Below are positions 1 to 64,000 of a stretch of DNA of 64,000 bases, piece by piece. The stretch comes from Candidatus Nitrosocosmicus oleophilus (lineage in GTDB: Archaea > Thermoproteota > Nitrososphaeria > Nitrososphaerales > Nitrososphaeraceae). A program made the position numbers and the translations under genes. The notes under the pieces were generated by a model. It worked only from the letters and a program-made list of their open reading frames with translations. It was not told where the DNA came from and ran no database searches. The stretch's first letter is position 1. Each line of letters starts with the position of its first letter. The stretch covers positions 248,001 to 312,000 of the forward strand of contig NZ_CP012850.1 in assembly GCF_000802205.1 (NCBI RefSeq). Reading direction: 5' to 3'.

Positions 1-2
1 CT

Positions 3-92
3 TTTCGGAACCTGTGGAAAATCAAAGGTCTGGACCCAGAGGTTTGTGACACAAATTTGACATTAAAAATGGATTTGACTATTGAAAAATAA
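3..92 (+). CDS. 3' end of a truncated gene, product unknown
   Basis: The third forward frame is open from the window edge to a TAA at 90-92 and reads as plausible protein, ending DLTIEK. The other two forward frames stop earlier. Only about 29 residues are visible (FRNLWKIKGLDPEVCD at the start), with no recognisable domain. It is probably the C-terminus of a gene that begins outside the window. The roughly 210 bases between it and the next gene are AT-rich and hold nothing else I recognise. Confidence 0.4.
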   Translation, partial: FRNLWKIKGLDPEVCDTNLTLKMDLTIEK

Positions 93-301
93 AATATTGT
101 TTATCCTTCTCCTATGAATCTAATATTTCATTCATTAAAGCTTTGAAAAGATGCAACATAATACTGAGTTATTTATATGTAGATTATTAATAGAATAACT
201 TTACTTTGCTTATTGATTACTGTTTTAAAATATTAGATATTGTAATGTATGTTAACAACAGTAATACTTATCTACGCTTAAATGCGAATAATTTGTAGAA
301 G

Positions 302-2044
302 TTGACAAGTAAATACAAAATTAATACTATCCTTGGTATATCTTTTATACTTATTACTTTGTTCGTTTTATATTCTCATTCCACTCCAAAACACATCTTA
401 AAGTTTTCATTTGCCTTTCAACACAATACAGAATCCAATAAAACACATGACTATATAAAACAGGGAGATCATGAGTATCAAACATTCAGAAACTTTCCAC
501 AAGCAATAGAATGGTATGATAAAGCTCTATCTATCGATAAAGACAATGTGGAAGCACTATCAAAAAAAGGAAATGCTTTATCATCAATGTATAACTTTCC
601 AGAAGCACTTGAATCAGAAAATAAAGCCTTGTCTATAGACCCTAATAGTGTTATTGCCTTATCCAATAAAGGCTGGACACTATATATGATGTGGAACTAT
701 TCAGAAGCTATAAAATACTTTGACAAGGCACTTCAAGTCAACCCCAATGATGTTTATACACTAACTGTCAAAGGTATTACTCTTAGTGATGCTGGCAACT
801 ATACTGACGCACTACAATTCTTTGACAAGGCTCTCTCGATAAATTCAACTTATGATTACGCACTTGATGAAAAAGCATATACATTAGATGTGATTGGTAA
901 CGATAGTGAAGCCATCAAAATGGTTGACAAGGCACTAAAAATTGATCCAAGTAATGCTTATTCTCTTTACATGAGGGGTCACATAATTAATGCTCTAGGT
1001 AACTATTCAGAAGCTATAAAATGGTTTGATAAAGCTCTAGCGATAAATCCCAATTATACCTCTGCTTTGGAGGAAAAAGGCCTTACATATGAAAATCAGG
1101 GTAACTATTCAGAAGCTATAAAATGGTTTGATAAAGCTCTAGCGATAAATCCCAACTATGCATATGCTTTTAATGATAATGCTAATACATTATTCGAGAA
1201 GGGTAACTATTCAGAAGCTATAAAATACTTTGACAAGGCACTTCAAGTCAACCCCAATGATGGCTATATACTAACTGCAAAAGGAAGTGTATTACGTGAT
1301 ATGGGTAACTATTCAGAAGCTATAAAATACTTTGACAAGGCACTTCAAGTCAACCCCAATGATGGCTATATACTAACTGCAAAAGGAAGTGTATTGCTTG
1401 CTCTGGGTAACTATTCAGAAGCTATAAAATACTTTGACAAGGCACTTCAAGTCAACCCCAATGCTTATTCCCATCTTAACACCATGGCATATAATTTGGC
1501 TATTTATTCTGATGACTATTCTAAATCGTTGGAATTAGTGAATAAAGCATTAGCAATTAGTCCAGATTATGTTCCTTCTATGGATACAAAAGCCTTTATA
1601 CTAAACCAAATGGGGAGATACAAAGAGGCAATAGAGTGGTATGATAAGGTATTGGAAAGAGAACCAAATTTTATATATTCACTAAACAACAAAGGTGTAG
1701 CATTAGCTAATTTGGGATATTATAAAGAAGCATTGTCATGGTATAATACTGCACTAAAACAGGTACCAGGGGACTTGGACATGATATCAAACACAGCAAG
1801 AATATTGGGATTCGAGCTTGAAAATTATACCGATGCACTAAATCTACTAAATTCTTATTTGAAAAAGGCGCCTGATCATAAGGGTTTATTATGCAATAAG
1901 GAACAAATTTTAGAAAAGATGGGGTATAAGGATGAAGCTATTTCCATCAAGAAAAAACTAATCGATCTTTATTCATCCAATTACAAATGCGGCTACTTCA
2001 AAAAGTCAAGTCTTAACTATGTTATGGGTGAACCATTTGTATGA
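302..2044 (+). CDS. membrane-anchored or secreted TPR repeat protein
   Basis: The 580-residue product starts at TTG and has one hydrophobic stretch at about residues 8-26 (a signal peptide or membrane anchor). The rest is about fourteen 34-residue tetratricopeptide repeats of the form NYSEAIKYFDKALQVNPN. TPR arrays are protein-binding scaffolds; an extracytoplasmic one suggests cell-surface complex assembly, but no partner is shown. Repeats near the C-terminus (about residue 400 on) are diverged, while those at about residues 233-402 are almost identical in DNA as well, which indicates recent tandem duplication. The last residues (KCGYFKKSS) lie outside the TPR pattern. The assignment to TPR is secure; the biological role is unknown. 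Confidence 0.85.
   Translation: MTSKYKINTILGISFILITLFVLYSHSTPKHILKFSFAFQHNTESNKTHDYIKQGDHEYQTFRNFPQAIEWYDKALSIDKDNVEALSKKGNALSSMYNFPEALESENKALSIDPNSVIALSNKGWTLYMMWNYSEAIKYFDKALQVNPNDVYTLTVKGITLSDAGNYTDALQFFDKALSINSTYDYALDEKAYTLDVIGNDSEAIKMVDKALKIDPSNAYSLYMRGHIINALGNYSEAIKWFDKALAINPNYTSALEEKGLTYENQGNYSEAIKWFDKALAINPNYAYAFNDNANTLFEKGNYSEAIKYFDKALQVNPNDGYILTAKGSVLRDMGNYSEAIKYFDKALQVNPNDGYILTAKGSVLLALGNYSEAIKYFDKALQVNPNAYSHLNTMAYNLAIYSDDYSKSLELVNKALAISPDYVPSMDTKAFILNQMGRYKEAIEWYDKVLEREPNFIYSLNNKGVALANLGYYKEALSWYNTALKQVPGDLDMISNTARILGFELENYTDALNLLNSYLKKAPDHKGLLCNKEQILEKMGYKDEAISIKKKLIDLYSSNYKCGYFKKSSLNYVMGEPFV
998..1507 (+). repeat. five tandem 102-bp units inside the TPR gene
   Basis: Units begin with GGTAACTATTCAGAAGC at 998, 1100, 1202, 1304 and 1406, exactly 102 bp (34 codons) apart. 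The first two units form one near-identical subtype and the last three another, so at least two duplication events occurred. Copy-number change here keeps the reading frame. Confidence 0.9.
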
Positions 2045-2193
2045 TGTTGGAATTAATCGAGTCTCAAAGTAAGTGAATTTAGACCTGACAAGCCGTTCTT
2101 ATTATTTTTGTATATTAAAATTATTACATTCCAAAATTTGGTCTTCAAGGAGTATTGCAAAATCAGCATTTTTTTGCCCGAGCTGAAAGATAG

Positions 2194-3609
2194 ATGAGAA
2201 ACATCTCACACGTGTTTCCTAAAAGCGATGGCCTTGCAATTTTTTTCCTTTGTTCCGTGCTTTCCTCTACTATTTTGGCCAGTGTACCCTCAATACATAC
2301 AGTCTTTTCAGTTTCGCCGCTGATTGTACGTCAGGAAATAATTGATGATCAGAATGATTGGCAACCCTGGAATATTAGAAATGGGTTGGATAGAGATATA
2401 AATATCGGCAATAACAATAGCAGTTCTTCAGGGAATCCTACATTAACAGAGTCGTATAGATGTAAAGATCATCCACTTCAATTTCCTAACATTCAATCGA
2501 TAAGTTATATGAGTGATGGAAATAAACTAAACGCTACTGTTTGGCTATCACAACCATTTAGCGAGTCCCTCTATAGTGATCTGCTCAGAAACGAAACTCT
2601 CTCGCCATCATTTAATTTCTCCGCAAATACTTCTGCCCCTGCTTCTACATCTGACGACTTATTACTTGATTCGTTGTCTTCTTCCTCTTCACCAAGAATC
2701 ATACAATTTGTAATGGTTATAGATATACTATCTGTCTTTGACAAGGGGATTGATTATACAGTAGAATTGTCTAGTCCAACCGAACCAGAAAATCCTCATT
2801 GGACTCAAAATGTTTATGAGATTTCTGCCTTTGGAAATAAAAAACTAATTCAAACCAAATCATTTGATTCATTTCCATTTGATGATAAGGACTTTGTAGA
2901 TTTTTCAATTGATTTAAACTCGATAGGAAATCCAGACAAATACAAATTATTATTTTATATTGCAGATTTATATCCTGTTGATGGTAATTATTGTAGACAA
3001 ATAGATACTTCAAATTGGTCACTTATACCAACACCAAAATTTACAATCATACCATCCACATCTAATGTAATCATGGAATCAAATGAAGTAAAGGATATCT
3101 TAGTAAACATCAATACAAATTCTGCCTTGGTGTCAAAAGCCGTTCTTGGAGTTAACTATACTGACACAAGCAATAATACCACAAAAGACAAAAAGGCAGA
3201 CGGATTAATTGTCAAATTTGTTCCAAATAATACAACCATCTCACCTTACCTAAATAATAGCGTAATATTGCATATTACTACACCATCTGAGAATGACTTT
3301 ACAAACGGTGCATCAAGACAGATACCAATACAAATATTAGCAAATATATCATTTCCCCAAACAATAACAAATCGAGGAGGTGATACCTACTATAATAATA
3401 AAACTATTAGTATGTTGGAGTCCTCAGATCTCACGTTAACAATTTTACCACCATTATCATTTAATGAACAATTAGAAAATTTTACAAAGTCTATTCAGCC
3501 AATTGGAGAACTATGGGGGGTTATAACTACAATCGGACTGGGACTAAGCGGCTTTATGGCTTTTCTATATAGACAACGCAAAAAGGAGAAAAAATCAGAG
3601 GGACGCTGA
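2194..3609 (+). CDS. surface protein with N-terminal signal and C-terminal membrane anchor, unknown function
   Basis: The 471-residue product has a hydrophobic N-terminus (about residues 12-35), a long Asn/Ser/Thr-rich region with many N-glycosylation sequons, and a single C-terminal membrane segment (about residues 437-460) followed by the basic stretch RQRKKEKK. This topology places the bulk outside the cell. I do not recognise a family. The annotated stop TGA at 3607-3609 appears premature: in the +1 frame an acidic tail continues to 3721. Removing one A from the A6 run just upstream (about 3590-3595) joins the two, giving a cytoplasmic tail of about 40 more residues. Confidence 0.65.
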   Translation: MRNISHVFPKSDGLAIFFLCSVLSSTILASVPSIHTVFSVSPLIVRQEIIDDQNDWQPWNIRNGLDRDINIGNNNSSSSGNPTLTESYRCKDHPLQFPNIQSISYMSDGNKLNATVWLSQPFSESLYSDLLRNETLSPSFNFSANTSAPASTSDDLLLDSLSSSSSPRIIQFVMVIDILSVFDKGIDYTVELSSPTEPENPHWTQNVYEISAFGNKKLIQTKSFDSFPFDDKDFVDFSIDLNSIGNPDKYKLLFYIADLYPVDGNYCRQIDTSNWSLIPTPKFTIIPSTSNVIMESNEVKDILVNINTNSALVSKAVLGVNYTDTSNNTTKDKKADGLIVKFVPNNTTISPYLNNSVILHITTPSENDFTNGASRQIPIQILANISFPQTITNRGGDTYYNNKTISMLESSDLTLTILPPLSFNEQLENFTKSIQPIGELWGVITTIGLGLSGFMAFLYRQRKKEKKSEGR

Positions 3610-3721
3610 AACTACGGGTATTTCTAATGTTTCATCCCCAGAAGAATATTTTCAAATAGCCAAAAATAATGATAATTTGCAAGATAATGACTCTGATAAT
3701 ATAACAAAAATAATGGATTAA
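3602..3721 (+). other. out-of-frame continuation of the preceding gene
   Basis: Frame +1 reads DAETTGISNVSSPEEYFQ and then an Asp/Asn-rich stretch to TAA at 3719-3721. The composition is protein-like and would extend the C-terminal tail of the preceding surface protein if one A of the A6 run were absent. The following 400 bases up to the dispersed element at 4118 show no gene. Confidence 0.5.
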
Positions 3722-4117
3722 AAGAAAAAATATCAAATAGTACATTCATGGAAGAAGAAAGGAATAAAATGACATATTCTTGTGAATTTGTAATTTCAAA
3801 TCCGATATTCATCAACTGTACGAGACATTGTTTGTCAAATCATCTCGGTAAGCTTTCCCTATTTTAAAATTCAACTCTAACTACAACAATGGACTCAAAA
3901 TGTATCTATTATTAAACCCATTGTGTTCATACTAAATACCCTGTGTAATAGAATCAAGATACACATATTATTTCAGTATCAATTTTTCTGTATATCACAT
4001 ATAGAATCAGATGAATATCATAACCACATTCAACAGAATTGGATTTAACGCTTTTCAGATATGGATTTCCATCTAAAAAAATGCTCAATTAGGTCAAGGA
4101 AAGCATTACCATTGATA

Positions 4118-4180
4118 GTATCAGTTAGTTTGGGCGCGTGGGGTTTCATGCTGATATCGGTTCTTTAAAAGAGATTCTAC
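4118..4180 (+). repeat. dispersed GGGCGCGTGGGG element, type III 3' module
   Basis: Contains GTATCAGTTAGTTTGGGCGC followed by GTGGGG, then the hairpin-forming CTGATATCGG and a GATTCTAC end. It lies between two + strand genes. Confidence 0.8.
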
Positions 4181-4297
4181 ATATTAATAAAAACAATAGT
4201 ATAATAACATTGATGTTTTATCTCAATTACTAATTGATACTCATCATCCAATAATTGTAGATATAATCTTTATATTCATTACTTCTTGACCTAGGTT

Positions 4298-4825
4298 ATG
4301 CAAATTAAGTTCAGCGTAGCTCTTTTGGTTGAAGTCCTTGTAGTTATGGGGGGTCTAATTTTTTGTGCGTCAGTGTCAACAGCAATCGCACAGTCAAACT
4401 ACACCATTAATGTTGCAAAAACTACAGAAGGCGATTTTACCGTTACCGATGGAGCTAGTTATGTAGGACCGTACTTTGATACAACATATACGATGACTGG
4501 CACAGCAACTGATTTTATCAAAGCCAAAGATGTGTTAGTGGCGTCAATACTTGATGATTTCAGTAAATCTCCCACTATTGGGTACATACAAATGAACAGT
4601 ACAGTTACTCAGACTAATGATAATGCAACTGGGCTTGCTAATCCATTTGTAAGCAAAGAACAGGTGGATGAGAAGGTAAAATCAGTGCTCTCCTATGCAT
4701 TAGACAAGATTGAGCACCCAGTAGGAATCACGCCCAATATAGGTGATGCAAGACAGATCAAATGTGTATTTGGCAACGTATTAGACGACTTTTGGTGTGA
4801 TATTCCGACATTTATGATTAGGTGA
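4298..4825 (+). CDS. small secreted protein, unknown function
   Basis: The 175-residue product starts at ATG with a clear signal peptide (hydrophobic about residues 8-30, probable cleavage after AIAQ). The mature part is about 145 residues, begins SNYTINVAKTTEG and contains two cysteines near the C-terminus (KCVFGN and FWCDIP) that could form a disulfide. I recognise no family. It has dispersed elements on both sides and no operon partner. Confidence 0.7.
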   Translation: MQIKFSVALLVEVLVVMGGLIFCASVSTAIAQSNYTINVAKTTEGDFTVTDGASYVGPYFDTTYTMTGTATDFIKAKDVLVASILDDFSKSPTIGYIQMNSTVTQTNDNATGLANPFVSKEQVDEKVKSVLSYALDKIEHPVGITPNIGDARQIKCVFGNVLDDFWCDIPTFMIR

Positions 4826-4920
4826 AGGAATTACAAAAAAACATGTAATCTTTTAAACCCTTACATTTATTTTTTTAGTACTTGTACATTATTGCATTCT
4901 AGAATCTTAAATGGACTAAT

Positions 4921-4978
4921 TATCAGTAACAGTCTGGGCGCATGGGGATTAAGTTCCTTGTGGTAGTATGGTTTTAAT
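4921..4978 (+). repeat. dispersed element, type I 3' module
   Basis: Reads CAGTCTGGGCGCATGGGG then ATTAAGTTCC and GGTAGTATGGTTTTAATGC. It sits in the convergent gap between a + gene and a - gene. Confidence 0.8.
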
Positions 4979-5067
4979 GCAAACTTTAGATTCGTTGAAT
5001 GAATATTTGCGTACAGTTTCCTTAAATTGGTATGTATATCAATTTATGGTAGGATAGGATTGAGAGA

Positions 5068-5328
5068 TTAAAAAAGTTTTTTTCTAATTTTCGCAGTCCA
5101 TTTTGATTCATATTTTTCTAGTGGATTGGTTTTCTCATCTTTTAGATACTCTGGGTAAAGATTCTCAAACTCTTTTAAGGAATCAGACCAAGTCTTTGAG
5201 ATTTCATTGAATGATTGAGTAAATAGATCGGAGGAGTCACCGTCGCCTTTAGCATCATCGGAAATATTCAGTATTTGTATTAGAAGATCTTCTTTTTCCT
5301 TTTTTGTCATTTTGTCAAAATCCTTCAT
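5068..5328 (-). CDS. small charged hypothetical protein
   Basis: The 86-residue product has no signal or membrane segment. It is rich in Lys, Asp and Glu and probably helical (starts MKDFDKMTKKEKEDLLIQIL). Reasonable codon use and a clear ATG support it being real. No family is recognised; it is probably cytoplasmic. Confidence 0.55.
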   Translation of the reverse strand: MKDFDKMTKKEKEDLLIQILNISDDAKGDGDSSDLFTQSFNEISKTWSDSLKEFENLYPEYLKDEKTNPLEKYESKWTAKIRKKLF

Positions 5329-5395
5329 ATATAATATCTGTTTATTGGTCTAAAAAAAGAATAATAGTTAAACTCATTCTCACATTTTGTCAATT

Positions 5396-5593
5396 CTATT
5401 TGCTCCGATTATGAGAATTCAAGTTGATTATCTCTTCAATATTTTGGTCAAAGTTTTCTTTTCCACCGATTGAACCAGGAGTCAAATTGTAAAAGATTTT
5501 ATCAATTTCATCTAAGCTAAGTAGTTCTTGATTTACATTGACAATGGGTGCAACAATTAATGAGAGGATACAAGCAAACATTACATATTGCAT
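5396..5593 (-). CDS. very small secreted or membrane-anchored protein
   Basis: The 65-residue product begins MQYVMFACILSLIVAPIVNV, a short hydrophobic signal or anchor, followed by about 40 polar residues. It lies 67 bases upstream of the small charged gene on the same strand and could share its transcript. Function unknown. Confidence 0.45.
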   Translation of the reverse strand: MQYVMFACILSLIVAPIVNVNQELLSLDEIDKIFYNLTPGSIGGKENFDQNIEEIINLNSHNRSK

Positions 5594-5782
5594 GTATATG
5601 GTTTGGTAGAATAGATTAAATAGCTAGAAAGCAAAAGTTTGAGACAAATATACTTGAAATTTTGAATTAGACCCAAATCTATTCAAAAGATCTTGATCAT
5701 GTATAGGAACAATTTATTATAAGAGAGGTTAATGTCTCTTCTATACTGTTATCTTCAAAATCTAATAAAAATTGTAAGACAT

Positions 5783-5830
5783 ATTGATAGGTGCGTGGGG
5801 GTTAAGTTCCCTGGGGTAATAGGGTTCTGT
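5783..5830 (+). repeat. dispersed element, type I, diverged left side
   Basis: Reads GGTGCGTGGGGGTTAAGTTCCC then GGGGTAATAGGGTTC; the usual GTTTGGGC part is degraded. It lies in the divergent gap before the gene at 5844/6067. Confidence 0.7.
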
Positions 5831-5843
5831 GAAATAACTAATT

Positions 5844-6059
5844 TTGAAATTGATTGTTGATGCGGATTTCTTGCCCAAGTTACTAATTAACATACTAACT
5901 AGTATCTTAATGAGTGCTATTTGCATAGGGCTGATAGGTCAGTTTTCCTTTCATACATCAATGCCAATAGCACATTCACCATTATATAAGAATAACCAAA
6001 TAGAGTTTTTTCTTGTTAATCATCTATATCAGTGGACTTTATATATAAGAATTCAATGA
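5844..6059 (+). CDS. possible 71-residue membrane peptide
   Basis: Open from TTG at 5844 to a stop 7 bases before the next start. It has a hydrophobic stretch at residues 12-33 and then a polar tail. The low-complexity AT-rich tail and non-ATG start make it uncertain; it may simply be leader sequence of the following gene. Confidence 0.25.
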   Translation: MKLIVDADFLPKLLINILTSILMSAICIGLIGQFSFHTSMPIAHSPLYKNNQIEFFLVNHLYQWTLYIRIQ

Positions 6060-6066
6060 ATACTAC

Positions 6067-6660
6067 GTGGAAAAGGTCAAAATACTAATAGTAGTTCTTA
6101 CTTTGTCGATTTTTGGCGTAATAATTAGTTCAGCTGGGTATGCAATACCATTCGTTCAGGCTACATCTAGTGACGGTAATAATAATGCACAAACCTTCAG
6201 TGACGATGTACCACCTTCAGGTGACGGTAATAATAATGCACAAACCTTTGAGGGGGAGCTATTACCGCAGCTATCGCCTTCTAATGAGAAGGTAATACAA
6301 TTTGAAGATACTCCCACAAAAACAATAGCTCAATCTGACAACCTTCAGAATCCATCAATACAAGCCGATTTGAATCAGTCAGTTCTTTCGTCCCAAAAAG
6401 ACGTGCCAGATTTACAACAATCAAATCCAAAACAATCAAAAGAAAAACATGATTATATTTTTGAGCTCCCAAATGGGGAAGGTTGCTATTGGCAAACCAG
6501 TATAGTCAGTGACGCAAAATGGGTAAGTTGTACCACTAAAGAAGCAGATGCTGCGTACAAAAAACAAGAAGCCGCTAAGAGGCCGATTGAAGTTGAAGAT
6601 GACAGGGCAAGACATTCGCTTCAGGAATTTGGTAACGTTTTACCTCCAACACAGAAATAG
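6067..6660 (+). CDS. secreted low-complexity protein with C-terminal Trp/Cys domain
   Basis: The 197-residue product starts at GTG and has a signal peptide (hydrophobic residues about 5-30, cleavage likely after FVQA). Next comes a duplicated 17-residue unit containing GDGNNNAQTF; the DNA copies are 51 bp apart, at about 6171 and 6222. After a Gln/Ser-rich linker, the C-terminal part (about residues 127-165) contains GEGCYWQTS and WVSCTT, a possible disulfide pair. Secreted; function unknown. Confidence 0.6.
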   Translation: MEKVKILIVVLTLSIFGVIISSAGYAIPFVQATSSDGNNNAQTFSDDVPPSGDGNNNAQTFEGELLPQLSPSNEKVIQFEDTPTKTIAQSDNLQNPSIQADLNQSVLSSQKDVPDLQQSNPKQSKEKHDYIFELPNGEGCYWQTSIVSDAKWVSCTTKEADAAYKKQEAAKRPIEVEDDRARHSLQEFGNVLPPTQK

Positions 6661-7199
6661 ACTTGTATTAACTACTCCTTGTCAGAGGTATCATAGACCG
6701 TCCGTTCAACAGCGGCAGGTCTGTAGTATCATATCACATGTCACGGATCTAGAATTACCATTATTTATGATTATCTGTTTAGTTATTCTTATTCATAAAG
6801 TCTTAATAATTCCTTATTATATTAGCATTAGAATTATTATTGAGAAAGTATTTTTTAGATTTTGAAAAGTTGTTATTAAAAAATACAAAGATCATGATAT
6901 TATTGGAACAATTATTAGCATCACATCGAAAAAAGAACTAACCAAAAGACTCAATTTTGTTAGAGATTAAGTAATGGTAAGCAAGTCTTAAGGAGCAATC
7001 AACCTAAATGACCGAGAACATATAACGATATACGCTCGATAGATTCGCTAGTTTGGTTCAGTAGCCTATCATATAGCAGTTTTAGAATTAGATAGTGTAA
7101 TCTGAAACTAGTAGGATATATAACACTTAATGGCATAATGAATTCTTTCACATGAGAGGTAAATTAATGCTTAATTTTTGATAGCTTATGTATATCGAT
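6661..7199. other. gap without recognised gene
   Basis: About 540 AT-rich bases before the next dispersed element. I read both strands and found no convincing coding sequence, RNA gene or repeat. Confidence 0.5.
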
Positions 7200-7255
7200 T
7201 AGTAACAGTCTGGGCGCGTGGGGATTAAGTTCCCGGTGGTAATGGGGTTCAACTA
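7200..7255 (+). repeat. dispersed element, type I 3' module
   Basis: A near-consensus copy: AACAGTCTGGGCGCGTGGGG followed by ATTAAGTTCCC and GGTAATGGGGTTC. It lies between two + strand genes. Confidence 0.85.
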
Positions 7256-7456
7256 CTAATGAAAGATTTCATGTATTATTCACTATTGTGATAAGAAGAC
7301 TTAGTGTTTTGTGTGATATCAGTAGATCTATTATCAGATCAATGTCACATGTAATTCAGAATTATACTCTTAATTTGCACATTTTGTGTTGATACAGCTA
7401 AGTATACTTTTGTTCCCTTATCCGTTTTTATACTCCAAGAAATAATACTATTAGTC

Positions 7457-7846
7457 ATGAGCATATCTAATTTAACTGACGCAAGTATTGTTTCACATAT
7501 TATCTACAGGGTACCCAAAAAGAATCATAACGCAATGTTGTGAATATGCAAAGAGGCCTATGATATGTTCAAACAATACGGTATTTTACACTATGACGCC
7601 TTCAAGCTTAACAACTCAGACGTACCAATGGAAGGGTTTGCAAATATTGCTAGTATCGTTTCTGCCAATATAGATGAGGAAGTTTGGATTGAGTCGATTT
7701 ATTATAAAGATCGCCAACACATGAATGAAGTAATGGCAAAGATGGAAAAAGACGAAAAAGCTGGCCAAATGATGAAACAATCAATGGATCTATTGCCTCC
7801 GGGTGCAAAGTTTATCGTCGGCGATTTTGAACGTCTGAGTGTCTAG
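7457..7846 (+). pseudogene. DUF1428 family protein interrupted by an in-frame TGA
   Basis: A continuous frame from ATG 7457 to the stop at 7844-7846 matches the DUF1428 pattern (IYRVPKKNHNAML near the start; EEVWIESIYYKDRQHMNEVM in the middle; a GDFERL end). One TGA at 7541-7543, at codon 29, breaks it. The part after the stop can start at ATG 7565 and gives a 93-residue fragment lacking the first strand. DUF1428 proteins are small dimeric alpha/beta-barrel folds with no established activity. A C-to-T change (CGA to TGA) is the simplest cause. There is no sign of selenocysteine machinery, so recoding is unlikely. Confidence 0.7.
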
Positions 7847-8017
7847 ATATGAGGTAGTCGAGTAGTAACTTTCCTTTTGGAAGTCCCCTAGAAATTTTTT
7901 CTCTCATTTTTTATTTTGTTTAATGCTGTTTTTTATCTAACTAATTTATCTACCTTGTCCCAATTGCACTAGCCTTAACTATCCATATTTAAAGAATCAA
8001 TATCATTACTATGCATA

Positions 8018-8069
8018 GTATCATTTAGTCTGGGCGCGTGGGGATACGGTTCAAGGTTGAATCCAATCC
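8018..8069 (+). repeat. dispersed element, type II 3' module
   Basis: GTATCATTTAGTCTGGGCGC then GTGGGGATACGGTTCAAGG and TTGAATCCAATCC. It lies between two + strand genes. Confidence 0.85.
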
Positions 8070-8354
8070 ATTCATATGACAATGTTCTCTCATAATCCAG
8101 TATGGAACTATATTATTTGGCACTTTATGAGATAGGACTATTCAATCACTTATTGATTATATCATTGATGCTTCAATTCAAATCTCAACAACTGATATGT
8201 TTGTAGCCGTATTAAATCTTCAAAGAATCAATAATTATCACCTTTTTAAGAATCTCTAAAGTTTATGAGTATTTGAAAGGCAGAAGATCCGGAGACTGTT
8301 ATAGACCCGGTCAAATCCAATACACTAAGATTATATCTTTGGATTGTTAAATAA

Positions 8355-8870
8355 ATGATATTGATTGAAAGTGATTCCAAAATACAAACTAAGAATAATA
8401 ATATTGACATGAATCATGAAGATTTTTATCCAAAATATGATTTAGATGGGATTACATTCAAGACTATAGTGTCTGGAGACAAAACCCGGAATGAATATTC
8501 AATAATAGAAATTATATTCCCCGAAGGCGATGATGAGAAAGAAATCCCCCTGCATATACAGAGCCAGGAAATCGTAATAGTTTGTGTAGTTCATGGTGAT
8601 TTCGAAATTGTCTATGGTAAGCAAAATATTAATGGAATTGCAGGAACAGTTTTAAAATTAGAAAAAGATATTCCAAGGTCTTTTAAAAAGAATGGTAATT
8701 CATATGGAAAATTGCTGGTGACTTATCTACCTGCAGGATTTGAAAATTTCTTTAGAGAAATAGCATCATGTAATATTGAGGATCTTAAGAAGAACGGAAT
8801 TGAGGATCCTATTTTGATTCAATTATTAGAAAAAAACTACGGGGCCAAGGTTTTATTTGAAAAACCCTAA
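8355..8870 (+). CDS. cupin-fold protein
   Basis: The 171-residue soluble product has a predicted beta-rich core at residues about 50-125. It includes PLHIQSQEIVIVCVVHGDFE and an AGTVLKLEKDIPRSF stretch typical of a single-domain cupin. The usual metal-binding histidine pattern is incomplete (PLHIQSQEIV keeps one His and one Glu), so the substrate and even enzymatic activity are uncertain. The last 45 residues are helical and may make an accessory dimerisation element. Confidence 0.55.
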   Translation: MILIESDSKIQTKNNNIDMNHEDFYPKYDLDGITFKTIVSGDKTRNEYSIIEIIFPEGDDEKEIPLHIQSQEIVIVCVVHGDFEIVYGKQNINGIAGTVLKLEKDIPRSFKKNGNSYGKLLVTYLPAGFENFFREIASCNIEDLKKNGIEDPILIQLLEKNYGAKVLFEKP

Positions 8871-9143
8871 GCAGTTCGATTATAACTTTGATATCAAATA
8901 AACAGATTTAAAAAAATTAGTTAAAAAGATATTATAGAATTTAAAATTCTTTAACTAAGCAAAACCCAGGATAATATTATTATACAATATCAGGTCATTG
9001 TCCATAGTGCCTTTGATAACTGTCATACCAGGTTTTAGCATTTCTTAAGAGAATATTGGACACTGTTGGCCAATTTTTTGTAAAAGATGCTGTTATCTGA
9101 TTAATTACAAAACAATAGATTTAGAAATAAATCACTGCGATCT

Positions 9144-10547
9144 TCACTTAGTCTTTATTTCGCTGATTATCTCATCTAAATACTTCTTGAGTTCCTCCTC
9201 TTGAGCAGAAGGCGAAATTCCTGTATCATTTCGCATTTGTGTTTCCCTTTCATATGCTTTTTTCATTACGATGTTTCGAGCATCCTGAATATCCTTTTCC
9301 ATTTGCGCAGTTCCTATATTCTGAACAAGTTCTAGCATTGATTTTCTAACCGTGTTCCTTAATGCATTATCATGGGATAATGAGATTGCTGAAGAGTACA
9401 ATCCAATACTAAATAGATAGGAGGATAACAAAACTAATGAATGGGCGGCCACTCCATATGTTTGTTGTAACGCAGAAACCTCGTTTGCAATACCAATCGC
9501 ACTAATTCCAATAGCGGCTATAGTCAAATAATCCTTGACTTTTTGGGATTTTAAATTCCTAGTAATCAAATAAAATGCCAATCCAAATAATAGACTGCTT
9601 GCTATAGTACCTGCACGAAATATCAATCTAAAATAGTACTTGTAGGGAAAATCTGCTGGAAGAGAAAATATTAATCCGCTTCCTATGAGATACAAAACTA
9701 ATGGTGCAGCTAAAATTATCCAGAATTTGAAATCAAGCTTATGAGTTTTCTTGTAGTAGTAACCGAGCAAAAAGGCAGTTCCAATCCAGGTCAAAATATA
9801 TGGACTAAGGGAAGTAAGATAAATAATTTGGTTATATAACGCCAAGTTTGGATTTGGTACTAAGTAAAGAGTCGTATAGTCAGGATTTACTGTTTTGTAC
9901 ATTATAGCACCGTCATACTCATCAAAAACCTTGTAAATGAAAGAGGCCATAGGAATTGCACCATCAGGAGAATCTTCTTTAACTAGTTGAACAAGTACAA
10001 GTTTATCAAAAGCATCTCCTGCTATAGAGATCGCAAGTGCTGTGGCGGCTAGACCATAAAACAATACAACAAAATTTCTTTTGTGCATCTTGTACCAGGT
10101 AAAAAATTTGTAGCTAATTATTCCCATGATTACAGCTGTTGTCAAAGAGGCAATTGCATTAAAGGCGATGACAAAATATTCATTTCCACCACATACGGTA
10201 AAGTATTCTGGACAGTTTGTGACATTATTATACAAGACAAAGAACAAAATTCCAAATAATGAGAACTGTATAACGGTAACCATGATGTACATTATTCGCA
10301 TCAAAACGGACCGGTCTAAGAGATCCTTGGTAATATATCTAGTAAAGCCTAAAAGAATTAAAGACCCAATGCCATACCCAAAAACTGTCGTAAGTGTAAA
10401 AAGAGCGATCTCACCATCGTTATTCAAATAAATGATTTGGCGGGTAGCTAATAGATTTAATATTATTAGAACGACTATAATGGCTGCAGTAATTATGGTT
10501 AATTTTCGATTATTAAAAAGAATTTCGTTTATTTGTACCCTTTCCAA
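9144..10547 (-). CDS. polytopic membrane protein with cytoplasmic helical tail
   Basis: The 467-residue product has about ten to eleven membrane helices from residue 15 to about 390, then a charged C-terminal helix (about residues 395-467, ending EEELKKYLDEIISEIKTK). Two cysteines lie in an outside loop (TNCPEYFTVCGG, about residues 112-120). It has no transporter signature or histidine-kinase domain that I can see; a membrane sensor is one possibility because a soluble histidine kinase is encoded divergently next door. Function unassigned. Confidence 0.65.
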   Translation of the reverse strand: MERVQINEILFNNRKLTIITAAIIVVLIILNLLATRQIIYLNNDGEIALFTLTTVFGYGIGSLILLGFTRYITKDLLDRSVLMRIMYIMVTVIQFSLFGILFFVLYNNVTNCPEYFTVCGGNEYFVIAFNAIASLTTAVIMGIISYKFFTWYKMHKRNFVVLFYGLAATALAISIAGDAFDKLVLVQLVKEDSPDGAIPMASFIYKVFDEYDGAIMYKTVNPDYTTLYLVPNPNLALYNQIIYLTSLSPYILTWIGTAFLLGYYYKKTHKLDFKFWIILAAPLVLYLIGSGLIFSLPADFPYKYYFRLIFRAGTIASSLLFGLAFYLITRNLKSQKVKDYLTIAAIGISAIGIANEVSALQQTYGVAAHSLVLLSSYLFSIGLYSSAISLSHDNALRNTVRKSMLELVQNIGTAQMEKDIQDARNIVMKKAYERETQMRNDTGISPSAQEEELKKYLDEIISEIKTK

Positions 10548-11010
10548 TTAAATACAAATTTCTTCAGCATTATATAAGGATACTTTAACTTCCAACTAGG
10601 ATCGATAATATTATCCTAAATGTTAGAAACTATATAACCAACTAGAGATTTTAGAACTCAGATATTCGATCACTTTATGTCTAAAATCTCAGGTAGTTGT
10701 AAAATAGTGCGTTTTCATGAGAAAATGTCTTCAGTCTTCAGCGGTTTTTCTTACCCTATTTTTAGTTCCTTTATTTAACATTTTTTCAACTCGTGTCGTT
10801 TGATTCTTAATCCATTTTGCTATTTTATCAATCCCTGATGTTGAGTCTTATAAAGTTATTATGGCAAATCATGGGTTTCATAGACAATTTAATAGAGTTG
10901 TCAGACTTAATCCGCTTTATAGGTATCTTGGCACATCGAAGCATAAAACAAAGTATGAACATAAGAGCATACCAGGAAATAATAATAATTATTATTATTA
11001 TTAATCAAAA
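10548..11010. other. divergent intergenic region
   Basis: The region between the membrane protein (-) and the histidine kinase (+) must hold promoters for both. It is AT-rich; apart from the trinucleotide palindrome at its right end I recognise no element. A possible ORF across 10817-11077 overlaps the kinase start and has no protein-like features. Confidence 0.5.
10977..11003. repeat. AAT/ATT trinucleotide palindrome next to the kinase start
   Basis: (AAT)4 runs directly into (ATT)4-5, forming a perfect self-complementary hairpin. It ends 7 bases before the ATG of the histidine kinase, so it would lie in the 5' end of the mRNA. Confidence 0.8.
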
Positions 11011-12240
11011 ATGGACAAAAAATTTCTTGACAGATTGTCCAAATTTATACAATCTGTTGAATCTCAAATGGACATAATATTGCCTGGACCCGCATCCTTG
11101 CAATTCTTGTCATATTACAAGATAATTGAACAGGTAATATCACAAAAGTTGGCCAAGAATATCATTATCAGATTGTTATGTCCCTTTGACGAAGATAGTA
11201 CACGGCTAACCAAACATTTAGCCCCATTTATCGGGTACAGGTCGATAAAATCTTCATTACCCAAGTCCCCATCAAATTCCTTACTCTTTATTAGAGACAG
11301 GCAGGATATTTTTTCTATTTCAGTAGATATGCAACGGCAAGTGCACTATGAACATGTTAATGAATATGATAAATTTATTTTTTCTCTTGATAATTGGTCA
11401 TATTCTAAAGATATCCCAACAGTGAGAAATGTTGTTTATTGTTTTGATCTCATATGGGAAGAAAAAGAAAATAACGATAAAACTATGAAAGAAAAAATAC
11501 ACTCTGAACTTTTATTTGATTTACTCTCGCATGATATAGGAAATTATCATCAGATAATACGGAATAGCTTGGATATAGTTACTTCCATAGCAAAAAATAA
11601 TAATAATGACATAAATGGATTATCTCCTGATAGAGAGGAAATTTTTTCGTACCTCATAATTGCAAATAGAGCGATAGATAAAAGTTTAACATTACTAAAC
11701 AACTTACGTAGATTAGAACGACTATATACACAAAAGGATCTACAATTAATATCAAAGAATCTTCCAGATGCTATCACTAACGCACACAGTACCCTACAGC
11801 AAACACTATACAATAATAACCCCCAAGGCAAAAGAATCAGATTTTCTTTAAACATAGTAAACGATCATGATAACCCCACTGAAATAAATATAATTGCAGA
11901 AGACCTGCTTGAGGAAATTTTTGTCAATTTATTTTCGAATAGTGTAAAATATTCAGGATCATCAGAGGTTAAAATTGATGTTCTAATAAGAGAGTACTTT
12001 ATTGCTGAAGTAAAATATTGGATGGTAACTGTTTGTGATTATGGGAAAGGGATATCAGACTCTATGAAAAAAGAAATGTTCAATCGATTCTATTCCAAAG
12101 CTGAGGGAAGTGGATTAGGTTTGTCCATAGTAAGGACATTGGTCGAGAGATATAAAGGCAAAATTTGGGTAGGAGACAGAGTATATGAGGACTACAAGCA
12201 AGGCACCGCATTTGGAATGATATTTCCTGCATCGCAGTAA
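11011..12240 (+). CDS. soluble sensor histidine kinase
   Basis: 409 residues without membrane segments. Residues about 1-155 form a sensor region that resembles the C-terminal part of the sensor-only protein at 38997-39995. The H box is LSHDIGN with His174, followed by a helical dimerisation domain. The ATPase shows the N box NLFSNSVKYSG, the G1 box CDYGKGISD and the G2 box GSGLGLSIV near the C-terminus, so the kinase should be active. No response regulator is adjacent; the nearest is the receiver protein at 17393-17791. The input signal is unknown. Confidence 0.9.
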   Translation: MDKKFLDRLSKFIQSVESQMDIILPGPASLQFLSYYKIIEQVISQKLAKNIIIRLLCPFDEDSTRLTKHLAPFIGYRSIKSSLPKSPSNSLLFIRDRQDIFSISVDMQRQVHYEHVNEYDKFIFSLDNWSYSKDIPTVRNVVYCFDLIWEEKENNDKTMKEKIHSELLFDLLSHDIGNYHQIIRNSLDIVTSIAKNNNNDINGLSPDREEIFSYLIIANRAIDKSLTLLNNLRRLERLYTQKDLQLISKNLPDAITNAHSTLQQTLYNNNPQGKRIRFSLNIVNDHDNPTEINIIAEDLLEEIFVNLFSNSVKYSGSSEVKIDVLIREYFIAEVKYWMVTVCDYGKGISDSMKKEMFNRFYSKAEGSGLGLSIVRTLVERYKGKIWVGDRVYEDYKQGTAFGMIFPASQ

Positions 12241-12333
12241 CAATAATACACCACACGATATCAATTTAGATTCTATTCTTTTATAACTATGTTGACAGTT
12301 TTCTGTTGTCGATCCATACCATCAAATAATTAT

Positions 12334-13050
12334 TCAGTAATCTTCCATCCAAACAGGATTATGATGATGCTGTAGTTGACCTATTTGCTCCGCAGTAAAA
12401 TTATTTTTGATATCTTTGGAATCGTATGCACATATGCCAATTATAGGAAAATTGAATCTTTGTTCCAAAGATGATTCATATTCAAGTAACTCTTTTGTAA
12501 ACCCACTTTTGAAAAATGCGCGCATGTCCCCGAATACTCGCATCCCGGTCTTACCTTTGCAAAGACAGTTTTCAACTAATGTGGTCCATAACGCATTCGT
12601 TCGTTGGATGTTAGGGATTCCATCAGGAAAATAGGCTTCCTCGGTGGTTCGGATAATAACATCTCCCCGGGATTCAAGGGTTGGAATATTTAATTGCCAT
12701 TCATTAGCCATTCTGGCGCGGATCTCATCCTTTGATAGATCTGTGGTTGTGATAACTACAACCTCATTTCTTTCGAGACCTGCCTTTAAAAAGGCAAAGG
12801 CTTCATTGAATTTTTCCTCTTTGGTAGGATAAACTGCTATTATGTGATTTCCTTTCTCGATAGTCTGTAGCCTCTGTGCCAATATATTTACTATAGAGGG
12901 GCTCAAAATATAAGAATTATGCAGTACAATCGCCATAAAAGCAATTTTTTTAGTGAAATATTTTTGCTTTTGTGAATAAAATCGCAAAACGTATTTATAA
13001 CTCTGGTAGATTGATAACAAAGGTTCGAAGCTGATACTCATATAGCCCAT
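12334..13050 (-). CDS. MEDS-domain sensor protein
   Basis: The C-terminal 190 residues match the MEDS (methanogen/methylotroph DcmR sensory) domain: HIIAVYPTKEEKFNEAFAFL, then VITTTDLSKDEIRARM, RVFGDMRAFF and LLEYESSLEQRFNFPIIGIC. MEDS domains are thought to bind small ligands and feed into two-component signalling. The long frame starts at 13050, but an ATG at 12936 (MAIVLHNSY, residue 39) sits much closer to the domain and is the likelier start. It ends HHHNPVW. It is convergent with the histidine kinase, and a second MEDS protein lies at 16808-17359. Confidence 0.8.
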   Translation of the reverse strand: MGYMSISFEPLLSIYQSYKYVLRFYSQKQKYFTKKIAFMAIVLHNSYILSPSIVNILAQRLQTIEKGNHIIAVYPTKEEKFNEAFAFLKAGLERNEVVVITTTDLSKDEIRARMANEWQLNIPTLESRGDVIIRTTEEAYFPDGIPNIQRTNALWTTLVENCLCKGKTGMRVFGDMRAFFKSGFTKELLEYESSLEQRFNFPIIGICAYDSKDIKNNFTAEQIGQLQHHHNPVWMEDY

Positions 13051-13290
13051 AGGTATATGGATTGAAATTTAATTTATCTTGTGCTAATCGTACATTAAAT
13101 ATTGTACTTATGGATATTATAAGATCACTAAAAAGCAGGATTCTGGAGAACTATATTCGACCTTTAAATTGTTTATAGGATCAATTGTAATCATTGTTCT
13201 TCTCTCTTCACTAACCATCGTATCACTACTACTATCATCAGACTCTTTTCCAATGTGAAACGATTTTAAATATTTTATATTCGTTTAAAA

Positions 13291-13450
13291 CATCGGTGGG
13301 GATACGGTTTAAGGTTAAAAACGACACAAGATCAATTAGTCACAAGCGTCTAAAAAGGTTCAAATCCCTGCATGTCATATCATCTTTACCATAACAAGTA
13401 TCATTAAGTTTGGGCGCGTGGGGACATGGTTCAAGGTTGAATCCAACCTA
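13291..13450 (+). repeat. dispersed element, doublet (two type II boxes)
   Basis: A left box GTGGGGATACGGTTTAAGG at 13296 and a right box GGGCGCGTGGGGACATGG (GTGGGG at 13418) lie about 122 nt apart. Between them are AGGTTCAAATCCCTG and a TATCATCTTTACC stretch leading into GTATCATTAAGTTTGGG. This doublet layout recurs at 18221 and 40029. Confidence 0.85.
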
Positions 13451-13580
13451 GACTTGATAAAAATAAAAACGACTATTTTAGCCGATTGTAGTGATGCACC
13501 AATACAGAGAACATAACATAGTCCTTGTCATACTTTGGTTGACTAGTCATTATCCCGGCTATACCGCTCCTCTATAAGAT

Positions 13581-13754
13581 CTATAATTTTCTTATCGATC
13601 TATCTTCATTCAAGTCATGAGTCTTTTTTAAGTGATCAAACATATCATGACTCATCCAACTTTTAATTTTTATCTGATCCTTCCATTCGTGTAGAACCCA
13701 ATTAACCGTTTCATAATGACAAATAGGACATCTTAACGGTTTAATATCACTCAA
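13581..13754 (-). CDS. 57-residue C2H2-type zinc-finger protein
   Basis: A short frame starts at TTG 13754 and stops at TAG 13581-13583. The protein begins MSDIKPLRCPICHYE and ends with HDMFDHLKKTHDLNE, giving a Cys9-x2-Cys12 ... His41-x4-His46 zinc-binding pattern. A strong Shine-Dalgarno-like AAGGAGGT (complement of 13769-13777) lies about 15 nt upstream and supports the TTG start. Such small zinc fingers are common in archaea, usually as DNA- or RNA-binding proteins. The next gene upstream on the same strand starts 283 bases away. The target is unknown. Confidence 0.6.
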   Translation of the reverse strand: MSDIKPLRCPICHYETVNWVLHEWKDQIKIKSWMSHDMFDHLKKTHDLNEDRSIRKL

Positions 13755-13818
13755 TATTATTTAATTTTGACCTCCTTATTTTAGCATATACCATATCCTT
13801 ATCTTTTATCTCTACCTG

Positions 13819-14037
13819 TCACTCGCTATCCTCATTTACAGATAATTGAATAGTTATTGGTTTTCGTCCCTTGTAATGTTCGTAAATAGTTTTGATTAAT
13901 TCCTTATCTACATAGTTTAATCCCAAATGAATAGAGCTACCCGAATTTATTTCAGTCATGGTTATCTTAATTCCATCAGAAAAATCATCCCATTCGTCTA
14001 TAATACATTCTTTAGATTCAATGATTTTGTTTGTCAA
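13819..14037 (-). CDS. small hypothetical protein
   Basis: The 72-residue acidic product (starts MTNKIIESKECIIDEW) reads like a compact alpha/beta protein with strands such as GIKITMTEI and KPITIQLSV. No signal or membrane segment. It lies 64 bases upstream of the small zinc-finger gene on the same strand, so the two may be co-transcribed. Confidence 0.5.
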   Translation of the reverse strand: MTNKIIESKECIIDEWDDFSDGIKITMTEINSGSSIHLGLNYVDKELIKTIYEHYKGRKPITIQLSVNEDSE

Positions 14038-14198
14038 GATGTATTTCGCTTCCTTCTTTATAGATTTATAATTGTATTGTCCATAATTTCCACCAATCCT
14101 GCTACTTCCCGGTATTGTAATTTTTGCCGTTCAAAGTTATGACTCCAAGGATATTGTTATATTGTTATCAAACATTCCAAATAGTATTACCCAGTCAT

Positions 14199-14264
14199 AG
14201 TATTATTTAGTTTGGGCGCGTGGGGATTAATGCCATATTGATAGGTTAAATAGGATTTTAATCC
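14199..14264 (+). repeat. dispersed element, diverged type III
   Basis: ATTATTTAGTTTGGGCGCG followed by TGGGGATTAATGCCATATTG and a GGATTTTAATCC end, which itself can form a short hairpin. It lies between two - strand genes. Confidence 0.75.
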
Positions 14265-14348
14265 TCTTTGGAAGCATTCATCTATTTAGAGATTAATTTA
14301 TTAAAAAAATATGGTGTTGAAATATAAAAAGGTAAAAACCCAAAAGGG

Positions 14349-14891
14349 TTATTTGCACAGATTTGGAGCTTCTACACAGATGAGATGCTGGGTTCCATAA
14401 ATGGGAGTAGTTCCAAAGTGAGTATTGGTCAAATTACCATCAACAGTAATGGCTATTGCACTTTCATCTAGTAATTCAATTTGTGTTGGCACATTTGAAA
14501 CTGGTCCGTCTTTAAGCGTTACTGTTGTTGTTCCATTGAGTATTGTAGAGTTTGAACTGCTATCAACAACCGGGCTGTTCGATAACTTTAGGTCATATAT
14601 CGAGTGAATATGTTCTGCTGTACCGTCTATTTTAGTCATATAGAAAGAAGCATTAAAAGCAGGAGAGGAGGAATTGAATTCGGTAAATCTATACACTCCA
14701 CCTAATACCCAGGCAGGGTCTGTTGTATTGCCGTTATTTGAAGTACTTGTGATAGCTCCTTTTAGGACATTCGAATCCGTATTTGAAGGATTTTGAGCAA
14801 GAACCTGATCTAAATTAACAGCTGCTATCAAAGAAACAGAAACTGCTAACAAAAAGATGGTTTGAATCAATCCATTGGTGATTTTCATCAT
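14349..14891 (-). CDS. secreted thaumarchaeal-type protein (paralogue of the gene at 31362)
   Basis: The 180-residue product has a signal peptide (hydrophobic about residues 9-30, cleavage after VLAQ). The mature protein contains WVLGGVYRFTEF, SFYMTKIDGTAEHIHSIYDL, a Thr-rich GTTTVTLKDGPVSNVP and an ending HFGTTPIYGTQH with two late cysteines. The order of motifs (W.. G.W/Y; MxxxDGxxxHxH; GTxTV; HFxxTPIY) is repeated in the protein at 31362-31943, so this is a family of secreted beta-rich proteins. His residues in the second and last motifs could bind metal. No experimental function is known to me. Confidence 0.7.
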   Translation of the reverse strand: MMKITNGLIQTIFLLAVSVSLIAAVNLDQVLAQNPSNTDSNVLKGAITSTSNNGNTTDPAWVLGGVYRFTEFNSSSPAFNASFYMTKIDGTAEHIHSIYDLKLSNSPVVDSSSNSTILNGTTTVTLKDGPVSNVPTQIELLDESAIAITVDGNLTNTHFGTTPIYGTQHLICVEAPNLCK

Positions 14892-15081
14892 AATTTGTCT
14901 AGAATCCTAGTATTTAAGTTTCATTTGTATGGGATATTTTGTTTTGGTCCAAATATCAAAAGATTGGTAATTATAAATATACCGAAGAATATGCTTAATT
15001 AACTCCTGGTATGATAATAGCGCAATCTAATCAGATGAATTTGAAATTGAATTTTTGTAGCAATTATTGTTTAATTTATTA

Positions 15082-15212
15082 GTTTTAGTTCTCCTCCGTG
15101 GGGATACGATTCAAGATTGAATAGAATCTAGATTTAATGAAGTGAGTGTTTGGAAAAAGTTCAAATCCGGCCTTTCATAATATCATCATCACCAAATACA
15201 GTATCATCCACC
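15082..15212 (+). repeat. dispersed element, type II box plus truncated second half
   Basis: CCGTGGGGATACGATTCAAG and TTGAATAGAATC, followed after about 30 nt by AAGTTCAAATCCGG, a TATCATCATCACCAAATACA stretch and GTATCATCCACC, where the expected second GGGCGCGTGGGG is missing. It lies in a divergent gap. Confidence 0.75.
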
Positions 15213-15287
15213 CCTTTTCAATCACTTTGAAAGTAAATGGAGAGAAGACTAATAAACCAGACTTTTGATTAGATTCATGGATATATA

Positions 15288-15668
15288 TTGGATAACCAAG
15301 AAATACAGGTCACTTTGGATCGTTATTGGGAGGCGACCATGGCTCTCGATTTAGAGAGAGTGGATGAATTTAATCATGAGGATATAGTGGTTGAGTTTCC
15401 ACAGTCCGGCGAACGAATCCTGGGTAAACACAACATACACGACCTCAGAAAACATTATCCCGCTAAAGTTACTTTCAAGATTCTGCGGACTCGAGGAGAA
15501 GGAAATCTCTGGATAACTGAATTAATTATCACCTATGATGGGCGTCCTGTTAACGTGGTTAGTGTCATGGAGTTCAAAGATGGGAAGATTGCACACGAAA
15601 CGCATTACTATGCAGATCCATTCGAACCACCTGAGTGGCGGTCTCAATGGGTCGAGAGGATTAAATAA
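15288..15668 (+). CDS. SnoaL-like / NTF2-fold protein
   Basis: The 126-residue product starts at TTG. It shows the SnoaL-like polyketide-cyclase/NTF2 pattern: LDRYWEATMALDLERVDEF, HEDIVVEFPQSGERILGKHN and VVSVMEFKDGKIAHETHYYA near the end. These folds form a conical pocket used by small isomerases, cyclases or ligand-binding proteins. The substrate cannot be read from the sequence. It stands alone between two dispersed elements. Confidence 0.75.
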   Translation: MDNQEIQVTLDRYWEATMALDLERVDEFNHEDIVVEFPQSGERILGKHNIHDLRKHYPAKVTFKILRTRGEGNLWITELIITYDGRPVNVVSVMEFKDGKIAHETHYYADPFEPPEWRSQWVERIK

Positions 15669-15673
15669 CTAGG

Positions 15674-15720
15674 TCTTCTGATCGTGTGGGGATACGATTC
15701 AAGGTTGAATACAATCTACA
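15674..15720 (+). repeat. dispersed element, type II 3' module
   Basis: TGATCGTGTGGGGATACGAT then TCAAGGTTGAATACAATC. It begins 6 bases after the stop of the SnoaL-like gene and lies in a convergent gap. Confidence 0.8.
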
Positions 15721-15870
15721 CACTAAAAATATAAAACTCAATATTATAAAGACTATTTCCCACTCCTGAAATCAAGTGTTAGTTTTCAGATATTCAAACG
15801 ACAGTTTTACTTGTTTAATAAATTATTCAATTGGCAAAGTTATCCTATACTAACAATGTCAATCAATTTT

Positions 15871-16398
15871 CTAGAAAAGGGAATCAAAAAAGTCAATAAA
15901 TGGATTTAATAATTTTTCATTTTCAGATGGGGCTACCGAATGAGGTATTGCCAAATCAAATGAACTTACAGTAAACGGGGTAGTATTCTTATATATCTGC
16001 AAAATTATTCTATGTTCGCCATCATCTGGAAAAATATAATCAACTGAAAAGTGACCCCCAGATATGGGAATTGATTTATTTTCGAACTTATACAATCTCC
16101 CATCATGATCTGTTAGAGTAACCTTTGTATTTAGATTATTAACTAGTGTAGAATCATTAAGGTTTCTTACCTCAAAGGTTAGTCTAGTAACTTGATCGAT
16201 AATTGGCACTTGCGGTTCAAGTCTAAGACTTATGTTCAAATTATCTCGTTCACTTATCCAATAATTATTCTTGACAACTGACGTATTTGCAATTAAAGAA
16301 AAGGCTTGACAAGGATGATTAAATAAGACAATGATAAACAGTATAGATAAGATCTTTACGAAGCCAACCGGTATCCCCACTGGTGAAGGTAGATTCAA
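15871..16398 (-). CDS. secreted Ig-like protein, YtkA/FixH-type
   Basis: The 175-residue product has an N-terminal hydrophobic signal (about residues 10-32, cleavage after CQAF). The mature part is beta-rich: LEPQVPIIDQVTRLTFEVRN, TKVTLTDHDGRLYKF and a DDGEHRIILQIYKN stretch. These resemble the YtkA-like/FixH Ig-type domain found in extracytoplasmic metal- or cytochrome-related proteins, but the match is by pattern only. It is probably exported and may be anchored. Confidence 0.5.
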   Translation of the reverse strand: MNLPSPVGIPVGFVKILSILFIIVLFNHPCQAFSLIANTSVVKNNYWISERDNLNISLRLEPQVPIIDQVTRLTFEVRNLNDSTLVNNLNTKVTLTDHDGRLYKFENKSIPISGGHFSVDYIFPDDGEHRIILQIYKNTTPFTVSSFDLAIPHSVAPSENEKLLNPFIDFFDSLF

Positions 16399-16544
16399 AA
16401 AATATACAGAAACATTATACTTATCTTACTAATAAAACATTATTTTGTTAATAGCCTAAATGGATAATTCTTTAAATGAGTTCCATCCATATGGAGAATA
16501 TATTTAGAACTAAAATCCTTTCTACCTTCGTCAGGCTTGCACAT

Positions 16545-16608
16545 TACCATATAACAGAACAGTGAGTTTGGGCGCGTGGGGATACGGTTCAATGTTGAAT
16601 CCAATCAC
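16545..16608 (+). repeat. dispersed element, type II 3' module
   Basis: GTGAGTTTGGGCGCGTGGGG then ATACGGTTCAATGTTGAATC. The loop GGT is changed to TGT while the TTCAA/TTGAA stem is kept. It lies in a divergent gap. Confidence 0.85.
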
Positions 16609-16807
16609 AGCATCCAATATTGTAGGAATTGAATTTTCATTAGATGTAAAATGAAGTAGGAGAAAGTCATCTCCAGTCATTAATTCGAGTCGTAAAGTAC
16701 ATCTCAGATTTTATTCCCAAATGGAAATGGGTAATGTTAATAAACAATCCTGACAGTTAACTGAATGGTGAGGAAATCTTATTTCACCTAATATTTATGG
16801 CCAATTA

Positions 16808-17359
16808 ATGAATGCGAGAGAAGCAGCAGAGACTATTTCACAAAGTGAATATGGACTGCATTGTTTACTTATTTATCGTGATCTGGATATCCTAAGAGAA
16901 TTTTATTCGAATTATGTTCAAAAACAAATCATGGATAATGAAATGATTCAAATCATGCCATTCTATGAAACAGAGAATTCTGTTAGGGAAACACTGTCTA
17001 ATAATTGGTCCGCTGATCTCGATTTGCTCAAAAAGGAGGAAAAATCATTGATCATCGTCGACTCTCTAAAAGGATATCTTCATCATGATAATATCGAATC
17101 TATTTGGAAAAATATGGAAGAAACGGTCATCTATGCTGAAAAAATAGGTAAAAAGGGAATTTCTGTATTAGGAGATGCGGGTGCATTTCTCTTTAAACAT
17201 AAAATGCAAAGTCTCTTGGATTATGAATCTTATCTACCCGTAAAATTTGACATCAATCTAAAGGGCATTTGCATGTATCATCAAAAAGATTTTAATAAAA
17301 TATCAGAAGACTTTCAACAAAAAATAGTAGACAGTCATGCAATGACTATAATGATGTAG
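16808..17359 (+). CDS. MEDS-like sensor protein
   Basis: 183 residues, soluble, starts ATG. The pattern GLHCLLIYRDLDILREFYSN, SLIIVDSLKGYL, GKKGISVLGDAGAFL, SLLDYESYLPVKFD and a GICMYHQKDF ending corresponds to the MEDS-type sensory fold, in a thaumarchaeal variant unlike the protein at 12334. It has no output domain, so it probably acts through a partner. The receiver protein encoded convergently 33 bases downstream is a reasonable candidate. Ligand unknown. Confidence 0.7.
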   Translation: MNAREAAETISQSEYGLHCLLIYRDLDILREFYSNYVQKQIMDNEMIQIMPFYETENSVRETLSNNWSADLDLLKKEEKSLIIVDSLKGYLHHDNIESIWKNMEETVIYAEKIGKKGISVLGDAGAFLFKHKMQSLLDYESYLPVKFDINLKGICMYHQKDFNKISEDFQQKIVDSHAMTIMM

Positions 17360-17392
17360 GCAAAGTTAACCATTACCTTCTTTTTATCTTTA

Positions 17393-17791
17393 TTATTCTA
17401 TATCGAGTCCATTTAATGATTCATTGATCATTTGTTTTAAATCGGAGAAACGAATGGGTTTTTGAAGTAGTCTATCTATTCTTGTCTTTTTAAAATCCTC
17501 GTTATCTTTCAAATCTTGAATCTCAAAAGCTGTCATCAGAAGAATTTTTACCTTGCTATTAATCTGTCTTATCTCCTTTGCAAGATCTATTCCGCATATG
17601 CTGGGCATTCTAAGGTCTGTTATTATCAATGAATGTTTGTCCTCTGTTGCTTTAAAATATTCGAGAGCCAATACTGGGTCGGTAAAAGAGACCACATCAT
17701 AACCTTGATTTTCTAAAAAAGTTTTGAAAAGGGTTGCAAGTTCTACTTCGTCATCTACTACAACTATTGAATGGGTAAATGACGTTGACAA
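17393..17791 (-). CDS. single-domain response regulator (CheY-like)
   Basis: 132 residues forming one receiver domain. The acidic pair is Asp13-Asp14 (VVVDDE), the phospho-acceptor is Asp59 (IITDLRMP), the switch Thr is Thr87 (LLMTAF) and the conserved Lys is Lys111 (LLQKPI). It has no DNA-binding output, so it acts by protein contact or as a phospho-relay. Likely partners in the window are the soluble histidine kinase at 11011 and the MEDS proteins; no kinase is in the same operon. Confidence 0.9.
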   Translation of the reverse strand: MSTSFTHSIVVVDDEVELATLFKTFLENQGYDVVSFTDPVLALEYFKATEDKHSLIITDLRMPSICGIDLAKEIRQINSKVKILLMTAFEIQDLKDNEDFKKTRIDRLLQKPIRFSDLKQMINESLNGLDIE

Positions 17792-18048
17792 TAGATATTG
17801 ATTTTTTTTGAAAATATTTAACCTTATCTAACTAAGTTCGATAAAATACATGGGAGGAAAATCCATTTAGATTAAAATCAAAATGTCGTTAAAAATCATA
17901 CTTTCTATGGTCTTGGACCCCCAATGTTAATAAGTTTTGTTTATAAGCAAACATACTGTAGATATAATATTGTACCATTAAGTCAACAAAATAATAAAGA
18001 AATCCGTCATAATAAAAAAATGAGTCTTATACAAAAAGATAGATTAAA

Positions 18049-18170
18049 TATTCAAAAAAATACACCAAATTGCAAGAATAGTGGATCCTGATGACAGAGC
18101 AACTAGGTATACTATCCCCTGGATAATTAAATGGCTCAAGACGATGGAATCAGTAGAAAAGATGAAATAG
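18049..18170 (+). pseudogene. possible remnant of a MarR-type winged-helix regulator
   Basis: A short open stretch ending at TAG 18168-18170 reads ARIVDPDDRATRYTIP and then IKWLKTMESVEKMK. This looks like the wing and following helix of MarR-family regulators (D-x-DxR-x-x-x-Y). The helix-turn-helix expected upstream is not readable in any frame, so only a relic of about 40 codons is left. Identification is by motif and is tentative. Confidence 0.3.
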
Positions 18171-18220
18171 GTTCGTTTATGAAAATTACCAGCAAAAATA
18201 TCATGAGTTGAGGCATATTT

Positions 18221-18372
18221 TCTATTCAAGGTTGAATACAACCTATGATCAATTTGGCGCAAGCGTTTGGAGAGGTTTAATTCTGATAATTATAACATCA
18301 TTACTCAATAGGATATCATTTAGTTTGGGCGCGTGGGGATTAAGTTCCCAGTGGTAGTGGGATTCTAGTACA
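18221..18372 (+). repeat. dispersed element, doublet (type II left, type I right)
   Basis: The left part TATTCAAGGTTGAATACAAC has lost its GTGGGG. It is followed by AGGTTTAATTCTG, a CATCATTACTCAATAGGATA stretch and ATCATTTAGTTTGGGCGCG with GTGGGGATTAAGTTCCC and GGTAGTGGGATTCTAGTAC. Two different 3' modules thus occur in one locus. Confidence 0.85.
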
Positions 18373-18592
18373 AATGGACTTAAATCTATAACTACTACTA
18401 AATTCTCGTAGAGCATAACATTCGGACCAACAAAGTCAACAAATATTCCTACAATCTAACCAGCAAATGAAAAAGATTGACAGGATTATACAATATTTAC
18501 CTTTCCAGGTCCAGATAGGTAGAATTAATTATCATAAGGATTCCCATTGAGAATCAATTACAGGCTTTAACATATTTCAAATACATACTCTA

Positions 18593-18973
18593 TTAAGGAA
18601 ATTCACTAATCCCCTCTACTGCGTTTACAATTACATAAATAAATGTTATATCACCAGTTATTCTGTAGATATCTGGGGCAAATATCAAACATGCTGCGAG
18701 GAACAGCGCTGGAACAGTATCAGGATTTTTTACTGCCTGAAGACAAGAGTCCAGTGTAGGGGAATCTATAACTGAGTTAGAGTTACCCAAAGATATTTGA
18801 GCGAAGTTAGAATCTGAAACAACAAAAGTGAATAGTAATATCAAAGAAAAGGAAATTGCCAATGGTCCTTTAACATAAGAATGATTAATAGAAACCATAC
18901 TTACAATATCAGAGATTTCTATATCCATAGTTTGATTCATTATTATGCGAACCAAAAAGGGAAAAGAGATCAC
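18593..18973 (-). CDS. small secreted or membrane protein
   Basis: 126 residues from 18973; the ATG at 18940 (MNQTMDIEI) is an equally good start. A hydrophobic segment (about residues 37-58 of the long form) looks like a signal peptide ending near SNFAQ. The mature part of about 65 residues contains two cysteines (SCLQAV, AACLIF). No family recognised. Confidence 0.5.
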   Translation of the reverse strand: MISFPFLVRIIMNQTMDIEISDIVSMVSINHSYVKGPLAISFSLILLFTFVVSDSNFAQISLGNSNSVIDSPTLDSCLQAVKNPDTVPALFLAACLIFAPDIYRITGDITFIYVIVNAVEGISEFP

Positions 18974-19195
18974 GTATCAAAATAGAGTAAAAAATGACAA
19001 AAAAATATCCATTAAAGTTTCATGAAAAACTTTACACTTTACAACTAGAAGCAGAAACGATCAGGCAAAAAATAATCGTGATCATATTACAACTAGAACA
19101 TTTATTTTAGTGTCATTTTCTTGATGTCTTGAGAGATTCCACTATACTAACGGGAAAATGACGAAACCCGTGATAGTTTGATTGTTACTTCGAAT

Positions 19196-19254
19196 GATAT
19201 CATTTAGTTTGGGCGCGTGGGGATTAAGTTCCCCGTGGTAGTAGGGTTCCAATA
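19196..19254 (+). repeat. dispersed element, type I 3' module
   Basis: TATCATTTAGTTTGGGCGCG then TGGGGATTAAGTTCCCC and GGTAGTAGGGTTCCAATAC. This is the last clear copy before the long element-free stretch. Confidence 0.85.
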
Positions 19255-19737
19255 CAACTTAATTATATCCATAAAAGCAGATTGGACAAGGATTTAAAAA
19301 ACTATCATTTATTGAAGTTGCTTTAATATAAGATTTGAAACTACAGAGATAGAGTGCAAACACAATTTTGTAATTGCAGGCATTGGATCTTGGTATTGAG
19401 ATCTGTTGGCGCATCTCAAGACCTTTATTGGCTTACGCCAAAACCTGCATCCTTTTGCAAAGGGAGTATACATATATGTGAAGTTATAATAAATCATTTT
19501 CTAAAGCGGAATTTTTTACCTTTGTTTTTGCAATTGTTTTTTTATCCTTTAATATTGGTGACAATTTAAAGATATAGTTTAATACTTTCGTTCTGACATA
19601 AAATATATCATTCCTGAACAATATTCGAACAAAATAGAAAATTACTTGTTATTAATGGATCGTTAATATAGTTCCATTATTTATTAATTTTTTAGTATAC
19701 TTGTTGTCTACTACCTCATCACTACATTCTTTGGTTT

Positions 19738-19934
19738 TCATTGTATTACAATCATTGTTTGATCCATTGCAGATACATTTTTTGATCGTATCAAAGCACT
19801 GGGATCCTTATCTATGGTAACGATAGCAAGGCTCTTGACAGACCCAATCACGAAAGCAGCATTTAAAAATTCTGCTATTGTTTCTAAGGCGGTTGTGAAT
19901 TTTCTAAATTCCTCAGGGCTTAATTTTTATTCAT
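19738..19934 (-). pseudogene. 65-residue gene broken by one base at its start
   Basis: On the minus strand ATG (19932-19934) is followed by AATAAAAATTAAG, which stops after four codons. Adding one A to the A5 run (complement of 19924-19928) gives MNKKLSPEEFRKFTTALETI and then a continuous 65-residue protein ending MDQTMIVIQ. The downstream frame is clearly protein-like (EFLNAAFVIGSVKSLAIVTI). No family is recognised. A second, Cys-rich frame overlaps its 3' end (complement of about 19651-19800, with KKCICNGSNNDCNTMK), so a further shift is possible. Confidence 0.5.
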
Positions 19935-20413
19935 ATATTTAGTAGCATAGAAAAAATATATCTGATTTGCTAGCTACGTACAATATCCTAATTTTTAACA
20001 GTTCTAGAATTAAATTGTAAAGTTGGAAAATAATAATAATATAAGAATGCTATAGGGCTACTCCATCGGATAGGATTTAAGATTTTGGTATAATCTATTA
20101 CTAATGATTTTTCAGTTATTCATTAAAGCAAATTGCTTTGCTGCATGATCACCTTTTCCGCTTTTTTCCAATCATTTCTAACTTAAACAGTTGATTGATG
20201 GGTAAGATTTAACCCAATTCGTAAAAAGCATGATATATTATAACTATTATTCGAATCGTGCAACAAAGCAAAGCAAATAATAAATGATAAATGCGAGTAG
20301 GGATGGAGAGGGATTAATATCGCTATCGCTATTGGTGTAGAACAGATGTTCGACAAATGTTTTGATTTTACCCACTAAAATGTTTTAATATTACAAGAAT
20401 CACTTTATTCATC
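19935..20413. other. gap before the F420-type oxidoreductase
   Basis: No gene seen. GCAAATTGCTTTGCTGCATG at about 20128-20147 and GTGCAACAAAGCAAAGCAAA at about 20257-20276 form an imperfect inverted repeat about 130 bases apart. At 20061-20097 there is a very degraded stretch resembling a type II element. Confidence 0.4.
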
Positions 20414-21358
20414 TTGAAAGTCGGTATCTCACTACCACAAGCTGGTTCACAGGCAACAAAAGAGAATATGATACATATGGCACAAGTTGCAGAAAGAGAA
20501 GGTTTTGATTCGATATGGACATTTGAAAGACTCCTTTGGCCGATTAACCCTCAAACTCCCTACCCTGCAACTCCAGACGGAAGCCTTCCTCAAGAATATC
20601 AGATAATGCTTGATCCTTTAGAGACACTCTCATTTTTAGCTGCAAATACCAATAAAATTTTCTTGGGCACATCGGTATTAGATATGCTATTTCATAATCC
20701 TGTAATTTTAGCGAGAAGACTTGCTACGCTGGATGTGTTTTCTGAAGGTAGAGTCATTTCTGGACTAGGTATCGGTTGGTCCAAAGATGAATTCCAAGCT
20801 TCTAATATCCCATTTAATAATAGGGGAAAAAGAGCCGATGAATACGTCAAGATGCTAAAAAGGATATGGATGGATGAAAATGTTGAATTTCAAGGACAGT
20901 ATTATAATATACCCAAATCAAAGATCGGACCGAAACCGGTACAAAAGCCACATGTTCCTATCTATCTTGGCGGTTTTAGCCCCAATGCAATAAAAAGAAT
21001 AGTTGAAAATGATTTAAATGGTTGGCTTGGCATTATTGGAGGTATTGCACCATTTGGTTATGTTCAAAGTGTTGTGAATAACTTTAGGAATGAAATAAAT
21101 AAGACTAACAAAGATTCTGCTAATTTTAAAGTTATTCTCCTAGCTTATCCATATCTTAAAGATAGTGCTGTTAATTCTGATAATAGTGCTGATAGACCTA
21201 CTTTGACAGGAACAATTGATGAAATTGGTGACGATATAAGGAAAATAAAAGACTTGGATGTGGATCATATAATATTTGCTTACAACTTTTCACCTATTGG
21301 GAAAGATATAGATAAAATGATTGACCTCACAAAACAATTTTCAAAATTTGCCAGGTAG
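20414..21358 (+). CDS. LLM-class (luciferase-like) F420-dependent oxidoreductase
   Basis: 314 residues, starting at TTG (MKVGISLPQAGSQATKENMI). The TIM-barrel pattern of the bacterial luciferase-like family is plain: FDSIWTFERLLWP, LGTSVLDMLFHNPVILARRL, LATLDVFSEGRVISGLGIGW, FNNRGKRADEYVKMLKRIW and KPHVPIYLGG. In archaea these enzymes generally use coenzyme F420 rather than FMN. The substrate is not predictable. A PNPOx-like protein, often also F420-binding, is encoded convergently 23 bases away. Confidence 0.85.
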   Translation: MKVGISLPQAGSQATKENMIHMAQVAEREGFDSIWTFERLLWPINPQTPYPATPDGSLPQEYQIMLDPLETLSFLAANTNKIFLGTSVLDMLFHNPVILARRLATLDVFSEGRVISGLGIGWSKDEFQASNIPFNNRGKRADEYVKMLKRIWMDENVEFQGQYYNIPKSKIGPKPVQKPHVPIYLGGFSPNAIKRIVENDLNGWLGIIGGIAPFGYVQSVVNNFRNEINKTNKDSANFKVILLAYPYLKDSAVNSDNSADRPTLTGTIDEIGDDIRKIKDLDVDHIIFAYNFSPIGKDIDKMIDLTKQFSKFAR

Positions 21359-21381
21359 GTAAACTTAATCAAAAGAAAAAA

Positions 21382-21861
21382 TCATTTGTTCTTCCAAAAT
21401 ATTATTTTTTGTGGTTTAACTATTATACAATGATGACCAATTCCTACTTTTTGGTATTGAGTATATTTTTGATATAGTAATTTATGCCCCTCTTTTAATA
21501 AAGGAATTTTATTGTTATAATCATCATATTTACAGCATTCACCGTTTTCTTCTACATCTTTTTCTCCAATTAGATATGCTTTACCTTGAATCATTACAAA
21601 AACTAATTTGCTCCAATTCTCATTATATTCATCTATGAGTAATGCAACATTGGGGTAATGTTGAATGTTTTTAACTCTTTTTAGTTTTTCAACAGTTTCT
21701 TTTTTTCTTTTTTCATCTAAAGGTATAAAATAATGATGGCCATCAAATGCAAAAACGACAGGTACTATATGAGGTATCTTTTTCTCATAATCAATTGTTG
21801 AAAGTCTGGCAACTCTTGCTCTATTTATTATTTCTCGAATAAGAAGATTGTTTGATTGCAT
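21382..21861 (-). CDS. pyridoxamine 5'-phosphate oxidase-like (possibly F420-binding) protein
   Basis: 159 residues with a split-barrel flavin/F420-binding pattern: RVARLSTIDYEKKIPHIVPV, YFIPLDEKRKK, NVALLIDEYNENWSKLVFVM and GKAYLIGE. The size and the ARLSTID start fit the PNPOx-like F420-dependent enzymes (the TIGR03668 type) better than true PdxH, which makes pyridoxal phosphate. The neighbouring luciferase-like gene supports a shared F420 theme. Exact reaction unknown. Confidence 0.7.
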   Translation of the reverse strand: MQSNNLLIREIINRARVARLSTIDYEKKIPHIVPVVFAFDGHHYFIPLDEKRKKETVEKLKRVKNIQHYPNVALLIDEYNENWSKLVFVMIQGKAYLIGEKDVEENGECCKYDDYNNKIPLLKEGHKLLYQKYTQYQKVGIGHHCIIVKPQKIIFWKNK

Positions 21862-21938
21862 AAGTTATCATTCAACCTCATTATTGCCGTATTTCTATTT
21901 ATATATGGGTTTGGATCAGAAAAAAGGGCGCTGTTAAC

Positions 21939-22533
21939 TTAAGGATGAATCCTCTCCTTGTTATGATAATCTGCAAATAGATTTAACCAATTCCGGACGT
22001 GTTTTAGTTTACACTTCTTTATTCTATAGGAAAAGTAGTCATCAAAACATTCGGTCCTGTCCTTAATGTACTGCATAGTTCTTTCGATAAGGCTTTTCTC
22101 CAAAGAGGAGAATGAATATGATGATCCATTTTGAGAAACTCACAGGCTTGAGGATACCATGTACCGCCATCGGTGGAAATAGGATGATTTCCATATTATC
22201 TAACAACACCTGACAGAAAGCGCTCGACAATGAGCATGTTTCTCTTTTGAGTTATATCTTGTGCGAGAATTTGACCGTTTTCTGGCTCAATAGATACCCA
22301 TAGCCAGATGTATTCGGGTCCAACCTGTAATATGGTTTCATCTACAATGTATTCTGAAATCTTATTTCTCCTTGTTGATGATATCCTTCGATGACGAAAT
22401 TTCTGAATCCATTTCCAAATTGATACATGACTTCTCTTGACCTTGCGAAAACAAAACATTGCTTTAGCAACATTTCATGTTGACCAAACCGATAGTACAA
22501 CAGATATCTGATGAATATTTGAAGGACTAACAA
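21939..22533 (-). pseudogene. decayed IS6-like transposase
   Basis: Fragments of one DDE transposase occur in different frames. RSHVSIWKWIQKFRHR and ISEYIVDETILQVG (first Asp) come first, then EYIWLWVSIEPENGQIL, then after an in-frame stop STDGGTWYPQACEFLK (second Asp) and finally, in another frame, YIKDRTECFDDYF and HVRNWLNLFADYHNKER. At least two frame changes and one stop make it inactive. GGGCGCTGTTAACTTAAGG at about 21926-21944 resembles an IS6 terminal repeat; I could not find the matching left end. Confidence 0.75.
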
Positions 22534-22756
22534 AACTAATGGTATGATGACTTTCTCACTGGTTCCCTCTAAAAATGGGCCTATGGCGATGAGTAGGGTT
22601 GATATGAATATGACAATGGGTATGGGAATGAAGTGATCTTATTTTTTTTAAATTGAAAAGAACATAAGCGTAAGCAAGCAAACAACATTAACATCCTTTC
22701 CTGTACTTGTTAATGCAAATAAAGTGGAGTTCTAGTTGAGTATTCAATATCCATGA

Positions 22757-23023
22757 TTACTCGTAGATAGAAGAATGATTTCTTTGCGAAGGATTACTGA
22801 ATTTTAGACCTTTAGAAGACTTTGCCATATCTTGATTAGTCAACACCTTTTTCTTCTTGTATATTTCATCCAAATTTTCTGTTGTGGTTTTTTCATTAAT
22901 TTCTATCTCGCCTAGATACTTTTTTGATTGTAAGACAGAAGGAGGCTCTGATTTGTTTAAGAATGTATAACTATCATTATTTGCTTTATCTTTTATTATT
23001 CTATTTTTGTTTTTGTTTTTCAT
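22757..23023 (-). CDS. small, highly charged hypothetical protein
   Basis: 88 residues, very rich in Lys, Asn and Glu (begins MKNKNKNRIIKDKANND), with no hydrophobic segment. It is probably a disordered cytoplasmic protein. Nothing in the sequence gives a function. It lies between the transposase relic and the OsmC gene, on the opposite strand to OsmC. Confidence 0.45.
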   Translation of the reverse strand: MKNKNKNRIIKDKANNDSYTFLNKSEPPSVLQSKKYLGEIEINEKTTTENLDEIYKKKKVLTNQDMAKSSKGLKFSNPSQRNHSSIYE

Positions 23024-23161
23024 ACCATTTTCACTTTATTGTTGAACATGTTGTTAAATTCCTTTTGTATTTTTTCATTTAGTATTATTTGGTAGTCGAT
23101 CAAGAGCATAACAAAAACATCGGGGTATCGATTAATTAATAATCATAACGTATGAAACCTT

Positions 23162-23704
23162 ATGTCAAATATATTAAACAATATCAACCTTGACAAAATA
23201 CAAGAAACATTACAAAAGGGACAAAAAGATGATCAATTTTTAAAGAAACCTGTTAAACTAGAGGGAGAATGGAATTTTGATGTTCAAAAAGGATATCAAT
23301 TCAAAACAGAACTGGCGTATGAGAATGGAAAGCAAATAATTGAAATTGATTCACCATCATTTTTAGGAGGAAGTGGTAATAGGTTAGGTCCAATGGGGTA
23401 CTGCGTTGCAGGAATAACTTCATGTTTTATAACCACATTCATGACTATTCTATCAAAACAAGGTATTAGACTTGGAAAAATGCGTATAAATGCAGAATGT
23501 AACATAAATTTTGCCAAAACATTTGATATTTCAGAAGAGCCTATCACTGAAGGAATAAATTTTGAAATTGATGCGGATAGCATTGATAATACAACTACCC
23601 TAGATAGGCAACAGCTTAGACATCTGATAACCATGGCTGAAGAAAGATTTCCAGCTATTTACAGTATGAGCCATATAATTAAAGTAAATGCTAAATTGAA
23701 ATAA
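23162..23704 (+). CDS. OsmC/Ohr family protein
   Basis: 180 residues. The family core is visible: LGGSGNRLGPMGYCVAGITS with the redox cysteine in GYC and a second Cys in TSCF, then RLGKMRINAECNINF and a C-terminal AEERFPAIYSMSHIIKV. OsmC-type proteins reduce organic hydroperoxides with paired cysteines. In this subgroup the spacing of the two cysteines (about 7 residues on one helix) differs from classical Ohr, so the substrate may differ. It starts at ATG and is transcribed alone. Confidence 0.8.
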   Translation: MSNILNNINLDKIQETLQKGQKDDQFLKKPVKLEGEWNFDVQKGYQFKTELAYENGKQIIEIDSPSFLGGSGNRLGPMGYCVAGITSCFITTFMTILSKQGIRLGKMRINAECNINFAKTFDISEEPITEGINFEIDADSIDNTTTLDRQQLRHLITMAEERFPAIYSMSHIIKVNAKLK

Positions 23705-23762
23705 AATAGGACTATAGCAATTTTTCCCAAGAATGGCGAATGACGATTAAGTCCTATTTATT

Positions 23763-24296
23763 TTAAAAACTTATGGTAACCGAATTGTCTGTGATAATTG
23801 ACTGGCATTCTACTCTCAGTGTGTCTCTAATTACAGTTTCTAAATATGTTTTCAAGAATATTGATCCTTTTTTGCCTAATTCATGTCGTATGCTAAATTT
23901 GTTTACTTTACTTTCTGTAACCTGGTGATCGTATTGTCCATATCCACAATGTTCAAAAAACATTTTAATAAAGCCAATCACATGGGAATGATCAATTTCT
24001 TTCCATTTGAAAAGAATGAACTCCCTAGGTGCTTTTGTGGCGATATCTATTGCAAGTGTATTTATTTTGTCATTATCTAGGCTATCCAATAGCAATTTGA
24101 ATGCTTTACGGCTTAGAATTATTGTTCCAAATCTTCTTACATATTTATTCCAGTCAACATATTCTCCAAATATCTGATTTACAAGTGTATTCATACTAAC
24201 TTTCTTTTCTTCTGCTTCTGCTCTCAATGCTTCATCATATTCTGTGTTTATTCTAAAGGATACTGTAGAGGTTTTTTTCCCTTTCTGGCGGTACAT
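23763..24296 (-). CDS. protein with N-terminal ribbon-helix-helix DNA-binding motif
   Basis: 177 residues. Residues about 8-50 (TSTVSFRINTEYDEALRAEA, then KKVSMNTLVNQIFGEYV) match a ribbon-helix-helix domain of the CopG/Arc type. The rest is an alpha/beta domain with GYGQYDHQVTE and RHELGKKGSIFLKTYLETVI that I cannot place. The combination suggests a transcription regulator with a ligand or oligomerisation domain. It is divergent from the persulfide dioxygenase gene with only 97 bases between, so it may regulate that gene; this is an inference. Confidence 0.6.
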   Translation of the reverse strand: MYRQKGKKTSTVSFRINTEYDEALRAEAEEKKVSMNTLVNQIFGEYVDWNKYVRRFGTIILSRKAFKLLLDSLDNDKINTLAIDIATKAPREFILFKWKEIDHSHVIGFIKMFFEHCGYGQYDHQVTESKVNKFSIRHELGKKGSIFLKTYLETVIRDTLRVECQSIITDNSVTISF

Positions 24297-24393
24297 TTAG
24301 TATTAATCCATTTTATTACGAGTATACTTGCAAATAAGTACGATGTGAACGTCTGATAGAAATATTGTTTTCACTAATTTTATTTATACATAT

Positions 24394-25911
24394 ATGAATA
24401 GAAATAAACTATTAGAAAATAGCAATCTCTCTATAACTTCTGATGAATTAAAATCAAAACTTGATAGTAGAGTTCCACTACTGCTATTTGATATAAGAGA
24501 CTCAAAGACCTTTGAAAAACGCCATATTCCCGGCTCTGCGTGTGCGGTCTGTAATGAGGAAACCAAAAGGACCATTATGCCTAGATTACCAAAAGACATG
24601 GAGATCGTTTTAGTCGGAGAACAAACACCAGATGATTCAGAAGAAAACTATACAAAACAAATGGCAGAAATGATGAGGCAAATAGGACTAAATTCAAGAT
24701 ATTTAGAAGGTGGTATTTCATCATGGAAGTGGGAGTTCAATGAATCTATAGATGGAGACATATCTCCAAATGACTTGAAGAAATTAATTGATTCAGAAAA
24801 AACCAAAGAAAATCTGTTTCTTCTTGACGTGAGGGAGCCTGATGAATTTAGTCAATGGAGTATAGATGGTAGTAAGAACATTCCTCTAGGCAAAATGTCC
24901 GATCCAGAATCCTTAGCTATGATCCCAAATGACAAAAAAATAGTAACAATTTGTCCCCATGGAAATAGGTCTACTATTGGAAAATATATTCTTGAAAGAT
25001 ACGGTTACAATGTAAGCTCATTAGAGGGAGGATTAAAGGCATGGAGTTTTTCATTTGAAATCGCGACAACTGAATATAACATAGATGATTTACCTACAAA
25101 GATAAGATTATTTCAAATTAGAAGAATTGGTAAAGGATGTATGTCGTATCTGATAGATTCAGGTGGTCAGTCTGTGATAATCGACCCCGTCTATCCTATT
25201 AATGAATATTTAGATAAAGCTTCTGAAATAGGAACAAAGATTATCAAAATAATCGATACTCACCAACATGCGGATCATGTCTCGGCTGCAAACTCACTAG
25301 CAAAGGTAACTGGCGCCCAATATCTCCAGAGCAGCTATGAAAGTTATTCTAAAGAAGCAATTAGCACTAACCGCGTAAAAGATGGTGATATCATATCTGT
25401 AGGCAAAATCAAACTAAAGGCAATCCACACTCCAGGTCATACCTTGGGAAGCATCTCATTTTTGATTGAAGGCGACATCAATAGCGTAGACGGCCAAGAA
25501 AAATTTACGAGATTACTATTTACTGGTGATACTTTATTTGTAAATGGTGTCGGAAGACCAGATTTGAGAGATAAGGCCAAAGAATTCTCAGAGAATTTGT
25601 ATAATACTTTACATCAAAAGATTATGATCCTACCAAGTGACACGGTGATACTGCCCTCTCATTTTGACAAAGATGTCAAGGCAAACGAACTTTTATCTTC
25701 TACATTAGGTAGACTAAAGGAAAAGGGCATATTTTTGAATCAAAAATTGACCCGGGAACAATTCATACAGAACCTGTCTGCTAAAGTAATGGCAGCTCCG
25801 CCTAATTATTTGGAAATCATATCTATTAACAAGGGTGAAAAACCATATCCATCATCATTTGAAATCCTTGAATTGGAAATAGGTCCAAACAGATGTAGTG
25901 TTACCTCCTAG
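24394..25911 (+). CDS. rhodanese - persulfide dioxygenase-like metallo-hydrolase fusion
   Basis: 505 residues, cytoplasmic. Residues about 10-112 form a rhodanese-like domain lacking the catalytic Cys loop. Residues about 122-225 form a second rhodanese with the active loop TICPHGNRST (Cys187). Residues about 235-460 are a metallo-beta-lactamase fold with THQHADHVSA (from residue 289), HTPGHTLGS, LLFTGDTLFVNGVGRPDL and LPSHF, the signature of persulfide dioxygenases (ETHE1/CstB type). These oxidise protein or glutathione persulfides to sulfite, and rhodaneses move sulfane sulfur. Domain order is the reverse of CstB, which has the hydrolase first. The TauE-type exporter just downstream fits removal of the sulfite formed. 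Confidence 0.85.
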   Translation: MNRNKLLENSNLSITSDELKSKLDSRVPLLLFDIRDSKTFEKRHIPGSACAVCNEETKRTIMPRLPKDMEIVLVGEQTPDDSEENYTKQMAEMMRQIGLNSRYLEGGISSWKWEFNESIDGDISPNDLKKLIDSEKTKENLFLLDVREPDEFSQWSIDGSKNIPLGKMSDPESLAMIPNDKKIVTICPHGNRSTIGKYILERYGYNVSSLEGGLKAWSFSFEIATTEYNIDDLPTKIRLFQIRRIGKGCMSYLIDSGGQSVIIDPVYPINEYLDKASEIGTKIIKIIDTHQHADHVSAANSLAKVTGAQYLQSSYESYSKEAISTNRVKDGDIISVGKIKLKAIHTPGHTLGSISFLIEGDINSVDGQEKFTRLLFTGDTLFVNGVGRPDLRDKAKEFSENLYNTLHQKIMILPSDTVILPSHFDKDVKANELLSSTLGRLKEKGIFLNQKLTREQFIQNLSAKVMAAPPNYLEIISINKGEKPYPSSFEILELEIGPNRCSVTS

Positions 25912-25981
25912 TGGGATAATTTAATTCTAGAATGTCAAACTTATTTTTTTATAATACTGCAAGTGGGAAATAGACTAGTAG

Positions 25982-26974
25982 ATGATAGCAGAGGTATTTT
26001 TCTGGCCTATATATTTTTTATATTTCATTCTTGAAATGATTTGTGTAGACCTTGAAAGCCTATTGCTACAAAACCTTTTGCAAGTAATTTCGTTTTCCCA
26101 AATAATTTCGGCTGATCTCATTTATTACTCTTTTCTTATATTTCTAGTAACTGCCATTGGAATGCTGATTGGACTTTCTCTTGGATTGATTGGCGGAGGG
26201 GGCTCTATATTAGCAGTACCATTATTAGTTTATGTGATAGGGTTGGAACCTCATGTCGCAATAGGAACTTCTGCTCTTGTGGTTGGTATCAATGCGCTAA
26301 TTAGCTTTTTTGATCACAAAAAAAAGGGCCATGTATTATTGAATAAAAGTTTACTATTTGCTATTCCTGGAGTAGTGGGAACCCTAATTGGATCTTATCT
26401 GGGTTTACTAACGCCTGCAAGTAGCCTCTTAATTTTATTTGCATTATTCATGATCTCCATAGCTATCAACTTACTAATACAAAAGAAAGACAAGAAAAAT
26501 GACAAAGATGTTATTGATGATTATTTACAAGAAAGAACCGAAGACAACAAGGCAGACCAAAAAACAAGAGGTCAACTTAAGACCGAAACTAATTCAGGCA
26601 CTAATAAAAGGTACACGCATCTAAAAGTTGCAATGATGGGAACTCTGGTAGGGTTGGCGGCAGGATATTTTGGAATCGGAGGAGGCTTTTTAATGGTTCC
26701 ATCACTAATGTATCTGGATATAAATATTGTAAATTCAATTGGAACGTCGCTATTGCCTGTAAGTTTTTTTGGTCTCACTACTGCAGCTAGTTATTCGCTT
26801 TCAGGTCAGATCAATTTCTTTATAGCCATACTGTTAATCTGTGGCGGTATTGTGGGTGGAAAAGTTGGAATGGCCTTATCATCAAGGGCGTCCAAAACGC
26901 TATTAACAAAAATCTTTTCAATATTGCTAATTACTGTTGCTATATACATAATAATAAAAACAATAATGTGGTGA
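25982..26974 (+). CDS. TauE/SafE family sulfite/anion exporter
   Basis: 330 residues with about eight to nine membrane helices in two halves. Each half carries the family Gly-rich motif: GLSLGLIGGGGSILAVPLLV and, in the second, GLAAGYFGIGGGFLMVPSLM. A charged cytoplasmic loop (about residues 163-210) joins them. TauE/SafE proteins export sulfite, sulfoacetate or similar anions. It lies 70 bases downstream of the persulfide dioxygenase fusion on the same strand, very likely one sulfur-detoxifying operon. Confidence 0.85.
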   Translation: MIAEVFFWPIYFLYFILEMICVDLESLLLQNLLQVISFSQIISADLIYYSFLIFLVTAIGMLIGLSLGLIGGGGSILAVPLLVYVIGLEPHVAIGTSALVVGINALISFFDHKKKGHVLLNKSLLFAIPGVVGTLIGSYLGLLTPASSLLILFALFMISIAINLLIQKKDKKNDKDVIDDYLQERTEDNKADQKTRGQLKTETNSGTNKRYTHLKVAMMGTLVGLAAGYFGIGGGFLMVPSLMYLDINIVNSIGTSLLPVSFFGLTTAASYSLSGQINFFIAILLICGGIVGGKVGMALSSRASKTLLTKIFSILLITVAIYIIIKTIMW

Positions 26975-27589
26975 CCGTTATTCCATTCTATACTGTAATT
27001 AATTGCTTGCGATAGAAGAACAAATCCTCAAATCCTTGGTTGCTAGCAATTGGGAAAATGAAATAAGAGGAATACAATTTATGAGTGGAATCGACAGTAT
27101 GTCAACTATGAAAAGTGGGTATCTAAAAGGCCGCTTAATTTAAAAAACGGTAAAATGAAGACAAAGTTCTTCATTATTGCACGTCCTCGTAGAATGACCT
27201 AAACTTTTATGCGCATAAAGATAGAAGAAATAACTCTAATATTGCGACAAGATAGGAATGTAACAAAATTACTAAAACAGGCAGGTAATGGCTATAGTGC
27301 ATTGACAAGGATATAGTATTTGTAAATAGTGGCGGTGATTATGGTTTAGCGTGAGACAGCTTTGTCAAATCACTAGGAAAAAAATACGCCCGGATTTGCT
27401 AGTTATTAGATAAGCAGATATATCAAAATTCTATTCAAAATAGATTCCTAGATAAATTAAGAAATTAACAGAGTTATCTTAAGAAACAATAAATCATTTT
27501 TGATTTTTTCTAAACTATTATTGTGTCCTTACTCCTTGGATGGTTGTGTTTGGCAATCTTATATATTTTGACTTTCACCTTGAATCAGA
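26975..27589. other. gap with possible coding relics
   Basis: No intact gene. On the + strand between about 27302 and 27470 one frame reads KDIVFVNSGGDYGLA, a stop, DSFVKSLGKKYARIC, a stop and KQIYQNSIQNRFLDKLRN. This could be the wreck of a transposase or other enzyme, but I cannot place it. Confidence 0.3.
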
Positions 27590-27832
27590 ATGTTCAGTTT
27601 TAAAAACAATGAACGGGCAAGAAAGGGTACAACTATACTAACTGTTTTTGCAATAATTTTATCCATAGTTCTAATTGCACCTTTAGTTGAAAATTCATAC
27701 TCTATCCAACACGAGCAAAAGATGATGCAAAACAGAACACATCAAATGCTACAGAATCAGACCGATAATCCACTTATGTTACGAGAGCAAAAGATGATGC
27801 AAAACAGAACACATCAAATGTCACCTCAGTAA
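27590..27832 (+). CDS. small exported or membrane-anchored protein with internal repeat
   Basis: 80 residues. A basic N-terminus (FKNNERARKG) precedes a hydrophobic stretch at about 14-34, then a Gln/Met/Asn-rich tail. The 12-residue unit EQKMMQNRTHQM occurs twice, and the DNA repeat is almost exact (at about 27715 and 27786). Met- and His-rich tails can bind copper, and a cupredoxin gene follows, but this is speculation. Confidence 0.5.
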   Translation: MFSFKNNERARKGTTILTVFAIILSIVLIAPLVENSYSIQHEQKMMQNRTHQMLQNQTDNPLMLREQKMMQNRTHQMSPQ

Positions 27833-28278
27833 CAGATTAAATTATTTATTTTTTTACTGCTTTCATTCCTGGAATTATTTAGTTATGGATGAATTGAGAT
27901 CCCCTGTTTGAATTACTTTTCCATCTCAATTCCCTTCTTCGGTATATCAAATATTATTAAATCTAAAAGCAGGTTGTATCTCCCTAATAAAGCGCCATTT
28001 CATTTGTTACCAGTAACAACTTTTGTCAATACGTACGGGATACATATGCAAATGTATATACGATTTGACGACTAAACACAACATCTACCCCACGGTTTAA
28101 ACGTTAACTTTCCATCTTCACAAATTTAGGTCGTTTCATTACTACATCTTAAAGTTGTCATCCAAATCGTTGAGAACTTTGTGTCCACTTGTATTGAGGC
28201 TTTGTATTTGCTTACGAGTATAATATAGTATAACAAAACAAAATTGCAATTATTCTAATTGCAGTGCCTTTAGCATCT
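27833..28278. other. gap without recognised gene
   Basis: AT-rich. I see no coding sequence, element copy or RNA gene. The short CCCCACGGTTTAAACG at about 28088 is not a convincing reverse copy of the dispersed element. Confidence 0.4.
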
Positions 28279-28339
28279 ATGTCAATAATCTTCTATTATT
28301 TTAATAGCAAATCTTGTAGCAATCCTTAGTATTGTCGTT

Positions 28340-28738
28340 TTGTTATGTGATACGACTACCAACGCCACTGCTCAGAATACTACCAATGCAACTGCTCAGA
28401 ATACTACCAATACCCATTCTACAAGCACATGTAAGGTTCAAGTTTCAATTGTACCTGGTGCATCTACTTTGATTGATGACGCTTATAGTCCCAATCCAGT
28501 AGAGGTTATAATGGGTCAAACAGTTGTTTGGACAAATGATGATACAGCATTTCATACCGTAACTTCTGGACTAATTGGCGCAGATGATGCTGGAAAGGAA
28601 TTTGATTCTGGGTTAGCAGGTGCAACCGCTTTAATTAACAAGGGAAAGACTTTTGAACATACGTTTGATACTGCAGGAAAATTTCCATACTTTTGCACCT
28701 TACATCCAGCAATGGTTGGCATGGTAATAATGAAGTAA
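28340..28738 (+). CDS. plastocyanin-like blue copper protein (cupredoxin)
   Basis: 132 residues from TTG 28340. The cupredoxin core shows AYSPNPVEVIMGQTVVWTND, the first ligand His72 (TAFHTV) and the ligand loop with Cys119, His122 and Met125 (YFCTLHPAMVG), a complete type I copper site. Such proteins carry electrons outside the cell and are abundant in ammonia-oxidising archaea. The Thr/Asn/Ala-rich N-terminus has a repeated AQNTTN. The expected signal peptide seems to lie upstream (frame with LVAILSIVVLL) but has no in-frame start; ATG 28279 would reach it only with a one-base shift near 28290. Confidence 0.85.
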   Translation: MLCDTTTNATAQNTTNATAQNTTNTHSTSTCKVQVSIVPGASTLIDDAYSPNPVEVIMGQTVVWTNDDTAFHTVTSGLIGADDAGKEFDSGLAGATALINKGKTFEHTFDTAGKFPYFCTLHPAMVGMVIMK

Positions 28739-29010
28739 CGTAAATCCCATCTCTTTTTTGATCAATATTCTTATAACCTACAGCATAATTGTAATATTTT
28801 CAGAAATTAAGAAATATTGACATAGTTACGATGAATCATTTACTTTAAAATTATCGAACATAGGAATAAATCCAACCATCCAAATTAATAAACAAGTGTA
28901 AACCGATAGTTAAACCATGTTATTATCTACTGTTTAGTATAATCTTAAAGTCATGGTCTTAGAATAGAGAAGGGCAATAATCTTTAATATACCACCATAG
29001 TAATAGATTC

Positions 29011-30407
29011 ATGTTAAAGAAAAAATACCTCTAGTTCTTTTTGGATTTCTTTTTCTTAGTTTCACAATATATTTTGGCTTGTCGTCAAATATCGTATTTG
29101 CACATCATATAATAGATGAAATCCCAGTATCTAGACCCATGGGAATGACGATAGATGAAGGGTTATTGTATGTTTCAAATTTTGGTAAATCTGGCGTATC
29201 CATAATTAATACAACTAACGATGAAATAGCAAATGTAATTAATTCATCATCTAAAGCAGGTATCATAGATGCCGTGTCTATACCTGATAAGATTTACCTT
29301 GCACCATTTAAGAGTGGAACGATAGAAGTATATGATAAAAAGACAGAAAACATTTCTAACATAATCAAACTGCCTGGTGCCATTTACTCGACTCCAACTC
29401 CTCTAGCCGACAGAGTACTAACAGCTGCGGAATTTGTAAGAGGAGTTTGGGCGATGAATTATAATCCTCAAAACAAGGTTTTATATGCTGCATATGCTGA
29501 TGCAAATGAAATACTGGCGATTAATACTACAAATGACAAAATTATTGCAGAAATTCCAGTTGCAAATCATCCCATGGCTTTACAGGTTGATCCTCTTACG
29601 AATACACTTATCGTTGGAAGTCTTACTGGAAATAAACTTACTTTCATATCCACCGAAACTAATCAAATATTAGATGAAATCGAAACTGGGATTGGTCCAT
29701 GGCATATTGCTATAGATAGTTTGTATCACAAGGCGTATGTTGCCAATAGGGGAAGCTATTTTGTATCAGTTGTTGATACTATAGGACATCAATTAATTGA
29801 TAAAATACCTGTTTCTTCTCCAAGTCAAGCAGTCGCCGTTGAAGAAAAAGACCATGTTGTATATGTTACTCATGGAAACAGTCAGAACATCGATAAGATA
29901 AATGGACAAACCAATGAATATATATCGACAATTGATCTAAATATGATTCCACAGGATATAGTCGTTGACTCTGAAACTCAAAAACTATATGTTTCTACTA
30001 AAAGTAATGATAAGCTATTTGTTATAGGACCCGAATCCGTTTCATCTCCATTTGCGGTATTACCTTTTAGTCAACCATATCTAGTCTTGGGATTCATACA
30101 GGTTCATGGTCAAGATATTTATCCAACTTCTTTATTCTCACTTTCAAATAACACCTTGGGTTTAAGTGTCAACGCACCTGATGGTGGCAATATCGCATTT
30201 GATGTACCGAGATTACTACTAGATTCAAAAGACGGCACAAAGGATATCCCGTTTAAGATATTACTAGATGGGAAGCAATCAGAATATAGTGAAAATGTAG
30301 AGGTTGTTACAAATGGCAATACTTCAGATACTTTTAGAAGCTTAGACTTCCATGTGCCAGAAAGTACAAAGACAATATCCATTGTTGGCACTGAAAGCAT
30401 CATATAA
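29011..30407 (+). CDS. secreted YVTN-type beta-propeller protein
   Basis: From the intact frame (TTG 29079) 442 residues contain about six YVTN/NHL-like beta-propeller blades, for example LLYVSNFGKSGVSIINTTND, VLYAAYADANEILAINTTND, NTLIVGSLTGNKLTFI and KLYVSTKSNDKLFVI. A C-terminal beta domain follows (about residues 330-440). A natural signal peptide lies just upstream in another frame: ATG 29011 plus one A in the A6 run at 29020-29025 gives MLKKKIPLVLFGFLFLSF and then joins this frame. The real start is therefore probably 29011. Propellers of this type sit on the archaeal surface and bind proteins or polymers. Confidence 0.75.
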
Positions 30408-30731
30408 CACTCTCTTTTTTTGCACATTACGGACTTCAAAATCGTATAACTAAGTTATGCGATAGTAGGGTCAACGATATCTAAAATCTACCTGGTATAA
30501 AAGAATTTAAAAATATATATTATATACGTATATACACATCATTAGGTTCTTATCTTCTTAGATTAAAAAAAGTTAATTGTTGTATGTTATTGGAAACAAA
30601 TGGACTGACATTGAAGGAATTGAATAAATGGTTCCAGAACCTTCCAAAACAAGATGCGTTGTTGTAGAGTTTTTCCATCCTGAGTTAATCACACTGCCAC
30701 CTGAAAGGTCCCCCCACCGCACAACCTGAGT
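30408..30731. other. gap with a possible gene fragment
   Basis: On the + strand a 27-residue frame at 30584-30667 (MLLETNGLTLKELNKWF...) reads like protein and continues in another frame to about 30721 (VEFFHPELITLPPE). It may be a decayed small gene. Nothing else recognised. Confidence 0.25.
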
Positions 30732-31018
30732 TCAAATTCTTGTTGAATCAATTCTTGAAATTAGATGTTGAAACTTACTTTCCATATCTTCTCTTAAATT
30801 CTTAATTTCACTCTGATATTGTTCATTTAATTTTTTGATCTCTTCTTCTTTTCTAATAATTTTCCTTTTATAACATAATTATCTTGTTGATTTCTATCAG
30901 TTTGTTCTCTTATTTGGCTTTCGAGTTGATTTTTTGAGTCGATAATTAAAATATTCTGAACTTTTAGATAATCTTCTAACAATTCATTCTCTGTTACTCT
31001 ATAATAGGAATCCGACAA
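30732..31018 (-). pseudogene. coiled-coil protein with a one-base frame break
   Basis: The first frame from TTG 31018 (SDSYYRVTENELLEDYLKVQ) stops at 30827. The next frame continues as IIRKEEEIKKLNEQYQSEIK, then EDMESKFQHLISRIDST to TGA at 30732. Adding one A to the A4 run (complement of 30866-30869) joins them into about 95 residues, mostly one long coiled coil. The start abuts the 5'-truncated CopC fragment, so its own N-terminus may be lost. Function unknown. Confidence 0.5.
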
Positions 31019-31030
31019 AGCAGGAGATCT

Positions 31031-31285
31031 GACAAGATATCCATTACTTTTAATGAACGGCCTGTATTGGATGCTAGTACTATTCGAGTCACGGATTCTA
31101 ATGGGAGTAGGATCGACAATAATGATCTCAAATTAGGAGATTCTGAAAAAGAACTTACAGTAGCTTTGAATGCATCCAAAGTAGTATCAGGTGATTATTT
31201 TGTAGAATGGTTCGTCTTTTGTAAGGATGATGGTTTGATTACTAAAGGCTCACATTCTTTTTCATATGCTTCTGACAGGAGCTAA
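31031..31285 (+). pseudogene. 5'-truncated CopC-domain copper-binding protein
   Basis: The frame DKISITFNERPVLDASTIRV, then TDSNGSRIDNND, LTVALNASKVVSGDYFVEWF and KDDGLITKGSHSFSY is the CopC Ig-like fold from its first strands to the end. The signal peptide and the N-terminal metal-binding histidine are missing; the sequence runs straight into the coiled-coil gene on the other strand. The second usual ligand position (DDGH in CopC) reads DDGL. It is a relic; a start at TTG 31067 could give only a partial domain. Confidence 0.65.
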
Positions 31286-31361
31286 AAAATGAATTTTAGT
31301 GTGTCAACCATCGTAATACTACGCTATAATTAATTAATTTATTTGGGCATACTACTTGACA

Positions 31362-31943
31362 TTAATGTGTCATATAAGCCATTGAATTCATATTTGTACT
31401 GTAAGAAGCATTTGACTCATATGTCATATCATCGTTAATAGTAGTACCATTGCTGACGGAAGTAGAATTATCCAAACTAAAACCGCTAATCATCGTCCCA
31501 AACATTTCATTATCTCCAGAAAAATGACCGCCTGTTTTATTAACATCAATCATAAGACCTAGTACCTTTTTGCCCATTAGATGAACTGTAATTGGCACTT
31601 GACTGTATTCAATCCCGTTATCTGAGTGAATATCTGACGTTCCTGTAATAACAATGTCGTTACCAGCAAATATTACATTGTCTGATTTGAAATTGTTAAT
31701 TATATGATTGTGAGATAGGCTGCCATCTGGTTTTATCATCGTAAAATTAGATGTGAATTCCGCAGTCATATTTGGAGTCGTTGCTCTGCTGTTGTTGGAT
31801 ACCTTTACAATGTCTAGATTCCACATTCCACCTTCAATCCAAGTTACAATATTGTCTTTAATCTGATTATTAGCAAAGTGACCATGTGCTTTCACGATGC
31901 TGCTGGTATCATTTTGTTGAATATTTGACGGCTTGTCGTTCAA
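31362..31943 (-). CDS. secreted thaumarchaeal-type protein (paralogue of the gene at 14349)
   Basis: 193 residues from 31943. It contains NIVTWIEGGMWNLDIV-like strands, MIKPDGSLSHNHIINNF, ITGTSDIHSDNGIEYSQVPI and GGHFSGDNEMFGTMISGF, in the same order as in the protein at 14349-14891. The signal peptide is upstream in another frame: ATG 32044, then one extra base near 32022, leads into FYIFIPTSYLVTAQA and the present frame. The His-containing motifs may bind a metal; the copper-related neighbours make that attractive but unproven. Confidence 0.65.
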   Translation of the reverse strand: MNDKPSNIQQNDTSSIVKAHGHFANNQIKDNIVTWIEGGMWNLDIVKVSNNSRATTPNMTAEFTSNFTMIKPDGSLSHNHIINNFKSDNVIFAGNDIVITGTSDIHSDNGIEYSQVPITVHLMGKKVLGLMIDVNKTGGHFSGDNEMFGTMISGFSLDNSTSVSNGTTINDDMTYESNASYSTNMNSMAYMTH

Positions 31944-32203
31944 TAACTTATTAAAATTCGAAAAATTATCGGTATCTGCTTGTGCTGTGACTAGGTATGA
32001 GGTGGGAATGAAGATATAGAATTGTTATTACTATTCACATCCATTGACCAATATGTAATACTACTAAGTGCTAATCTAAAACAATAATTGATGCCATAAA
32101 GTGAAATGATTGATTAAAAATATACACGTAAACTTTCTGTGACTTTGACACATAAATTAATTTCGTCTCACCCCAGGATACAGGAACCGAAAAGCAATTT
32201 TTT

Positions 32204-32482
32204 ATGCATAGCGGGACATTACGATGGGTATTCTTTAATGACAAATCCTTTCTAATGATTACGTACTTAGCAATCACCTCGATGTTCATTATGACGTTGT
32301 TTGCAATGAATGGAATAGCTATGAATAATAACATTGCTTTGGGACAAACAAACTCAAAAACTACAGGTGATTCTGGAAATACTGCAAATATGCATGTTGA
32401 TGAAGCACTCAAGGCCATACAATCTAATGACAACAACGGTGCAACTATGCACATTCAAGAGGCTCAAAAGAATCTTAGTTAA
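32204..32482 (+). CDS. small exported protein, possible metal-binding tail
   Basis: 92 residues. A hydrophobic segment (about residues 16-40) is followed by a polar tail with NTANMHVDEALKAIQSND and NNGATMHIQEAQKNLS, two similar Met-His-containing helical units (NMHVDEA and TMHIQEA). Helical Met/His repeats suggest metal binding. It is probably anchored outside the membrane. Confidence 0.55.
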   Translation: MHSGTLRWVFFNDKSFLMITYLAITSMFIMTLFAMNGIAMNNNIALGQTNSKTTGDSGNTANMHVDEALKAIQSNDNNGATMHIQEAQKNLS

Positions 32483-32583
32483 ATAGAAATAAGATATTTC
32501 AATGTCTTTTATTTCCATTAGTATTTTATTTTTAAACCTCTTAATTTGTTTAAGACTGGCGAGTCATTACTAAAATAAGATAG

Positions 32584-33279
32584 TTAATTTTGATGTACAT
32601 TCTCTTTTGTAAGGTCTTTTTGTTTTAGTTGATATGACATTAAAATAACCAAGATTATTTCAATAATTAGAGTTATTATACCATTTGGCTCCAACTCATT
32701 TATTGGGGTCACTTCAGGTGAAAATGGAGGAGTGACAAGCCTTACGAGTACAAAGGTGATGACGAGCATTGAATTTCCAATGATCCCTATGTAATAGAGG
32801 ATATTTCTAAGAGAGTGTTCTCTTACAAGTAATATGGCGATACCAAAACCTATTTGGGCCAATCCGGAAACCAAAAATATCATACCCCATATCCATGACT
32901 CCTGTGAATGTTCAGGAACCAAAAGTACATGAATAATGCCTACAGAAACAGAAAGTATTGAAATCGCTATGATTAAGTTCCTCGATCTTGTTTTATTACC
33001 CTGGTTATCAATACGTTTGTCAGTCTTGTTATTGAAAACAAAAAGACCCGCGACCATTCCAAGTGAAAAAAATCCTAGCCATTCTGTGATTGGAGATATT
33101 AGTTGTTCAATTGGATCTCCTTCTGTCATATTCATACTATCATCATGGTCCTTGACCATGTTTTCAGACACATCTTCACTAAAAGCAACTACATATTGAA
33201 CACTACCTATAATTCCTTGACAAATTGAGAAACAAAATGATAATGCCAAAATAATGAAACAAGATGTCATATTGGCCAT
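32584..33279 (-). CDS. membrane protein with about six helices, unknown
   Basis: 231 residues. A first helix or signal (about residues 5-30) precedes an extracytoplasmic loop rich in Asp/Met/His (KDHDDSMNMTEGD), then about five more membrane helices. LLVPEHSQESWIWG in the third loop carries His/Glu/Trp. I do not recognise a family; the loop and the position in a copper-related block suggest metal handling. Confidence 0.55.
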   Translation of the reverse strand: MANMTSCFIILALSFCFSICQGIIGSVQYVVAFSEDVSENMVKDHDDSMNMTEGDPIEQLISPITEWLGFFSLGMVAGLFVFNNKTDKRIDNQGNKTRSRNLIIAISILSVSVGIIHVLLVPEHSQESWIWGMIFLVSGLAQIGFGIAILLVREHSLRNILYYIGIIGNSMLVITFVLVRLVTPPFSPEVTPINELEPNGIITLIIEIILVILMSYQLKQKDLTKENVHQN

Positions 33280-33615
33280 GATAATCTTAATGTAAGATCT
33301 ATTCTTTTATAGTTGATGCCTTTGATTTCATGACTCATTTTCCTTGTTAATTCCTTACTTCGTTTAACTTTGCATATCATATATCAAATTTATTATATTG
33401 CTATTCTTACTCAGAGACAATGCACATTATATCATATTTTTGAATGCAAAAAAGTTGTAATGACTTTATAACATAGCTTGCTTATTCATAAATATCATCG
33501 GTTCAAGGTACCTACAGTATCTTCTGAGTCAAATCCAAGGATTCGTAATTGAATTTGTACCGGATAAACCTGGAACCTCGCTGACTAGTCGCATTTAGTA
33601 ATTATGACTACGAAC

Positions 33616-33631
33616 CTTTACAAATGTAAAG
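33616..33631. promoter_or_regulatory. operator-like palindrome upstream of the AsnC-TRASH regulator
   Basis: Perfect inverted repeat CTTTACAAATGTAAAG, 35 bases upstream of the regulator ATG. The same palindrome occurs twice more nearby (34394, 34431). Confidence 0.7.
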
Positions 33632-33666
33632 AGTAATATATCTTAATATAATAAATTGGTAACTGT

Positions 33667-34191
33667 ATGCCAGTCAGTCTGGACGAAATCGACGTGTCTA
33701 TTTTAAAGTCAATATTAGAAGATGGTAGAAAATCTTTTAGACAAATATCAAGAGAGACGGGTATAAGTACCCCAACAGTAAAAGCCAGATATGAAAGACT
33801 CGTAAATATTGGGTTTATAAAAGGTGTATTACCAGTTTTTGACTTTGAGAAAATTGAATCAGTCGAGAACGGGGAAAAGAATTTCATCCAGTTGGAAAGC
33901 CTCAATGAAAATGTAAAGAAAAGAAAAAATCTCTACAGGAGTAATCAGGATAACACTCTAAAAGAAGAAATACATGAAATTCAGAAAAAAATCTCAAGTG
34001 GGCTGGCAATAAATATTGTTTGTGATTTTTGCGAGGGTCCAGTTTTTGGTAAACCTAAAATCCTAAAGTTTGCAAATATTGAGCGATTCTTTTGTTGTGT
34101 TTCCTGTAAATCCGGTTATAGTCAAAAATACCGTGGTAGAATCGAATCAATAAAAAGAAAATATGAAGGAAAATCTGAGTTGGATGAATAA
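33667..34191 (+). CDS. Lrp/AsnC-type regulator with TRASH metal-sensing domain
   Basis: 174 residues. Residues 1-60 are a winged helix-turn-helix of the AsnC type (LDEIDVSILKSILEDGRKSF, then RQISRETGISTPTVKARYER). A charged linker follows. Residues about 117-150 are a TRASH zinc-ribbon-like metal sensor with Cys119-x2-Cys122 and Cys143/144 to Cys147. Archaeal proteins of this build (CopR/CopT type) control copper export. The palindrome 35 bases upstream suggests autoregulation. Confidence 0.85.
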   Translation: MPVSLDEIDVSILKSILEDGRKSFRQISRETGISTPTVKARYERLVNIGFIKGVLPVFDFEKIESVENGEKNFIQLESLNENVKKRKNLYRSNQDNTLKEEIHEIQKKISSGLAINIVCDFCEGPVFGKPKILKFANIERFFCCVSCKSGYSQKYRGRIESIKRKYEGKSELDE

Positions 34192-34212
34192 TATCTACTA
34201 TTACGATTTGTA

Positions 34213-34356
34213 TCAGTATCCATATTTTGAAGGATTTTGCTCTAACTCTTGTTTACACACAGCAGAACACAAGTACACTTTGTTGCCATTGATTTCCGAT
34301 ACATGTTTTGCAGTTTTTTCATCCACATTCATATTACAAACTGGGTCTTTTGCCAT
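34213..34356 (-). CDS. 47-residue YHS-domain metal-binding protein
   Basis: A short minus-strand frame from ATG 34356 to TGA 34213-34215 gives MAKDPVCNMNVDEKTAKHVS, then NKVYLCSAVCKQELEQ and NPSKYGY. This is a complete minimal YHS domain (DPVC-x-M-x-V ... Y-x-CS-x2-C ... NP-x-x-Y), with Cys7, Cys30 and Cys34 as likely metal ligands. Small YHS/TRASH proteins act in copper handling. The gene is convergent with the TRASH regulator, and the shared palindrome lies 37 bases upstream of its start, so co-regulation by that protein is likely. A + strand frame over the same bases (34163-34372) is its shadow. Confidence 0.75.
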   Translation of the reverse strand: MAKDPVCNMNVDEKTAKHVSEINGNKVYLCSAVCKQELEQNPSKYGY

Positions 34357-34393
34357 AATGTATTACAAGTGATAACATATTTAACTATGAAGA

Positions 34394-34409
34394 CTTTACA
34401 AATGTAAAA
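34394..34409. promoter_or_regulatory. operator-like palindrome upstream of the YHS gene
   Basis: CTTTACAAATGTAAAA, 37 bases upstream of the YHS start; it differs in one outer base from the copy at 33616, and the distance to the start is almost the same. Confidence 0.7.
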
Positions 34410-34430
34410 TACATAGCGACATGCATAATG

Positions 34431-34444
34431 TTTACAATTGTAAA
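34431..34444. promoter_or_regulatory. third operator-like palindrome, in front of the MFS gene
   Basis: TTTACAATTGTAAA keeps the half-sites TTTACA/TGTAAA with the same two-base centre spacing. It lies 108 bases upstream of the MFS transporter start and 22 bases from the second copy. Confidence 0.6.
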
Positions 34445-34552
34445 GCCACTGTCTTATCTATCCCTTTTCTTTAATAAACTAGATATGATTACAACTAAAG
34501 AAATATTATCGGCAAAAAATTTTGACTCACATATGTTTAGGAGGGTTGCGGT

Positions 34553-36055
34553 TTGACATCTACATCTACTTCTACTTCTACTTCTACTTCTACTTCTCCT
34601 TCTCCTTCTCCTTCTCCTTCTCCTTCTTCAATACTAGTATCAAACCCAAACAGATGGAAAGCATTAACCATATTGTCATTAGCTCAATTCTTGATAATCT
34701 TAGATACATCAATCATAGGAGTAGCTTTACCATCTATTCAAGAACATTTTGGCATAACTCAAACAGAGTTGCAATGGATTTTTAATGCGTATGTAATTAC
34801 TTTTGGCGCTCTATTACTACTTGGTGGTAGATTATCAGACATTTTAGGTCAACGTAAAGTCTTTACTATTGGATTTTTGATTCTTACTGGAGCTTCAGTC
34901 TTAGCAGGAATAGCAATGTCAAATGATATGCTCATAACTGCTAGAGTCTTACAGGGATTAGGCGCTGCTTTGATTGCACCTTCAGCTTTATCCATTGTGA
35001 TGAATCTATTTTCAGCAAACAAGTCTGAGATGAATAAAGCTATGGGTATATGGGGAGCAGCTGCACCAGCTGGAGGAACTGCAGGAGTATTTTTAGGAGG
35101 CATCATTACAGCTTGGTTTGACTGGCCATGGGTATTTTTGATAAACGTTCCTATCGGAATAGCAGTACTCGCTTTGATCCCCAAACTAATTCCCAAGGGA
35201 GTAAAAAAGAAAGGAAGTATCGACTACTTGGGTGCACTAACCATCACCGCATCTGTGGGTATATTGATTTATTCGATTGTAACAGCCAATGAAAATGGAT
35301 GGACATCAATACAAACAACTATACTTTTGTCTACATCAACAGCACTGTTTGTTGGTTTTATTGCGATTGAAAAAAGAAGTAAAGACCCATTAATTCCATT
35401 GCATATTTTCAAAATACCGAATCTTCTTTCTTCTAATATTGTAATGGCTCTATTGGGAGCTTCATGGGTTTCAATGTGGTTTTTCCTTAACCTATACCTG
35501 CAACAAATACTCCATTATGGACCTCTAGAGAGTGGGTTAGCATTGCTACCAATGACAGGACTAATAATGATGATGATGACTTGGTTAATGCCTAGATTAA
35601 TAGGTAAACTAGGTGTTAAGGAAAACCTAATTGTCGGCCTTGGCCTCTTAACTGTAGGACTAATTCTTTTTAGTTTTATTCCTGCAAATTCTGAACAAGG
35701 TGATAATAACCATATCTTCTTAGTTTATGTCCTACCAGCATCTATCATATCCGCATTGGGAATGTCTTTTTCCTATATTCCAATATTGGTTTCGGCTATA
35801 TCAAATGCAAGAAATGAAGACTCTGGTATAACCTCAGGTTTAGTTAATACAACTTACCAAATAGGATCGGCAGTAGGGTTAGCAATATTGGTTTCATTGT
35901 CGACCTCTCACTCCGACCTCCTAATTGATATTGGAACTAATATGTTAGAGGCATTGAATCAAGGATTTCACTTGGCTTTTATTGGTGCAGCAATTATCTC
36001 AGCCATTGCATCGTTAACAGCAGTATCATTCATAAGAACGAGGCCAAAGGAATAA
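34553..36055 (+). CDS. MFS drug-efflux transporter of the 14-helix (DHA2/EmrB) type
   Basis: 500 residues, TTG start preceded by AGGAGGG at 34539-34545. Residues about 2-25 are a run of Thr-Ser and Ser-Pro repeats encoded by a hexanucleotide array. From residue 36 about 14 membrane helices follow, with the family motifs LDTSIIGVALPSIQEHF, WIFNAYVITFGALLLLGGRL and SDILGQRKVF (motif A) and LQGLGAALIAPSALSIV. DHA2 proteins export drugs, metals-chelates or dyes with proton exchange. It sits next to the palindromes shared with the metal regulator, so metal-responsive control is possible. Confidence 0.9.
   Translation: MTSTSTSTSTSTSTSPSPSPSPSPSSILVSNPNRWKALTILSLAQFLIILDTSIIGVALPSIQEHFGITQTELQWIFNAYVITFGALLLLGGRLSDILGQRKVFTIGFLILTGASVLAGIAMSNDMLITARVLQGLGAALIAPSALSIVMNLFSANKSEMNKAMGIWGAAAPAGGTAGVFLGGIITAWFDWPWVFLINVPIGIAVLALIPKLIPKGVKKKGSIDYLGALTITASVGILIYSIVTANENGWTSIQTTILLSTSTALFVGFIAIEKRSKDPLIPLHIFKIPNLLSSNIVMALLGASWVSMWFFLNLYLQQILHYGPLESGLALLPMTGLIMMMMTWLMPRLIGKLGVKENLIVGLGLLTVGLILFSFIPANSEQGDNNHIFLVYVLPASIISALGMSFSYIPILVSAISNARNEDSGITSGLVNTTYQIGSAVGLAILVSLSTSHSDLLIDIGTNMLEALNQGFHLAFIGAAIISAIASLTAVSFIRTRPKE
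34561..34627 (+). repeat. hexanucleotide microsatellite in the MFS coding region
   Basis: About six ACTTCT units followed by about five CCTTCT units encode Ser-Thr then Ser-Pro repeats. Slippage by whole units keeps the frame and changes the length of the N-terminal tail. Confidence 0.85.
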
Positions 36056-36164
36056 ATCGGAAACAAATCTTTTTCATCTTTTTAATATATTGAATAATTC
36101 CAATAGATGGGCTATGAAAAATTAATCGACTGATAAGATAATTTATTCATATCTTGAATTTCTA

Positions 36165-36218
36165 TTAATAACAGTCTGGGCGCGTGGGGGACACGATTCA
36201 AGGTTGAATCCAATCCTA
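36165..36218 (+). repeat. dispersed element, type II 3' module
   Basis: AACAGTCTGGGCGCGTGGGG then GACACGATTCAAGGTTGAAT. First copy after the element-free stretch; it lies in a convergent gap. Confidence 0.85.
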
Positions 36219-36443
36219 GAATTAAACGATATACGACAGCACAGAAAGTGGATCGATTTTTGGAATAACACAATGAAGCAGATTTGGTATATCTTTAGAT
36301 GTTCAAAGATAAATTAAAGTCGAATTCTTGCCAATTTCGGAATATCATAAACGTGTTCGAACTCATCCATGTGTATTAAGTTCTATATGGCTGTATAGTT
36401 ATATGACAAATCCCCTTTTAGATACCAAAGTTAACAATAGGCA

Positions 36444-37699
36444 TCAGGTCTTGGTTTCTTTCATCAAGAATATTACAACGATACCAGAAGCCAAACCTAT
36501 CCATGCAACTGCCTGAATTGCAACAAATGTGTTAAACAGGTCCGCTATAAATCCAATTCCAATGGCCCCAATAACAAAGCCCATGTCTCTCCAAAATCTG
36601 TAAACCCCCAAAGATGTAGCCCGCCAATTAGGATGTGCTATATCGCTAATTGCAGCAAGTAATGTAGGATACACCAAAGCAGTTCCCAAACCCAAAAATG
36701 ACATTCCTACAACCCAGCCCAAGGCTTCTTGTGAATATAGTATGGTCCATACCCCTATACTCTGTATGAACATTCCTGGAAAAATGAGAATTTTCCGTCC
36801 GATCTTATCAGACAGAAATCCGGTTGCAAGTTGTAAAACACCCCAAATTCCTGGATGCAATGCTTTTAGGAATCCAATATCATTTGCACTTAAACCATAA
36901 GAAGAAAAATAAAGGGTAAATAACCCCCAAGACACACCAAATATCAGATTATTTACTAACCCCGCTTGACTTATAGCAAGCAAGGAACGGTTCTTCCAAG
37001 ATGTTTGCAAAAAGACTTGAACGAACTTCAAGTTTCCGTTCATCTCAACATTATTCTCATCTACAGGTTTTGACTTATCCTGAGTTTCTATCTCCAGAAG
37101 AGTAAACTTTCTTGTATCTTTCACTATTAGCCACGATATCAATAGTCCAAGAACAGCAAAAATAATTCCAAGATAAAATGGGTATGGCTTTAATCCATAC
37201 ACAGATGCAATATAACCAGTGATAAAACCTACAATGGCCACAGCAAAATATCCTGAAAACTCATTGAATCCAAGTGCAAAACCTCTTTTCTCTTTTCCTA
37301 CAAGGTCGATCTTCATGTTCACTGTCATGGACCAAGCGAGACCTTGATTGATACCAAGAAATACGTTTGCAATTATGACCCAGTTCCAGTCTGGTGCTAA
37401 AATCAATATTATCGGAACAGGTATCCCAAATAACCAACCCAAGATTAATACATTTTTTCTACCCCATTTGTCAGAGATTTTTCCTGCAAAAAGGTTCAGG
37501 AATGCCTTGACTAACCCAAAACTTGCAATAAAGGATACTATCAATGCATTAGATTGAATATCAAATTCGTTTGCTCCAATAAGAGGAACTACAGTTTGTT
37601 CTAATCCAATCATGGATCCGACAAATGCGTTAACCAATACAAGAATTAAGAATTGATTAATGTTAGGACGTAGACCTAGTCTAATTGTTTTATCTTCAT
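36444..37699 (-). CDS. MFS transporter (12 helices)
   Basis: The intact frame begins at 37637 (397 residues) but starts inside the first membrane helix. Coding sequence clearly continues upstream (TIRLGLRPNINQFLILVL). ATG 37697-37699 followed by one extra A in the A4 run (complement of 37688-37691) gives MKIKTIRLGLRPNINQF and joins the frame, so the real gene probably starts at 37699. Motif A is LNLFAGKISDKWGRKN; a second copy is LATGFLSDKIGRKIL in the second half. About 12 helices with a charged central loop (about residues 185-215). Substrate unknown. Confidence 0.8.
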
Positions 37700-38011
37700 C
37701 CCTGTCTTTATTGATATTAAATCAATATGTTCTCTATATAATAAGAATTAAGTTTTTTGGGCTACTTTCGAAAGACATCTTATGGATTTTCATGCGTAAA
37801 CAAATCAATGTAAATAAACAATTATAGAGTTATTAAAATAGCAAAAAGAAAAGAAGGTAGAAAAGAATGTCGTTGTCCTGCTGTATTGCTATAAGAGTTT
37901 TCTTGGTTTTGGATGTTGATGTCGTTACCAGAACCTATTATATATTTCATGATACAATGTGTCATGAGGAATCAGATTCAAAATATCTTGTTATTAAAAA
38001 ATCTAAAAGGA
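37700..38011. other. gap without recognised gene
   Basis: AT-rich. Short open frames exist on both strands, but none has protein-like features. Confidence 0.4.
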
Positions 38012-38796
38012 TTATGAACTCTTTTTGCTTAGCCGTCTAAAATCAGAGGAACTGATAAATTCGGATTGCGATTCAGACAGACAACAATCCTGGACTTTTG
38101 ATTGTTGTTGATTTCTCATCTTCCTTGTCGATTCGACCAGTGTTAGTGTGAATGTTCCAATTATCAAGGCTAGAGGAATAGCCATGAATGCAGAATATTG
38201 ATAAAATAGAATAGTTACAGTCTCTGCTGTTAATATACATGCACTTTCTGCAGTAATCAAAACTATCAAACTAGTCCTTAAAATGTTTTTCATTTGTGGG
38301 TTATTCCAATTATCAATAAAGTGTGTAAATCCTCGCTTAAAATTAACAAATGTCGTTATCAAATTAAAGATAAAACCTTTACTTGCATTTTCTTCCAAAA
38401 AGGAACAACAACCCCGTATTTTTTTATCTCCTGAGTATTTTTAAAATCATATCGTCCTATTATAGTCATAAAGGTTGAAAAACCTGCTAATGCAAATCCC
38501 AAAGTATATGCTATAACAATCCCATATAGATTGAAACCAAAAACAGATATTCCAATATTTTCTCCTATTTCAGCGCAAATAATACATAGAATTTCAATAC
38601 CTAGAGCGGCAATGAATGTTCTTCTAATGTTTTGAGATATCTGTCGGAAAAAGTAGGACCTCTTCCAAGGATTAAATTTATTTGTATGGGCAGATATACA
38701 ACAGCAAGATTTCTTATCGCAGTTTTTACATTTCCAAATGACATCTGAACATGCTTCTGGAGAGCATTTGCACTCAGCACATGTCAAATGTTGCAT
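38012..38796 (-). CDS. Cys-rich membrane protein split by a one-base frame break
   Basis: Two overlapping frames (38359-38796, 145 residues; 38012-38398, 128 residues) read as one protein. Adding one A in AAGAAAATG (complement of 38388-38391) joins ...VVPFWKK to NASKGFIFNLITTF. The combined product of about 260 residues has a Cys-rich N-terminus (CAECKCSPEACSDVIWKCKN, then CDKKSCCC), probably a metal-binding knuckle. About four to five membrane helices follow, then a polar tail ending RRLSKKSS. No family recognised. Overlapping genes with translational coupling are the alternative. Confidence 0.6.
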
Positions 38797-38880
38797 TTAG
38801 AGTATATCCCCAATTACAGCGTAAATAAAGATTACATCAAATAATTAGGTATAGTTAATCCGCTGATTGTCTAATGTTGT

Positions 38881-38926
38881 CTAACTGGACACGTGGGATA
38901 CGATTCAAGGTTGAACATGATCTCAG
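38881..38926 (+). repeat. dispersed element, diverged type II
   Basis: CTGGACACGTGGGATACGAT then TCAAGGTTGAACATGATC. It has lost one G of the GGGG and part of the left core. It lies in a divergent gap. Confidence 0.7.
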
Positions 38927-38996
38927 CAAGATGATAACGATTTTGATTTAAGACGGATTCAAAAACTTAATTAATTTGAATATTTAAGATGATTAT

Positions 38997-39995
38997 TTGG
39001 GTCAAGACAATCTTAATTCTAATATCGACGATACCAATGGAAATAAAAATACCACACATATCATGTATGACCCAGAATCTATACTCAAGAAAGGTGTAGA
39101 ATTTCTGCAAAACATAAATAATAAAATGGATATATGCGTAGACGCTAATGCACCTTCTACTATAGTCACTATTCCAGATTATTTTATCAATTATAAGACA
39201 CTAGCAAAAAGAGGCTGTAAAATCAGATTTCTTACTGAAATTACTAAAGAAAACTTGGCATATTGTAAGGAAATAATGAAAGTCGTTGATGAATTCTGTC
39301 ACTTAGATGGTATCAAGGGAGGAATTGCTGTTAGTGAAAAGGAATTTATGTCTACAACTCGGATAATTCAAAAACGATTAATTATTCAATGCATTTATAG
39401 TGATATAGAAGCAGTTGTAGAACAAGGTCAATATATTTTTGACTCGTTTTGGACCAACGCAATTCCTGCGCTGGATCGAATAAAAGAAATAGAAAAAGGG
39501 GTAAAACGTGAATTCATTGAAACTATTCGAAACCTTGCAGAAATTGAAAAATTGCTACAAGTAATTTTTAAACACACTGTTGCAGAGATATTAATAATAC
39601 TGTCAGATAATGAGGATATCTACAAACAGAATATAGAGTACATCATTAAATTATTAACAGAATTCGTTTCTATATCAGATAAAATAAAGATTAAATTGTT
39701 GATACATCGAAATGCGTATACTCATCATATAGTAACAAAATACTTATCAGAGTATTTAAAGGCCGAGAAAGTTGAAATTCATTATCTAAAAGATTTATTC
39801 AAAACTAATTTGATGTTAGTAATTTCTGATAAAATGGTATCTATAGCAATTGAATCCAAGGATAAAGGACAAGAAAATGTCTATGCAAAAGCTTTACCAT
39901 TTGGGCTGGCTACTTATTCAAATAGTGAACCTACTGTTAGTTCTTTATTAGCCATTTTCGATAATTTATGGATACAATCCGCAAGCAATTCATAA
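38997..39995 (+). CDS. stand-alone sensor protein related to thaumarchaeal histidine-kinase input domains
   Basis: 332 residues, TTG start, soluble. Residues about 22-168 match the input module common in Nitrososphaera-type histidine kinases: GVEFLQNINNKMDICVDANA, KRGCKIRFLTEITKENLAYC, EFCHLDGIKGG and EAVVEQGQYIFDSFWTNAIP. Residues about 190-330 form a second, PLD-like module like the N-terminus of the kinase at 11011-12240. No kinase, receiver or DNA-binding domain is present, so it may act by titrating a signal or pairing with a separate kinase. Confidence 0.65.
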   Translation: MGQDNLNSNIDDTNGNKNTTHIMYDPESILKKGVEFLQNINNKMDICVDANAPSTIVTIPDYFINYKTLAKRGCKIRFLTEITKENLAYCKEIMKVVDEFCHLDGIKGGIAVSEKEFMSTTRIIQKRLIIQCIYSDIEAVVEQGQYIFDSFWTNAIPALDRIKEIEKGVKREFIETIRNLAEIEKLLQVIFKHTVAEILIILSDNEDIYKQNIEYIIKLLTEFVSISDKIKIKLLIHRNAYTHHIVTKYLSEYLKAEKVEIHYLKDLFKTNLMLVISDKMVSIAIESKDKGQENVYAKALPFGLATYSNSEPTVSSLLAIFDNLWIQSASNS

Positions 39996-40028
39996 TTATC
40001 TAAGTATGAATTCATAATATGTTTGGAT

Positions 40029-40194
40029 ACGGCAGTGGGGATGTGTTAAAGATATGATATTAACTCGAATTAATTCTATAGGAGAGTTTTGAGAAGGGTT
40101 CAAATACCAGGGAGTCATAATATCATTACTAAGTACAGTATCATTGAGTTTGGGCGCGTGGGGATTAAGTTCCCAGTGGTAGTAGGGTTCTAAT
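40029..40194 (+). repeat. dispersed element, doublet (degraded left, type I right)
   Basis: GGCAGTGGGGATGTGTTAAAG on the left (GTGGGG at 40035) and GAGTTTGGGCGCGTGGGG on the right (GTGGGG at 40158), 123 nt apart. GGGTTCAAATACC and CATAATATCATTACTAAGT lie between. The type I tail ends GGTAGTAGGGTTCTAATA. It lies in a convergent gap. Confidence 0.85.
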
Positions 40195-40209
40195 ATATTA
40201 TACAATTAT

Positions 40210-40806
40210 TTATTGTGATTTTAGAATTGACAATATCATATTCCTAACTTGTATCCAATACTTCAAATTCTCTAAATCCCTAGAAGGCTCCATTAATATT
40301 TCGAAAGCAATTCCATTAAACAATGCCAAAAGTACTTTTGACATTTCCTCCGTATTTTTTATACTCTTTTTTAATATTCCATTTTGAATTGCTTCATCCA
40401 ATACTTTCTCAATCGATTCTGTTACTTTAGCGCTGCAGATAATTAACTCGTTTTTGATCTTATCGCTTCTTCTTGACGCACACCACATTTCAAACAAAAA
40501 TGCATAAAAGTCAGGATATTCCTTAAAGCTTTGGATACAGTCCTTGATGATATTATCCGCTATTTCTTCTGCAGTTTTTCCTTTAATACCCTTAATGGTA
40601 GTTTGAATAATATTTTCAGAGCTATACGCCAAGACTTTACTTACCAAATCTTCCTTATTCGAAAAATAATAATGTAATATGCCTCTACTTACCCCAGATT
40701 CTGTTGCTATGTTTGCTATTGTAGTATTTTCATATCCATTTTTAGCAAGGACCTTCAATGCATTCTTTAAAATTTCATTGATCTTTTGCTCTTTGCTTTC
40801 ACTCAA
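40210..40806 (-). CDS. TetR family transcription regulator
   Basis: 198 residues. Residues about 8-55 are a classical TetR helix-turn-helix: ILKNALKVLAKNGYENTTIA, then NIATESGVSRGILHYYFSNK and EDLVSKVL. The rest is the all-helical ligand-binding domain. It is divergent from the FAD oxidoreductase gene, and two inverted repeats lie between them, so it very likely represses itself and that gene. Inducer unknown. Confidence 0.9.
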   Translation of the reverse strand: MSESKEQKINEILKNALKVLAKNGYENTTIANIATESGVSRGILHYYFSNKEDLVSKVLAYSSENIIQTTIKGIKGKTAEEIADNIIKDCIQSFKEYPDFYAFLFEMWCASRRSDKIKNELIICSAKVTESIEKVLDEAIQNGILKKSIKNTEEMSKVLLALFNGIAFEILMEPSRDLENLKYWIQVRNMILSILKSQ

Positions 40807-40845
40807 TCTGTCAATAAACTAGGTAATCGGTCTAATATAAATTTA

Positions 40846-40859
40846 GTTGGATAGCCAAC
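40846..40859. promoter_or_regulatory. probable TetR operator 1
   Basis: GTTGGATAGCCAAC, a perfect 5-bp inverted repeat with a 4-bp centre, followed by CAA. It lies 40 bases upstream of the TetR start. Confidence 0.65.
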
Positions 40860-40891
40860 CAAATATTAATAAGATAGCTTGTTGTTAATAA

Positions 40892-40905
40892 GTTGGATGA
40901 CTAAC
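40892..40905. promoter_or_regulatory. probable TetR operator 2
   Basis: GTTGGATGACTAAC, followed by CAA as in operator 1. It ends 18 bases before ATG 40924 of the oxidoreductase, where it would block transcription or initiation there. Confidence 0.6.
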
Positions 40906-40923
40906 CAATTTATAAATATAACA

Positions 40924-42288
40924 ATGGACAAGCCCATAGACAAGACAAAAGAGGTAGCAATAATTGGTGGAGGTTTAGCCGGTCTTACTGCCGCGGTATA
41001 TATATCTCGAAATGGAAAGAATGTTACTATTATAGAAAAATCTAGTGAATTTGGTGGAAGAGCTAGAACCACCATGAAGGATGGATTCTATTTTAATCAG
41101 GGTCCCCATGCACTCTACGCAGATGGGCTAGGATCTAGAATTTTAAATGAATTAAACGTAATATATAATGGTAAAAAAGTTGACTATACCAAATATTTTG
41201 TTAAGGATAAAGAAAAGATACATCAATCGCCTATTAAATTAAGTCAGCTTTTAGCAACAAAATTACTAAAGGGTTTCAGAGGTAAGATTGAAATTATAAG
41301 ATTTTTAATTAAATTGAACAAGATGAATCTTGATGGACTCCAGAGGATCAGTTTTCAGGAATGGTTAGACAAGAGTTTCAAAAATTCTGACTCTAAAGAC
41401 TTTGTAAAAATGCTAGGTAGGATTTCCACATATACTTATAATGCAGAAAACTTGAGTGCCAAATTAGCATTAAATCAAATAAAAACAGCTGTTGCTGGAG
41501 GTGTAATCTACATAGATGAAGGATGGCAGACCTTAGTAGATCAACTAACTGATATTGCGAAAAGGAATGGGGTAAAGTTTGTGTACGGTAAGAATGTGGA
41601 TTTTATTGCGCAAAGTTATGACAATAATGGACCAAATAGACAATTAAAATGGAAAATTAGATTATCTAACAATACGGCCATTTCATATTATAATGTCATT
41701 ATTGCAACTAATCCTTCTCATGTATATAGTCTTTTAAAGGACAACGCGTTAGTCAATCCTGAGTTTCTTAGTCACCTTGAAAAAATGAATAGACCTGCTA
41801 GGGTTGCAACTTTAGACATTGCATTAAGCGGTCTTCCTAATCCCAATGTTTATGGAGCATATGGAATGGATGTACCTTTGTACCTATCATTGCATTCTGA
41901 GTTCGCTAAACTGTCGGTCGATGGAAATGGAGTGCTATTTCATGCAATAAAATATTTGGATTCCTCTACCGAGCTAAATCCAATACAAGATAAAATGGAG
42001 TTAGAAGGGCTCTTAGATATGGTTCAGCCTGGCTGGAGAAAAATGGTTGTGAGGCAACGCTTCCTTCCAAACATGATAGCTTCCAATACCTTTCTTAATA
42101 ATAATAAAGGTTTTATGGAAAACAGACCTAACATGGAGGTTCCAGGAGTAGATAATCTTTACATTATCGGTGATTGGGTAGGTCCAGACGGAATGTTGGC
42201 AGATACAAGCTTTGCAAGTGCTAAAGCAGTAGCACTAAAAATTCTGAGTGAAAATAAGGAAATTGAAATACATGATGGGAAACTATAA
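40924..42288 (+). CDS. FAD-dependent oxidoreductase (phytoene desaturase / amine oxidase superfamily)
   Basis: About 454 residues from ATG 40924. A frame from TTG 40879 exists, but its extra 15 residues overlap the operator-like repeat, so 40924 is preferred. The FAD-binding motif VAIIGGGLAGLTAAVYISRN lies at the N-terminus, with IIEKSSEFGGRARTT following and a C-terminal NLYIIGDWVGPDGMLADTSF that closes the cofactor site. The fold is that of carotenoid desaturases, protoporphyrinogen oxidase and amine oxidases; the substrate is not clear. Controlled by the divergent TetR protein. Confidence 0.85.
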   Translation: MDKPIDKTKEVAIIGGGLAGLTAAVYISRNGKNVTIIEKSSEFGGRARTTMKDGFYFNQGPHALYADGLGSRILNELNVIYNGKKVDYTKYFVKDKEKIHQSPIKLSQLLATKLLKGFRGKIEIIRFLIKLNKMNLDGLQRISFQEWLDKSFKNSDSKDFVKMLGRISTYTYNAENLSAKLALNQIKTAVAGGVIYIDEGWQTLVDQLTDIAKRNGVKFVYGKNVDFIAQSYDNNGPNRQLKWKIRLSNNTAISYYNVIIATNPSHVYSLLKDNALVNPEFLSHLEKMNRPARVATLDIALSGLPNPNVYGAYGMDVPLYLSLHSEFAKLSVDGNGVLFHAIKYLDSSTELNPIQDKMELEGLLDMVQPGWRKMVVRQRFLPNMIASNTFLNNNKGFMENRPNMEVPGVDNLYIIGDWVGPDGMLADTSFASAKAVALKILSENKEIEIHDGKL

Positions 42289-42339
42289 CATTAGTTCCAC
42301 TCCTACCATTGAAGGGTTTAAAATATTCTCTATTCATTA

Positions 42340-42396
42340 GTGGTAACAGTTCTCATCCGTGGGGATTAAGTTCCCGGTGGTAATGGGGTTCTAATA
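42340..42396 (+). repeat. dispersed element, type I 3' module
   Basis: AACAGTTCTCATCCGTGGGG then ATTAAGTTCCC and GGTAATGGGGTTCTAATAC. The left core is replaced by TCTCATCC while the 3' module is intact. It lies in a convergent gap. Confidence 0.8.
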
Positions 42397-42481
42397 CATT
42401 GATCAAGAATATTTATTTAGATAACATTAAAATAATCAAACAGCCGGTCAGGCTTATAATCCATTAGGTATAAGGGAACTG

Positions 42482-44881
<2,400 letters not shown>

Positions 44882-44939
44882 TCACCTTTATCGTTTTTTT
44901 TTGGTAAAATAAAAATTGAAAATGTCTTTTCGTCTTTTC

Positions 44940-45509
44940 TTACTCTATTTTGATTTCTTTTGCATTTGCCTTTGTCTGTTTCTTTAATTTTAACTTTAGC
45001 TCTAGGACACCGTTTGAATAACTGGCTTTTGTGGACTCATCATCCATTTCTACATCTACAGGAATCTCTGCATGGTATTTTTTCTGATCCTTTTCTCCGT
45101 GTATAGTTATGAGATTCCCTACTGTACTTACCTTGATATTTTCTTTTGATAGCCCAGGCATTTCTGCTGTTACAACAAGAGTATTGTTTTTTTCATCCAC
45201 CGCTGTATCTACTAATGGTTGTCTAACACTTGATTGTTCTACTAGTCCTTTGGCTCCTGGTCTAACATTTCCAAATTCTCTGACATGAGGCTTACCGTCT
45301 GCTCCTATCGTTATTTGGTATCCGTAATAATATGGAAATGTTGATGCTTCTCTAAATGAGTCTGCTGTCATAGGACTAATACCTCTTGCGGTATTAAAGA
45401 CCCTGTTCATCATATCTTCAGCTTGTGCGAACTCTCGATCCATTTCATTAAAAAAATTTCTGAATGCATTTCTTCTTGGAATTATTTCTCCATCCCAATA
45501 GTCAAACAT
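44940..45509 (-). CDS. Hsp20/alpha-crystallin small heat-shock protein
   Basis: 189 residues. The alpha-crystallin domain (about residues 95-180) shows VDTAVDEKNNTLVVTAEMPG, LSKENIKVSTVGNLITIHG and SYSNGVLELKLKLKK (the conserved GVLELKLP-like end). The N-terminus is Phe/Met/Arg-rich with a DREFAQAEDMMNRVF helix. It holds unfolded proteins for refolding. It is the first gene of the likely operon with Cdc48. Confidence 0.9.
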   Translation of the reverse strand: MFDYWDGEIIPRRNAFRNFFNEMDREFAQAEDMMNRVFNTARGISPMTADSFREASTFPYYYGYQITIGADGKPHVREFGNVRPGAKGLVEQSSVRQPLVDTAVDEKNNTLVVTAEMPGLSKENIKVSTVGNLITIHGEKDQKKYHAEIPVDVEMDDESTKASYSNGVLELKLKLKKQTKANAKEIKIE

Positions 45510-45635
45510 TCAAATCACCTTAACAAGTGTGTAAAGGATATTACAAATATATTTTTTTCTAACATTTTTGTTTGGAAAATAATAAAGTAAAATATAAATT
45601 ACAGATTTTAAAATAAATAAAGGCGGTGATAAGTT

Positions 45636-46061
45636 ATGAATACAAAAGAATTTGTAACAAACATCATCAACACAAGTCAAAAAAAAATAGTCGAGAGAGT
45701 TAGATGCATGCCAAAACTATTGTCTATAACCATAATATCCGTGCTAGGATTGCTTCCTATGACATCAGTACCGAGTATAGCTGTGACAGCGTATGCGCAA
45801 CACCTACAATCACAACCTACTGTTCCATGGTATCAATCATTAGAGATAGCACATTCCAAAGTACAAGCAGCTTTGTCTCCTGGTGCATTCGGACACGGTA
45901 TCCCGGGGTTACATAATATGTCCACAAATGACGTTCTGGTACTCCTTGGATTAACCGCACTAGGATTTATGGCTGTATATATCGCTGTTAAAGTATTACT
46001 TCGATACTTGAATGAAGGGAAGGTGAACGTGGCAATTCGTTGTAACGGCAAGATGATCTAA
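45636..46061 (+). CDS. small secreted then membrane-anchored protein
   Basis: 141 residues, ATG preceded by a GGCGGTGAT ribosome-binding site. A signal-like helix (about residues 28-50, cleavage near AYAQ), an outside region with HLQSQPTVPWYQSLEIAHSK and GAFGHGIPGLHN, then a C-terminal membrane helix (about residues 100-122) and a short basic tail. Unknown function. It is divergent from Hsp20, so it may share stress control. Confidence 0.6.
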   Translation: MNTKEFVTNIINTSQKKIVERVRCMPKLLSITIISVLGLLPMTSVPSIAVTAYAQHLQSQPTVPWYQSLEIAHSKVQAALSPGAFGHGIPGLHNMSTNDVLVLLGLTALGFMAVYIAVKVLLRYLNEGKVNVAIRCNGKMI

Positions 46062-46108
46062 AATAGTCGTTCGTTAAATACTCAATATTTATTTTCTTTG
46101 TGAAATAA

Positions 46109-46309
46109 TTGACATCTAATAATATTGCAAAAAAGCATAGAATAGCCAACCAGATTAAATATGAGGTTATCAAAACTTATACAAATATCTCTATTTTTGT
46201 TATGTGGTGGCCCTCTCTAAATATTCTAGGTATTTTGATAAAGTTGCTTATGACAACGAACAGAATTTTTTTATGTAGTTTTAGGATTTTTGGTTATATA
46301 AAGATATGA
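46109..46309 (+). CDS. doubtful small open frame
   Basis: 66 residues from TTG, overlapping the start of the zinc-finger gene by 4 bases. The sequence has moderate hydrophobicity (SIFVMWWPSLNILGILIKLL) but no other support. Confidence 0.25.
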   Translation: MTSNNIAKKHRIANQIKYEVIKTYTNISIFVMWWPSLNILGILIKLLMTTNRIFLCSFRIFGYIKI

Positions 46310-46527
46310 GCTGTAACGGAATATGTGAAAGATTCAGAGCAAAAAAAATTCCCACTATCTCCTCTAGATACTCGCAGGGACATAAAAGATGCAGTGTTTG
46401 TGAGATTTTTATACATTGGGACAATAGTCCTTATTGTCCATGTTGTAGTTATAAGCTGAGAACCCGATCATTTCGTGGACTAGGAGCAGGCAAGAAAAAA
46501 AGAGAAAAATTAATTAAAAGATATTAA
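46306..46527 (+). CDS. small zinc-ribbon protein
   Basis: 73 residues. Cys29-x2-Cys32 (RCSVCEIF) and Cys44-x2-Cys47 (YCPCC) form a zinc ribbon; two further cysteines lie at 3 and 7. The C-terminus is strongly basic (GAGKKKREKLIKRY), suggesting nucleic-acid binding. Small zinc-ribbon proteins of this build are frequent in Thaumarchaeota. Confidence 0.65.
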   Translation: MSCNGICERFRAKKIPTISSRYSQGHKRCSVCEIFIHWDNSPYCPCCSYKLRTRSFRGLGAGKKKREKLIKRY

Positions 46528-46599
46528 TAATTCATCTTAAATTGATTTTGTCAGTTCTCACAAATGAGAAATTATATATATTACTACTTACCACTTTAA

Positions 46600-46656
46600 G
46601 TATCATTATGTTTGGGCGCGTTGGGATTAAGTTTCCTGTGTATAAGGGCTCTATTG
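46600..46656 (+). repeat. dispersed element, type I, slightly diverged
   Basis: TATCATTATGTTTGGGCGCG then TTGGGATTAAGTTTCC and GTATAAGGGCTCTATTGC. It lies in a convergent gap together with the next copy. Confidence 0.8.
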
Positions 46657-46954
46657 CAATGTTAATCCGTCATGTCCATATTATGAGCACTTTTAATCCT
46701 ATTTACCGATTAATATGAAGGCACCCATTTAGTGAATGTTCTGATGTAATCTTTGTATATATCCAAATGTACTCTTGTAACACTTAATAGTGTCAAAAGG
46801 CATATATAGTATGTGGAAAACGAAACATATTCTACAGGTTCTATGATGTCTATATCTTCACTCTATAAGGCTATTGCTGCCAGGAAAGTAAAATAAATAA
46901 ACCTATATAATATCCAGTTTCTTTTTTCGAGCTACAATTTTTTAAGTATGGTCA

Positions 46955-47007
46955 GGTAGTAACGCTGTCAGCCGTGGGATAAGGATCAAGGCTGAATAGA
47001 ATCCTGG
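46955..47007 (+). repeat. dispersed element, diverged type II
   Basis: GTCAGCCGTGGGATAAGGAT then CAAGGCTGAATAGAATCC. The loop GGTT is changed to GGCT. It ends 10 bases before the stop of the next gene on the other strand. Confidence 0.7.
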
Positions 47008-47016
47008 TGCTTGATT

Positions 47017-47478
47017 CTACTGCTGATAATCCAAAGCGAATTTATCAAATTCTATTGCTGCAATCAGACATGCTCTGGCAACTACATGAACAGCATGCAT
47101 AAATAATTCTCGTGTCAAATTATCAAAAAATAAAGGATATATCAACGTGAGTCCGATGGAGTTACCCTCCTTGTTTGTTTGTAATGAACAAAATACACCC
47201 ACTTTCAACAAATCCTTGGTCAGTTGTGTTCGAAAATCATTAACTATTTTGTCATCTGCATTGTGTAAAGTTTTACCGTCTTGAGTTAACAGACGAGGTC
47301 TTGATATAATTTCGACCCTTCCAACATCGTTTTTATAAACATATACTCCTATTTTAAAATCTTCAAAATAACTGGTGTTAACAATAGAAACTGTATTATC
47401 GTCATCTATTGTTTCGTCTACAGAAATGGAAACATCAATATCTTTTGGACTCAAAGTTGTTTTGCTAATTTCAGGCAT
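47017..47478 (-). CDS. conserved-looking soluble hypothetical protein
   Basis: 153 residues, no signal. An N-terminal beta-rich half (DIDVSISVDETIDDDNTVSI, YFEDFKIGVYVYKNDVGRVE) precedes a helical end (FMHAVHVVARACLIAAIEFD). The Val/Ile-strand pattern followed by a helix suggests a compact alpha/beta fold, but I cannot name the family. Confidence 0.55.
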   Translation of the reverse strand: MPEISKTTLSPKDIDVSISVDETIDDDNTVSIVNTSYFEDFKIGVYVYKNDVGRVEIISRPRLLTQDGKTLHNADDKIVNDFRTQLTKDLLKVGVFCSLQTNKEGNSIGLTLIYPLFFDNLTRELFMHAVHVVARACLIAAIEFDKFALDYQQ

Positions 47479-47735
47479 TGGTATCTATTGTTATAGCTGT
47501 TTAAAAAATATTCAGATTTGAGAATTTTGAAAATGATGATTCTTGTTATAAAATGAGAGTAATACGAGTATCGATTGACTAAAAATATTGTTGACATTTT
47601 GACCAACATCTTAGAAGGCGAATGTAAGTCTCAAAGTAGGAAGTAGTAGGATTCTATAACTTTGGCTAGGACAAGTAATTATTTGATTAGACTATGCATT
47701 TTAGTATTTAATTTGTGATAAGGATTACGTCACAG

Positions 47736-47791
47736 ATAGTAATAGTCTGGGCACGTGGGGATTAAGTTCCTGGTGGTAATTGGGTTCTAAT
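47736..47791 (+). repeat. dispersed element, type I 3' module
   Basis: TAATAGTCTGGGCACGTGGGG then ATTAAGTTCC and GGTAATTGGGTTCTAATAA. It lies in a divergent gap. Confidence 0.8.
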
Positions 47792-47960
47792 AAAAGTGGT
47801 TGATGCTCACTCACCCTAAACATTCTAAATCTTTTTCCAATTAGGTTTTGTCGTTTGACCCAAAGATCTCTATCTATGTTGTCAATTTCAAACTGCCATT
47901 TTTATCTCTGAGTAAGATCCAGAACTGAAATTTATAATACCGCCACTATGATAATATAAA

Positions 47961-49944
47961 ATGACTTTAGCTGAATAACCTTCCACAACCTCTTCCAAAA
48001 TCTGACCTGGTTAAGAATTTTCCATTTTCTATACAGCGAGAAAATCAGAAGAGGGTATTAAACGACATATCTGATGCCTTTAAGTCTGGCTATAGATATG
48101 TTTTATTAGAAGCTCCAACAGGATTTGGAAAAAGCGCAGTAGCCATTGCACTAGCGTTGAGCTTGGGTTCAAGCTATATATGCACATCTACCAAAGACCT
48201 GCAGACTCAGTATTCCAATGATTTTCCATATGTGAAGGCAGCTAAGGGAAAAAATAACTTTCCTTGTTTACTAAAGCAAGACTTTGTAGACAATGGAACC
48301 TATCAATGTGGAATATGTGCATCCTCCAATCTAAATGAATGTTACCATACAACTGTTGAATATGGCCAATGTATGACTAACGAATCCTTTAAAGAGGATG
48401 GATGCAGGTATAGGACTTTTGCGAAAGATTATAAGATAATTAATGAAAGAACAAAAGATGAAAAAATATACATTGACAATGACACTAAACAGAAGTATCA
48501 AAAACAACATTCTGAATGGTTACCCATAAGCAAACTTAAGGTAAGAAGAGAGTGGAAGCCTTGTGAATACTTTAATCAATTAAATATTGCATTGGCCTCC
48601 AGTCATTCTATATTTAATTACCCTATCTTTCTTGCCTTCCTACCTTATAATAAGCGCCTCTCGGAAAGGGAACTTCTGGTATTGGATGAAGGTCATCTTT
48701 TAGAAACAGAAATTGTAAAGTTTAGGGGATTGTCAATATCTAAGAAGAGATGGAAACGGTATGTAGGTAATTTTGATATTGTTGATTATGGTTATGACAG
48801 TATAGAAAGATGGATTGATTTTTTAATAGACCTTGAAACCAAAATGTTAATTGCAATTGGCAATGATTCTTTAGCGTCCTCACTGGACACAGAAAGAAGC
48901 ATCAAATTTGATTACTATACGACAAGAAAGATATCATCAGAAAACCTAGATCATAAAAAAAGAATAGTTTCTGCAACTGAATTGTTTGAAAGTGATGAAG
49001 AAATAGCAAAAAAATATGCCAATGTTGAAATTACGTCAAAAGATGATACGAAAACTCTTAGCGATGAGCTTGCTGTTGATGCTCTCAAAGATACAGAAAG
49101 ATTGACGCGAACGATAAACAGCATACTTGCAAATCCTAAAAATTGGATAGTTTCGGATATTAAAAAGGACAATTACAAAATAGAGAAAGTGGAATTAAAA
49201 CCACTAGATATTTCACCATACTGTAAGACTGTTTTTGAAAAGGGATCCAAAACGTTGATAATGAGTGCGACTATCCTAAACAACAAGGCATTTTGCAAAA
49301 GTATTGGTTTAGCTCCCGATGATGTAAAATTTATTCAAGTTGAATCTGATTTTCCAATTGAACATAGAGCGATTTATCCCTTAAATATTGCCTATCTTAA
49401 CTACAGTAACTTACAGTCTATTGATATCATGTCTAAAATTTCTACGACCGTTGACAATTTAATGTCCACTCATAAAAATGATAAAGGAATAATCCATACA
49501 ACATCGTATGAACAGCTTAGCTTTATCAAAGAGAATCTATCTAAGGAAAATACAAGGAGGCTTTTAGTTACTGATCCAGAAATACAAAGGGATGAAGTAA
49601 TATCCCAACATACCTCCAGTCCAAAACCAACCGTACTTATTTCACCCTCACTTCACACAGGACTTGATTTAAAGGATGACCTGTCAAGATTTCAGATTAT
49701 AACTAAAGTTCCATATCCAAATAAAAGTGATAGATGGACTAATGCAAAAAGACAGGTCGATGAAGAATGGTATTATTGGCAGACAGCACTGAGATTGATA
49801 CAGGCATATGGAAGGTCAGTTAGATCTAAAGACGATTGGGCAAGGACATATGTTTTGGACTCGGCTTTTAGCTATTTTGTAAGAAAGAATAGAAATACTC
49901 TGCCCAGTTGGTTTATTCAAGCAATCAAAGGTCAGTGTAGATAG
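47961..49944 (+). CDS. XPD/DinG-like superfamily 2 DNA helicase
   Basis: The frame starting at ATG 48157 lacks Walker A. Coding sequence continues upstream in frame, including EAPTGFGKSAVAIALALSLG from about 48109. ATG 47961 (MTLAE) is reached if one A is dropped from TAAC at 47976-47979, which gives MTLAEYLPQPLPKSDLVKNF, so the real gene is about 660 residues. Four cysteines after residue 90 or so (NFPCLLK, YQCGICASSN, ECYHTT, GQCM) resemble the iron-sulfur domain of XPD. Walker B reads LLVLDEGHLLE, a DEGH variant. C-terminal motifs include TLIMSATIL, SPSLHTGLDLKDD and RLIQAYGRSVRSKDDW. It probably acts in repair or unwinding. Confidence 0.8.
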
Positions 49945-50028
49945 CGTATTTCACCTACCATCTTATTAGATTTACACATCTAACTTATATTCAAAGGATT
50001 ATTGGGCCAGTCAAACAGATTTTATTGT

Positions 50029-50090
50029 TTAGTAACAGTCCCAGTCCGTGGGGATAAGTGCTGATATTGGTGCTTGTAAAGGGATTCTAC
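50029..50090 (+). repeat. dispersed element, type III 3' module
   Basis: AGTAACAGTCCCAGTCCGTG then GGGATAAGTGCTGATATTGG and a GGGATTCTAC end. CTGATATTGG versus CTGATATCGG at 4118 keeps the stem by G-T pairing. It lies in a convergent gap. Confidence 0.8.
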
Positions 50091-50145
50091 AATCTTTTAG
50101 CAATTGTTGGAATATAAAGATTGATAAAATTAACGGGACCAAAAT

Positions 50146-52281
50146 TTAGTGTTGATGAGAGTGGCTTGTTTGTTTTGTAGAGTCTTTTAGTTTTTCGATC
50201 ATAAAGTTGTATATGCTAATTTTCGATGTTAAAATAACTCTTTTTTGTTCATTGGATAAATTGCCTGATATTGTCGTTAGATCTTCAATTTTGTCAATGA
50301 CCTTCTCTACGTCTCCCCAATCATTAATGTCTAAATTTTCGTCGATTTCAAGATCCGCATATTCTTTTATCAATTCTTCTTTAGCTTTGTCTATTTCTTG
50401 GATGACTTTTGTAACTAGGCTAGACTTCCATGCCTTTAGAAACTCGATTCCATTAATTGGAAAATCTCTTGACCTAGGCATCTTTCTCCAGTCATGGTCA
50501 TCTCTTTCTAGACGATCTAGAAAATGATCTATCTTACCTATTGCTCCCTGTGCAGAATGCCAACCGTGTATATGTTTAGGGCTAACAAAGTCAAGGTATT
50601 CTTTAATTTTTAAGAATTGTTCAAATGTAGGTTTTATAGTATTATCATTTGTTCCACTCGCATAGACATATTTCACGTGAAGCCATGGATAGTATCTTGT
50701 ATAATAACTTAATAATTTTGTTACTATATCCTGTATCTCCTCTTTCTCAAGTGTATTTATGTTATCAATGAAATGAGTTTTGACTTCATGAAGTACTCGC
50801 ACGGGTATGTTTATTTGTACATCATGTTTTTCGTCTGAATTTAACTTTATTGAAACATAATTCCCATAATATCTATCCCAGGGTAATTCTCCACTTATTC
50901 TTGTAGGTTCATCTTTTTCGGATTTCTTAGGAAATATAGGATCTACTATTGCTTCGGTGCAATTTTCCAAGTCCACTGTTTTTAAAGAACATTCTATAAT
51001 GCCGCTATCAGAGCTTACATTAGTATCGCTCCATCTGGCAACAGTAGGGGATTTATCATTTGACGGTGAGCTTAAAAGTAACCAAACCCTATCGCCTCGC
51101 GCAAGCTTATTCTTTTTGTAGACTCGCACAAAAATCCTTTCGTTATTTTTTGCTGAACCTAGAGTCAGAAATTTTTGATTATCTTTTAGTATAAGATCAT
51201 ATATTGGTTCTTTCAGAAATGGGGAATTTTCTTGAAAACCTTTTTTTGATACTTTAATGCTAATGCTAAAATCACTGTAATCGTTTTCATATATGACATT
51301 CTCTGGGATACGGAATATGCACACACCTCCATCTCGAGAGATACTTTGTTCATTAATTATGTCAATCAGAATTGGATCAATACCATCTATCGGTTTATCA
51401 TTTTTAAGTAAAACAATTGAGAAGGTATAGTCGGGATAAGGCGTGTGAGCATTATTTATAAATGGCATAAAATTAAGATATCGAACTACGACCAATTTTT
51501 CATACTCAAGAATCTCATATGTTCCTTCCAAATCATCGCGACCAATATCATCAGTTGGCTCAAAACTGGAATCCTGAATGTTAAATACAGTTTTAATTTC
51601 AGTGGGTATGAGAGGATCAAGCAACAAACGCCTACCCTTAATCCTAACCTCTTGTTCGTTTTCAAGGGGAATATCGGGACCTATATATCCATAGACTTTT
51701 CCCTCTAGACTTTTAAAATCAAATGAATTGAGATTAAAATACAGTTTTAAATTGACTTTTCCTTCTGATTCCTTTATAAATCTAGAATTGTTCTCTGTAA
51801 TAAACTCATTTTTTAATTCACTTACTTCATACAAGGATGATTCAAAATCCGCAGACACAACACCTATGTCATCTGCATTTGATCCCCTAATAGCTTTAAA
51901 CAGGTCGGATTGCGTAGCTGTTTCTGTTTTAGCAAGTGTATAATCTAAAACTCTTAGTTCGCCTGCAAACAAACGTCCCCTGATCAAATGAGGTGAAACA
52001 TCAACTAGCATTCCTTTTAACAATAATTCTTTACCAATTATAGGCTCTTCTTTATCATCATAAACAAAATTTCCATCATTATAGGTGACTTTTTTTATAA
52101 AAGTATCATAAAACTCAAATTCAAAGTATCGTAAGGGATCAACTCCTCCTGTAACTTTTTCCTTTACTTCATCAGGAGTCAAATTTGGATCAAAATATTT
52201 TTCTGGTCGCAGTGGGTTGTTATTGTATAATGGCGGATAGACCCTAAATTTCCCGCTAAAATGTAGATATGACATACACAC
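50146..52281 (-). CDS. large tyrosinase-associated protein, unknown
   Basis: 711 residues, soluble. The N-terminus MSYLHFSGKFRVYPPLYNNN resembles proteins encoded next to tyrosinases in bacteria (from memory; no search was run). The first about 500 residues are beta-rich (RGRLFAGELRVLDYT, ILEYEKLVVVRYLNF, ERIFVRVYKKNKLARGDRVW). The last 200 are helical (FLKIKEYLDFVSPKHIHGWH, VIQEIDKAKEELIKEYADLE) and it ends in a His-rich tail SHSHQH. It lies 4 bases downstream of the tyrosinase stop, so it is certainly co-transcribed. A role in copper loading or in holding the oxidase is plausible but not shown. Confidence 0.7.
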   Translation of the reverse strand: MCMSYLHFSGKFRVYPPLYNNNPLRPEKYFDPNLTPDEVKEKVTGGVDPLRYFEFEFYDTFIKKVTYNDGNFVYDDKEEPIIGKELLLKGMLVDVSPHLIRGRLFAGELRVLDYTLAKTETATQSDLFKAIRGSNADDIGVVSADFESSLYEVSELKNEFITENNSRFIKESEGKVNLKLYFNLNSFDFKSLEGKVYGYIGPDIPLENEQEVRIKGRRLLLDPLIPTEIKTVFNIQDSSFEPTDDIGRDDLEGTYEILEYEKLVVVRYLNFMPFINNAHTPYPDYTFSIVLLKNDKPIDGIDPILIDIINEQSISRDGGVCIFRIPENVIYENDYSDFSISIKVSKKGFQENSPFLKEPIYDLILKDNQKFLTLGSAKNNERIFVRVYKKNKLARGDRVWLLLSSPSNDKSPTVARWSDTNVSSDSGIIECSLKTVDLENCTEAIVDPIFPKKSEKDEPTRISGELPWDRYYGNYVSIKLNSDEKHDVQINIPVRVLHEVKTHFIDNINTLEKEEIQDIVTKLLSYYTRYYPWLHVKYVYASGTNDNTIKPTFEQFLKIKEYLDFVSPKHIHGWHSAQGAIGKIDHFLDRLERDDHDWRKMPRSRDFPINGIEFLKAWKSSLVTKVIQEIDKAKEELIKEYADLEIDENLDINDWGDVEKVIDKIEDLTTISGNLSNEQKRVILTSKISIYNFMIEKLKDSTKQTSHSHQH

Positions 52282-52285
52282 TCAC

Positions 52286-53392
52286 CTACTCCATTTTATT
52301 CCCTAGTCTGGAAATATCATATTCAAATGCATCTGGAAATTTATCGTAGTGTCTAGGAATAACCACAGAAGGATCTAGAGAATTTTTTGGTCTTTCCTGT
52401 TCTCTTTGAGGATCCCTATGCCAATTCTCAGGGTATGTCCATGGCCTAACATCAATTACACCTGGTTCTTCTTTCTCCCCTGGCGAGGCATTCTCATTGA
52501 TACCATATGGGTATCCGATGCCGCACCATGGTGATAACATCGTCTTTATTCCTACGACTATGAATGGAGACGTGGATCCTAAAGCCATTGTGTCTTTCTC
52601 GTACCCGTATACGAGTTCAGGATTTAGTCGATATTCATATTCTTTTCCTTTCCGCAATTGCCATGCGGCGAAAAGTCTATCTACATTTGAGTGTATGAGA
52701 AATACAAATGGATCCCTGAAGGCTGTATGCGGATCACCAATGGATCCACCAATATACATGTGAGCATAATCGTGGACGTTCTCAAGTTTAGTTCTCATTT
52801 CGTTGTAACTTGCGGATTCAATTATTTCTTTATCGGAGTGGAATTTGGCTCGTCTTTCTTTGGTTATGTAATCCTTTAGGGTACCTTTCTTTTTTTGTCT
52901 TGTCAAGGCAATAGGAGGATCCGCAGGATTGTCATGGTCTCCGTGTATTGATGCAGATTCTATTCCACGATAGTTATTGCCATTTGGATAGTGATCATAA
53001 AAGCCTGCGCTAAGCCACGGTTCTCCAGCGTCTCCTTGTGAACTGCCCATAAATTGTTCGTTAAAAAGTTCTTCCGGATCCTCGTTCCAATCCCAGTAAT
53101 GGAGTGAAACAGTTTTATCAGCCATTCTTAATAGTCGTTCAAATCTGATACAAAGTTCTCTATGCCATGTCAAAAATGCGGGTCCTCTATGAACATGTGT
53201 TGCCTGATGAATTTCGTCTTGTTTGAACCAATAACTAACTCCACCTGAAAAAGGCTTGTCATTTCTATTACCAGGAAATACAAAATCTTCTTTTGTATTT
53301 AACGCTATAAACGCATTCCTAAGATTATCTCTTTCACTCTGTGGTATAGTCATGATATTCTTACGTACTGGAGGAACAGTAACATCATTCAA
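52286..53392 (-). CDS. tyrosinase (type 3 copper oxidase)
   Basis: 368 residues, no signal peptide. Copper A site: His62 or His66, His68 and His77 (HQATHVHRGPAFLTWHREL), with the nine-residue step from His68 to His77 as in the family. Copper B site: His207 and His211 (VHDYAHMYIGG) and His234 (FVFLIHSNVDRLFAAWQ). All six ligands are present, so the enzyme should oxidise phenols or catechols with O2. Tyrosinases are rare in archaea; transfer from bacteria is the likely origin (inference). First gene of a two-gene operon, divergent from the patatin gene. Confidence 0.9.
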   Translation of the reverse strand: MNDVTVPPVRKNIMTIPQSERDNLRNAFIALNTKEDFVFPGNRNDKPFSGGVSYWFKQDEIHQATHVHRGPAFLTWHRELCIRFERLLRMADKTVSLHYWDWNEDPEELFNEQFMGSSQGDAGEPWLSAGFYDHYPNGNNYRGIESASIHGDHDNPADPPIALTRQKKKGTLKDYITKERRAKFHSDKEIIESASYNEMRTKLENVHDYAHMYIGGSIGDPHTAFRDPFVFLIHSNVDRLFAAWQLRKGKEYEYRLNPELVYGYEKDTMALGSTSPFIVVGIKTMLSPWCGIGYPYGINENASPGEKEEPGVIDVRPWTYPENWHRDPQREQERPKNSLDPSVVIPRHYDKFPDAFEYDISRLGNKME

Positions 53393-53835
53393 AGTGATTT
53401 TCCCTCACTTTTTATTTTATTTCTGTTTTGTAAGTTTAACTTTGGATTGAATATTCTAATAGTATACAAGTTTTCTAAAATATGTTTAACAAAGTTATAG
53501 GATTTTTGTAGTAAATCAACCCTTCCGTATTTGGTACCATATGTCAGGAGATCCATCTCGATGAATATTAACATGATCATTTATAAGATTTTACAATAAT
53601 TTGCAATAGTCTGCAATATACATATATGGCAATAATAGAATTGCGGAAGACAATGAAAGAAATAAAAAATGGTCAATCTGTCTGAAATTTCAAAATTTCT
53701 ATCGCCTTTTCTTTGAATGAATTATTGGCCTGAACTCTTAGAATCGAATTCTAATCTTTATTTTTAAATTGTGGTGATTATTGGCAATATTTAGAAATAT
53801 TAAAAAGAGGGATAAAATAAGAAGTCTTCATTAGA
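53393..53835. other. divergent gap between tyrosinase and patatin genes
   Basis: AT-rich; it must hold promoters for both genes. A minus-strand frame at 53389-53580 (63 residues) overlaps the tyrosinase start by 4 bases but has no protein-like features. No dispersed element here. Confidence 0.4.
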
Positions 53836-55527
53836 ATGTCAAATAACAATAATAAAAAACGACCACAAAGAGCTCTAGTCCTTCAAGGAGGGGGTACACT
53901 GGGAGCGTATGAAGCCGGGGTTATCAAGGTATTATGTGAAAATCTTTTGCAGCAGGACATTGAAAACGGGGATGAGGATGAATTGTTATTTGATATTGTA
54001 GCAGGTACATCAATAGGCGCGATGAATGGAGCAATATTAGTAAGCCAATATTTGGAAACCCACGATTGGAAAATGTCAGTAGATAAGCTTGAAAAATTCT
54101 GGACAGAGCAATTGGCTATAAAATGTATTGACGTTGACCAACTGAGTGCTGGTTGGTTTGAAGAATGGACTAAAAGAACTCCATCCGCAGCTTCCAAGGA
54201 AGCCGCAAGAAGATACTATTCAGTTAAAAAGCTTATTTTGGGCCTAACTCGAAATAATATGTATTATCAATGCGCCACATCAGAAGACAAAAAGTTCTTT
54301 GACAAACCAAACCTTCTTAATACTTGGGGTCTTCATAGCAGTAAGCCATTACAAGATAGTATAGAGAAATATGCAAAATTTCCTATAGCCACAGAATTTT
54401 GTGACAAAAACAAGCCTGAACAACAGCAACGTCAACCACGTCTGCTTGTGTTTAGTGTAGATGCAGCCGAAGGTTTAACGGTAACATTTGATAGCTATCC
54501 AAAAGCGGATGGCTCGAGAAGATCAGAGTACGGTAAAGGATTGGAAAATGTGATCTGCTACAACAAGGGCATCGAAATAGATCATGTTATGGCAAGTGGA
54601 ACACTTCCTAAATTCTATGACTATGAGTCTATACCTCTTTGTACAACAACTAAACAAAAGAGCCAAGATGGAAGATGTAATATAGATACATCTGACAAGG
54701 AGAACATACATTACTTTTGGGATGGAGGAATGTTAAGTAATACGCCATTGAGAGAACTTTTACAGGCTCATCAGGAATATTGGCAAGATAAAGAAGACAA
54801 AATCCCAGACTTGGATGTCTATATAGTAAATGTACATCCGCCAAGGATGGACAATAACATAATTCCTAGGGATTATGATGGAGTAAAGGACAGAGAAAAG
54901 GACATAATCTATGGGGATAGATCTTCACATCACGATGAAAAGATATCGCACATACTAGCGGACTACAACGACTTTGTTATCAAATTAAATGGTCTTGTTG
55001 GTGAGGCCATTTGTAAGGTTAATGATAAGGGATCTAGCGATTCATTAAAAGGAAAACTTGATGATATTTTAACCACAAAAACCAAAAGAAACAACAGAAA
55101 TGGGGAATCGAGAACATATGAAGATCTCATGAGAAGCGGGTTTAGACTAAATAAAGTGACAAGAATAGAGCGGACAAATTACATTAACAGTATCGAGGGT
55201 AAGACAGGTGATTTGACATTTGAGACAATAAAAAAATTGATAAAAGAGGGGGAATGTGATGCATGGTTCTCATTTATCAAAGAACTTATCAATGGATTGG
55301 AGATACAACTTACACATGGTAATTGCATGGATATCAAAGATAGTCTAGTTGATATGCTGGATGAATCCATGCGCAACTTACAAACCAATGACTATGAAGA
55401 TACCAATTCTACAACATATCAAAAGTTAACCGAACTTGCTGAATTGGTAAAATGCCAAGCCAAATTAGAACCGCATAAATATTCCAAACTCCATGAATCG
55501 GTTCTTAAGTTTATATCCACACTATAG
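53836..55527 (+). CDS. patatin-like phospholipase
   Basis: 563 residues. The patatin domain shows the oxyanion hole ALVLQGGGTLGAYEAGVIKV, the nucleophile elbow GTSIGAMNGA (G-x-S-x-G) and the catalytic Asp in HYFWDGGMLSNTPLREL. The dyad is complete, so it should hydrolyse acyl ester bonds of lipids. After residue about 330 (YIVNVHPPRMDNNIIP, then a DGVKDREKDIIYGDR stretch) an extra 230-residue, mostly helical domain has no named relative that I know. An enzyme acting on ester-linked fatty acids is curious in an archaeon with ether lipids. Confidence 0.85.
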   Translation: MSNNNNKKRPQRALVLQGGGTLGAYEAGVIKVLCENLLQQDIENGDEDELLFDIVAGTSIGAMNGAILVSQYLETHDWKMSVDKLEKFWTEQLAIKCIDVDQLSAGWFEEWTKRTPSAASKEAARRYYSVKKLILGLTRNNMYYQCATSEDKKFFDKPNLLNTWGLHSSKPLQDSIEKYAKFPIATEFCDKNKPEQQQRQPRLLVFSVDAAEGLTVTFDSYPKADGSRRSEYGKGLENVICYNKGIEIDHVMASGTLPKFYDYESIPLCTTTKQKSQDGRCNIDTSDKENIHYFWDGGMLSNTPLRELLQAHQEYWQDKEDKIPDLDVYIVNVHPPRMDNNIIPRDYDGVKDREKDIIYGDRSSHHDEKISHILADYNDFVIKLNGLVGEAICKVNDKGSSDSLKGKLDDILTTKTKRNNRNGESRTYEDLMRSGFRLNKVTRIERTNYINSIEGKTGDLTFETIKKLIKEGECDAWFSFIKELINGLEIQLTHGNCMDIKDSLVDMLDESMRNLQTNDYEDTNSTTYQKLTELAELVKCQAKLEPHKYSKLHESVLKFISTL

Positions 55528-55566
55528 AATCGGGGGGCATTGTATAGTTACTCACTGAGAGATCTG

Positions 55567-55622
55567 TGAGTTTGGGCGTGTGGGGACCCGTGCCGATATC
55601 GGTATTTTAGGCAGGATTCTAA
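55567..55622 (+). repeat. dispersed element, type III 3' module
   Basis: TGTGAGTTTGGGCGTGTGGGG then ACCCGTGCCGATATCGG and a GGATTCTAAA end. CCGATATCGG is a perfect palindrome, compared with CTGATATCGG at 4118. A 70-residue frame at 55652-55864 follows but does not look real. Confidence 0.85.
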
Positions 55623-55953
55623 ATTTTATAGGACAAAGTTGAATTTAAAGATTGTCAAATGCCATAATATTGTTGCAATTTACCGAACAAATGTTCTATA
55701 GTTCATTATTTCGGATCGAAAATATTTGCATTTCTAATATACATTGTAGCAAACAAAGAGAATTCTCTTCATATATGGTATATGACGAAAAGATTTTCTT
55801 TGGAAAATTCATAGGACCTTGTGTGATGGAATTAGCAGGCGTAATCTGTTTTATGATCATGTAGGGATTTTATTCTTGTAATTGCATTACCTAATAAATA
55901 AAAATTTAGGATAACCGCAATAGACTATTTGTAAAGTAAGACATAACTACCAG

Positions 55954-57003
55954 CTACTTTGCAATAACATCATCTCTTATATTAGATTCTATCTCACTAT
56001 CGCCTGTGTTACTAGAATCTACCATGTTATCATTAAAATTACCTTTTGGAGTGGGTATTATTCCTGTGTCTGATTCGGCAAGTATTACGTCAGTAGGAAG
56101 TTTTGACTTTGCTATTTGATCACACTTTTTTATCCAGCTATTGCCTCCAAATCCTCCGCTAGCTGAGTTTTTAGTTATTTTTTCTCCAGTAGGTGCAATT
56201 GTAAGAGATATGTCGCCCTTACTTTTTGTATCACCAAGAGGAACATCCTGCCATTTTGCATCAATAGTTAATCCATTCCTCGTTCCATGAAGTACATTGC
56301 TAAACGTATTAAATTCAGGACCTGCGGTAAACACATTTGTTCCAAACCACCAAATGTCATTACCAATTTGTCGAATGTAGTAAAATCCGCCGTCATTGCC
56401 ATTCCATTTTCCGGTTATGTCAGAGGCGCATAATGATATGGATGGTTGGGTAATAATATCAGTATCGATTGGTGGTGCTGTTTTAAGTGTATCAGAATCA
56501 GAATCCCCTGGTGGTTGGGTAATAATATCAGTATCGATTGGTGGTGCTGTTTTAAGTGTATCAGAATCAGAATCCCCTGGTGGTTGGGTAATAATATCAG
56601 TATCGATTGGTGGTGCTGTTTTAAGTGTATCAGAATCCTCAAATTTCTGTCCATTAATGGGATTATCCGAGACATTTGATGAAGAGTTTTGCTGTGGGGG
56701 TTGTTCCTGCTGTGAATCCTGTGATGGTTGTGGGCATTCCTCAGGAAGAGAATCTTGTACATCAGTAGGACAAGGCTGGGGGCAACCATCAGGGCCAGTA
56801 AATGCAGGTCCTAGAATGCCTACGTTCGTACACATACCGGATGGATTTTCATTGTCATCGGCATTTTCGTTACTGGCCTGCACTTGAAAATATTTGTAAA
56901 TTTGATCGAAATTGGGAGATCCCCCAACAAACAAAATCCCTAACAAAAACATACTAATGGCAAAATTGAAAAGAAGATTATTTTTATTATATCTTCCATA
57001 CAT
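55954..57003 (-). CDS. secreted protein with C-terminal GGFGG-type domain and repeat linker
   Basis: 349 residues. A signal peptide (hydrophobic about residues 10-27) is followed by a Pro/Gln/Asp-rich region. This includes three copies of a 23-residue unit (DSDTLKTAPPIDTDIITQPP). The C-terminal domain (about residues 190-297) contains ITGKWNGNDGGFYYIRQIGN, DIWWFGTNVF, FSNVLHGTRNG, AKWQDVPLGD and SASGGFGGNSW. The same domain is found in the next two genes (57222, 58030). Its beta-rich pattern suggests a small beta-barrel (lipocalin/avidin-like) fold, but this is an inference. Confidence 0.7.
   Translation of the reverse strand: MYGRYNKNNLLFNFAISMFLLGILFVGGSPNFDQIYKYFQVQASNENADDNENPSGMCTNVGILGPAFTGPDGCPQPCPTDVQDSLPEECPQPSQDSQQEQPPQQNSSSNVSDNPINGQKFEDSDTLKTAPPIDTDIITQPPGDSDSDTLKTAPPIDTDIITQPPGDSDSDTLKTAPPIDTDIITQPSISLCASDITGKWNGNDGGFYYIRQIGNDIWWFGTNVFTAGPEFNTFSNVLHGTRNGLTIDAKWQDVPLGDTKSKGDISLTIAPTGEKITKNSASGGFGGNSWIKKCDQIAKSKLPTDVILAESDTGIIPTPKGNFNDNMVDSSNTGDSEIESNIRDDVIAK
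56444..56641 (-). repeat. three tandem 69-bp units in the secreted-protein gene
   Basis: Units start at 56444, 56513 and 56582 (+ strand GGTTGGGTAATAATATCAG), almost identical at the base level and in frame (23 codons). The third is shorter at its 3' end. Recent duplication. Confidence 0.85.
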
Positions 57004-57221
57004 ACCAGTCTATTACTGTATGGCTATATAGGCTTTTAGAAATTCCCTGTCACTAAATGATATATCACAAATAGACGTACTATGGATATAATTTCTCAAC
57101 ATCATGATGATTTAGAATGGTCTGATAATGGAGACCATAACTGTCAGATTTAGTGATATTATTTTGGGATAGTTCATTTGAAACGATTACAAGGCTTTAC
57201 ATGGTTAAAGAACTAACATGT

Positions 57222-57782
57222 CTACTTTTCAGGTGTGCCAGAAGTATTAACATCCCCACAGTGAGGCTGTGGTCTCGTTAATTCAGTGCCTCCAAAACCT
57301 CCTGTATCAGAAACTTTTGTTAGCACATCGTAAACAACAGGATTTTTGGCTTTTTCATCGTATTTGGTATATGTTTCGACCACAAGGGCTATTTCGCCAT
57401 TACCATTTGTTTTTCCCATTGGTACATCAGCCCATTTTCCGGAAATAATCCATTTACCGCTTGGATCACCACCTTTCATTTCGCCTTGGAAGACATTGCT
57501 GAACCCGGCTTTTTCTCCTAATGAATTTGATCCAAACCACCAGATCTTTGGAGTAACTCCTGTTCCTGGGAAGCCATTTTGACCTATGAAATATGTTCCG
57601 CCATCATCTCCAATCCATTTGCCAGATAAATTAAATAAGCACTGAGCGTTTGCATTTTGAAAGCCATCTTGTAAGATGAAAAGAAAAAATAATAAAGGAA
57701 GAACAACAGTGACATAGGGTATAAAATTTTTCATTTGAACAGAGAACAAGTTAATTCCATTCGCCATATTATTTCCTAGCAT
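57222..57782 (-). CDS. secreted GGFGG-family protein
   Basis: 186 residues. A signal peptide (about residues 18-46, cleavage after ANAQ) precedes one copy of the domain: LSGKWIGDDGGTYFIGQNGF, KIWWFGSNSL, GFSNVFQGEM, GKWADVPMGKTNGNGEI and DTGGFGGTEL. A short insertion (about residues 130-150) distinguishes it. Two cysteines (CLFNLSG and PHCGD) may link the ends of the domain. Same-strand neighbour of the gene at 55954, but 218 bases apart. Confidence 0.7.
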   Translation of the reverse strand: MLGNNMANGINLFSVQMKNFIPYVTVVLPLLFFLFILQDGFQNANAQCLFNLSGKWIGDDGGTYFIGQNGFPGTGVTPKIWWFGSNSLGEKAGFSNVFQGEMKGGDPSGKWIISGKWADVPMGKTNGNGEIALVVETYTKYDEKAKNPVVYDVLTKVSDTGGFGGTELTRPQPHCGDVNTSGTPEK

Positions 57783-58029
57783 ATTAGCATACCGTAGTCC
57801 AAAATTATTTAAGCTTTTGAAGTTCGTTTGCTATCACGAAAATTGGTAAACCTCATATCTGACATCCTCTAAAGGTATTCAAATATCACATTAAAGTATT
57901 AGAACGTTAATCGGATAAGCAATTACGTACTTTGTCATAGGTGACAGAATTTGACCCTTATTTCCAGTTCGATAGGTAATAATAACTCAATTAAATGCTT
58001 AAATATAACCACATAAGGATAAGTTTAGG

Positions 58030-58725
58030 TTGAATAATCATCTTTTATTATTCTTGATTTGTATTTCAATTATTACCATTATCCTAATTATTCCTCAAGG
58101 TGCTATTGGAACTGCGAGCGCTCAGTGCTTTCTAAACGAACTATCAGGTATTTGGAAAGGCAACGACGGTGGGACATATTATATTCAACAAGATGGAGAT
58201 AGAGTATGGTGGATCGGAGTAAGTAGTCTTAAGGAAGGAACTGGTTTTAGTAACGTATTTGACGGTCAAAGAGAAAATGACATTATCACTGGGAAATGGG
58301 CCGATGTTCCTATGGGAAAAACACAAAACAACGGAAAATTATCTGCCGTTTGTAATTATGTCAGTGGCGGTGACGACACATTAACAATAACTTCAAGTTC
58401 TGGAGGATTTGGCGGTACAGTGATATCAAAACCAGGGACGTCGTATGTGTCGGTTAACCCCGTGCTAACTGGGTTTGGTCCCAATGATAAGAAACTAACA
58501 TTTTGTATGTATACCGATATCCCACCATCGATAGGATCTGTAGAGGCAGATCCTTATTGTATGGAAGTATCTTCTGGAGTAATCATGAAGTTTGCCTTAA
58601 AATCACCCGGATTTGTAGCATATGACATACAAGACAGAACAGCATTGAAAATAGGAGGAAAGTCTTGTCTTGGCTATATATATCCAGAACAATCAAGAGA
58701 GTGCACTTTGACAGTTGGAAAATGA
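58030..58725 (+). CDS. secreted GGFGG-family protein with an extra C-terminal domain
   Basis: 231 residues from TTG. A signal peptide (about residues 5-34, cleavage after ASAQ) is followed by ELSGIWKGNDGGTYYIQQDG, RVWWIGVSSL, GFSNVFDGQ, GKWADVPMGKTQNNGK and SSSGGFGGTVI. About 85 residues with four cysteines follow (for example DIPPSIGSVEADPYCMEVSS and GKSCLGYIYPEQSRECTLTV), not seen in the two paralogues. The gene is divergent from 57222. Confidence 0.7.
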   Translation: MNNHLLLFLICISIITIILIIPQGAIGTASAQCFLNELSGIWKGNDGGTYYIQQDGDRVWWIGVSSLKEGTGFSNVFDGQRENDIITGKWADVPMGKTQNNGKLSAVCNYVSGGDDTLTITSSSGGFGGTVISKPGTSYVSVNPVLTGFGPNDKKLTFCMYTDIPPSIGSVEADPYCMEVSSGVIMKFALKSPGFVAYDIQDRTALKIGGKSCLGYIYPEQSRECTLTVGK

Positions 58726-59033
58726 CCATGAGTAATACACCAAAGAAATGATACAGCAAGCAAATAACAAATCCGTCACCATATCTAGTCATTTTTGATT
58801 TAATCGTTGATCATTGTGATTAACTACTCTTGTATGATTAAAAGACAATTCTCGGACTTACAAATTCTTTCGTGTACACTATCAGATTTGTTACTGCCTA
58901 CCCATACTAGTTCATACAAAGGGGTTGAAATCATGGTGGCAGTAGGACTTTATAGAATTTAACAGAAAAACGAATTTTTTAGCTGATTATGCATATATTA
59001 GTGCTTAATATCAGATAATTCTGTATGATATTT

Positions 59034-59083
59034 AGTAACAGTCTGGAAGCGTGGGAATACGATTCAAGGTTGAATAGAATCAG
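59034..59083 (+). repeat. dispersed element, type II, diverged left side
   Basis: TAACAGTCTGGAAGCGTGGG then AATACGATTCAAGGTTGAAT and AGAATC. It ends 12 bases before the stop of the next - gene. Confidence 0.75.
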
Positions 59084-59095
59084 TATTTACTTACA

Positions 59096-59392
59096 TTAAG
59101 CGTCTGTTGCACTTTCACAGACGTCTCTATTATTGCCTTCTACAGACATACATCCCTTAAGAAATCCCTGATAATAATCATCGCCACAATTGTTGTAAGT
59201 TCTCTGATTAAATGGATGGTCTTCGCCATCGGCTATTCCCCGTTCAAAACAACTGACTTCATTACTACTTGCATTTACCGTTGTAATTCCTCCTAAAGTA
59301 ATCAAGAAAACTGATACAAAGGTCAATGCCAATCCTATTGTTGAAGATAAAACTCTGGTTCGATAAGCATTTGAATGAAATCCATTGTTCAT
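59096..59392 (-). CDS. small secreted Cys protein
   Basis: 98 residues. Hydrophobic stretch at about residues 18-42 (signal peptide, cleavage near NASS). The mature part has four cysteines (VSCFERG, NNCGDD, KGCMSV, DVCESA), possibly two disulfides, and is acidic. Unknown function. Confidence 0.6.
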   Translation of the reverse strand: MNNGFHSNAYRTRVLSSTIGLALTFVSVFLITLGGITTVNASSNEVSCFERGIADGEDHPFNQRTYNNCGDDYYQGFLKGCMSVEGNNRDVCESATDA

Positions 59393-59669
59393 TATGAATG
59401 GATACTATAATCAATATATATGATTTTTTTCTTCGTGAGTCCTATTAATAATTATATCCAAAACCTAGAATTACACAAAGTTAAGTGTCTAATTATTAAT
59501 CAACATCAATTTATTTGGTGTCTATTATACCGCATGAAGAAGAACAGCGTAAATGTAGACAATTGATCCAAAGAGGGCCACTTTGTTTTAAATATATTGT
59601 AACATTCACACTAGAATTCACATATTAAATTAATAACTATAAAATCTATAAAATGCATATTCATCAAAC

Positions 59670-60095
59670 TTGAATTTCATGATTATGATAACGGGTGTCA
59701 ATGTTGCGATTCTAGCCATTTTGGGAATCACGATGGCGTTAGTTCCAATTGACTTAGTGTTTGCTCAACCAAGTGATACTGGTCCTATTGGATCTATGAA
59801 CACTACAGGTGGATCCAATCAGTTAGTGATCACATTACAGCCAGGCGAAAGAGGTTGGGACCCAGATAGGGGACCAGGTAGTTTTCCCATTGACTTAAAT
59901 GGTCTGATAGAAACAAATGGTCGAACCGATTTATCATTTTATACAACATGGTTTGACCCAAATTTTGGTAACATGAGACAATGTGTTTCTGCCAATATGT
60001 TCGACAATATATTGCTAATAGGGTGTTCTCAATTTATCGAAGTGGGTGCAGTACTTACAATTGTCATTAATTCGCCAAATCCCATAGACTCCTAG
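59670..60095 (+). CDS. small secreted protein
   Basis: 141 residues from TTG; the ATG at 59679 (MIMITG) is an equally good start. Signal peptide to about residue 33 (LVFAQ). Mature part about 105 residues with two cysteines (RQCVSAN, LIGCSQF) and the motif GERGWDPDRGPGSFPIDLNG. No family known to me. Confidence 0.6.
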   Translation: MNFMIMITGVNVAILAILGITMALVPIDLVFAQPSDTGPIGSMNTTGGSNQLVITLQPGERGWDPDRGPGSFPIDLNGLIETNGRTDLSFYTTWFDPNFGNMRQCVSANMFDNILLIGCSQFIEVGAVLTIVINSPNPIDS

Positions 60096-60281
60096 GAGGA
60101 TTTGGGATGAGTAACTTTAAAGTTTCAACCAATTTCGTACCTCATACAATGGTGGTAGACTAGCCATCATTTACAAAGATATAGGATCAATTCGAAATCA
60201 TGAAATCAGTTTCATATCTGTACTAGTTATGCTAAACATTAACAAAAAGCTAAGAAAACATTTAAAATAAAAAATATATAA

Positions 60282-60626
60282 TTAGTTTGTTGCGTTTACA
60301 ACATTCACTAATGTAGTACCATTTCCTACATTGGTGATTTTGAGAGTCTGTGTTGAATCAAGTTCACTTGGGCTAATCATTTAGTTAATAACAGGTGGTA
60401 ATGGCTGGGGATTCAACTCAGAACATTCCGGACAAAAACTAGGTGGTATAGGTAAGCTAATTGGATGGTCAAAACATTGTAGTTCATCTGGTAAGCCTGG
60501 GTATGGGTTGTCCTGCCAATAGCAAAGGCGTGCTTAGTCCATATTTTCTAGTAGTGTAATTGCACTCATAGAAATAATGCTGAAAATACTGCCCATAATT
60601 ACTAGTGTAATTGTTTGGTATTTCAT
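60282..60626 (-). pseudogene. secreted Cys-rich protein gene with two in-frame TAA stops
   Basis: One frame of 114 codons runs from ATG 60626 to TAA 60282-60284. It encodes a signal peptide (MKYQTITLVIMGSIFSIISM), then ARLCYWQDNPYPGLPDELQC, FDHPISLPIPPSFCPECSEL and, after the second stop, MISPSELDSTQTLKITNVGN. TAA codons interrupt it at 60534-60536 (codon 31) and 60381-60383 (codon 82). Both could arise by C-to-T changes from CAA. The composition after each stop stays protein-like, so this is a recently broken gene, or the sequence has errors. Confidence 0.5.
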
Positions 60627-60889
60627 GTGGTATGAGAACAAAAACGAGTATTTAACAATTCTTAAAGTAGATAAAATATTTAAAATAAAGTAAAATTGTC
60701 ATGTAATTATTTTATATAATACTAGATATTAACGTATTTTTAATGATAAATCTAGTCCTTATCATTCTTGAAGATTTAGTTTTGTCTGTACTGGTTGTGC
60801 TATACTATGCATAATCATAACTCTGTCAGTAATCTTATGATATTCTTAGTTAGGTCAATCCGAAACTTCTCTTTCTAACTCATATAACC

Positions 60890-60976
60890 CGGACCGGAGC
60901 ATTATATCATTACCATAATACAGTATCATTTAGTCTGGGTGCGTGGGGATACGGTTCAAGATTGAATAGAGTCTAC
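60890..60976 (+). repeat. dispersed element, type II, with upstream half
   Basis: CCGGAGCATTATATCATTACC and ATAATACAGTATCATTTAG precede TCTGGGTGCGTGGGGATACGG and TTCAAGATTGAATAGAGTC. It preserves the upstream part seen in the doublets. It lies in a convergent gap. Confidence 0.8.
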
Positions 60977-61080
60977 TACCTATAAAAATGAGGCTCAAGG
61001 TAAGAATAAGAATTCATAACTAATGTTAACGTCTTGTCTTTACCGCTTTACTTTTACAACCTTAGCATAGATAGTAATGG

Positions 61081-62826
61081 CTAGTTGTTTTCTTCTTCAT
61101 TATCATCATTGTCTTCTGAGTCATCATCTTGTTCTTCATTCTCACTATCGTTACCATCACTACCCCCTTCTTCTGATGGTTGTTCATTACTTACTCCATC
61201 ACCATCTCTATCTGTTTGTTCGGAGCCACTGTCTGATGAGTCGCCTGTTGTTCCACCAATTACGGTTCCATCAATTCCTTCTAGGATCTCTCGCGTAGTT
61301 TCGTCATCGGTCTTTGGTTCTTCTTCCTCATCATTGTTTGTTTGATCATCATTTCCCTCTTCAGTCTCACAACCTATGCCATCGTTATCGCCATCAAAGT
61401 TGTTTGGATCATTACTCTCGACTTGGAAATTCCTTTCATCAACATCTGCACAATCCAGATCACCATTACTTTCTTCTTGACTTTCATTATCCAAAGTGGT
61501 GCTATTTTCCCCTAAACTTGTAGAATTATCCTGTTCTTCTGTGCTATTGTTAAGTTTATCTTTATCTACTACTTCAAACGTCGTTGTTTCTGTTTGTGAG
61601 TTATATCCATTTGCATCCACTTTTACAATGACATTAAATGTTCCCTCGTCCGAACCGCCGCCAATTCGCCATGTGTGCTCAACCTTTCCATCATTATCTG
61701 TATCTTCATTAAAATTACCTGTATCATAGTCGCGATTCGTAGCGTATTTTACCGTTCCATCCACATTTGCTCCTGCTATGGCATCATCAGTATCAGAATC
61801 ACTTACTGATACTCCAATGGTTTGTAGATCTCCTCGACCAATGGGGTCTTTTGCAATATCTATATCAATCTCTAAGTCATTGTTTAAAGAATCAGATCCG
61901 TCTGAATCGTCATTATTGGAACCCGACGAAGATAACTGATCATTATTATTGTTATTGTTATTACTATTAAATTCATTTACTGTTGACGGTAAAGGATTAG
62001 CACTTAGCGGTGAATTTAAGAATAGTCCACTATCGACAAATCCTCCGAGAGATGCAAAGGGAAACTTGGGATTCAAAGGGAAATTCATAGAACTCTGTGC
62101 TGAATCAACGTTAATTGAATAAAAAGCGGTTTGAGATTTAGTCTTGTTGTCTGTAATGGAAATATCAAATGGGGCCATCTGGTTGTTCTCAAGGCTGCCT
62201 ACATTTAGTCCAAAACTTTGCGTTCCAACAACGCCAAGACTTGAATTATCATAAAATGTTGCCACAAGGTTCAAGAACTGTTCTGGTGATTGTCCTTGGT
62301 TAATTATGTTGCCTGTAATGTGGGGATCTCCAACATTGTCTACGAATGAACTACTTCCGTTTAGCACAAGATTTGCGGGTTTCTCTTCTATAGCAGGTTG
62401 AGAAGTAGTTGAAAATTCCATAAAGTTAAACTTGCCTAATATTTGAGGATCCTGTACTACTATATCAAATGGAGATAGTTCTCCTTGTCTAAGATTTGAT
62501 ATTGATGAAAATGCAGAGTGGTTACCAACTGAAAGGTTGTTGTTTGTATCAGATAAGATGGCCGTAATTACAATATTAGATTGAGGCTGAGTTGACGTAT
62601 TATTTACTTCACCTATAACATGGAAATTACCAAAGTCATCAATAAAACTAGATGTACTTGTAATTTGAATTATGTTGTTATTAGTAAGTTGAGCAATAGT
62701 AAATTCGGCCTTCCAGAAATCAAATCCTCCAGGGTAAGGAACTGTCATGGAGAACAAGGAAACCAAAGATACTGTCAAAATTAGAATAATTGAAAAAGAT
62801 TGCACATGTTTAGAACGTAAATACAA
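61081..62826 (-). CDS. large acidic surface protein with FxLYD-like domains and an excalibur motif
   Basis: 581 residues. A signal peptide (about residues 10-29) is followed by two related FxLYD-like domains (ITSTSSFIDDFGNFHVIGEV, then NGSSSFVDNVGDPHITGNII). After an Asn/Ser/Asp-rich linker comes an Ig-like domain (residues about 320-420), then an excalibur-type calcium-binding motif (DLDCADVDERNF ... FDGDNDGIGCE). A thrombospondin-3-like DRDGDGVSNEQ precedes a strongly acidic C-terminus (Glu/Asp/Asn). It should bind calcium and sit at the cell surface; it may be cross-linked to other surface proteins. Confidence 0.75.
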   Translation of the reverse strand: MYLRSKHVQSFSIILILTVSLVSLFSMTVPYPGGFDFWKAEFTIAQLTNNNIIQITSTSSFIDDFGNFHVIGEVNNTSTQPQSNIVITAILSDTNNNLSVGNHSAFSSISNLRQGELSPFDIVVQDPQILGKFNFMEFSTTSQPAIEEKPANLVLNGSSSFVDNVGDPHITGNIINQGQSPEQFLNLVATFYDNSSLGVVGTQSFGLNVGSLENNQMAPFDISITDNKTKSQTAFYSINVDSAQSSMNFPLNPKFPFASLGGFVDSGLFLNSPLSANPLPSTVNEFNSNNNNNNNDQLSSSGSNNDDSDGSDSLNNDLEIDIDIAKDPIGRGDLQTIGVSVSDSDTDDAIAGANVDGTVKYATNRDYDTGNFNEDTDNDGKVEHTWRIGGGSDEGTFNVIVKVDANGYNSQTETTTFEVVDKDKLNNSTEEQDNSTSLGENSTTLDNESQEESNGDLDCADVDERNFQVESNDPNNFDGDNDGIGCETEEGNDDQTNNDEEEEPKTDDETTREILEGIDGTVIGGTTGDSSDSGSEQTDRDGDGVSNEQPSEEGGSDGNDSENEEQDDDSEDNDDNEEENN

Positions 62827-62947
62827 TAGTCAGATATCATAGAATAAAAAGTATAAACCTTCTCATTACAATTGCAATAAAAAGTAAAATAAAATAAAGA
62901 GTGGGATGGTTGTTTAAAGTTTTCAACAATACATGATTAGCCAAGAG

Positions 62948-62989
62948 AAGATCCATGGGATATGCTTCAAGGTTGAATAGAGTCTGGAT
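62948..62989 (+). repeat. dispersed element, strongly diverged type II
   Basis: AGATCCATGGGATATGCTTC then AAGGTTGAATAGAGTC. The hairpin is kept while the GGGCGCG core is lost. It lies in a divergent gap. Confidence 0.6.
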
Positions 62990-63132
62990 TTTCATATGTA
63001 AACACGAGTTGAAGCATCAATGAAGGCTTTCTCTAGTTTATCATCTTAACTTATTTGACGTTTATCAAATACTATATGGATATTGGGTTTTATTAGCAAT
63101 ATCTTTAATATCTAGTATGTATGTATATGTAT

Positions 63133-63423
63133 ATGGCATTTAAAGTAATAATCAAGCATCCATCAGAGGAAGGAGATGAACACACATATTATGGAATGGT
63201 ATTTCTTAAAGACGGCAAATCAAGTTTAAAGCGATTAGAATACTCTAACACAGAGGAGAATTTGCAAGCCGAATTTGTTTTTGATGGAAATCCCGTGGAA
63301 CCAAATGAAAATTATTTGGGTATCTTGTTTGCAGTTAATGAAAGTGAAACGATAAGGAATCCGGCTTTTAAAATTCAACATAACAACCCAGCACCTGTTG
63401 TTGAAGTTGTTGAATTTCCATAA
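63133..63423 (+). CDS. small soluble protein, unknown
   Basis: About 96 residues from ATG 63133 (MAFKVIIKHPSEEGDEHTYY); a start 12 bases earlier adds MYMY and is less likely. It is beta-rich (GMVFLKDGKSSLKRLEYSNT, LGILFAVNESETI), with no signal or membrane segment. Could be a small single-domain binding protein. No family recognised. Confidence 0.6.
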   Translation: MAFKVIIKHPSEEGDEHTYYGMVFLKDGKSSLKRLEYSNTEENLQAEFVFDGNPVEPNENYLGILFAVNESETIRNPAFKIQHNNPAPVVEVVEFP

Positions 63424-63527
63424 CCCAGTTAACACAATTGAACAACCCGGAGAGATCAAAAATAACTTAATATATTCATGCTCAAAGTATTTTGATATTT
63501 GATATTTGAACTTAGTGATACTATATT

Positions 63528-63584
63528 CGGTATCATTTAGTTTGGGCCCGTGGGGATACGATTCAATGTTGAATAGAATCTACA
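63528..63584 (+). repeat. dispersed element, type II 3' module
   Basis: GTATCATTTAGTTTGGGCCC then GTGGGGATACGATTCAATG and TTGAATAGAATC. It lies in a convergent gap. Confidence 0.85.
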
Positions 63585-63728
63585 CACTAAAAACATCAAA
63601 CTCAAAAATATAAAGATAATTTGTTTTAACCTACGTATCAGGATTCATTTTTTTATCAATGATAGTCCTACTTGATACAAACAAAAAATAAAGGTTTAAG
63701 AACTAATTCAGGAGTGACTAGATGTTTC

Positions 63729-64000
63729 TTAGTTAAAGAAATTGATGTTTGCTTCAACAAAGTTGTTGTCATCGAATTCTATCGACTCATCTTCGCCATC
63801 ATTCCACAAAACTATTCCATTAATATTGTTCAGAGTTTTTGTTTCACCAGTGTCAACATCATGACCTTCTTGATTATCTGTTATTGTGGCCGCATACAAA
63901 GTGTTTGAATTAGAACCAGATTGGCCAATTTGAGTCATATCGACTTCAACTGCATCTGATAATCCATCGTCCAAGTGGGCCGCAACTAATTTTAGATCTT
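63729..64000 (-). CDS. C-terminal part of a gene running off the window
   Basis: The frame stays open to the window edge (DLKLVAAHLDDGLSDAVEVD at the left), so the gene is cut. A TTG at 63974 would give an 81-residue piece, but coding clearly precedes it. The visible part is acidic, with TITDNQEGHDVDTGE and GIVLWNDGEDES, and ends VEANINFFN. Probably a secreted or surface protein; family unknown. Confidence 0.5.
   Translation of the reverse strand, partial: DLKLVAAHLDDGLSDAVEVDMTQIGQSGSNSNTLYAATITDNQEGHDVDTGETKTLNNINGIVLWNDGEDESIEFDDNNFVEANINFFN

Follow-up and report, generated by a model that had tools for sequence, protein, structure and literature searches.

Genes at the regulator locus

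The window, a 64,000-nt stretch of the single-contig, 3.43 Mb genome of Candidatus Nitrosocosmicus oleophilus (C1:248001-312000), holds neighboring genes for a CopR-like regulator, a YHS-domain protein and an exporter of the major facilitator superfamily (MFS). Its closest named relatives, Nitrosocosmicus and other Nitrososphaeraceae, are ammonia-oxidising archaea of soil. The regulator (33667..34191, + strand, 174 aa) joins an AsnC-type HTH to a TRASH domain, as judged from Pfam profiles, cysteines and an AlphaFold model. Its HTH_AsnC-type match (PF13404, about 8.3e-12) is over the cut-off, and this profile finds all 37 members of the regulator family; the Arc_trans_TRASH match (PF08394, 3.8e-5) scores 24.1 bits, below the Pfam cut-off of 27, and that profile matches 36 of the 37 at E <= 1e-3. 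Five cysteines (C119, C122, C143, C144 and C147) are invariant in the family. The linker between the two domains is variable, and a RAM domain is absent from the window regulator. The AlphaFold model, which has a mean pLDDT of 66 and served for domain order only, places the HTH before a low-confidence linker and a beta-hairpin/helix domain; matches to Lrp-family structures in the PDB are restricted to the HTH. The recognition helix, TPTVKxRxxRL, is nearly invariant among family members, as expected where its target is an unchanging palindrome. The host genome encodes two such regulators, 75% identical and with near-identical recognition helices, and scanning the whole genome for the archaeal TRASH domain gave these two, one YHS-type protein and nothing else.

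The YHS gene (34213..34356, - strand) encodes a 47-aa protein that matches the Pfam YHS profile at 5.5e-8, over its cut-off, and is presumed to be a small copper-binding protein. The MFS gene (34553..36055, + strand) encodes a DHA2-type exporter of 500 aa that scores 238.4 bits with TIGR00711 (efflux_EmrB; curated cut-off 230.2); its hydropathy profile gives overlapping segments that do not sort into a clear count of the fourteen helices expected for this group. A (TS)n(PS)n run at its N-terminus (34553-34640) arises from CTACTT/CCTTCT repeats and is absent from the orthologues of other genera. We considered a phase-variable repeat here and rejected it, since by eye the repeat units are multiples of three that leave the frame unshifted. 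A second, unrelated MFS gene lies close downstream (36444-37637, - strand), with no exact copy of the palindrome described next.

The probable operator palindrome

Three copies of the palindrome TTTACA-N2-TGTAAA, exact form TTTACANNTGTAAA, stand where the first-pass annotation of this DNA had placed them; 0.02 would be expected in the window from dinucleotide shuffles, none of 100 of which held three or more. O1 (CTTTACAAATGTAAAG, 33616..33631) lies in the regulator promoter, 35 nt before the ATG at 33667, and is proposed to mediate autoregulation. O2 (CTTTACAAATGTAAAA, 34394..34409) lies 37 nt before the minus-strand ATG of the YHS gene at 34356 and agrees with O1 at 15 of 16 positions, bearing out the earlier report of an almost identical 16-mer there. 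O3 (TTTACAATTGTAAA, 34431..34444) is assigned to the transcript of a mini-ORF and the MFS gene. The equal distances to the genes that the annotation had also claimed hold for regulator and YHS, but the MFS gene begins, with a TTG, 108 nt away; equal spacing (40 nt) is recovered for the ATG of the conserved mini-ORF that overlaps the MFS start. The gap between O2 and O3, 36 bp in the window, varies from 35 to 76 bp in relatives, so we rejected the idea of a single cooperative pair and assigned each to a separate promoter.

Five exact copies occur in the whole 3.43 Mb genome, and none of the reversed control sequence. All five are intergenic and confined to the two loci with AsnC-TRASH genes. 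The promoter enrichment at metal genes that the annotation had proposed to look for is thus found with the exact motif. Equal frequency in coding and promoter DNA, which the annotation had named as a refuting outcome, is not seen: the host's coding DNA holds no exact copy. Looser matching adds nothing: one-mismatch copies number 40, as do those of the reversed control, none of the 40 stands in promoter arrangement ahead of a convincing gene, and at up to two mismatches the window holds 15 matches against a background of 11.1. With such counts at background only the exact palindrome is informative, and an extended regulon based on one or two mismatches was rejected for this genome. A third host YHS gene (61 aa, C1:2166326-2166454, - strand) was likewise rejected as a target, having no site nearby at up to one mismatch.

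The predicted exporter transcript

Nine nt after O3 stands a TATA-like sequence, TTATCTAT (34454..34461, + strand), recognized in the sequence and found at the same place in the MFS promoters of relatives. It is followed by a leaderless mini-ORF of 23 codons encoding MITTKEILSAKNFDSHMFRRVAV (34485..34556, + strand), whose TGA, after an AGGAGG, overlaps the MFS start (TTGA). Lysine-rich mini-ORFs of 26-31 codons are similarly placed in four relatives (L118, L129, L145 and L153), and a fifth (L150) has only MISK and a stop. In Nitrosocosmicus and near relatives a Shine-Dalgarno sequence precedes the MFS start, and a mini-ORF of 23-31 codons ends there or runs over it; translational coupling of the two would be the simplest reading. 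Two other genera (L137 and L146) have no mini-ORF, and there the MFS gene is itself leaderless and starts 38 nt after the site. The MFS orthologues are 62-86% identical and retain the upstream site, for which reason we count the MFS gene in the regulon in several genera.

The second locus and the metal

The other two exact copies (C1:1535950 and C1:1536333) lie 37 nt before the gene of the regulator paralogue and 38 nt before that of a 746-aa ATPase. The latter has an N-terminal YHS domain, scores 578 bits as a copper-translocating P-type ATPase (TIGR01511, cut-off 397), and carries in sequence the membrane motifs CPC (in the metal-binding helix), YN and MSS of CopA. Between the two lies the gene of a 73-aa HMA chaperone whose best match is CopZ. 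The presence of a P1B-type CopA together with a CopZ-like chaperone identifies the metal as copper, and to judge from these genes copper is almost surely what the regulator senses. Beyond the second regulator gene is a truncated or frameshifted YHS remnant (L016 7210-7369, + strand; C1:1535209-1535368) with no exact operator, which reads as the decay of a duplicated regulator-YHS cassette.

In this paralogue (L016) and in many relatives the regulator gene is linked to those of a chaperone and a copper-type P1B ATPase. At the window locus we found no copA between 28001 and 40000, and tblastn gave no CopA remnant. The small metal circuit of regulator, YHS protein and MFS exporter first drawn for the window is supported in its essentials but incomplete: it missed the second locus with regulator paralogue, CopZ-like chaperone and CopA, the last being the central effector. 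Its assumption of metal export by the MFS protein fares less well, the family being that of DHA2/EmrB drug efflux.

Conservation of the site and its link to the regulator

Across 70 genomes of the family (Nitrososphaeraceae) we counted 184 exact sites, against 43 for the reversed control. In the roughly 21 genomes read in detail, 82 of 108 exact sites lie within 220 nt upstream of a regulator, YHS, CopA, HMA or MFS gene. Distances from site to start are narrow: 38 nt for 13 of 24 CopA genes, 31-45 nt for regulators and 37-41 nt in all 22 YHS promoters tabulated, the CopA and YHS starts of relatives mostly falling 37-41 nt past the site. Several of the 26 remaining sites are spaced in like manner, 38-40 nt ahead of plausible copper genes, namely a DUF4396-like gene (L131 and L142; the family was named from a relative in L213), a YtkA-like gene (L138, with a protein resembling it in L125), a second HMA-CopA gene (L140) and another YHS-like gene (L132).

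Throughout Nitrososphaeria an exact site stands just upstream of 58 of 76 regulator genes, and one with up to two mismatches upstream of 65, some of the site-less regulators standing at contig ends; Nitrosotalea, Nitrosotenuis and Nitrosopumilus are among those with such a site. In Nitrosopumilus-type contigs, few in number, it also occurs 34-41 nt before DsbA-like, DsbD_TM, HtrA/PDZ, DoxX, DUF4396 and plastocyanin-like genes, and in these marine contigs (L235, L239, L241, L242, L245, L229 and L213, Nitrosopumilales) as many as six sites fall within 10 kb.

Occurrence of the site follows that of the regulator. Site density is 1.35/Mb in the 51 genomes with a full regulator and 0.43/Mb in the 19 with none or weak matches only (Mann-Whitney p = 7e-6, which overstates independence because the genomes are related to one another), while control density is 0.26/Mb in both groups (p = 0.35). 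Genomes without a full regulator are thus slightly above control (0.43 vs 0.26/Mb); the ten with no regulator match at all have 0.29/Mb. Conservation at a fixed position across genera, together with this co-occurrence, strongly supports the original suggestion that one operator, probably recognized by the TRASH regulator, serves regulator, YHS and MFS genes.

Promoter geometry and proposed mechanism

In 35 of 46 CopA/YHS promoters the palindrome is followed, about 10 nt on, by a TATA-like octamer, and the ATG comes some 29-30 nt after that. These transcripts are therefore probably without a leader, and the operator adjoins the BRE. The YHS gene of the window conforms, with a TATA box identified by promoter comparison, TTAAATAT (34377..34384, - strand), 10 nt after O2. 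TATA position is less sharp at regulator genes; in this family the start of an AT-rich box lies some 4 nt past the site (AT peak +4 to +10), and in the window the TATA-like TAATATAT (33634..33641, + strand) nearly touches O1. The regulator genes of Nitrosopumilales tend to have their TATA at a greater distance from the site, and autorepression may therefore not hold everywhere.

The palindrome is very probably the operator of a copper-sensing AsnC/Lrp-TRASH regulator, the CopR of ammonia-oxidising archaea, for which sequence comparison suggests a model of dual activation and self-limitation. A dimer would read the half-sites TTTACA and TGTAAA through its HTH domains, and the TRASH cysteines would bind Cu(I). 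Bound just upstream of BRE/TATA at copA, yhs and the MFS gene, the regulator would, with copper, aid TFB/TBP and raise transcription; at its own gene, where TATA almost touches the operator, binding would block TFB/TBP and so limit the regulator's own synthesis. The two paralogues would share the five operators, and the window locus (regulator, YHS and MFS) with the second locus (second regulator, CopZ-like chaperone and YHS-CopA) would detect an excess of copper, buffer it and export it. We infer both the effector and the sign of regulation, the latter from promoter geometry.

Promoter geometry also bears on the strongest alternative, that the TRASH regulator is a copper-dissociable repressor in the manner of CopY, the apo-protein blocking transcription and copper releasing it. 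The near contact of operator and TATA at the regulator's own gene would suit such a repressor, as would the loss of DNA affinity by Pyrococcus furiosus CopR in vitro with copper or silver (PMC7830388). However, at copA, yhs and the MFS gene the site lies at fixed spacing upstream of BRE and TATA and leaves both free, an activator's position, and P. furiosus CopR shows equal occupancy whether copper is present or not and is an activator in vitro (PMC7830388). We therefore regard simple repression as unlikely, though the most credible of the alternatives to dual control.

There is a smaller chance that the regulon answers not copper but a different metal of the soft or thiophilic kind (silver, mercury, cadmium or zinc) or envelope thiol/disulfide stress. 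TRASH and YHS domains alone are not copper-specific, and in marine relatives the site precedes DsbA-like, DsbD_TM, HtrA/PDZ and DoxX genes; but the response to copper stress usually includes disulfide isomerisation and proteases, a plastocyanin-type gene is also among the marine targets, and the most constant target of all is a P1B-1-type CopA adjoining a CopZ-like chaperone. It is very improbable that the palindrome is read by a different factor, some other AsnC/Lrp protein, with the TRASH regulator just one of its targets. Archaeal genomes contain several AsnC-type proteins with similar HTH domains, but the site falls to near background where the TRASH regulator is lacking (0.43 against 1.35/Mb; 0.29/Mb in the ten without a match), among the genes that bear the site the regulator's is the most widely conserved, and the half-sites recur in the motif bound by the related CopR (PMC7830388). 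Chance, or functionless AT-rich promoter sequence, would fit the background level of two-mismatch matches but is at odds with the 0.02 exact copies expected in the window and is refuted by strict positional conservation across genera.

Comparison with known copper regulators

The bacterial regulators CueR, CopY and CsoR share with the proposed system the copper-responsive control of CopA and CopZ; these proteins and their operators are unrelated to the regulator and operator described here. In type the system is already known, as archaeal CopR. The CopR proteins of P. furiosus and Thermococcus onnurineus likewise have an N-terminal AsnC-type HTH and a C-terminal TRASH domain (PMC7830388), a divergent or adjacent copA in a clustered multi-gene regulon, and a palindromic site directly upstream of BRE/TATA. 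P. furiosus CopR binds TTNNCAWWWTGNNAA directly upstream of the BRE, activating copA in vitro and repressing copR (PMC7830388). Half-sites TTNNCA/TGNNAA are common to both, with a spacer of 3 in the P. furiosus consensus (TTNNCA-W3-TGNNAA) and of 2 here. Unlike those two proteins, the present regulators lack a C-terminal His stretch, come as two paralogues, use a strict 14-bp palindrome, and have the 47-aa YHS gene and a DHA2 MFS gene among their targets.

The CopT/CopR system of Saccharolobus solfataricus (copTMA; named in PMC7830388) likewise groups a regulator with a chaperone and a P1B ATPase in an archaeal cop cluster, although its chaperone CopM carries TRASH, where we find a CopZ-like HMA chaperone and a separate YHS protein; this comparison covers the genes. 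Copper-related promoter motifs are known within the same class from Nitrososphaera viennensis, but they differ (TTCSGSMTTTGWACYANT and RATTTAAABATAGATTTAAATAATAAS) and were found under copper limitation (PMC7785015); that 2020 transcriptome study leaves regulation of the Cop genes an open question (PMC7785015). In the open-licence literature we did not find the operator, the layout of two loci and two regulators, the YHS and MFS targets or the class-wide extent, and the class-wide regulon in these copper-dependent nitrifiers appears to be new to description.

A probable copper regulon in ammonia-oxidising archaea

The marine sites, seen on few contigs, suggest that the regulon there grew into an extracytoplasmic copper-stress program. 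We give about even chances to a broader reading, in which an ancient, class-wide copper regulon with one exact 14-bp operator has recruited, beyond CopA, a DHA2 MFS exporter, which may carry copper-ligand complexes and is made through a copper-controlled leaderless mini-ORF, and in marine lineages an extracytoplasmic disulfide/protease program of DsbA, DsbD, HtrA and plastocyanin genes.

Ammonia-oxidising archaea live by copper enzymes yet need protection from copper, and both its supply and its toxicity are discussed as niche factors for them. An exact operator with a named regulator offers a directly testable answer on Cop regulation and a genome-wide list of targets, and the operator might be used to mark copper-stress genes in metagenomic and metatranscriptomic data.
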